23,119 nucleotides of DNA from the IMG/VR virus record IMGVR_UViG_3300042691_013768, positions 1-23,119 of that record; one strand, written 5' to 3'. Made by a program: the position numbers and the translations under genes. The notes under the pieces were generated by a model. It did not search any database. It was not told where the DNA came from and was given only the letters and a program-made list of their open reading frames with translations. Source of the stretch: a virus. Shown in pieces: positions 1 through 23,119 of this stretch (positions are counted from its first letter, which is position 1; each line of letters opens with the position of its first letter).

Positions 1-681
1 GTCGATCAAGTGGTCTACGCAGCTTTCAGGATATTCAAACTCAACGCTCAAACTCTCCGTTCCAGCAGGCTCGACGCTATTGTTGGCGTGTACGCTACCC
101 GGAGGTAAATATACGGCAACTCCGTTCACAATGTCATAGTCAAAGTAAGGAATATCAGGATTTCTTATGTAGGTAAACGTGATGCGAGGAAGGTACGGAT
201 AAATGAAGTACTTATCGTTGCGAGTTACCAAAATCGGATCGTTCTCCTCAGGATTGTCCACAGGGCTGATAAGGGAGCTTCTCATCCGAGCATCGAACTG
301 ATGTTGGCTTACAAACTCAATACTTCTGTAATTTGTTTCTAGTCCACAGTTTACATTCAAAAGCTCTAAATAACTAGACGAGGCCTGATACCAAATGTCT
401 TCCGGAATATCCGCATAACCTCCTTTCTTAGGGTCTCCTGCAAAGACAGGAGTGAAGTTCATCGCAGGGAACTGAGGACTACCCAAGGTCTTAATAAAAG
501 TCTGAAGGTCACTTGTAATCTCCCGGTTCTTTTCAAAAAGGTCAACCAAGCGGTTTAAGTATCGTTGGTTAACCGTCTTGATTCCCTTGTTAAAGGTTTC
601 GGGAGTTACGTACCCCCCGCGCAGGTCCTTACCCGCACGGAAGAGTAACTCTTCATATATCTGACCTAGGTTAGTAATCAT
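1..681 (-). CDS. Virion connector-like protein, partial (C-terminus outside window)
   Basis: An open frame of 227 codons runs from an ATG at 681 to the window edge without a stop, so the C-terminus is missing. It starts MITNLGQIYEELLFRAGKD and later has the strings DNKYFIYPYLPRITFTYIR and VAVYLPPGS. I recall this layout, a helical N-terminus followed by a beta-rich part with a YLPPG string, from uncharacterised structural proteins of Bacteroidota phages, but I cannot name a family. It begins two bases after the stop of the fibre-like gene, so the two are almost certainly co-transcribed. Its place after capsid and fibre-like genes suggests a head-tail connector, neck or tail-tube component. 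That role is inference from gene order only. Confidence 0.6.
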   Translation of the reverse strand, partial: MITNLGQIYEELLFRAGKDLRGGYVTPETFNKGIKTVNQRYLNRLVDLFEKNREITSDLQTFIKTLGSPQFPAMNFTPVFAGDPKKGGYADIPEDIWYQASSSYLELLNVNCGLETNYRSIEFVSQHQFDARMRSSLISPVDNPEENDPILVTRNDKYFIYPYLPRITFTYIRNPDIPYFDYDIVNGVAVYLPPGSVHANNSVEPAGTESLSVEFEYPESCVDHLID

Positions 682-683
682 TA

Positions 684-3050
684 TTAAGGAATTTGAATTC
701 TTACTGTAGCGTTGTACAGAAGGTTGTCGTCTATTTCAGGGTCTTGTAAAACTCCAATTTTAATTGGCGCCCCATAAGTCTTTAATTGAACAACAGAAGA
801 AGTCAATCTTTGACCTGTTACACAAATTGGGATTCCATTATATCCACCAATAGGAGCTATCCCCCCATATGAAACATTGACGGAAGTCTTACTCGTAAAT
901 ATACTGTTTGTTATTGACGCATTGTATGTTCCCTCGCCATTTCGAGTCCAGGTAACTGTTTCGCCAGTTGTATTTTCACATTCAACAACTACAGGGTCTG
1001 AAGTTCCAGATTGAGTAATTAACGCTATATATACTTTGGGTACGGGTAACTCAATAACATTACCAAAAGAGTCTACATTCAATGATTGAGCGGCTGTTCC
1101 CGTAATGCTTCCGGAACCATAAGAGGGTAATGTAGCGGAACCATTTGGATTAAGTGTAAATGAGTTAATAATTCCAGACGCAGATTTTGTATTGAACTTT
1201 AAATTTCCTTCTGTTGGAGCAGAAGCGCTTGTTAAAACACTTTGAATTGAACCTGTAGTAACTACACTACTAGTAGCTCCTTCTGAAGCAAATTGAATAG
1301 AAGACCCAAGACCATTAGCCCCTGGAGCTGAATCAACACTAGTCTGTAAAGCTAAGTTTACAGCAACAGTATCGTCTACTGCCGTTTGAATTTTTAGAAT
1401 ACCGGCGGTTGTATTGGTAGCTGTTACATCAAGGGAATTTACGGTTCCCTCTACTTTAAGGGCGCTCGTTGTACCTGTTACATCTATAGCTGTTCCGGCA
1501 TTAGTAGAAACTACCATGTTTCCACCATTTGTTGCCACAAACTCCAAGTTTCCGCTAGTCGAAGTAAAATCAAGACTTCTGAAACCTAAGTTAATAGTAG
1601 TATCGTTATCTAGTGAGCCACCTAGAACTACATCACTTCCTGAAACAGACAAGCCGTTGTCCGCCCCTGTTAACGGCACGACTGACGGGTCGTAATACAA
1701 GGCCCAAGTCAAACTACCTGGTGTAGCGCCTGTGCAACGATAAAGAATACCGGTTGTGGTATCTTGCCAAAGAGCGCCTAACTCAACTCCAACCTCTGAA
1801 TTGCTTGGAGCGCCGGGGCCTGTGTACAAACGGAATTGGAAGTTGGCTAAAATCTCGTCGATTATCGAGTTAGCTGAGTTGTTTGACACCCAATAGTAAG
1901 AGTTGTCGTCACAACAAGCGCAGTCGCATCCTGAGGCGTCTAATTGAGCTTGTATGAGGTTGATTGTGTCTCGGTATCTATCAAGCTCGCCGCAAGATCT
2001 GTAGTTCATGGCCTCTATGTAATAAAGGGCTACGTTGTCTACAAACACTTGATACTTAGAAATTCTGTTTCGAACAAGTTCTGCCGCGTGTGCCGCACGA
2101 AGATTTTCCATGCAAGGGATAAGTCCGCACAAACTTCCAGCGCAGCTTACTGCAAACTCCTTGATCACAGAATTGTTGTAAAGGACAACAAGACCTGAGG
2201 CTTGAGTTTGCTGAATCTGCTGTGATAAAGACACGCTATAAGTACCCGTTGCCAAAGGAGTGTTATCTCCAGGCAGTGTTGGGTAAGGTAAAACAGTTGT
2301 TACAACTTGTGGGTTGAATAATGGATTTGAAGATGTCCAAGACGGGTAGTTTATTACGCAGTTAAGACTCGTTACAATCTCGGTTGCTGCAAGAACTGTT
2401 GCGTTAGATACAGACCAGGTTCCGCTGTTTCCGTACTCGCAGTCGTATATGAAGCCTACATCAGCTGTTGTTTGCGTACACCCTGAGTAAGGGTAAGTCG
2501 CACTAAACTGAGGAGACTCTACATCGTTTGCGTAAATAAGGGCAAAACCATTGGTGGTTGCTGTACCCAAAGTAATTACAGCGTCTGAGCCTACTACCGA
2601 TATTGCTGACACGCTATTATTCGTGCTAGAACCAGCGTCTATAGAGCTGCCAACAGGTAACACATCAAAAAGCCATTCAGAAGGAGATGTTAAAGTTGTG
2701 GTTCCTGTAATTGTTCCAGACGCCAAGGGAGACCCCGAACTGTCTAGTCTTAGGCTATACTCAAAAGTATAAATACCATTTGCTACATTCCCATTTAAAT
2801 CAAGGGGAAGGTCAATAAAACCCGTCGTGTCACCAGCCTCTAAATCAATAAGTGGATTTCCGACAGTATTTTTAGCTGGAAGTAAATCTCCATTAAAAGA
2901 AAGAACACCGTATCCCTTAGCTTGTTGGGTTGACACGGAAAACAATGCTCCATAGTCGGTTGAATCAGTGACAACGCATCGCGGTATAACTGTCCCTGTA
3001 ATGGGATCAACATACGTTAAATCAAACGAAAGGGATACGGTGCTAATCAT
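684..3050 (-). CDS. Large fibre-like virion protein (788 aa)
   Basis: The protein is low in charged residues and rich in Ser, Thr, Gly, Asn and Val, typical of extended beta structures such as phage fibres. Three parts can be seen. Residues 1-300 look like repeated beta-sandwich modules. Residues 303-380 form a cysteine-rich helical part (C303, C308, C313, C353, then CDCACC at 375-380). Residues 405-670 are fibre-like, with GALWQDTTTGILYRC at 425-439 and a run of short strands such as GSLDNDTTINLGF. A final beta-rich part (671-788) could be a receptor-binding tip. The cysteine cluster could bind metal or form disulfides. It is encoded four bases after the 307-aa gene and two bases before the partial connector-like gene. 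Tail fibre or head fibre are equally possible; receptor binding is inference. Confidence 0.65.
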   Translation of the reverse strand: MISTVSLSFDLTYVDPITGTVIPRCVVTDSTDYGALFSVSTQQAKGYGVLSFNGDLLPAKNTVGNPLIDLEAGDTTGFIDLPLDLNGNVANGIYTFEYSLRLDSSGSPLASGTITGTTTLTSPSEWLFDVLPVGSSIDAGSSTNNSVSAISVVGSDAVITLGTATTNGFALIYANDVESPQFSATYPYSGCTQTTADVGFIYDCEYGNSGTWSVSNATVLAATEIVTSLNCVINYPSWTSSNPLFNPQVVTTVLPYPTLPGDNTPLATGTYSVSLSQQIQQTQASGLVVLYNNSVIKEFAVSCAGSLCGLIPCMENLRAAHAAELVRNRISKYQVFVDNVALYYIEAMNYRSCGELDRYRDTINLIQAQLDASGCDCACCDDNSYYWVSNNSANSIIDEILANFQFRLYTGPGAPSNSEVGVELGALWQDTTTGILYRCTGATPGSLTWALYYDPSVVPLTGADNGLSVSGSDVVLGGSLDNDTTINLGFRSLDFTSTSGNLEFVATNGGNMVVSTNAGTAIDVTGTTSALKVEGTVNSLDVTATNTTAGILKIQTAVDDTVAVNLALQTSVDSAPGANGLGSSIQFASEGATSSVVTTGSIQSVLTSASAPTEGNLKFNTKSASGIINSFTLNPNGSATLPSYGSGSITGTAAQSLNVDSFGNVIELPVPKVYIALITQSGTSDPVVVECENTTGETVTWTRNGEGTYNASITNSIFTSKTSVNVSYGGIAPIGGYNGIPICVTGQRLTSSVVQLKTYGAPIKIGVLQDPEIDDNLLYNATVRIQIP

Positions 3051-3054
3051 CTTT

Positions 3055-3978
3055 TTATAGTTTTCTTAATTTACTTAACAATTCATCATTTACTTTGAGG
3101 TGATCAATCAAGGCAAACGCGTCCTTCTCTCCTGTTGATTCGAAGAACGGATTCTTTAACCATTTGGTTCCGTCACCTCTACGGTCGCGAAGATACCAAA
3201 TTCCGTCCTCATTTTTAATAAAACCTTCAGAAGAAAGTCGATTTACCATCTCGTGGATAGTCTCCTCGGTCTTTACCTCTTGTTTCTTTGGACGAGAGTC
3301 AAGTATTTCGAACGCATTCTTGCGGAACGTAGCGCTTCCATTCTTAATGGAGTCGTGAAGCATCACGCGGTTTTCTTCCTCAGATCCTTTCTTTGGAAGA
3401 GCTAATCCGTCGATTGCCTTCAACACCATGTCGTATGGGGTATCAAAGTAAATCATGTTCTCTAGCTCACGAGCGCTCTTAGCCGACTCAATCTTACTCT
3501 TAGCATCCATCTCTGGTCTGTCGAACTCATAGAACGGATCTGCCGCAGGGTTTATACACTTGTTGCCCTTGATGTTTGGACACAAGAAGTATAAATAAAA
3601 CAAGAAGTCCTTCTGGCCAGGCTGAACAGTCATGTTATTGTCAAGGGTTATATACCCCGATGGGTAGCCCCAAGATATTTGACCATCCGCTCTTTTCGGG
3701 TAGGTTGTGGCGTACTGAACCGGATAAGTGTAACCGTCCTCGGGATCTACAATTAGGCCTCTAGCCTTTCTTGTGTTTCCCGGAGGCGCCTCGATTACGG
3801 TTCTCATTTCTCCATTCTTATCCGAAGAAGAAACCTTTTGCAGTCGAAGCATCTTTGATTCTGTAACCTTAATTTTCAGCGGAGTTCCTTTGTAAAATTC
3901 AGGAAACTCTTTTTGCATTATTTCATCTGCCCATATTGGAACAGGTATGGACTCACCTGTACTTATATCGAAAAGCAT
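3055..3978 (-). CDS. Conserved-looking virion-region protein, unknown function (307 aa)
   Basis: I do not recognise a named family. The N-terminal half is mixed alpha/beta, with the hydrophobic segment DFLFYLYFLCPNIKGNKC at 124-141 (C133, C141), followed by the acidic and aromatic stretch DPFYEFDRPEMD. I recall similar hydrophobic-then-FEF patterns in uncharacterised structural-module proteins of Bacteroidota phages. The C-terminal part (about 235-307) resembles a winged helix: a helix with ETIHEMVNRL, then SEGFIKNEDGIWYLRDR as a possible wing. It is the first gene after the capsid terminator at 4001-4024, so its expression probably depends on read-through. The chosen ATG lies 22 bases beyond the terminator hairpin. 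Capsid decoration or head completion would fit the position but is a guess. Confidence 0.6.
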   Translation of the reverse strand: MLFDISTGESIPVPIWADEIMQKEFPEFYKGTPLKIKVTESKMLRLQKVSSSDKNGEMRTVIEAPPGNTRKARGLIVDPEDGYTYPVQYATTYPKRADGQISWGYPSGYITLDNNMTVQPGQKDFLFYLYFLCPNIKGNKCINPAADPFYEFDRPEMDAKSKIESAKSARELENMIYFDTPYDMVLKAIDGLALPKKGSEEENRVMLHDSIKNGSATFRKNAFEILDSRPKKQEVKTEETIHEMVNRLSSEGFIKNEDGIWYLRDRRGDGTKWLKNPFFESTGEKDAFALIDHLKVNDELLSKLRKL

Positions 3979-3992
3979 AACGTATGTTGGGT

Positions 3993-4024
3993 TTATAAAA
4001 ACAAGGGGGCTTTTTAGACCCCCT
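3993..4024 (-). terminator. Intrinsic terminator after the capsid gene
   Basis: On the minus strand AGGGGG (4024-4019) pairs with CCCCCT (4009-4004) around a nine-base loop, followed by TGTTTTTAT. It lies between the capsid stop (4045) and the next start (3978), within one operon. Confidence 0.85.
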
Positions 4025-4044
4025 CGCTTTTGAGTTTACAAAGA

Positions 4045-5124
4045 TTAGTTGATGTTGGTCAACAAACCGTATTTCTGAGCGTTGATGAATTTGAACGCGA
4101 TTTCAGATACGATGTGAACACCGAGCTGCCATTTGTCGGTCTTGTTAGCCGCCGCACGACCACCGGTCTGCCACATGTTCATGAATGCGCCTGGCTTGTG
4201 AGGAATAGATGAGCTTTGACCGCTAGTCCAAACCATGTAGTTCTTTACAGAACCGTCGATTTTAGCAAGCTTAGCTTCCAAAGCGTAGATGTCAGCCACG
4301 TCAGGACCAAGAGTTGCAGTATCGCAGTCTACAACCTGACCTGAAGTCAAGATGGTAGGAATCAAACCGTTTGTGAACTGGTAACCATTCATACCTGTGT
4401 TGGTATTGGTCTTACCGGCCAAGAACGTGTTTACGATTGCCACCTGGTGTTCACGCTGCAAGTAGATGATGTCGCGTGAGTTTGAGTAAGGAGTCGCAGT
4501 ACCGTTCTCAAGCTGAGAGTACCAAAGTTGGTTGTACAAAGCCTCAGAGCTAGCAAGCGCATCGTTACGGAAGGTTTGCAGTTTAGCGCTGTATTTTGTA
4601 TCGAACACGAACTTAGGATCCTGAGCGCCTGAGTTTTCAGCAACAGATACACCCACGTAGAAGAATGAGTCTCCAGCAGCGATGTCAGTAGCAGGAACTA
4701 CAGTAGCAGTCAAGGGACGAAGTGTCAACTGGTTAGCAGCTGGCTTAGTTATAACCTGATAAAGTTCACCAGTCTTAGCGTGACGCCAAATTTCATTAGC
4801 GATTGGAAAAGAGTAACCAGTTACTGCATCCACCTCGCTAGAAGGAATGGTGATGGTAATTGTTGAACCAGCAGTTGCACCACCTGTTTCAGTTGCAACT
4901 GTGAAAGGAACCTCCATGCGGTTCATTTCAAACCAGTTTACAATCTGCTGTGTTGCAATTTCGCGGTTACCAATACCGTTCATGATTTGGTTCATAGCAT
5001 CCCAATATTCGTCGCCGAAGGGCAGGTATGCTACTGCATCGAAGTCTGCCTTCAATGCATCCCAGTTGTTAAGAATCCCATTGGTAATACCACCTGGAAT
5101 CGCTTGGGCTAAAAGATTTGCCAT
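4045..5124 (-). CDS. Major capsid protein (probable, HK97-like fold)
   Basis: This 359-aa protein sits where the major capsid gene is expected, directly after the scaffold-like gene and portal. Its size and makeup fit: an alpha-helical start (ALKADFDAVAYLPFGDEYWDAMNQI) and then a mostly beta and loop body rich in Ala, Thr, Gly and Asn. It is followed by a strong terminator (4001-4024), common after the most expressed phage gene. The start codon is preceded by an almost pure A/T leader with no Shine-Dalgarno, matching A-rich initiation in Bacteroidota. There is no obvious N-terminal maturation protease or cleavage delta domain. The HK97-like fold is inferred from position, length and composition, because no diagnostic motif is visible by eye. 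Confidence 0.75.
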   Translation of the reverse strand: MANLLAQAIPGGITNGILNNWDALKADFDAVAYLPFGDEYWDAMNQIMNGIGNREIATQQIVNWFEMNRMEVPFTVATETGGATAGSTITITIPSSEVDAVTGYSFPIANEIWRHAKTGELYQVITKPAANQLTLRPLTATVVPATDIAAGDSFFYVGVSVAENSGAQDPKFVFDTKYSAKLQTFRNDALASSEALYNQLWYSQLENGTATPYSNSRDIIYLQREHQVAIVNTFLAGKTNTNTGMNGYQFTNGLIPTILTSGQVVDCDTATLGPDVADIYALEAKLAKIDGSVKNYMVWTSGQSSSIPHKPGAFMNMWQTGGRAAANKTDKWQLGVHIVSEIAFKFINAQKYGLLTNIN

Positions 5125-5142
5125 TTTTTTTAAATTTTTTTG

Positions 5143-6198
5143 TTATTCAACAGTCTTTATCTTCTGTGACGGCAGAGCAATACCCCTAGCCAACAAGTCT
5201 TGCTGTGCAGGGGTTAAATTCTTCGCGTCTACAGTTGTTTTGTCTACACGGTTAATCGTTTTTGGTTGACCGTTGTAGACCTCTTTGACCACCTTCTTTT
5301 CTACGCTTGCCGAAAGTGACTTGGCTATTTGAACTCCGAGATCCCCAGACTGAACCTTATGAATGAGGATTTGGTTCTCTAACCAGCTTCTAACCGCTTG
5401 CTTTCCTTCTTTAGTGGTCGTATCAAATGCTTGACCCAAGTAGCCTGCATACTGCGACTTCAAAATCGAATCGATCTCTTCGTTTGAAACTTTTAACGAA
5501 ACTTCTGATTCGCCGAATTTGTAGGGGACATCTTTTAACTGCTTGGCATAGGACTCTGCCTCGGCAAGTGCTATTGTCTGTCTTTCCGCAATCTGCTTTT
5601 GAGTTTGGCTCTTTAGCTCTTTTGCAAAGGTAAAAGGATTTTTAACAGTTTCAACATCTTTCTTAGTCTTTTCAATTATTTCTATAGCATCTATAGCGTC
5701 AGACTTTAAAAGAGCTGTGGCGTAATAATCTCCGTCACCTAAGTTATACTTTTCACGAATGGCCTCCTCAATAGTGGATTGGCCTAAACGCTTGAATTTG
5801 TCTGGGTTCTTTACCGCCTCGGCAATGACAAGAGCCTTGAGAGGATCTTCCATTAAGGAGTCCGGGTTTGAAGAAACAATTTGATTGGCGATTGAAGGAT
5901 TGATGCCCTTTTTGCCAAAGGAAACGAGTGTACGCGCCTCTTCGTTTCCTCCGAACGGATCGTCCGCTTCTTGTAACAAAGAAAGGCCTTCATTAATCTC
6001 AGCCTCCTTACTTACAATATAAGAAGCGCGTTCCTTGTAACTTCTCAGTTCTTCGAACTCGTTCTTAAAGGATTCTTCGTTTTCGTAACCATAAGCAGCA
6101 AACCAAGGAATGTTCTCTTGATTAACCTGTTCATTTTCTTGTTCGTTAACTTGTTCGTTAACTTGTTCGTTTTGATTTTCTAATTCGTTGTTTTCCAT
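5143..6198 (-). CDS. Scaffolding-like protein with acidic N-terminal repeats
   Basis: The 351-aa protein lies between portal and capsid genes, the usual scaffold position. Residues 1-30 are almost only N, E, Q and V, built from the tetrapeptide NEQV repeated with small changes, and are probably disordered. Residues 40-300 are highly charged and predicted helical, with many K, E, Q and A, as expected for a capsid scaffold. The C-terminus is Lys-rich (KKVVKEVYNGQPKTINRVDKT), which could bind the capsid shell. No protease catalytic motif is visible, so I favour scaffold over a protease-scaffold fusion. It starts five bases after the portal stop and ends 18 bases before the capsid start. Confidence 0.65.
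   Translation of the reverse strand: MENNELENQNEQVNEQVNEQENEQVNQENIPWFAAYGYENEESFKNEFEELRSYKERASYIVSKEAEINEGLSLLQEADDPFGGNEEARTLVSFGKKGINPSIANQIVSSNPDSLMEDPLKALVIAEAVKNPDKFKRLGQSTIEEAIREKYNLGDGDYYATALLKSDAIDAIEIIEKTKKDVETVKNPFTFAKELKSQTQKQIAERQTIALAEAESYAKQLKDVPYKFGESEVSLKVSNEEIDSILKSQYAGYLGQAFDTTTKEGKQAVRSWLENQILIHKVQSGDLGVQIAKSLSASVEKKVVKEVYNGQPKTINRVDKTTVDAKNLTPAQQDLLARGIALPSQKIKTVE
6139..6174 (-). repeat. 12-base tandem repeat in the scaffold-like gene
   Basis: TTGTTCGTTAAC occurs at 6139-6150 and 6151-6162, with a partial third copy at 6163-6170. In the protein this gives the NEQV repeats near the N-terminus. Copy number could vary by slippage. Confidence 0.75.
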
Positions 6199-6203
6199 AT
6201 GTT

Positions 6204-8600
6204 TTATACTCTACCTGTGATTTCGTTTCCTAGTTCTGCCTCAAGGGTTGCCTCGAGCTGTATCTCCTCTAGCGCCTGCTGGCCCTTCAACAACTGAACC
6301 TGATAGTTGGCGTCAGCCTTAATCTTGGCAAGTTGCTGTTCCTTCATCAGTTCCATGTTGGCCATCTCGCGCTGTTTCATGATTTCAATCTGAGCAAGCT
6401 GCATTGCTGTTTGACGTTTGGCCTCCTCAGCCATCATCGCTGACTGCTGTTGACCCTGAATTGTCTGCTGCATCATCATCTGAGCATTCTTCTGTTCACG
6501 CTCACGAGCCTCGGTCTCCTCGGTTGCCATGAACCAAAGTGCCTCGTCCACGTCACCATTCTTCAATAGCTGGGCAACACGCTCCACGCTTGATGGGGAC
6601 AATAAAACCGAACCATCTTTGGTTGGAATCTGAGACATTTGAATTGCTCTCTGAAGTATCATGCTCTTTTCCTTGTCGTTAGGGATGGACTTTACACTAA
6701 TTGCAAGCTGGTCCAATGACAATCCCTCGATTTCATCCAAAGAGTCTATCATGTGCTTGCCGATAATCGCTTCGTAAAAGTCGCGAATCTTAGAATCGTA
6801 CTCTATATCTATGCGAGCCTGGTGGATAATACGCTCCCCAACTTTACGCTTAAACTCACGCTCTGAGTCGCGAAGGGTCCAGTTAGCGTGATTACCAGCT
6901 TGATAGTCTTGCTCGATTACGCCCACAAGTCTTTCCGCGCTTTGGTCTGGACTTGCGGCCATGGCGTCAGGAATACCCATCGTATCCTTGATCATCATCT
7001 GCAAGTTAGCAATCTGCTGAATCCACTCAGCTCCCTGCGGACCTAAACCATTGTCCATCTCCTGAAGTGGTTGGGATATATACTTTCCTGTAGCCGCATT
7101 GAACTTGGTGGCAACAACCTGAATACCGTTTTGACGATGTACGTGTACAAGGTCAAAAAGGTCGTATTCTACACCACCAATCTTGATGTTTGCAGCCTCG
7201 CCCACGTCGATTCGATATCCCTTTGGAGCAGCAGCCCATACAGCGGCACGAAGCTTTAGCATAGCAAACATTAAGTCGTCAAGCAGTCCTCTAACGCTGC
7301 GGGTTGGTGACTGACCCGGAATACGATCAATAACATAAGAACTCATCGGAGTGAGTCCCTTCTGCATCTGGTTAGGCTTCTTCTTCCATTCGTAGATTCG
7401 GTCAAGACCTGTTCCTGAAATAATATACGAACCCTCATACCAATAGTTGCAGGCAACCTCTTCGTATGTGTCGTTCGGATTCTTTTTCTTGTCTTCTACC
7501 GGCTTGTTGTTGCGAAGGAATGAGGCATATCCCTGCTTGTTTTTTCTTTCTACGTACTGCTTATAATCGGTAGAAAGGTATTCAAACTTTAATACGTAAA
7601 CCTTGAAGTCCATCCAAACCCAACGGTTTGACGTCTCGTCCTTTCTCTCAAACGCCCAAACAGGGATCATAGACGCATTTGTTTGATAAGGAACGTAAGA
7701 CTTGGCCATAGACTGAATCTGTTTCTCGTCAAACCCGGCCTCTACAAGCTTAGGGAATATAGACTGAATAGTCTCAATCTCGATGTGACCAATAGCAACA
7801 GGCTCGTTCTCATTGTCCTCGTTCCAAAGCATGATAAGACGAGCAGGGTCAATATACTTAACCTTTACCTGTCCTGTGATTGGGTCGTTGTAAATCTTAG
7901 CCGAACGGAAGTGGTAGTCGATAGCGTCACGATTTATCTCGTTACGCATTGAACTCCAATTAGATGAACGGAAACCTGACTCAGCAAGCTTCTCCAAAGC
8001 AACCTCGTACTTAGTCTTAAAGAAACCAAGACGATCCGCCATATCAAGCATAACCTCGTCCTTTGGCACAAATGGCAACTTGAACTCAGGAAGCCCAAGC
8101 TCACGCATTAAGGGATTCGTAAAATTCGCCTTAGCGTAAATATCATTCTTCTCGCGCTTCTTCTTATTGATGATGTTTTTATCAAGAGAAACACAGTCAA
8201 GTTTATAATCGTTATCAGAAAGAACCGATAAAAGAACATTGCTTAATTTTTTCATTGGAGAGAAAATGTCATAGCTGATGTTAGCCATGGCCTTTCTCTG
8301 TGCAGTACTCATCCCCTTGGTTGACTGCTCTGATTGGTTGTTTGATCTTGTCTTGGTTCCAACAGGAGATCCGTTTGTAAACCAGTTCTTGTATTTTTCC
8401 GCCGATTGGATTCCCGATCCATAGTTTCGGGTCTCCTGCATCTCTGGAAGTTGCGTGTAAGCAAAATATGTACCTCCTGTACAGAAACGAGAATACAACG
8501 CCCTTCCGCATCGTAAGCCAAACTCGGGCTTCAGCTTTTCTATCTCTGGCACGTTATCGCTTGGAAACAAATAGTTTCCAGCCATTTGAGGCAGTATCAT
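6204..8600 (-). CDS. Portal protein (798 aa)
   Basis: The portal is the dodecameric ring at one capsid vertex through which DNA enters and leaves. The call comes from position right after the terminase, length, and the mix of a long alpha/beta body with a helical end. The region GLGPQGAEWIQQIANLQMMIKDTMGIPDAM followed by ERLVGVIEQDY resembles the stem and crown helices of large portals. The C-terminal 110 residues or so are rich in Gln, Met, Glu and Lys (for example MMMQQTIQGQQQSAMMAEEA) and look like a long coiled coil or barrel domain. At nearly 800 residues it is larger than most siphovirus portals and closer to those of podoviruses and crAss-like phages. A 64-base gap separates it from the terminase and carries two promoter-like boxes. 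Confidence 0.8.
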   Translation of the reverse strand: MILPQMAGNYLFPSDNVPEIEKLKPEFGLRCGRALYSRFCTGGTYFAYTQLPEMQETRNYGSGIQSAEKYKNWFTNGSPVGTKTRSNNQSEQSTKGMSTAQRKAMANISYDIFSPMKKLSNVLLSVLSDNDYKLDCVSLDKNIINKKKREKNDIYAKANFTNPLMRELGLPEFKLPFVPKDEVMLDMADRLGFFKTKYEVALEKLAESGFRSSNWSSMRNEINRDAIDYHFRSAKIYNDPITGQVKVKYIDPARLIMLWNEDNENEPVAIGHIEIETIQSIFPKLVEAGFDEKQIQSMAKSYVPYQTNASMIPVWAFERKDETSNRWVWMDFKVYVLKFEYLSTDYKQYVERKNKQGYASFLRNNKPVEDKKKNPNDTYEEVACNYWYEGSYIISGTGLDRIYEWKKKPNQMQKGLTPMSSYVIDRIPGQSPTRSVRGLLDDLMFAMLKLRAAVWAAAPKGYRIDVGEAANIKIGGVEYDLFDLVHVHRQNGIQVVATKFNAATGKYISQPLQEMDNGLGPQGAEWIQQIANLQMMIKDTMGIPDAMAASPDQSAERLVGVIEQDYQAGNHANWTLRDSEREFKRKVGERIIHQARIDIEYDSKIRDFYEAIIGKHMIDSLDEIEGLSLDQLAISVKSIPNDKEKSMILQRAIQMSQIPTKDGSVLLSPSSVERVAQLLKNGDVDEALWFMATEETEAREREQKNAQMMMQQTIQGQQQSAMMAEEAKRQTAMQLAQIEIMKQREMANMELMKEQQLAKIKADANYQVQLLKGQQALEEIQLEATLEAELGNEITGRV

Positions 8601-8606
8601 ATCTTA

Positions 8607-8634
8607 CAAATTTAATAAAACAACTACAAATGTA
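8607..8634 (-). promoter_or_regulatory. Possible portal-gene promoter: two -7-like boxes
   Basis: Read on the minus strand, the gap between terminase and portal holds TACATTTG (8634-8627) and TAAATTTG (8614-8607), both matching the Bacteroidota -7 box TAnnTTTG. Neither has a TTG at 17-23 bases upstream, so this is a half-match only. The gap is very A/T rich, which raises the chance of random boxes. Confidence 0.3.
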
Positions 8635-8664
8635 TAAAAATTTCTCATAAATGCTTGAAAACAA

Positions 8665-11127
8665 TCAATCTATTTCAAAAATTGAGAACCCTCCTTGCAC
8701 CTCTATCGGTTGGTAAACTTCTTTGTAAAGGTCTGGCATCCGGCTCTTTATAGCCCTCATGCACCACCCTGTAGCGGCACACAAGTCATGGTTTGTTAAG
8801 TCGTCAATACCTCTCATCTGACTCCACTCCTCGACTATCTCCCACATCTTGACGTACTTGACGTTGTTGTTAAAGAAGGTCATGATGTCTCCAGCCATTT
8901 CGTTCTTTTCGGCCTCTCCCGCCCAAACGCCTGGTCTTGAGTCCTGCTTTCCGTCCGAGCCAAGATCCTTCAGTAGATATCCATCAAACCCATTGTCCCT
9001 AAAGTATTCAACAAGGGCTTCTCCGTCGGGCCACTCTGGGTAGACGTATGCCCCAAGGAATACAGCAGCCTTCAACCACTCCTCGTGGTACTCAGCCTTG
9101 TCCTCTGTTTGGCGATTGTATATCAAAACCCAGTCGTTACTTACCCACTCGCTTCTAGGCTTAGTATCGGGATCTACCTGACTATCCCTTTTGTAGAACA
9201 CAGCAGCAGCCGCGTTTGACTTCTTTTTACCTACAGTGTTTCGCTTGTGGAACTTTACCGGGTCACAGCAAAGGAAGAACTTATTCATTACTGACGGATC
9301 AGGAGCGTAAATAGGCCCTCTTGTCTTTGGTGGAATATAACCCTCTTCCGCTGTAACAACTGTCTTCCTGTTACGCATCTCGTTTGGAGGAAGGTAACTC
9401 ATGGTCCAACTTCCTTTAGGATCGTTCTCCACATAAACATCTCCACCAAACTTATCCCCCATCCACTTGAAGTTAATCTTTGTTGTGATAGGGGTGCGAG
9501 AAAACTTGAGTTCGGATATACGGTCACGCATCTTCTCAATAGGCATGCCCATGTCCTTTGGAATTACTGCGAACGCCTGCTTCCAACTCATTGGGAAGTT
9601 CTGCTGTAACTTAATCAGCTTCTGCCACTCGCGCTTACGCTCGAAGTAGTCTGCCTGGTTTAACAGATACGACTTGGCTCCCTTGGTTATCCACTTACCC
9701 TCGTTGGACATTACAGGTTCCTTAGGGTCGTCGATAATACTTGCACCATACTCGTCAATATACCCCTCAACCGCATAATAACCGGGCAAGAAGAAGTTAA
9801 TGAGTCCTGACGGAGTTGTTCCGTTCTCGTTTCGGTCTGAGAAGTGCGAGTCGTTGGCAATGTCAAAGAACTGCGCTCCACCCCCTGTGTCCATGTCGCC
9901 TACTGTAGACGGCATGATGCAGAACCCTCGGATATTCTCCCCGCGCTCGATGGCGGGTTTCATCGTGTTGTACCACCACGTCGGGATGTTTTGGTCAGCC
10001 GCCTTCGCGTCCGTTTTCTTCGCCGGTTCGTCACGGTAAACAAAAGCGATTTCCGCTTCCCCATCCGCTGCTTTTTCCGTCGACGGGAGCGGCGTGATGA
10101 AACACTCCATTTGTTCTGGCACGATTCCCGCCCTTGCTGCTGATGCGATTGCTCCTTCATATTGAAAACGCAAACCCTCCTTTGCCTCTATCCGTCCCCT
10201 GTAATAGGGCCGGAAGAAGAAAGGGAGCTTGCTTACAGGTGTTTGAATTTGCTTGATGAATATCTTGTTGACCGCCTGGTCCTCGTTCATCGCCTGGATG
10301 ATGAAGGTTTGGTCGGGCATGTTGAGTGTTCCCCACGTACAGAAGCAACAAGCAATAGCTGTTTTGGCTATACGGCGCCCGGAAACAAAGTTAATCCCAT
10401 GCACCGTCCGCTTCCCCTTCTTTACCGTTATGTTGACGTTCGGTTCCATAAAATACTCCACACCCATCTCGTTCATTTCGTCAACCACGTTCTTGACGTC
10501 TTGGTTTGAGTACTTTGTTTTTACCGTTCCCTCTTCCCGATATATTACCTTGTGCTTGTAAAACGCGTCTTCTGTAGAGTAGGCGTACATGAACAGGTGG
10601 AACATCTTCCTTTGGTAGTCTCTGTAGTCTGGCCTGTTGTTGTTCTTTCCAAAGTTCTTTACTGTCCAGAAGTTTAAGAAGAAGTAATTTGCTCCGTTGA
10701 TGTAGGTAGGTTTCCCTTTAATGAAACACCAGTACCCGACGTATCTGCGCTTGATTTGGAGCTTGATCCATTCAATCTCCATGGCGTAGTACTTCTGGTT
10801 TGACTCAACCTCTTCATAGATGTCCTCAAGCCTTACGTCACCAACCTCCTTGTACTTGGACTTGTTGGTTGCGTGTTTCTTATTGAACACAACCTCGTAG
10901 ATAATCTTTATCTTCTCGGGAACCTCCTGATAAGGAAACTTTTGTTCCCTTGGGTCTAAGCCGTAACCGTCAACGTATGTGAACGCTTCCTCTCTTGTGA
11001 CCTCGCGCTTTAGGTGATGGGAGTACCACTCCTCAAGGCGCGGTAGTGGGATTCGGATTGTATCCAACTCGTCATCGTCCTCGTGGAACGAAACAAACTT
11101 ATCTTCCTCATCGTATTCGTACTTCAT
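8665..11127 (-). CDS. terL: Terminase large subunit
   Basis: This is the packaging motor that pumps DNA into the prohead and cuts concatemers. Visible motifs in order: a Walker A-like loop SGRRIAKT at 249-256; a Walker B-like strand ending in acidic residues, IAFVYRDE at 360-367; a likely coupling segment GFCIMPSTVGD at 401-411; and an RNase H-like nuclease domain starting with FFLCCDPVKF (D622) and ending with the acidic DDLTNHDLCAATGWC near 775-789. The Walker A loop has Ala-Lys-Thr where Gly-Lys-Thr is usual, but the lysine is kept. At 820 residues it is longer than most large terminases; about 160 extra N-terminal residues precede the motor. The start codon is preceded by a copy of the sequence that ends the upstream gene (see repeat at 11126-11151). 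Confidence 0.88.
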   Translation of the reverse strand: MKYEYDEEDKFVSFHEDDDELDTIRIPLPRLEEWYSHHLKREVTREEAFTYVDGYGLDPREQKFPYQEVPEKIKIIYEVVFNKKHATNKSKYKEVGDVRLEDIYEEVESNQKYYAMEIEWIKLQIKRRYVGYWCFIKGKPTYINGANYFFLNFWTVKNFGKNNNRPDYRDYQRKMFHLFMYAYSTEDAFYKHKVIYREEGTVKTKYSNQDVKNVVDEMNEMGVEYFMEPNVNITVKKGKRTVHGINFVSGRRIAKTAIACCFCTWGTLNMPDQTFIIQAMNEDQAVNKIFIKQIQTPVSKLPFFFRPYYRGRIEAKEGLRFQYEGAIASAARAGIVPEQMECFITPLPSTEKAADGEAEIAFVYRDEPAKKTDAKAADQNIPTWWYNTMKPAIERGENIRGFCIMPSTVGDMDTGGGAQFFDIANDSHFSDRNENGTTPSGLINFFLPGYYAVEGYIDEYGASIIDDPKEPVMSNEGKWITKGAKSYLLNQADYFERKREWQKLIKLQQNFPMSWKQAFAVIPKDMGMPIEKMRDRISELKFSRTPITTKINFKWMGDKFGGDVYVENDPKGSWTMSYLPPNEMRNRKTVVTAEEGYIPPKTRGPIYAPDPSVMNKFFLCCDPVKFHKRNTVGKKKSNAAAAVFYKRDSQVDPDTKPRSEWVSNDWVLIYNRQTEDKAEYHEEWLKAAVFLGAYVYPEWPDGEALVEYFRDNGFDGYLLKDLGSDGKQDSRPGVWAGEAEKNEMAGDIMTFFNNNVKYVKMWEIVEEWSQMRGIDDLTNHDLCAATGWCMRAIKSRMPDLYKEVYQPIEVQGGFSIFEID

Positions 11128-11151
11128 GGTATAATACTTTATGGTATAATA
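11126..11151 (-). repeat. Short direct repeat at the terminase start
   Basis: ATGGTATAATA occurs at 11126-11136 and again at 11141-11151 on the plus strand, 15 bases apart. Read on the minus strand, the first met copy ends the upstream gene (codons for Ile-Pro-stop) and the second forms the sequence right before the terminase ATG. It looks like a small duplication of the initiation region. Confidence 0.6.
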
Positions 11152-11792
11152 TCCGGGAATATCTCTTTCTTTTCACGCCAAACTCTTGCGTAGTGTTCGG
11201 GTTGTATACCTAAGTTCTCCGCACGCACTGAGAACGTAATCGCCTTCTGTAACGTAATGCTCACTTCGTCGTTCATTATCCGTGTGCGAGCGTCTACAAG
11301 GGTTTGACGCCAACTCTCAAGACCTGCCTGGAAGTTCTTGTCGTCATTAGATCTGTCGACAGGTTGTGTCAACAAAGCTCTCTGCAAAGCCGCGATTCGG
11401 ATGTCCGCCGTACTCATAATCGAATAGTCTTCCGAGCATTGCAGGCGCGTGAACGTGATGTACCGCTCCACCGCCCAGTCCACATTCATCATGCAGAGCT
11501 GAGCGTACCCGTCCTCCGAATCCGTGTCATCAACCATAATATTCAGTTTGTTCAAAGTATATCGCTTGCGCTGGTTGATGTCCGGATACGCATCTTTTAC
11601 AGGTGTACCTGGAGCGAACATATATATGAGATATCGAACAACCTTGTCGGCGCTAACCCCTTCAGGAAGGTCGTCAGACCTGTCGAGAATATGGGCTTGA
11701 CTGGCCAGGTCCGAGAAGCGGTATACGACCGACTCGTCATCCGGGATGCCTTCAATGTTGTAGGATATTTTACTAAAGTCTAATTTTATCAT
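11139..11792 (-). CDS. Unknown protein upstream of terminase (217 aa)
   Basis: I do not recognise a family. The protein is soluble-looking, mostly helical, acidic in its N-terminal half and more basic near the end. It has a hydrophobic patch KVVRYLIYMFAPGTP near 50-64, and the segment YAQLCMMNVDWAVERYITFTRLQCSEDY carries two cysteines. Its ATG overlaps the stop of the GroES-like gene in an ATGA arrangement, so translation is probably coupled. It ends 11 bases before the terminase start. The position just before the large terminase is where small terminases often sit, but no helix-turn-helix is clear and the length is greater than usual, so I leave the function open. Confidence 0.55.
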   Translation of the reverse strand: MIKLDFSKISYNIEGIPDDESVVYRFSDLASQAHILDRSDDLPEGVSADKVVRYLIYMFAPGTPVKDAYPDINQRKRYTLNKLNIMVDDTDSEDGYAQLCMMNVDWAVERYITFTRLQCSEDYSIMSTADIRIAALQRALLTQPVDRSNDDKNFQAGLESWRQTLVDARTRIMNDEVSITLQKAITFSVRAENLGIQPEHYARVWREKKEIFPDIIP

Positions 11793-12592
11793 TCTTCGAT
11801 TGCTAATATGACCCTTGGCTGAAATCGAATGTAGTCGCTTGACTCGGCCATTGTTGAGTCCAACTTCACTGAGAAGTGCTTCTTAATACATACCACATCT
11901 CCTTTCTTTACATCTGTGTTTGTCCATACGTCATCGGCAACATATTTTGGCATCTTTGCTGGCGGGACCTCTACCTGCACCCTTTCTGTTTCTGAGTCTA
12001 GTAGAAAAATGCTTCCCGCCTTTCTGTCGTTGGGTAGAACCTTTCCGATAATGTATCCGTTCATACTCTTAATCTCGCCGTTACGTTTGGCGGCATAAAT
12101 GCATTCAGAAGGAACAAGCACGTATCTTTTTCCGTCTTTCTCAAAACCTCCGTCGCCTTCTGTGATAAAGTTCCTTGTGTAAGTTGAGTCAAACCAAACC
12201 TCGTCGCCTGGCTCTCCGTCAAACTCACAAGAAAAATCCCAGTTCTTTGTAGTTGATCCTTTTTCAGGCTTCTTTACAAGCACCCCGCGCCTAACAGCCT
12301 GAGTAGCCCTAATATCTTCCTTGTTTGGGTCAACCTCTTTCTTCTGTTCTCCAGCCATCCTCATGTATTCGGACATGGCCCTCTTGTCCTTGTAGTTACT
12401 CTTCTTCATTGACTTTACAAGAGAGTTCATGTCGCTTACACTCCCTGAGTCAGTCATTCCTTTCAGGCTGTTAACCAACTTCAAGGTCCCTCCATTGAAA
12501 GATATCTCGTCTTCGGTCCAAGAATGTATCTCAACCAAGCAGTCTCCATCTATAAGCCTCAATGACTCTATTTCAATATCTTCAAAGTTCAT
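11789..12592 (-). CDS. Two-domain GroES-like co-chaperonin (267 aa)
   Basis: I read this as two GroES-like folds in one chain. Repeat 1 starts with GDCLVEIHSWTEDEISFNGGTLKLV (16-40), which parallels the first strand and mobile loop of GroES. After an insertion of about 50 charged residues it continues with RRGVLVKKP, GEPGDEVWFDSTYTRNFI and KRYVLVPSECIYAA (101-168), like the second half of GroES. Repeat 2 (178-267) has GYIIGKVLPNDRKAGSIFLLDS, closely matching the GroES mobile loop (AGGIVL in GroES, AGSIFLL here at 192-198), then VKKGDVVCIKKHFSVKL and YIRFQPRVILAIEE, which matches the GroES C-terminal strand ending in ILAI. Phages carry such proteins to help GroEL fold large capsid proteins. 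The family call is by eye; tandem GroES is known in chloroplasts, and its use here is inference. Confidence 0.6.
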   Translation of the reverse strand: MNFEDIEIESLRLIDGDCLVEIHSWTEDEISFNGGTLKLVNSLKGMTDSGSVSDMNSLVKSMKKSNYKDKRAMSEYMRMAGEQKKEVDPNKEDIRATQAVRRGVLVKKPEKGSTTKNWDFSCEFDGEPGDEVWFDSTYTRNFITEGDGGFEKDGKRYVLVPSECIYAAKRNGEIKSMNGYIIGKVLPNDRKAGSIFLLDSETERVQVEVPPAKMPKYVADDVWTNTDVKKGDVVCIKKHFSVKLDSTMAESSDYIRFQPRVILAIEE

Positions 12593-12840
12593 TAGAGTAT
12601 CTTTTTGTAAATTTCAAACAGATTCTTTTGTGTCTCAAAGTTTTTCTTCCCAACCGGCATACGTCTTTTTATTTTATTCACGCCCCGGCGCAGGGATGAG
12701 TACGTTCCAAACAGGTTTATGGCGTCCCAGTTACTCATCAGCTTCTCTACATCCTTCATGTCTGTATTCTCACGCTCGATGTAGTATTTGTACACCTCTA
12801 TAATCCTGTGGTAATTATTTTTTGTCTTTGTCCTTATCAT
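12592..12840 (-). CDS. Small basic protein, unknown (82 aa)
   Basis: A short, Lys- and Arg-rich, helical protein, MIRTKTKNNYHRIIEVYKYY followed by SLRRGVNKIKRRMPVGKKN. It has no membrane segment and no motif I recognise. Its start overlaps the 3' end of the upstream 100-aa gene by 26 bases, and its stop overlaps the GroES-like gene start as TAATG, so the three are translated in close order. A second ATG 27 codons in (MKDVEKLMSN) would remove the overlap and is a possible alternative start. The basic character would suit nucleic acid binding, but that is a guess. Confidence 0.5.
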   Translation of the reverse strand: MIRTKTKNNYHRIIEVYKYYIERENTDMKDVEKLMSNWDAINLFGTYSSLRRGVNKIKRRMPVGKKNFETQKNLFEIYKKIL

Positions 12841-13117
12841 AGTGTTCCTTCAGTTTTTGGAAATACATCGAACGCTTGATGCGGGTCTCAACCTGTGTCT
12901 TTCCTATTTCTTCTAACGTGTTCTTATATCTCACGATTGCCTTCTCCACCTGGTCCAAGTCTTCCGACGTAATGTGTGGATCGCAGTAAAGCAGTTTTCT
13001 CCGCGCAGATGTGGCCATTGGGGTGAAGATCTTCATCACCTCGTAAATCTCTATCTTGTCGTCAATCATCTGATTAACAATAGAGATGGCTCGTTTCCAG
13101 TTATCTATCTTATTCAT
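12815..13117 (-). CDS. Small charged helical protein, unknown (100 aa)
   Basis: I take the start MNKIDNWKRAIS at 13117. It overlaps the upstream gene by only eight bases and has an A-rich leader. A longer version beginning at 13183 would overlap the GroES-like gene by 74 bases and add an unlikely N-terminus. The protein looks all-helical, with MIDDKIEIYEVMKIFTPMATSARRKLLYCDPHITSEDLDQVEKAIVRYKN as the core and a very charged tail ending DKDKDKK. No family recognised. Immediate neighbours are GroES-like and virion genes. Confidence 0.55.
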   Translation of the reverse strand: MNKIDNWKRAISIVNQMIDDKIEIYEVMKIFTPMATSARRKLLYCDPHITSEDLDQVEKAIVRYKNTLEEIGKTQVETRIKRSMYFQKLKEHYDKDKDKK

Positions 13118-13325
13118 ACAAAAATGCGATGTGGCGTTCATGCACAGAGTAGGTTTCCGTGTCTTGTAGTTCAACCTTTTCAATCTTACCTATAACGCAA
13201 GCTTTTTGGCCGACCTCTAGGTCAACCCCGTTTCCTACCGCCGTTATGGTTACATCTATTTGCTTTGGCTGCCTTTTGTCAATGGTTACAAAGACACGCC
13301 CGTCTGGTGGTCTCAATTTCGTCAT
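13110..13325 (-). CDS. Minimal GroES-like protein (71 aa), first gene of the virion operon
   Basis: The chain reads like a shortened GroES barrel: KLRPPDGRVFVTIDKRQ matches the first strand (GroES: IRPLHDRVIVKR), ITAVGNGVDLEVGQKACVIG matches the middle strands (VLAVGNG and VGDIVIF), and ETYSVHERHIAFLYE matches the final strand (VLIMSESDILAIVE). What is missing is the mobile loop with its hydrophobic tripeptide that contacts GroEL; only a few residues link the first two strands. GroES is normally about 95 residues and this has 71. It is the first gene behind the minus-strand promoter and its ATG lies four bases after the -7 box, so the message is probably leaderless. It could be a subunit working with the two-domain protein downstream, or a GroES-fold structural protein without chaperone activity. 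Confidence 0.5.
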   Translation of the reverse strand: MTKLRPPDGRVFVTIDKRQPKQIDVTITAVGNGVDLEVGQKACVIGKIEKVELQDTETYSVHERHIAFLYE

Positions 13326-13329
13326 GCTG

Positions 13330-13359
13330 CAAATATACTCAAAAACAACATAGTGTCAA
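13330..13359 (-). promoter_or_regulatory. Promoter of the virion operon
   Basis: On the minus strand TTG (13359-13357) is followed after 19 bases by TATATTTG (13337-13330), a full match to the Bacteroidota primary sigma promoter. Only four bases separate the -7 box from the ATG of the 71-aa gene, so transcription should begin at or within a base or two of the start codon. Confidence 0.85.
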
Positions 13360-13367
13360 ATTATTGC

Positions 13368-13397
13368 TTGGAAATAGTACTAAACAACGTAGATTTG
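13368..13397 (+). promoter_or_regulatory. Promoter of the rightward early operon
   Basis: TTG (13368-13370), 19 bases, then TAGATTTG (13390-13397), a full match to the Bacteroidota consensus. The ATG of the 63-aa gene follows four bases later, the same spacing as on the other strand. The two -33 elements are only eight bases apart, so the promoters are back to back and may compete for polymerase or share a regulator. Confidence 0.85.
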
Positions 13398-13401
13398 CAA
13401 T

Positions 13402-13593
13402 ATGTTTATCGTTTCAATCATATTAGTTATATGCTGCCTTACGTTCATGATCAAAAACTCAATATATGGCTGTGGTAAAAGATGTTACAAGACTCGTAAA
13501 GAGGCTCAAGAGCATTGCGATTATGACCAACAGGTTTATATGTGTTGGGAGTGTGAAACCTGGCATATAAAAAATAATGAAGAAAATCCTTGA
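13402..13593 (+). CDS. Membrane-anchored zinc-ribbon protein (63 aa)
   Basis: Residues 2-17 form a hydrophobic segment (FIVSIILVICCLTFMI) likely to be a membrane anchor. The rest carries a small zinc-ribbon pattern: C24-x3-C28, then C48-x2-C51 and H55 in YMCWECETWHI, with KTRKEAQEHC between. A tyrosine, CxxC and WH ending is familiar from small phage zinc-ribbon proteins. Zinc binding and any nucleic acid or protein target are inference. It is the first gene of the rightward operon and its ATG falls at the predicted transcription start. If leaderless initiation does not occur, the ATG at 13447 (MIKNSIYG) would give a 48-aa version without the anchor. Its stop codon overlaps the promoter of the structured RNA. 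Confidence 0.6.
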   Translation: MFIVSIILVICCLTFMIKNSIYGCGKRCYKTRKEAQEHCDYDQQVYMCWECETWHIKNNEENP

Positions 13594-13620
13594 CAACCTC
13601 GCGTGGTTGTTTTATGTTTG
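13590..13620 (+). promoter_or_regulatory. Promoter with a palindromic spacer, driving the structured RNA
   Basis: TTG (13590-13592), 20 bases, TATGTTTG (13613-13620) matches the Bacteroidota promoter. The spacer contains ACAACCTCGCGTGGTTGT (13593-13610), an 18-base palindrome broken at one symmetrical pair, placed exactly between the two promoter elements where a dimeric repressor could block polymerase. The expected transcription start is near 13625. Confidence 0.7.
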
Positions 13621-13624
13621 CCAC

Positions 13625-13728
13625 ATATTTCACTCCTCGTTTGCTAACGAACCACAGTAAACGAGGATTGGATAAGTTAATAACTTACCAATTAAAAGCT
13701 CGCAAAGTGGTTCTTGCGAGCTTTTTTT
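13625..13728 (+). ncRNA. Predicted structured RNA, three hairpins with loop-loop pairing
   Basis: Three hairpins follow one another between the promoter and the terminator. Hairpin 1 pairs 13634-13642 with 13659-13667 (nine pairs) around a 16-base loop. Hairpin 2 pairs ATTGG (13667-13671) and TAAGTT (13673-13678) with AACTTA and CCAAT (13682-13692), a three-base loop and one bulged A; it shares base 13667 with hairpin 1. Hairpin 3 pairs 13694-13705 with 13714-13725 (12 pairs) and ends in a run of T. Loop 1 contains GAACCAC (13649-13655), and loop 3 is AGTGGTTC, whose last seven bases (13707-13713) are the exact complement. A kissing contact is therefore possible. It may be a stand-alone small RNA or a leader that controls the initiator gene starting at 13734. 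No known family recognised; it is not a tRNA. Confidence 0.6.
13694..13728 (+). terminator. Intrinsic terminator before the initiator gene
   Basis: A perfect 12-pair stem (AAAAGCTCGCAA with TTGCGAGCTTTT), an eight-base loop and seven consecutive T residues. It ends five bases before the initiator ATG, so the replication genes need read-through, antitermination or incomplete termination. Confidence 0.85.
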
Positions 13729-13733
13729 ATTTT

Positions 13734-14390
13734 ATGAATACAGGACAAATAGTAAAAACCAGGAACGTGCCATTCGCGATGGTTCCTACAGAATTTCTTA
13801 GGGACAAGTCCGTAAGTCTAAAGGCAAAGGGATTGCTGTCTTTCTTATTATCATTACCTCCCGACTGGGTGATATACAAGAGTAAGTTGACTGACTATTT
13901 TTTAGACGGAAAGGACTCAATATCAAGCGCTTGGGACGAGTTAGAGGTGTTGGGATACATACACTCAGTGCGAATTATTGGGGGTGACGGACTATCAAGG
14001 GGGTTTAACTACATCGTGTACTACGAGCCAACGGAAGTCGGTTTACCGGAAAGCGGTTTAACGGAAAGCGGAAAACCCGATATCCGAAAACCCGCCACTA
14101 TATATATAGATAATACAAAAAAAGAAATAACATATAAATACTCTTTCGAGCAGTTTTGGTTGGAGTACGACAAAAAGGTAGACAAGAAACAAACCTTAAC
14201 TGTTTGGAATAAACTATCTGCTGAGGACCGAATACTTGCTGTAGAAGGCATGGGTAACCACAAATCGGGTCGCGAGCGCAAATACTGGAAGGACCCGGTT
14301 CGTTATCTTCGCGACAGGAGATGGGAAGACGAAACACAAACGAAAACAATAAAACAAACACCTATTCAAGACGATGGCAACAAATGGTAA
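13734..14390 (+). CDS. Replication initiator, lambda O-like organisation (218 aa)
   Basis: The N-terminal part looks like a winged helix: SLKAKGLLSFLLSLPPDWVIYKSKLTDYF, then DSISSAWDELEVLGYIHSVRI, as in phage replication proteins that bind origin DNA. A linker with five-residue repeats (about residues 99-125, ESGLT, ESGKP) follows. The C-terminal part, FWLEYDKKVDKKQTLTVWNKLS to KDPVRYLRDRRWED, resembles the helicase-loader end of O- and DnaT-like proteins, where a tract ending in L-x-x-R-R-W-E-D is common. Its gene carries iteron-like repeats at the linker and an A/T-rich stretch after them, as lambda O does. I chose the ATG at 13734 because an upstream in-frame start at 13590 would run through promoter, RNA and terminator. 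It overlaps the primase-helicase gene by 17 bases. Confidence 0.7.
   Translation: MNTGQIVKTRNVPFAMVPTEFLRDKSVSLKAKGLLSFLLSLPPDWVIYKSKLTDYFLDGKDSISSAWDELEVLGYIHSVRIIGGDGLSRGFNYIVYYEPTEVGLPESGLTESGKPDIRKPATIYIDNTKKEITYKYSFEQFWLEYDKKVDKKQTLTVWNKLSAEDRILAVEGMGNHKSGRERKYWKDPVRYLRDRRWEDETQTKTIKQTPIQDDGNKW
14029..14145 (+). other. Candidate replication origin inside the initiator gene
   Basis: Repeats with a 15-base period occupy 14031-14094. Two near-identical units are GGTTTACCGGAAAGC (14040-14054) and GGTTTAACGGAAAGC (14055-14069), 14 of 15 bases the same. An earlier partial copy is ACGGAAGTCGGTTT (14031-14044), and the later pair shares GAAAACCCG at 14071-14079 and 14086-14094. An A/T-rich tract (14097-14145, with TATATATATAGATAATAC) follows, suited to DNA melting. 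Iterons followed by an A/T-rich region inside an initiator gene is the lambda ori arrangement. The repeats also encode a five-residue protein repeat, so they could be only a linker. Confidence 0.45.
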
Positions 14391-16311
14391 AATCTCAATC
14401 TACAAAGACTTCAATGACCTGCAAGGACACGCAATTACTGTGTTGGGCGCACTTGAACGAATTCGGACTGGAAAGTCAAAGGAACTCGTTGAGAAGGCGA
14501 GGGAAGCCAAGACTAAAAAGGAGGCTGACGAACTAAAAAAGAAACTTCCAGCGGTCTGTTTCAGCGGTCTTTTTAACAAACGTAAGGACTCAGAACTCGT
14601 AGAACACTCCGGGTATATCGTACTTGATTTCGATAATGTGACAAATATTGCCCAAAAAAGAAATGAATTAATAGCAATAAGCTATATCAAAGCTGTTTGG
14701 GTGTCGCCGTCTGGCAAGGGATTGAAGGCTTTGGTCGAAATTGAATGGAAAAGCAAGCATAAAGAGCATTTTGATGCCTTAATGAATGATTTCCCGGACA
14801 TTGACAAGACAGGACGGAATGTTTCTCGTTTATGTTTTGAGTCTTACGATCCTCAAATTTACTACAAGGCTGAAGCAGAGGTTTTCTCAAAACTGCCTGT
14901 AAAGAAGGAGGATAAGAGGTTGCCCAAACAGACAACTACCGAGACCATAAACGACGACGATAAGATATTCCAAAATCTTTTGACTTGGATGACGTCCAAG
15001 GGGGACGCATTTAGAGAGGGAGAAAGGAACCACTTCGTTTTCAAACTAGCTGCTAGTTGTTGCAGGTTTGGGATGCTTGAGGAGACGTGCTACAGCATGA
15101 TGATGACCTACGTTGTCCCCGACGCAAGCTTCAGTCAGATGGAATGTCGCCAGGCAATTCGTAGCGCGTACAGGGCCAATATGAACCAATGGAATACCGC
15201 TGAGTTCACCAAGGACCAGTTGGTTAGTAAGGCTAACCGACAGGAGGTTGACATCGTAATCACCGCAGAAGATGCGGCGAATATTGCGGCGAATGACGTA
15301 ATTTATGCGGAGGAAGTCATGGAACAAGCGTCCGACATTTACCTGCATGGATACAGGGCTGCTCAACCACTAGGAGTCCCACTACTTGACAAACACTTCA
15401 AGAGGGTGAAGGGAGACTTGACGATTGTGTCCGGGATAGGAAACTATGGTAAGTCATCGTTCATGAAGTGGGAGATGGTGTTTCGAATCGTGAAGTTTGG
15501 AGAAAAAGTTGCCATTTTCACGCCTGAAGAATTACCAGCAGAGCAGTTCTACCATGACCTTGTGGAGATCTACTTTGGGAAAGACTGTACTCCAAATAAT
15601 CCGAACCGTCCGCCATACGATATGTACATGAAGGTGTACAAGATGATTGGGGAACACATCTTTATGGTTTACCCCAAGAGTGTAAGCCCTACCCCCGAAT
15701 ACGTCAAGGAGGTATTCCTTACTCTCATCGTCAAACACGGAGTGGAGCGAGTTATCATCGACCCGTTCAACCAGATGTCAAACGATTACGCCAAGGGTGG
15801 AGGACGAAGCGACAAGTACCTTGAAACCTTCTTGTCCGACTGCACACGATTTGCTCGGAAGAACAACGTGTACTTCGACATCGTGGTCCACCCGCACAAG
15901 ATGAGGAAGGGTGACGATGGAAACTATCCATGCCCGGAGGTTTTCGACTTAGCAGATGGGGCGATGTGGAACAACAAGGCCGACAACATCCTAATATACC
16001 ATCGTCCGTTCGCTCAGACGGCCCCAGAAAGCCCTATCTGTGAGTTCCATAGTAAGAAGATCCGCCGACAAAAGATCGTGGGTATAAAGGGCTTCTTTGA
16101 GTTCCAGCTACAGAGGAACACTCGGAGGTTCACGTTTGACGGAGTAGACTATCTTCAGCAGGCTATTGACGGGAAGTATGTACAGGCCCAGATTGAGGAA
16201 CCAAAGCCATCGGTCATCAAGCCGAATAGAAGCTGGACGGATTCAAGGGACGCCAAGGAGTGGGACGAAGATGTTCAGCACCCTAACGGGTACAAGGAGG
16301 CTTGGGAATAA
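14374..16311 (+). CDS. Primase-helicase fusion (645 aa)
   Basis: This protein would make primers and unwind DNA at the phage fork. The N-terminal third resembles archaeo-eukaryotic-type primases of the BT4734/VirE-N kind: YIVLDFDN with D85 and D87 as metal ligands, VSPSGKGLKALVEI at 110-123, H132, and TGRNVSRLCF at 146-155. Residues 213-275 look like a primase C-terminal helical domain. The C-terminal half is a RecA-like DnaB-type helicase: Walker A SGIGNYGKSS at 353-362, Walker B VIIDPFNQM at 460-468, HPHK at 506-509, DNILIYHR at 537-544 and a basic KKIRRQK near 561-567 as a likely arginine finger. It overlaps the initiator gene by 17 bases, supporting joint function. Domain calls are by eye. 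Confidence 0.75.
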   Translation: MATNGKISIYKDFNDLQGHAITVLGALERIRTGKSKELVEKAREAKTKKEADELKKKLPAVCFSGLFNKRKDSELVEHSGYIVLDFDNVTNIAQKRNELIAISYIKAVWVSPSGKGLKALVEIEWKSKHKEHFDALMNDFPDIDKTGRNVSRLCFESYDPQIYYKAEAEVFSKLPVKKEDKRLPKQTTTETINDDDKIFQNLLTWMTSKGDAFREGERNHFVFKLAASCCRFGMLEETCYSMMMTYVVPDASFSQMECRQAIRSAYRANMNQWNTAEFTKDQLVSKANRQEVDIVITAEDAANIAANDVIYAEEVMEQASDIYLHGYRAAQPLGVPLLDKHFKRVKGDLTIVSGIGNYGKSSFMKWEMVFRIVKFGEKVAIFTPEELPAEQFYHDLVEIYFGKDCTPNNPNRPPYDMYMKVYKMIGEHIFMVYPKSVSPTPEYVKEVFLTLIVKHGVERVIIDPFNQMSNDYAKGGGRSDKYLETFLSDCTRFARKNNVYFDIVVHPHKMRKGDDGNYPCPEVFDLADGAMWNNKADNILIYHRPFAQTAPESPICEFHSKKIRRQKIVGIKGFFEFQLQRNTRRFTFDGVDYLQQAIDGKYVQAQIEEPKPSVIKPNRSWTDSRDAKEWDEDVQHPNGYKEAWE

Positions 16312-16351
16312 TGGATTAGTACCTATTAGGGTATAAATTAACATTTTTTTC

Positions 16352-16382
16352 TTGCACAAAAGAAACATATATGCTACATTTG
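16352..16382 (+). promoter_or_regulatory. Promoter of the SSB-like gene
   Basis: TTG (16352-16354), 20 bases, TACATTTG (16375-16382): full Bacteroidota match. The transcript would have a leader of about 28 bases, very rich in A and T with AAAAAAA just before the ATG at 16417, the usual start signal in this phylum. Confidence 0.85.
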
Positions 16383-16416
16383 CGAAATATAACCAATTAA
16401 TTAATCAAAAAAATCT

Positions 16417-17049
16417 ATGGGATTAAATCAAGGTGGTTCATCAAACCGTACTTACCTTAGTATTTCTAACGGTAAGATTGCTAAGCGAGTTCCGGAGGGA
16501 ACAGCAGGCTCAATTAAGTGTACCAGTAAAGATGGTACTAAAGTTTTTTACGAAGAGCGTTACGCTTCTCTGTCTGGTTACATCATAGACGTGTTCAAGC
16601 GTGTATCCGAACAGGGTTACGGCGATCAGCTTTGTGTTGTTTTAAAAGATAACAACGAGGAGTATCAAATCCAGATGCCTTGGAGTTCACGCTACTCTTC
16701 AGGTTTCTTTTTGTCAATGCCTAACATCGACGCCGGTAAGGAGATTACTCTAACCCCGTGGTCAAAGGAAATCGACGGAAAGACACGAACAATGTTGTAT
16801 CTACGTCATGGTCAAGAAGACATCAAGTGGGGCTGGACAAAAGACAATCCGGGCAATATGCCTGAGATGAAACAGATCAAGGTAAAGGGACAGGTTGTAT
16901 GGGACGACTCAGAGCGCCAGGAGTTCTTTGAGAAGCACCTCAACGACATCTTCCTTCCGCAGATCAAGGCTGTAAGTTCAGTCAAGAAGTTGGACTCTTA
17001 TGCTGCCCCGGCTAAAGAGGATGACCCAAGCGACGATTTACCATTCTAA
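16417..17049 (+). CDS. Single-stranded DNA-binding-like protein (210 aa)
   Basis: The best evidence is the C-terminus: an acidic tail, AKEDDPSDDLPF, with the final Asp-Asp-x-Pro-Phe seen in bacterial SSB proteins, where it recruits replication partners. The body is beta-rich with many aromatic residues (RYASLSGYIIDVFKRV, QIQMPWSSRYSSGFFLSMPNI, TMLYLRHGQEDIKWGWTKDN), compatible with an OB-fold that stacks on bases. It lies between the primase-helicase and a DnaA-like gene and has its own strong promoter, as expected for a protein needed in large amounts. It does not follow the standard bacterial SSB sequence, so it would belong to a phage-specific group. Confidence 0.65.
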   Translation: MGLNQGGSSNRTYLSISNGKIAKRVPEGTAGSIKCTSKDGTKVFYEERYASLSGYIIDVFKRVSEQGYGDQLCVVLKDNNEEYQIQMPWSSRYSSGFFLSMPNIDAGKEITLTPWSKEIDGKTRTMLYLRHGQEDIKWGWTKDNPGNMPEMKQIKVKGQVVWDDSERQEFFEKHLNDIFLPQIKAVSSVKKLDSYAAPAKEDDPSDDLPF

Positions 17050-17060
17050 TCTTAACCAAG

Positions 17061-17104
17061 AGTCGTGGCGGGGGATAAACAGAGGCAAACCCGCCACGGC
17101 TTTA
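17061..17104 (+). terminator. Long hairpin after the SSB-like gene (terminator or attenuator)
   Basis: AGTCGTGGCGGG (17061-17072) pairs with CCCGCCACGGCTT (17090-17102) through about 12 pairs, including G-U pairs, around a 17-base loop. Only TTT follows, so as an intrinsic terminator it is weak. It may reduce transcription into the DnaA-like gene or protect the 3' end of the SSB message. Confidence 0.45.
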
Positions 17105-17115
17105 AACAAACGAAC

Positions 17116-17601
17116 ATGAGATACACATTCAAAGACCTAGTAGAAATAGTTCCGTCACAGCGACGGAAAGAATTTACAAAAATTTACGAATACCTCCACA
17201 AAATGGAAGACCCACAAGAGAACACAATTCTTGAAAAGGTTAGCAGACATTTTGAGGTTCCGGTTGCAGACATCAAGAGTAGCAAAAGATTTGCAGACAT
17301 TGTGTTGGCAAGACAGGTTTATATGACAGCAGTAAAGGTATGTTCAACAAAAAGCCTTGCTGAGGTTGCTAGAACCGTGAACAAGGATCACGCAACAGTG
17401 TGTCACGCACTTAAAACGGTTAAGGGTGACTATTCATTTAATGCTGTACGCAGGAATAAAATACGCCATTTCATTGCCGACCTAGACCAAGCCAAACAAG
17501 AACTTTTATTAGACTTTTTCAATGAACGGAATCCCGATATACTTGCCGCCTACACCGTCAGACCAGAGCGAGTTACAGCACCTTCGGAGTCTGAGGCATA
17601 A
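17116..17601 (+). CDS. Solo DnaA DNA-binding domain protein (161 aa)
   Basis: The core IKSSKRFADIVLARQVYMTAVKVC followed by KSLAEVARTVNKDHATVCHALKTVKGD matches the C-terminal DNA-binding domain of DnaA: a helix with a conserved arginine, then SL-x-x-(I/V)-(A/G) and the signature DHATVCHA (usual form DHTTVLHA). No AAA+ ATPase part is present, so it is not a full initiator. It could bind DnaA boxes as a competitor or as a phage regulator. I chose the ATG at 17116, with an A-rich leader. A GTG at 17065 would lie inside the hairpin and add 17 residues of poor quality. The last 80 bases overlap the next gene in another frame. Confidence 0.7.
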   Translation: MRYTFKDLVEIVPSQRRKEFTKIYEYLHKMEDPQENTILEKVSRHFEVPVADIKSSKRFADIVLARQVYMTAVKVCSTKSLAEVARTVNKDHATVCHALKTVKGDYSFNAVRRNKIRHFIADLDQAKQELLLDFFNERNPDILAAYTVRPERVTAPSESEA

Positions 17602-17782
17602 GCTCCTCATAGACGACATGGAATACCCAAAGACGGGTGTTCATAAGCCGAAGAGAAAATATGCTCGTGATCAGTCTCTTATGAAGTTAATCAACGTAAG
17701 ATTGTACGAACTTACAGGGAATGATATGTACCTTTGGATAAGCGGACACTTTAACGAACTTAAAAAAATAGAAAATGGGTAG
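17522..17782 (+). CDS. Small basic protein, unknown (86 aa)
   Basis: A charged helical protein with SELQHLRSLRHKLLIDD, KPKRKYARDQSLMKLINVRLYELTG and a final FNELKKIENG. No family recognised. From the first ATG it overlaps the DnaA-like gene by 80 bases. The ATG at 17618 (MEYPKTGVHK) would remove the overlap, and the region between the two starts still looks like a normal helix, so I keep the longer form with reservation. Its end overlaps the next gene by eight bases. Confidence 0.5.
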   Translation: MNGIPIYLPPTPSDQSELQHLRSLRHKLLIDDMEYPKTGVHKPKRKYARDQSLMKLINVRLYELTGNDMYLWISGHFNELKKIENG

Positions 17783-18062
17783 AGTAGAAATAAAAGACGC
17801 AAAGCGCACAATAGACGGAAAAAAAGTCAACGCATACCGCGTGAGAACCGTTGGAGAGAACAACGAGATACTTCAGGTCTCTGAGGTTCTCAACACGCCT
17901 GAAGCGGTTAAAAGACACATAAAGGCGATGGCTCTTGCCTGGAACAGCTATGGTGAAATAGAGGTTTTAGACTGCACCTACCGTGGCAAGTTTGATGGAA
18001 AGGTTATCGACCTTGAGGAGTACGACAAGTTAAAATTTGAACTTGTAAATGAAAACCATTGA
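17775..18062 (+). CDS. Small protein, possibly DUF1508/YegP-like (95 aa)
   Basis: Mixed alpha/beta. The segment VNAYRVRTVGENNEILQVSEVLNTPEAVKRHIKAMAL resembles the DUF1508 (YegP) pattern, in which a strand, a (G/N)-E-I-(I/L)-x-x-S-E turn, and a helix starting after the residue that precedes A-x-x-x-I-x-x-(V/M) are conserved. The match is loose. The rest, EIEVLDCTYRGKFDGKVIDLEEYDKLKFEL, is acidic and beta-like. It is part of a chain of overlapping small genes, eight bases into the previous gene's end and 14 bases over the next gene's start. Function unknown. Confidence 0.6.
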   Translation: MGRVEIKDAKRTIDGKKVNAYRVRTVGENNEILQVSEVLNTPEAVKRHIKAMALAWNSYGEIEVLDCTYRGKFDGKVIDLEEYDKLKFELVNENH

Positions 18063-18195
18063 GTCGCTCATATACGAGGCTTATTACTGGAAGTCTAAAG
18101 GAGTAGAAAATATTTCCTATATTTGCGTCCCGGCTACCCTCGTAATTATGAAAGGAGACCACATCAAAAAATCACAATTTATATTTTGGAACTAA
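18049..18195 (+). CDS. Very small protein, unknown (48 aa)
   Basis: Starts MKTIESLIYEAYYWKSKGVE and ends KKSQFIFWN. Its ATG is 14 bases inside the end of the 95-aa gene, typical of the compact coding here. It has no membrane segment or known motif. A promoter-like TATATTTG lies inside it (18118-18125), so the frame could also be fortuitous. Confidence 0.4.
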   Translation: MKTIESLIYEAYYWKSKGVENISYICVPATLVIMKGDHIKKSQFIFWN

Positions 18196-18215
18196 AGAAA
18201 TCATTCCCAGTCTAT

Positions 18216-18425
18216 ATGTTGGAATTACCCAACATTACACTCACAGCATTTTTGATTGCGTTTGTGATAGGATTTGTACTCTCGTTGGTACAGAAGAACT
18301 ATGCAAGTGCCTTTGCTTGTCTTCTCACCGTTGGAACAATAGTCCCGATCAAGTATTTGGTTTGGAAGAGACAGCCAACGACCGAGAATAAAAAGCGTAA
18401 AGTCATCGTAATCAAAAGAAAATGA
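18216..18425 (+). CDS. Small membrane protein, two segments (69 aa)
   Basis: Two hydrophobic stretches are clear: ITLTAFLIAFVIGFVLSLV and YASAFACLLTVGTIVPIKYLV, followed by a very basic tail (KRQPTTENKKRKVIVIKRK) that should stay in the cytoplasm. I chose the ATG at 18216; a longer version from a TTG near 18123 would add about 30 residues that overlap the preceding gene. Two short membrane helices and a basic tail fit holin-like proteins, but many small phage membrane proteins look like this, so the role is open. It is followed directly by the structured region at 18426-18534. Confidence 0.6.
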   Translation: MLELPNITLTAFLIAFVIGFVLSLVQKNYASAFACLLTVGTIVPIKYLVWKRQPTTENKKRKVIVIKRK

Positions 18426-18426
18426 G

Positions 18427-18500
18427 CAAACTGAAAAGTTTGTCGATACATTTGCTGAGGTGCGCTCGTGTAGCGCAAGTTCAGTTTGTTTTATTCATTT
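18427..18500 (+). other. Structured intergenic RNA region with alternative pairings
   Basis: CAAACT (18427-18432) can form a hairpin with AGTTTG (18437-18442) around GAAA, or, extended to CAAACTGAA, a nine-pair long-range stem with TTCAGTTTG (18480-18488). The second option competes with a local hairpin, CTGA (18455-18458) with TCAG (18481-18484) and TGCGCT (18461-18466) with AGCGCA (18472-18477), followed by TTTGTTTTATT. Mutually exclusive folds next to a T-rich run suggest an attenuator or a processed 3' RNA. Confidence 0.45.
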
Positions 18501-18508
18501 CGTTGTGT

Positions 18509-18540
18509 AAACCGCCTCTAAAAAGGGGCGGTTTCTGTTT
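18509..18540 (+). terminator. Intrinsic terminator before the metallophosphoesterase gene
   Basis: AAACCGCCTC (18509-18518) pairs with GGGGCGGTTT (18525-18534), ten pairs including one U-G, around a six-base TAAAAA loop. The following TTTCTGTTT is a moderate T run. Confidence 0.7.
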
Positions 18541-18551
18541 GGGATAGTGAT

Positions 18552-18559
18552 TATATTTG
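18552..18559 (+). promoter_or_regulatory. Possible promoter (-7 box only) of the phosphoesterase gene
   Basis: TATATTTG matches the -7 box and sits right after a terminator and 15 bases before the ATG at 18575, where a promoter is expected. There is no TTG at the right distance upstream. Confidence 0.4.
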
Positions 18560-18574
18560 TAACATATCAACCAA

Positions 18575-19597
18575 ATGAAAAATAGCGTACAAAACTATCG
18601 TAACGTCTTAAACGACACGAGAGACATTAGCCAAAACAAGAAGTTAGAAGAAGAGTGGCACAAGATTACTACAGGAGCCACGCTAGAATCTTTCAAACGA
18701 TCCTTCTTGGCCTGGAAAAGAAAAAACACTACAGAAGAGCCTGTAAAGAAGGCTAAATTAAAGCCTACAGCCATCTTAAACGCATTCGAGGATATCATTA
18801 ATGAGCTGATGCCCGAAAGTAATCCACTTGGTTTACCAGACTCAAAGGAAAACAAGTACAGCCCGTATAAATTTCCAACTAACCATAATGATATCTTATT
18901 TCTCACCGACATTCACGTACCATATCACAACATCCCGGCACTCACAGCCGCGCTCAAGTATGGTCTTGAAAACGACATCAACACGATCTACATCAACGGC
19001 GACCTCATCGACTTCTACGCAATCAGCCGTTTCCAAAAAGACCCGCGCAAGAGAGACCTCGCCACAGAGATCTATATGGCAAGAGACTTCCTCTACACCC
19101 TGCGAAAGTTGTTCCCTACACAGGCAATATACTTCAAGGCAGGAAACCACGACATCCGATGGGACCACTACCTGATCAACAACGCCTCAGACCTTGTGGG
19201 GATTGAAGAGTTTTCCTTGCAGTCTATCCTTCACCTGGAAAAACTCAACATCACGTTCATCCCAGACAAGCAGTTAGTTAAAATGGGGAAGTTAGTGGCC
19301 CTCCACGGACACGAGTTTGGGTCAAGTATGTTCAGCCCGGTAAACATTGCCCGTGGACTTTATCTAAGGGCAAAGGACAACGCAATCTGCGGACACCACC
19401 ACCAGACCTCGGAGCATACCGAGCCAAACATTAACGGACGGGTGACGACCTGCTGGTCGGTGGCTTGCCTTTGTGAACTGCACCCAGACTATATGCCGAT
19501 CAACAAGTTTACCCATGGCTTCGCTCACGTCAAAGTGTTTGATAATGAAGACTTTGAGGTGACAAACTACCGCATTGTAGACGGCAAGATTAAGTAA
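18575..19597 (+). CDS. Calcineurin-like metallophosphoesterase (340 aa)
   Basis: All motifs of the two-metal phosphoesterase family appear in order: FLTDIH with D112 and H114, NGDLID with G142, D143 and D146, GNHD at 190-193, HGHE with H244 and H246, and GHHH at 273-276. It should hydrolyse a phosphodiester or phosphomonoester; the substrate (nucleic acid, cyclic nucleotide or protein) cannot be read from sequence. The first 100 residues are an extra basic, helical region (FKRSFLAWKRKN, KKAKLKPTAI) not found in minimal members and could bind DNA or a partner. Phages use such enzymes in DNA processing or against host nucleotide signals; both are inference. A terminator precedes it and a GTAACA inverted repeat follows it. 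Confidence 0.85.
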   Translation: MKNSVQNYRNVLNDTRDISQNKKLEEEWHKITTGATLESFKRSFLAWKRKNTTEEPVKKAKLKPTAILNAFEDIINELMPESNPLGLPDSKENKYSPYKFPTNHNDILFLTDIHVPYHNIPALTAALKYGLENDINTIYINGDLIDFYAISRFQKDPRKRDLATEIYMARDFLYTLRKLFPTQAIYFKAGNHDIRWDHYLINNASDLVGIEEFSLQSILHLEKLNITFIPDKQLVKMGKLVALHGHEFGSSMFSPVNIARGLYLRAKDNAICGHHHQTSEHTEPNINGRVTTCWSVACLCELHPDYMPINKFTHGFAHVKVFDNEDFEVTNYRIVDGKIK

Positions 19598-19602
19598 CTC
19601 TC

Positions 19603-19630
19603 GTAACATTTTTATGCACGTTTTTGTTAC
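19603..19630. repeat. GTAACA inverted repeat, copy A
   Basis: GTAACA (19603-19608) and TGTTAC (19625-19630) face each other over a T-rich centre. The same half-site recurs at 21295-21321 and, with one change, at 21261-21286. Operator or mRNA hairpin are both possible. Confidence 0.45.
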
Positions 19631-19632
19631 AG

Positions 19633-19674
19633 AGGATGTGCGTTTTTTTCTGTATTTTGCATAACAGGATGTGC
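19633..19674 (+). repeat. Direct repeat AGGATGTGC upstream of the metallopeptidase gene
   Basis: AGGATGTGC occurs at 19633-19641 and 19666-19674, the second copy ending one base before the ATG at 19676. The copies are 33 bases apart, about three turns of DNA, so one protein could bind both on the same face. Confidence 0.45.
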
Positions 19675-19675
19675 A

Positions 19676-19918
19676 ATGGAGAACCCAAGAATTAAATACA
19701 GAAAGCTGGGCAGGGAAAAGGCACGGGGCCTTTACCATGAGGACGGTCTTATTGAGATCGACCCACGCCTTCCTGCCAAAGAACATCTGGAGGTTGCCAT
19801 TCACGAGTATTTACACCACGAATTCAAGCACTGGGAGGAGAGTCATGTTGAAGAGTATGGGAGAAAAATATCGGAATTCCTGTGGGAGCTTGGATATAGA
19901 CGAGTAAATTTGGACTAG
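19676..19918 (+). CDS. Mini zinc metallopeptidase-like protein (80 aa)
   Basis: The active-site motif HEYLH (H43, E44, H47) sits in a helix as AIHEYLHHEFKHW, matching HExxH of zinc peptidases such as the SprT and ImmA/IrrE groups. A third ligand may be H57 or one of E59-E60. The N-terminal half (KYRKLGREKARGLYHEDGLIEIDPRL) gives short beta strands as in ImmA-like proteins. It is very short, only the catalytic core. In phages such proteins may cut repressors or host factors, but no target is visible. The next gene begins one base after the stop. Confidence 0.6.
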   Translation: MENPRIKYRKLGREKARGLYHEDGLIEIDPRLPAKEHLEVAIHEYLHHEFKHWEESHVEEYGRKISEFLWELGYRRVNLD

Positions 19919-19919
19919 T

Positions 19920-20171
19920 ATGAGAATCATGCTTCCCATAGTGATTGACAACGAAGAAAAACGAACGGCGGATCTCGTTGGGGCAACACCCGAGAAGTTT
20001 GAGTGCGAGCCAGCCGTTTTTTATAGCATTGACAACGTCCGGCCATACATGAACTATAAGAATCTATGCATAGTAAGCTCCGGGGGTGACGATTTTATCG
20101 TTGGACTGTCGATGGAACAGGTCGATGAGATGATCATTGAGGAGACGGGATTCACATTTAGCGCAAATTAA
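19920..20171 (+). CDS. Small protein, unknown (83 aa)
   Basis: Acidic alpha/beta protein. VFYSIDNVRPYMNYKNLCIVSSGGDDFIVGLSMEQVDEMI reads as three strands and a helix and faintly resembles FlbD-like small proteins (strand, turn, V-x-x-S-x-E-x-V-x-x-x-I). I would not assign a function from this. It follows the metallopeptidase gene with a one-base gap and is followed by a new promoter at 20183-20212. Confidence 0.55.
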   Translation: MRIMLPIVIDNEEKRTADLVGATPEKFECEPAVFYSIDNVRPYMNYKNLCIVSSGGDDFIVGLSMEQVDEMIIEETGFTFSAN

Positions 20172-20182
20172 TGTTAATTTTC

Positions 20183-20212
20183 TTGCAATTTGACTTGCGT
20201 GTTGTATATTCG
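20183..20212 (+). promoter_or_regulatory. Promoter of the 20228 gene cluster
   Basis: TTG (20183-20185), 19 bases, TATATTCG (20205-20212), one base away from the -7 consensus. The leader to the ATG at 20228 is short and A-rich (CACAAATAAAACGAA). Confidence 0.7.
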
Positions 20213-20227
20213 CACAAATAAAACGAA

Positions 20228-20707
20228 ATGACTGAACAGGAAAGAAAAAGACGGTTGGTAGTAACCGCACTAGCAGCACAGCAGATTTACGCGCAGTGCC
20301 ATGACGAATGTGTTGAGTTAAAGTTCTTTAGGCAGGACCTCAAGATGCACTCTAAAAACCTTGTGGCCAAGTTAGAGCGTGAACTGATGCCGATATACGG
20401 CGTTTTGGGGAGCGTACAGGGCGGTGAGGCGTATCTAAACGCCGTTGAGATCATGGAGATTACACTACAAAACCTTGCAACCCTTCCCGTGGAGTATTGG
20501 GTGCTGATAAGCAAGGGAATTGACGACATAAAACAACAAATAGATGAAAAGAACCAAGCAAGCGCTGATGGAGTATCTAGCGGAGCAGCTGAGGATAGCT
20601 CATCCAACCAAGAAGATGGAGGTCATGCAGGTGATAATGAAGAACCTTCCGACGTTGAGGAAAATGAGACAGCAGGAAATCCAACAGTTACTGAGCCAGT
20701 GCAATGA
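20228..20707 (+). CDS. Unknown protein with acidic disordered tail (159 aa)
   Basis: Residues 1-105 are helical and moderately hydrophobic (RLVVTALAAQQIYAQCHDECVELKFF, LNAVEIMEITLQNLATLPVEYWVLI). Residues 106-159 are almost only D, E, S, G, N, A and T and look disordered. The tail coincides with a second frame that could encode a compact helical protein, so the tail may be a by-product of dual coding. The stop overlaps the next gene start as ATGA, which supports this frame being translated to the end. No family recognised. Confidence 0.6.
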   Translation: MTEQERKRRLVVTALAAQQIYAQCHDECVELKFFRQDLKMHSKNLVAKLERELMPIYGVLGSVQGGEAYLNAVEIMEITLQNLATLPVEYWVLISKGIDDIKQQIDEKNQASADGVSSGAAEDSSSNQEDGGHAGDNEEPSDVEENETAGNPTVTEPVQ

Positions 20708-20753
20708 TGACCTTTGCTCCACACCCAATTCCGGTAACAACCCCACTCGGTGA
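20544..20753 (+). CDS. Possible overprinted small helical protein (69 aa)
   Basis: In a different frame over the tail of the 159-aa gene, this ATG has an A-rich leader (AACAACAAATAG) and encodes LMEYLAEQLRIAHPTKKMEVMQVIMKNLPTLRKMRQQEIQQLLSQC, a convincing set of amphipathic helices rich in Lys, Arg, Met and Gln. The last 16 residues look poor and overlap the start of the 64-aa gene. It may be real and overprinted, or the old end of a shifted gene. I give it as a candidate. Confidence 0.35.
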   Translation: MKRTKQALMEYLAEQLRIAHPTKKMEVMQVIMKNLPTLRKMRQQEIQQLLSQCNDDLCSTPNSGNNPTR

Positions 20754-20898
20754 CGGATATATTTTATATATAACTCCCGGGGGGATGTATGAAAACGACG
20801 AAATAACGGTCGTTCTTCTCGACGGTGGTCATATCAGGCACTTTGAAAGCGATCAGGTAAAGATTTGGGTAAACTCAACATACGGAATACATGAATAA
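20704..20898 (+). CDS. Small beta-rich phage protein, unknown (64 aa)
   Basis: PLGDGYILYITPGGMYENDEITVVLLDGGHIRHFESDQVKIWVNSTYGI is a run of beta strands of the kind I recall in small conserved phage proteins of unknown function. The start ATG overlaps the preceding stop (ATGA) and the end overlaps the next start by eight bases, so translation is probably coupled. Confidence 0.65.
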   Translation: MMTFAPHPIPVTTPLGDGYILYITPGGMYENDEITVVLLDGGHIRHFESDQVKIWVNSTYGIHE

Positions 20899-21079
20899 CT
20901 ACGTAATAACGGTCTGGGACGGGGACAAGCTAGTCCACAACGCCAAGGCCAAGGCAAAGAGTCCGCAGATGGCCAAAACCAAGGCCCTGAACGACTGCTT
21001 CAAGCTTGATAAACTAATGGGTAAACAACAAAACTGGTTAAGCTACCGATGGGACATACAGGAAACGATAAGCCGATAA
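20891..21079 (+). CDS. Small protein, unknown (62 aa)
   Basis: MNNYVITVWDGDKLVHNAKAKAKSPQMAKTKALNDCFKLDKLMGKQQ has a strand-turn-strand-helix look and many lysines. It overlaps its neighbours on both sides (eight and 31 bases). No family recognised. Confidence 0.6.
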   Translation: MNNYVITVWDGDKLVHNAKAKAKSPQMAKTKALNDCFKLDKLMGKQQNWLSYRWDIQETISR

Positions 21080-21285
21080 AGTACTCCTCAAAGGTTCTCA
21101 ACGACGTGGTTATGGACATGATTATGCGTGAGAAGAGGGGCTACATAGAGTACAAACAGACGATGGACCGCGAGGACCTTACTCAAAGAGAGTGGCTGCA
21201 ACACGCCTACGAGGAGGTTCTGGATCTTGCGCTGTATCTGAAGAAGATCTTGAACGGTCCGTCACAAAAATCCGAAGAATTGTGA
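21049..21285 (+). CDS. MazG-like small helical protein (78 aa)
   Basis: The segment REWLQHAYEEVLDLALYLKKIL has the EExxD helix (EEVLD) of the MazG and dUTPase-2 type all-alpha pyrophosphohydrolases, which hydrolyse nucleoside triphosphates to monophosphates. Only one of the two acidic helices is clear and the chain is shorter than a full MazG domain (about 100 residues), so it may be a dimeric mini form or have lost activity. Phage MazG-like proteins can adjust nucleotide pools or host alarmones. It overlaps the previous gene by 31 bases, and its stop lies inside the second inverted repeat. Confidence 0.45.
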   Translation: MGHTGNDKPIKYSSKVLNDVVMDMIMREKRGYIEYKQTMDREDLTQREWLQHAYEEVLDLALYLKKILNGPSQKSEEL

Positions 21286-21286
21286 C
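21261..21286. repeat. GTCACAA inverted repeat, copy B
   Basis: GTCACAA (21261-21267) faces TTGTGAC (21280-21286), seven perfect pairs over a 12-base centre. It overlaps the stop of the MazG-like gene. The half-site differs from copies A and C at one base. Confidence 0.5.
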
Positions 21287-21294
21287 ATAAGTCT

Positions 21295-21321
21295 GTAACA
21301 AATTTTTACCTTTTTTGTTAC
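21295..21321. repeat. GTAACAAA inverted repeat, copy C
   Basis: GTAACAAA (21295-21302) faces TTTGTTAC (21314-21321), eight perfect pairs over an 11-base T-rich centre, nine bases after copy B and 22 bases before the next gene. It could be an operator pair with copy B. Confidence 0.5.
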
Positions 21322-21343
21322 AAGAATAAACGAAATAAACGAA

Positions 21344-21679
21344 ATGAAAAAAGCAAAAAAACAAGAGGGCGCAAAAACGCAAGTGACGTTCCAAGCCTAC
21401 CCAGTCGGATCCAAGGTATACGCAATCTCCAGGTGGCATGACAACGGCCCAACCGATCACCTTGCAATTTACCAGGCACAAGTCGATTACTACACCTACA
21501 GCACCGAAACCGGTGTAAGATACGAACTACTTAGTCCGAGCGGTACACCATGGGGCTGCGAGGTCGAGGCACAATACGTGTCAAAAAACTTCAACGAGCT
21601 TCTTGAAGCGGCTAAGGAATTATGGTCAAACAATAACGAAGATGAAGATAAAAAACAAATTTCTGAGTATCCTTTCTAA
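21344..21679 (+). CDS. Small conserved-looking phage protein, unknown (111 aa)
   Basis: After a basic start (MKKAKKQEGAKT) the chain is beta-rich: YPVGSKVYAISRWHD, LAIYQAQVDYYTYSTETGVRYELLSPSGTPWGCEVEAQYVS, then a helix FNELLEAAKELW and an acidic end. I recall this layout (a YxL-x-(S/T)-P-x-G-x-x-WG turn followed by V-x-x-x-YVS) in uncharacterised proteins of Bacteroidota phages. The leader (AATAAACGAAATAAACGAA) is A-rich and holds the repeat ATAAACGAA twice. Its end overlaps the first micro membrane protein by 38 bases. Confidence 0.65.
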   Translation: MKKAKKQEGAKTQVTFQAYPVGSKVYAISRWHDNGPTDHLAIYQAQVDYYTYSTETGVRYELLSPSGTPWGCEVEAQYVSKNFNELLEAAKELWSNNNEDEDKKQISEYPF

Positions 21680-21773
21680 CAAAGAAATCGAGACCCTTTT
21701 GCCCTATCTAATCATGATCGCCATTGGCGTCGGATTTTATTACCTCCTCATCCTATGTGTAAGTCTAATGTAA
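21642..21773 (+). CDS. Micro membrane protein 1 (43 aa)
   Basis: A basic start (MKIKNKFLSILSNKEIE) and one strong hydrophobic segment, LLPYLIMIAIGVGFYYLLIL. A single pass is predicted. It begins inside the 111-aa gene in another frame, after an A-rich context (GAAG, GATAAAAAA follow). First of four tiny overlapping membrane genes ending at 22058. Confidence 0.5.
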   Translation: MKIKNKFLSILSNKEIETLLPYLIMIAIGVGFYYLLILCVSLM

Positions 21774-21778
21774 GAAAA

Positions 21779-21895
21779 ATGCTCCGAATGGTCGATCGAG
21801 AGCTTCGAAAGCCAGACTATTTTATCCTTGGTTATTACATTTTTATGGCAACCTCAATAATTCTTTTGATATGGACAATTCTGTATACAGTATAA
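21779..21895 (+). CDS. Micro membrane protein 2 (38 aa)
   Basis: Charged N-terminus MLRMVDRELRKPD, then one hydrophobic segment YFILGYYIFMATSIILLIW ending ILYTV. The ATG comes five bases after the previous stop, with AAGAAAA before it. The end overlaps the next gene by 25 bases in another frame. No family recognised. Confidence 0.5.
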   Translation: MLRMVDRELRKPDYFILGYYIFMATSIILLIWTILYTV

Positions 21896-21966
21896 TCGCC
21901 CTGGCGATGTATGTCGCCCTTATTTGGCTAGGGGTACGAATGATTAAAAAAACAGACAGAAAGTGA
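21871..21966 (+). CDS. Micro membrane protein 3 (31 aa)
   Basis: Single hydrophobic segment SIIALAMYVALIWLGV flanked by MDNSVY and the basic tail RMIKKTDRK. Aligned without gaps to the next protein, it shares M1, D2, I9, A12, V22, R23, I25, K27 and D29, so the two are probably duplicates. Stop and next start share bases (TGATG). Confidence 0.5.
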   Translation: MDNSVYSIIALAMYVALIWLGVRMIKKTDRK

Positions 21967-22058
21967 TGGACCCATACATCCAAGGAACAATCCTTATGGC
22001 CGCCCTATATCTTGGGGTGTATGCCGTCGTTAGGATCATCGAGAAGTCCGACAAATAA
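21966..22058 (+). CDS. Micro membrane protein 4 (30 aa)
   Basis: Single hydrophobic segment GTILMAALYLGVYAVV with a basic tail RIIEKSDK. Likely paralogue of the preceding 31-aa protein. It starts on the last base of that gene's stop, so translation is likely coupled. It is the last plus-strand gene before the two-way terminator. Holin or other lysis role is possible for the set, but no lysin is visible in the window. Confidence 0.5.
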   Translation: MDPYIQGTILMAALYLGVYAVVRIIEKSDK

Positions 22059-22082
22059 AAAAAAACCGGGAATTACCCCGGC
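22059..22082. terminator. Two-way intrinsic terminator between converging genes
   Basis: CCGGG (22066-22070) pairs with CCCGG (22077-22081) around a six-base loop. On the minus strand it is followed by a run of nine T, a strong signal for the 22126 gene; on the plus strand by CTTTATT, a weaker one for the micro membrane genes. A second inverted repeat, ACGGTC with GACCGT (22099-22120), lies just upstream on the minus strand. Confidence 0.75.
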
Positions 22083-22125
22083 TTTATTCGTAACTACAAC
22101 GGTCCCCAACACGAGACCGTGTCTC

Positions 22126-22389
22126 TTAGCAGTCCCACTTGCGAAGGGCTAGTGCCTTTCTTGTTGGTTTGCCGTTAGGTTTCTTCATCGGGCCTGGCAT
22201 TCCGCTCATTCTAGCACAGAATGACTTTCTACGGGCAGCGGCCTTTGGAGATTTTTTTGCCTGTTTAGCCGACACCGGGGGTTTCAATGTACCTCCAGTC
22301 TCTCGCTTGTACGAGGCTCGCCCCTTAGCGTTCAGTCCGCCTGTTTTTGACTTACCCTCTGATCTTTGCCATGCTGGTGACTTTGCCAT
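22126..22389 (-). CDS. Small basic phage protein, DUF6321-like (87 aa)
   Basis: Very basic, with the conserved-looking strings GGLNAKGRASYKRETGGTLKPPV, SAKQAKKSPKAAARRKSFCARMSGMPGPM and PTRKALALRKWDC. I recall this pattern as the DUF6321 type, frequent in aquatic phages, with unknown function. The charge suggests DNA or capsid binding. It is the last gene of the minus-strand block coming from beyond the right edge and is followed by the two-way terminator. Confidence 0.7.
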   Translation of the reverse strand: MAKSPAWQRSEGKSKTGGLNAKGRASYKRETGGTLKPPVSAKQAKKSPKAAARRKSFCARMSGMPGPMKKPNGKPTRKALALRKWDC

Positions 22390-22400
22390 GTTGTTTAGTC

Positions 22401-22820
22401 TTAAGGTGCAACAGGTGAAAGGTATGCGTCGGCAACCATCTTATATAGGATAGCAACAGGAGCCGATGCGGAGGCAGGGTTGACTATCGACGTTGACTCA
22501 AACCTTCTTATCACGATCCATTGGTCGCTAAGAGCGTCAGACCAGGCCTGAAAAATTTTGTCAAGAATACCTGAGCTTGCAGGGTTGTCTATTATTTCAA
22601 AAGAAATGTTATAAGTGTCGTAGCGGTCTGTTACATCACAGATGTATGCAGCCACCTGGCCTACACTGATTGGGGACGCCCCCGCAGCAGTCAGTGCGTC
22701 AAGCGTTGAGATTTCTATAGAGCCACCCTGGGGGTACTTGATGACAAGGCCAACAAACGACTCAATGTCGTTGTATCCCTGTTGAACAATTTTATCTTGC
22801 GGTGTATATGCCTTGACCAT
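22401..22820 (-). CDS. Unknown protein of the virion-side block (139 aa)
   Basis: Soluble alpha/beta protein with LVIKYPQGGSIEISTLDALTAAGASPISVGQVAAYICDVTDRYD, then FQAWSDALSDQWIVIRRFESTSIVNP and a hydrophobic end. No family recognised. Located between basic small proteins and encoded 11 bases before the DUF6321-like gene. Low in lysine for this block, so it is not a DNA-binding protein of the same kind. Could be a minor virion protein. Confidence 0.55.
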   Translation of the reverse strand: MVKAYTPQDKIVQQGYNDIESFVGLVIKYPQGGSIEISTLDALTAAGASPISVGQVAAYICDVTDRYDTYNISFEIIDNPASSGILDKIFQAWSDALSDQWIVIRRFESTSIVNPASASAPVAILYKMVADAYLSPVAP

Positions 22821-22826
22821 TTTTTA

Positions 22827-22982
22827 TTATTTTTTATTTTTCTTAGCAGTCTTCTTAGACTCGATAAAGTCCTTCAACTTAGGCGCACCCTTGCTTCCGG
22901 GCTTTCTCATCTTCTCGCCTGATCCCTCTTCTATCCTCTTGCGCTTGGCGTTGATGTTGTGATATAGTCCTTTCGATTTCAT
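22827..22982 (-). CDS. Small basic phage protein (51 aa)
   Basis: Translated from the minus strand: starts MKSKGLYHNINAKRKRIEEG and has GSGEKMRKPGSKGAP followed by a Lys-rich tail. The GLYxNIxAKRxRIxxGSGExMRKPGSKGAP pattern is familiar from many uncharacterised phage proteins. Strongly positive. Its ATG overlaps the stop of the upstream gene (ATGA), so they are coupled. Confidence 0.65.
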   Translation of the reverse strand: MKSKGLYHNINAKRKRIEEGSGEKMRKPGSKGAPKLKDFIESKKTAKKNKK

Positions 22983-23098
22983 CCCTGTCCTCTTGATTTT
23001 TTTACAACTTTATCCATCGGAGACTTGCGCTTGATCGCCTTGCCGTCCTTTCTCTTCCCAAAGGTCGTCTTAGACCCAGTACCCATCGCCTTAGCCAT
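22979..23098 (-). CDS. Small basic phage protein (39 aa)
   Basis: Translated from the minus strand: MAKAMGTGSKTTFGKRKDGK, then AIKRKSPMDKVVKKSRGQG. The GTGSKTTFGKR start and RGQG end recall a small conserved phage family of unknown function. Thirteen of 39 residues are Lys or Arg. It ends with ATGA overlapping the next gene. Together with the 51-aa and 87-aa genes it forms a run of tiny basic proteins that may accompany packaged DNA. Confidence 0.6.
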   Translation of the reverse strand: MAKAMGTGSKTTFGKRKDGKAIKRKSPMDKVVKKSRGQG

Positions 23099-23119
23099 GA
23101 CCACCCCCTTCACACTTAC

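Follow-up and report, generated by a model that had tools for sequence, protein, structure and literature searches.

What does a predicted RNA with two complementary hairpin loops do directly in front of a phage replication initiator gene? The locus lies in a viral DNA stretch of 23,119 nt (the window, which here means this whole stretch). A preliminary description had placed a promoter, three hairpins, and a terminator across 13590-13733, with GAACCAC in the loop of hairpin 1 and its exact complement, GTGGTTC, in the loop of hairpin 3. Re-reading of the sequence found all of these parts at those coordinates and confirmed the complementary loops at 13649-13655 and 13707-13713. The features of the locus, in window coordinates, are as follows.

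13590..13620, + strand: Bacteroidota-type promoter, predicted from the consensus (TTG at 13590-13592, TATGTTTG at 13613-13620)
13593..13610, no strand: palindrome ACAACC-TCGCGT-GGTTGT between the promoter elements; both arms change together in L031, L035, and L037 (CAAAC..GTTTG)
13625..13728, + strand: predicted leader or small RNA of ~105 nt, with ends placed from the promoter and terminator
13629..13672, + strand: hairpin 1, 17 pair positions including a lower stem, loop at 13646-13655
13649..13655, + strand: kissing loop 1, GAACCAC, pairing with 13707-13713 in 46 of 46 distinct homologues
13673..13687, + strand: hairpin 2 (TAAGT/ACTTA), from single-sequence folds; variable among homologues
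13694..13725, + strand: hairpin 3, the intrinsic terminator stem, which covaries
13707..13713, + strand: kissing loop 3, GTGGTTC, the exact complement of GAACCAC in loop 1
13722..13728, + strand: terminator T-run, 5 nt before the initiator ATG (13734)
13734..14390, + strand: replication initiator, 218 aa (MNTGQIVKTR...); phrog_270, E = 1.1e-20
14374..16311, + strand: primase-helicase of the same operon; PF08800, E = 5.6e-20, and phrog_18375 DNA primase/helicase, E = 6.1e-52

The promoter was read as an upstream element, TTGAC (13590-13594), and a -7 element, TATGTTTG (13613-13620), and a Bacteroidota-type promoter also lies ahead of the RNA in nearly all homologues among the loci compared. The 5′ end of the RNA was placed ~5 nt past the TTTG of the promoter and the 3′ end at the T-run. 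The palindrome between the promoter elements (13593-13610) is likely an operator. In L011, L012, and L040, a similar CAACTCGTG(T)TG is found farther upstream than the palindrome of the window's promoter. As had been proposed, the initiator follows the element directly; a few bases to about a dozen separate the T-run from the ATG within the window's clade. The initiator start was set at MNTGQ, which is conserved among relatives, and the list of open reading frames begins the same frame at 13590. This protein is modular: the MNTGQI start and the C terminus are conserved, and the middle (approximately residues 8 to 120) is swapped between unrelated versions. Another gene of the replication operon (17065-17601) encodes a DnaA C-terminal DNA-binding domain (PF08299, E = 2.9e-18), and a similar DnaA-domain gene lies directly ahead of the RNA in L202-type phages. 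Just upstream of the promoter is a small + strand ORF (13402-13593; 63 aa, MFIVSIILVICCLTFMIKNS...) that is conserved in, e.g., L077 and for which no family match was found.

The predicted RNA folds with an energy of -39.3 kcal/mol, compared with -17.2 ± 2.9 kcal/mol for shuffled sequences (z = -7.5), and 0 of 200 shuffles folded as well. Two details of the preliminary description were corrected. Loop 1, given there as 16 bases, has 10 nt in the predicted fold, and hairpin 1 is longer than described: below its upper stem (13635-13645/13656-13666), the homologues add a lower stem in which 13629-13634 pairs with 13667-13672. Since this lower stem also covaries in the homologue alignment, hairpin 2 is best taken as the short stem at 13673-13687 and not as the TTGG..CCAA helix of the single-sequence fold.

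Searching viral contigs with the initiator recovered 63 loci; wherever the upstream region is intact, the element occupies the same place. The element was absent upstream in the examined examples of phages whose primase-helicase is only 50 to 54% identical. Covariation was scored in an alignment of 46 distinct homologue sequences (A5). All 322 cells of the seven kissing pairs are paired; three of the seven positions show compensatory changes on both sides and none is broken, indicating that the loop-loop complementarity is real and conserved. A lack of compensatory changes in homologues had been named as grounds for refutation; such changes were present in both stems as well as in the loops. 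In hairpin 1, 7 of 17 pairs changed on both sides and were still kept (91.5% of cells paired); in hairpin 3, this was the case for 4 of the 10 pairs counted (98.3% paired). The whole structure is 95.3% paired, a value that fell to 37 to 50% in control alignments with the partner slid by one to three columns. Hairpin 2 varies freely among the homologues. Five types of loop 1 occur in the clade, GAACCAC, GAGCAAC, GAGTCAC (L014), GTAAGGC (L047 to L052), and GTGGAGT (L110, L112, and L113), and each has its exact complement in loop 3. In the last two groups, both 7-mers have been replaced completely (GTAAGGC/GCCTTAC and GTGGAGT/ACTCCAC).

The same alignment indicates which strand acts. In more than 90 cells, a G-U pair on the + strand corresponds to an A-C mismatch on the opposite one. 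Many covarying pairs are G-U only on the + strand, and the RNA is therefore the + strand one; an RNA from the minus strand was ruled out on these grounds. The strand bias also bears on whether the complementary 7-mers are a DNA-level signal, i.e., inverted-repeat protein sites of an operator or origin. Origins are often found beside replication initiator genes, and here the 7-mers adjoin such a gene and the promoter has a palindrome as well. However, the 7-mers lie in hairpin loops, and the structure that holds them covaries with G-U pairs of the + strand. Nor do repeats and initiators keep to each other: one repeat can stand before different initiators, and the same initiators can stand behind different repeats. 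We regard a DNA-level signal as very improbable.

The genes behind the RNA were compared across loci. Within the clade, the same RNA precedes at least three unrelated initiator N termini (MNTGQ, MHNQYS, and MLMISCD), and this swapping between different initiators argues against recognition of the RNA by the initiator protein itself. Over all loci, the initiators behind the RNA belong to phrog_270, phrog_19658, phrog_11233, DUF1376, DUF6291, and phrog_15768. The predicted RNA is thus tied to the initiator operon and to no single initiator. In some loci, a homing endonuclease gene stands immediately behind the RNA: GIY-YIG in L230 (1581-2054), HNH in L269 (2056-2451), where it lies between the RNA and the initiator, and NUMOD4-HNH in L264 (1710-2069) and L277 (785-1261). 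The junction behind the RNA looks like an insertion hotspot for different homing endonucleases. The locus does not have the makeup of a type III toxin-antitoxin (ToxIN-like) system: the RNA is a single unit rather than a tandem repeat, and it is followed by initiators or homing endonucleases, with no endoribonuclease toxin.

The same layout, consisting of a promoter, hairpin 1, a linker, and a loop-complementary terminator hairpin at the head of a replication-initiator operon, was found in other Bacteroidota phages. Loop sequences are unrelated between layouts; 28 loop pairs were listed in all, and the loops lie 46 to 60 nt apart in nine representatives. L202, which has a distant initiator, carries the promoter, a short hairpin (loop GGTTCAGA), and a terminator hairpin with CTGAAC in its loop. 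Relatives of L202 together with a motif scan define a second family. Its GGGTGCGG..CCAATCCC core hardly varies, and its loops (GTTCAG, GAGTCAG, TGTCCG, ATGCAG, AGGCAG, GTGGCTT, GGGCAAT, GTGTCAG, and GTGCAG) each have a complement. A generic scan for a promoter, a hairpin, and a loop-matched terminator revealed further layouts in L247, L282, L288, L289, L269, and L277. An exception is L343/L244, where the contiguous match between the loops is just five bases long (L244:88-184, GGGGAAT and AATCCCC).

Several cultured phages carry the element before their replication genes. In the Baltic Flavobacterium phages morran, tooticki, lillamy, sniff, snusmum, mumin, and mymlan, the loops GTGAGAAG, GTGAGACG, and GTGGAACG are each complementary at 8 of 8 positions. 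Flavobacterium phages elemoA and elemoC have the loop TGAGAGC and Cellulophaga phages phi10:1 and phi19:1 the loop GTACGAC; in Tenacibaculum phage JQ, the loop AGCATCCTAC is complementary at 10 of 10 positions. The leader of Cellulophaga phage Nekkels_1 (L358:6420-6600) contains two separate pairs, ATTGGAA/TTCCAAT and GTCTAAC/GTTAGAC. Phage tooticki6-1 has two RNAs (L353:3590 and L353:4625) with the pairs GTCGTCG and GTGAGACG, one preceding an endonuclease and the other the replication genes. No clear loop pair was found at the Panino locus, and the initiator loci of human-gut and Bacteroides phages (L366 to L368) were without the element. A nucleotide-level search of the DNA against phage records gave no similarity, and a search for chromosomal or prophage copies of the family-2 motif in 395 Bacteroidota genomes found none.

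Could the complementary loops simply be a chance match in ordinary leader hairpins? The preliminary description had argued against chance from the odds for a single sequence. Its conclusion holds, and it is the homologues that decide it; the odds themselves are weak evidence because GAACCAC alone is common in the window (five occurrences, 2.9 expected). A strict scan, which demands an ORF right after the T-run, gave 70 matches (26 distinct) in 1.83 Mb of fetched loci compared with 0 to 2 per shuffled set; the loci had been picked by initiator similarity or the family-2 motif, and the 70 matches measure nonrandomness rather than a genome-wide frequency. A few of the 26 distinct matches are likely false (L323). 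This excess, the fully paired and compensated loops, and the 28 matching pairs refute a chance match, to which we assign a negligible probability. The scans and alignments together suggest that dozens of near and distant phages share one layout in which the loops differ but nearly always match.

How the loops differ was informative. Between L202 and L226, none of 80 RNA sites outside the loops differs, compared with 8 of 16 inside the loops and 40 of 420 upstream. The loops of the predicted RNA can evidently change while the rest of it stays fixed. On the primase-helicase tree, phages change between the two main clade types on at least 10 occasions; part of this must come from recombination of the whole element, which carries both loops along, and not every switch is a separate mutation. 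Matched loop duplexes mostly have energies of -8 to -12 kcal/mol (28 pairs). For the two main types, A and B, the matched value is -9.0 kcal/mol versus -0.5 and -2.8 kcal/mol when they are cross-paired, and the loop types are largely orthogonal. Phages snusmum (L361) and tooticki (L353) are identical over the 440 bases up to the promoter and then carry different RNA alleles and replication modules; the boundary at the promoter is a clean cassette boundary. Loop identity, beyond structure, is probably under selection.

These patterns bear on two further explanations. The first holds that the element is a purely structural clamp in cis, i.e., a compact nuclease-resistant fold or an RNA polymerase binding site for put-like antitermination. 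The narrow spacing of the loops and the place beside an early promoter, which resembles put, would fit such a role. A clamp does not, however, predict that loops change in an otherwise identical RNA, nor that the phages switch repeatedly between two mutually incompatible types, and we consider it rather unlikely. The second is a free small RNA acting on an unrelated target in trans (a host mRNA or protein), with the initiator merely lying behind its terminator. It agrees with the very stable fold, with a promoter and a terminator that belong to the RNA itself, and with the independent exchange of RNA and downstream gene (L202, L218, and L219). However, a fixed target would hold the loop constant, while the loops here vary freely as long as they match each other, and the RNA keeps its place in front of the initiator operon in widely differing phages. 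Moreover, no allele-matched third site was found in the phage within ±5 kb of the element. Without a third matching site nearby, loops 1 and 3 are taken to be each other's partners; an allele-specific target elsewhere in the phage was accordingly rejected for the ±5-kb range. A free small RNA with an unrelated target is, on balance, improbable.

The reading we favor, with some confidence, is a dual-purpose leader: an RNA that would serve both as a terminated small RNA of ~105 nt and as the leading part of the initiator mRNA, whose expression the kissing contact would set. Most transcripts from the promoter would stop at hairpin 3, at a length of ~105 nt, and the remainder would read through to become the mRNA of the replication initiator and primase-helicase. 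There is no room for a further promoter before the ATG, and we therefore infer that initiator transcripts come by read-through of the terminator. In the proposed mechanism, the loop of hairpin 1 kisses the terminator loop (7 bp here and 6 to 10 bp elsewhere), and this contact would tune either terminator read-through or ribosome access to the ATG directly behind the hairpin. Because the element lies directly before this ATG, it can act on initiator expression. Against this reading, no antiterminator is evident in the design: the loop pairing is compatible with a formed terminator stem, and the contact might either raise or lower expression.

Whether the contact joins two parts of one molecule or two molecules affects what the leader would do, and the covariation fits both arrangements alike. 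A contact within one RNA that tunes its terminator in cis is a real possibility, at nearly even chances. Given the short linker after hairpin 1, a 7-bp contact inside one molecule would presumably require hairpin 2 or the base of a stem to open, a consideration to which we gave no weight. Alternatively, terminated RNA that has built up could act on nascent leaders in trans, making the contact one between copies; this is plausible at roughly one chance in three and would give feedback on initiator synthesis or exclude coinfecting phages that share the loop type. The diversification of the loops appears to favor a role in trans. The absence of the family-2 motif from the 395 Bacteroidota genomes suggests that the phages are virulent, and a virulent lifestyle would make exclusion of coinfecting phages or copy control likelier than lysogenic immunity. 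We also entertain, tentatively and as rather unlikely, a typed self-recognition in which each phage type has a private loop pair, its terminated RNA restrains the initiator of leaders of the same type in trans, and selection for escape diversifies the loops.

The dual-purpose leader was compared with known RNAs. An Rfam 15 scan, suggested in the preliminary description, gave no family at the gathering score for the window or 15 relatives, and the below-threshold matches were unrelated and far below threshold. The c4 covariance model (RF01695) likewise had no match in the window or in the 15 relatives, and no description of such an RNA was found in the open-licence literature searched. The c4 antisense RNA of phages P1 and P7 lies upstream of its target gene and is cotranscribed with it, and this transcript contains complementary segments. 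It is a processed RNA of Proteobacteria phages that blocks translation; the leader described here is likewise upstream of its presumed target gene. Complementarity of the c4 type to the ribosome site of the downstream gene was not found: loop 1 instead matches the terminator loop, which lies 20 nt ahead of the ATG, with no further match nearby. RNA I and RNA II of ColE1 act at a replication control point through RNAs of ~100 nt with 7-nt hairpin loops whose kissing defines specificity. The ColE1 partners come from opposite strands of one locus, whereas both loops here are on one strand, with covarying G-U pairs that support the + strand RNA only, and no antisense transcript is needed. The preliminary description had likened the element to HK022 put, whose hairpins lie just after an early phage promoter and affect termination, acting on RNA polymerase through two hairpins to suppress later terminators. 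Only the position near an early promoter supports that likeness; put is not known for pairing of a loop with a terminator loop, nor for a changing loop pair.

A comparison with P4 CI RNA or IsrK appears to fit better than one with put. P4 CI RNA, a phage RNA, stops transcription of the replication genes. IsrK, from the Gifsy-1 prophage, is the short terminated form of a phage transcript; read-through yields an mRNA, on which IsrK acts in trans (PMC4825925). Complementary segments on the same predicted transcript, as in RNAs of this type, are present here as loops 1 and 3, all paired. Like P4 CI RNA, the element is a predicted phage leader before replication genes with complementary segments on one transcript and termination as the presumed control point. 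However, P4 CI RNA is cut out of a longer transcript, and its pairing partners are seqA and seqC; it does not join a hairpin loop to a terminator loop. P4 itself is a temperate phage, whereas the 395 Bacteroidota genomes searched lacked the family-2 motif, and no sequence relation to P4 CI RNA was found. The predicted layout resembles that of IsrK, in which one promoter gives a terminated small RNA and, by read-through, the mRNA of a phage regulator. IsrK differs in pairing through helix strands near a ribosome site, without hypervariable kissing loops, and in controlling an anti-repressor rather than an initiator. Covarying kissing loops within one RNA are also known from GOLLD and ROOL, in which several proved to be contacts between copies (PMC12286853). 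Those phage or bacterial RNAs resemble the element in their kissing loops but are far larger, form cages, and are not initiator leaders. By analogy, the RNA may work most like P4 CI RNA or IsrK, and by sequence it is a member of neither; the predicted loop-to-terminator contact and the changing loop pairs distinguish it from both.

The element appears to represent a class of phage RNA not described before, one that would set the time at which the replication genes are switched on. To our knowledge, control of replication onset in Bacteroidota phages is almost unknown, and here one layout, absent from Rfam, heads the replication operons of very different phages. The cultured Flavobacterium, Cellulophaga, and Tenacibaculum phages allow the element to be tested directly, and loop pairs that change and still stay complementary offer ready-made compensatory mutants as well as an orthogonal set of RNA switches. 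Contact between copies, if that is how the element acts, would amount to RNA-only recognition between virulent phages; the typed self-recognition, if true, would be an RNA-only exclusion or copy-control system of such phages.

Follow-up and report, generated by a model that had tools for sequence, protein, structure and literature searches.

A putative replication origin inside the initiator gene of an uncultivated phage, behind a conserved leader RNA

The 23,119-base virus record analysed here (the whole stretch of DNA, hereafter the window) carries tandem repeats and an adjoining A/T-rich tract inside the gene for a replication initiator. We conclude from sequence comparison that this element is very probably a phage replication origin embedded in its own initiator gene, of the kind represented by lambda O, SPP1 G38P and 80-alpha ORF20. 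A lambda-like origin within the initiator gene had been predicted from the window alone; it is supported by a DNA dyad kept in three reading frames, by depletion of change at synonymous sites, and by replacement of the DNA-binding domain together with the repeats. The N-terminal winged-helix domain of the initiator would bind the 15-bp iterons arrayed in tandem within the initiator's coding sequence, and this binding would strain the A/T-rich tract just 3' of the iterons, leading to melting. The C-terminal domain would help to bring the primase-helicase, the product of the following gene, onto the opened strands, and the upstream leader RNA, whose terminator lies just ahead of the ATG, probably governs the amount of initiator and the transcription that crosses the origin. 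Binding of the iterons by the initiator's own N-terminus is predicted with high confidence; a step in which the C-terminus itself recruits the neighbouring primase-helicase is putative, and we consider the case for it evenly balanced. The reading would pinpoint an embedded origin in one group of freshwater Bacteroidota phages that have not been cultivated.

The features of the gene and its neighbour are as follows.

13734..14390 (+): replication initiator gene, ATG at 13734, 218 amino acids (phrog_270 and tblastn matches)
13755..14023 (+): winged-helix-like N-terminal domain for DNA binding, residues ~8-97 (HTH_36 in relatives; AlphaFold2)
14030..14089 (+): four 15-bp iterons in the linker, the fourth degenerate (repeat calls; DNA-level constraint in relatives)
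about 14098..14146 (+): A/T-rich tract 3' of the iterons, candidate unwinding element (A+T content; synonymous constraint)
14145..14333 (+): C-terminal domain, residues ~138-200 (retained in relatives whose N-terminal module has been swapped)
14374..16311 (+): primase-helicase of the next gene, 645 amino acids (N-terminal domain BT4734-like, then PriCT_1 and a DnaB-like part)

Judging from the open reading frames of the window, leftward genes run across ~0.7-13.3 kb and rightward genes occupy most of 13.7-21.7 kb. The leftward gene at 8665-11127 encodes a terminase with relatives in Flavobacterium, Cellulophaga, Tenacibaculum and Maribacter phages, and a Bacteroidota host is therefore likely. 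The primase-helicase matches PF08800 (6e-20), PriCT_1 (0.0013) and the DnaB-like phrog_19 (8e-11). Near the start of its gene lies a 13-bp tandem pair (CAGCGGTCTGTTT, 14549-14574), with a period that is not a multiple of three. Another tandem repeat, of 12 bp in about four copies at 6122-6171, encodes NEQV repeats that form the N-terminus of the product of the leftward gene 5143-6198.

Among PHROGs, the initiator matches phrog_270, 'replication initiation protein' (1e-20), phrog_4707 (2e-15), phrog_186 and others; no lambda O-like PHROG is among these matches, and by sequence the protein is not of the lambda O family. Its N-terminal half is homologous by tblastn to TP901-1 Rep and to numerous replication proteins of Staphylococcus phages, such that the N-terminal domain places it in that homology group (E 5e-15 to ~1e-16). 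The winged-helix start that had been proposed for the protein holds up: HTH_36 is weak and sub-threshold in the window protein (E 0.032) and is matched by 30 of 45 aligned relatives (best 5e-6), and the AlphaFold2 model (mean pLDDT 66) has an H-H-H-H-E-E order at the N-terminus with pLDDT ~67-83, so that this part of the protein looks winged-helix-like. The model gives the C-terminus as small and helical, with moderate confidence. A helicase-loader-like end had likewise been proposed, and here the support is divided. The C-terminal domain, which keeps 67-92% identity in phages that have a different N-terminus, matches PHROGs named 'primosomal protein' (phrog_9327, 2e-6) and 'replication initiation protein', names that are suggestive of helicase loading without proving it; it matched no Pfam or NCBIfam family. 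A search of solved structures with the alignment profile returned only low-complexity-like matches to RNA-binding proteins, which we set aside, and a scan of bacterial genomes gave a single weak, unrelated match to the C-terminus.

The repeats lie in the linker, at about residues 100-120. Tandem Repeats Finder calls a 15-bp array at 14030-14071 (2.8 copies, 85% matches, score 63), and by eye there are three units, AACGGAAGTCGGTTT (14030-44), ACCGGAAAGCGGTTT (14045-59) and AACGGAAAGCGGAAA (14060-74), followed by a degenerate fourth, ACCCGATATCCGAAA (14075-89); the 15-base linker repeats that had been noted are thus present, at positions that were right within a few bases. The repeats resemble each other beyond what the peptide requires, with a self-repeat score of 26; synonymous-codon shuffles average 8.8, and none of 500 scored as high. 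The window's own dyads are degenerate, with one CCG-N5-CGG that, taken alone, is not above chance. CCG-N4-CGG occurs four times in the whole window, where 2.8 are expected, and not at all in the initiator gene; therefore, only a clustering of the motif carries information. The A/T-rich tract that had been noted after the repeats is also real, at ~14098-14146. Over the 17 codons that precede the C-terminal domain, A+T content is 80%, compared with 70% expected from the codon use of the gene (p 0.004) and a gene mean of 58%; amino-acid composition accounts for much of this richness, and the excess is due to codon choice. Such a tract accompanies the iterons in three lineages.

Conservation of the DNA was assessed in 76 relatives fetched for comparison, which are metagenomic and not independent of one another. 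In three lineages, synonymous change reaches its lowest values, 0.00-0.16 of expectation, at the iterons and A/T tract, compared with mostly 0.4-1.0 in the rest of the gene. Across the repeats and tract as a whole, synonymous diversity is 0.09-0.13 in the window lineage, 0.08-0.37 in the WNHIVYD lineage and 0.00-0.24 in the third, and codons 119-128, at the A/T tract, show 0.09 of the expected synonymous change. Selection on the DNA of the iterons and tract beyond the protein is shown by these comparisons, and the iterons are almost certainly maintained at the DNA level.

Constrained binding sites could in principle be an operator, through which the initiator regulates its own transcription or that of the primase-helicase while the origin lies elsewhere. 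Intragenic binding sites can serve as roadblocks, binding differs from origin function, and the second SPP1 origin lies outside the gene (PMC6316719). We nevertheless consider an operator improbable, given the constrained A/T tract directly 3' of the iterons, the adjoining helicase gene, the homologous annotated origin in phage phiJB and the failure of 80-alpha ORF20 to be complemented in trans; moreover, regulation and origin function can coexist. A second alternative, which we regard as very unlikely, attributes the synonymous constraint to an RNA structure or an antisense gene over the linker. Iteron regions do fold better than shuffles (in L018, -40.4 vs -22.3 kcal/mol), but folding potential is a trivial consequence of dyad-symmetric repeats, and the regular 15/16-bp spacing, 1.5 helical turns, suits protein binding sites. 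Two antisense open reading frames overlap the linker (14021-14281 and 14098-14361); antisense frame lengths vary across relatives, and we rejected both frames because they are not kept.

DNA and peptide can be told apart by the reading frame. In relatives that are 90% identical, whole 15-bp units have been gained or lost; the unit encoding GLPES is present in the window, L003 and L005 and missing from L002, L004 and L007. In the WNHIVYD-type relatives (L015-L046), CCG-N4/5-CGG dyads recur at a 16-bp period and, because 16 is not a multiple of three, fall successively in frames 2, 0, 1 and 2, encoding differing peptides. The linker peptide of these relatives is irregular in appearance (DFPISGFPDVGDFRESEN), and the underlying DNA is a regular 16-bp dyad array. 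Most members have three to four dyads, compared with 0.2-0.5 expected after synonymous shuffling (none of 500 shuffles as high); a subgroup, L023 and L027-L037, has two (p 0.018-0.058). More distant relatives with other C-termini (L067-L077) mostly have three dyads of the CCGANNTCGG type, in mixed frames. The same dyad thus occurs in different frames, and a peptide repeat is therefore no explanation. Indeed, relatives that keep the protein repeat with different DNA, through synonymous drift, had been named as evidence against an origin, and the reverse was seen: the DNA dyad is kept in three frames while the peptide changes. The possibility that the repeats are a protein feature only, a flexible low-complexity linker arising by slippage with codons repeated by recent DNA duplication, fits the predicted disorder of the linker (pLDDT <50 at residues 102-133) and the 15-bp period that keeps frame in the window's own lineage, but we reject it as having next to no chance of being correct, since it is largely refuted by the frame-cycling dyads, sister-lineage periods are 16 or 22-23 bp, the same DNA word encodes different peptides, and synonymous sites are frozen while amino acids change. 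The occurrence of one dyad in different frames, combined with synonymous freezing, provides a cheap general test of DNA iterons against peptide repeats that needs no experiments. In the Flavobacterium phage elemoF, the initiator linker (L151 8068-9006 (-)) contains TGCACAA read both as MHN and, in a second frame, as AQ, and may be a further embedded iteron array.

Binding domain and iterons also change together. L043 and L047-L064 match the window protein from residue 120 or 136 onward only. The N-terminus of L043-L064 (MHNQYSIIPASVLLSKEL...) differs from that of the window and matches lambda-O-like PHROGs (in L043, phrog_678, 4.5e-8), and the linker of these relatives has its own repeat, CATACCCCTGCTCA, with a 22-23 bp period in two frames, read as HTPAQ and YPLLK. 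DNA identity to the window is 0.76-0.96 in the 200 bp 5' of the ATG, drops to 0.26-0.58 in roughly the gene's first 400 bp, and beyond these is again mostly 0.8-0.96. The swap is bounded by the start codon and a point just past the iterons. Thus, the domain travels with its own sites, and the leader, the C-terminus and the first part of the primase-helicase stay behind. As far as sequence comparison goes, it is shown that binding domain and iterons are replaced as one and that the C-terminal domain and leader are retained. Co-inheritance of domain and iterons in L043-L064 parallels in nature what has been established for the O proteins of lambdoid phages. These natural cassettes of a domain with its iterons are ready-made pairs for tests of origin specificity.

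The original prediction had proposed GC skew as a check, with a minimum elsewhere counting against an origin at this gene. In four near-complete ~70-kb relatives, the minimum of the detrended cumulative skew lies 272-974 bp upstream of the initiator gene, and so 0.3-1.0 kb from it rather than elsewhere; however, the switch in gene orientation coincides with this minimum, and skew at third codon positions is uninformative, showing no leading-strand pattern. We therefore rejected GC skew as independent proof of an origin, since it is confounded by gene orientation; the result is compatible with the embedded origin without being evidence for it. DnaA boxes were considered as an alternative origin signal and rejected, with five one-mismatch sites in the window compared with 5.4 expected. 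The replication module also encodes a 178-aa protein (17065-17601 (+)) with the DNA-binding domain IV of DnaA (PF08299, 3e-18) and without the AAA+ part, which is kept across the phage group (also in L097-L131); the window has no cluster of DnaA boxes.

Upstream of the initiator gene lies a leader RNA with the following features.

13590..13620 (+): Bacteroidota-type promoter, TTG-N20-TATGTTTG (read directly)
13634..13667 (+): hairpin H1, with a loop at 13649-13655 (GAACCAC) that pairs with the loop of H3 (fold, covariation)
13668..13692 (+): hairpin H2 (minimum free energy fold; alignment too gappy for a covariation count)
13694..13728 (+): terminator-like hairpin H3, with a 12-bp stem and a T run, ending 5 nt before the ATG

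The promoter follows the TTG/TAnnTTTG pattern, which we take to be that of Bacteroidota promoters, and is kept in most aligned leaders, including L048, in which the RNA sequence has changed wholly. The ~105-nt leader folds far better than shuffles (z -7.8), and the H3 loop (13707-13713, GTGGTTC) is complementary to the H1 loop over 7 nt. Loop pairing of at least 7 nt is found in every leader of the three main lineages that has a recognised terminator hairpin, with variants such as GAGCAAC/GTTGCTC and GAGTCAC/GTGACTC, and GTAAGGC/GCCTTAC in the diverged L048. In an alignment of 39 leaders, 98.5% of the cells of the loop-loop helix are paired and three of its seven pairs have changed on both sides; the covariation score of the whole structure is 0.263, compared with 0.151 in shuffles and 0.04-0.08 when slid. 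A fold-based scan extended the pairing to the distant relatives L071 (GTCGCAG/CTGCGAC), L072 (GTGCAG/CTGCAC) and L076 (GTGGCTT/AAGCCAC). Three others were found by eye, L067 (GGGAAAC/GTTTCCC), L073 (GGGGAAC/GTTCCCC) and L077 (GTGGAAC/GTTCCAC), in which the pairing partner is a bulge in the terminator stem, a position that the scan does not score. The leader RNA is thus, with high confidence, a real conserved structure; that it controls initiator synthesis is a prediction that could go either way. With H2 formed, a 7-bp coaxial contact within one molecule looks strained, and multimers are therefore still a possibility.

A second RNA of the same plan occurs in several relatives. In the four ~70-kb relatives scanned, every initiator is preceded by one copy, and three of the relatives have another. 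A second RNA was looked for at the expected place in G002 and not found. The same scan found none in Markov-resampled genomes, and gave a few weak A/T-rich matches on other short loci, so some false positives are to be counted on. The second RNA is located as follows.

L085 7818-7907 (-); L091 ~5225-5304 (-); L095 15022-15122 (+); also L139-L149: second RNA, same plan as the leader RNA

It is mostly stand-alone, ~18-19 kb from the initiator and on the opposite strand, with its own promoter (TACATTTG box) and terminator and usually no ATG after it. Its loop sequences are unrelated, e.g. GTTGGAGAG/CTCTCCAAC and TCTGGCTGG/CCAGCCAGA, and five of eight pairs in the loop-loop helix are changed on both sides among eight sequences. 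Neither RNA matched Rfam at the gathering score, the sub-threshold matches being generic leaders and terminators, and scans of 50 kb each from the isolated or independent relatives elemoF, Panino and ctfjg026 revealed no kissing RNA. We consider it likely that these RNAs form an undescribed family of ~100-nt phage RNAs with their own promoter, three hairpins of which the last is a terminator, and a compensated 7-10-bp pairing of the H1 and H3 loops maintained through many unrelated sequences, several phages having two. One possibility is that they work in cis, forming a tertiary-locked attenuator ahead of the initiator and origin; alternatively, by analogy with phi29 pRNA, they may be separate molecules that self-assemble by loop pairing. 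This kissing-loop RNA ahead of the initiator is undescribed as far as our searches of Rfam and the literature show, and is directly testable.

Several known systems share the arrangement proposed here. Lambda O with ori-lambda has in common with the window the mid-gene tandem, dyad-like iterons, the adjoining A/T-rich tract and the DNA-binding N-terminus. Lambda iterons are spaced 18-19 bp apart, unlike the 15/16-bp spacing here, and the window N-terminus has no O-like PHROG match, unlike the one swapped into L043. Lambda has a P-type helicase loader next door; by contrast, no gene for a lambda P or DnaC-type loader adjoins the window initiator, the next gene being the primase-helicase. In lambda and Stx phages, the origin comprises 4 or 6 iterons and an A/T-rich tract and is situated midway through gene O (PMC7466680); the iteron number varies between these phages as the 15-bp units do among relatives of the window.

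A homologous N-terminus is found in the Lactococcus phage TP901-1, whose Rep is 38.5% identical over residues 14-133 (E 5e-15). Its rep gene, like that of the window, has linker repeats and then an A/T-rich stretch, and these repeats are needed for replication; unlike the window initiator, TP901-1 Rep has a DnaD-like annotation and no primase-helicase after it. Staphylococcus phage proteins have a homologous N-terminal domain (38.7% identity over residues 14-119, E ~1e-16), and in one of these phages, phiJB, the annotated origin lies at the same point of the gene and has 15-bp TTTTCGGAAAACGG units that resemble the window's TTTAACGGAAAGCGG. An origin within the gene, as we read it for the window, is also found in the SPP1 G38P/oriL and 80-alpha/phiJB ORF20 systems: SPP1 oriL is within gene 38 (PMC6316719), and 80-alpha ORF20 cannot be complemented in trans, which the authors took to mean that the origin is inside the gene (PMC5499656). 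The window's C-terminal domain differs from that of the SPP1 G38P, 80-alpha and phiJB initiators. So do the neighbouring genes, since phiJB has a DnaC-type loader next door (dnaC) and SPP1 has the gp39 loader and gp40 helicase, where the window has the primase-helicase. The Flavobacterium elemo phages and the Maribacter phage Panino, which have a related terminase, share with the window the order replication initiation protein, then DNA primase/helicase, but the N-termini of their initiators are unrelated or only distantly related to the window's. The window is therefore very probably of the same kind as the known embedded origins, and departs from them by having a primase-helicase in place of a neighbouring loader gene.
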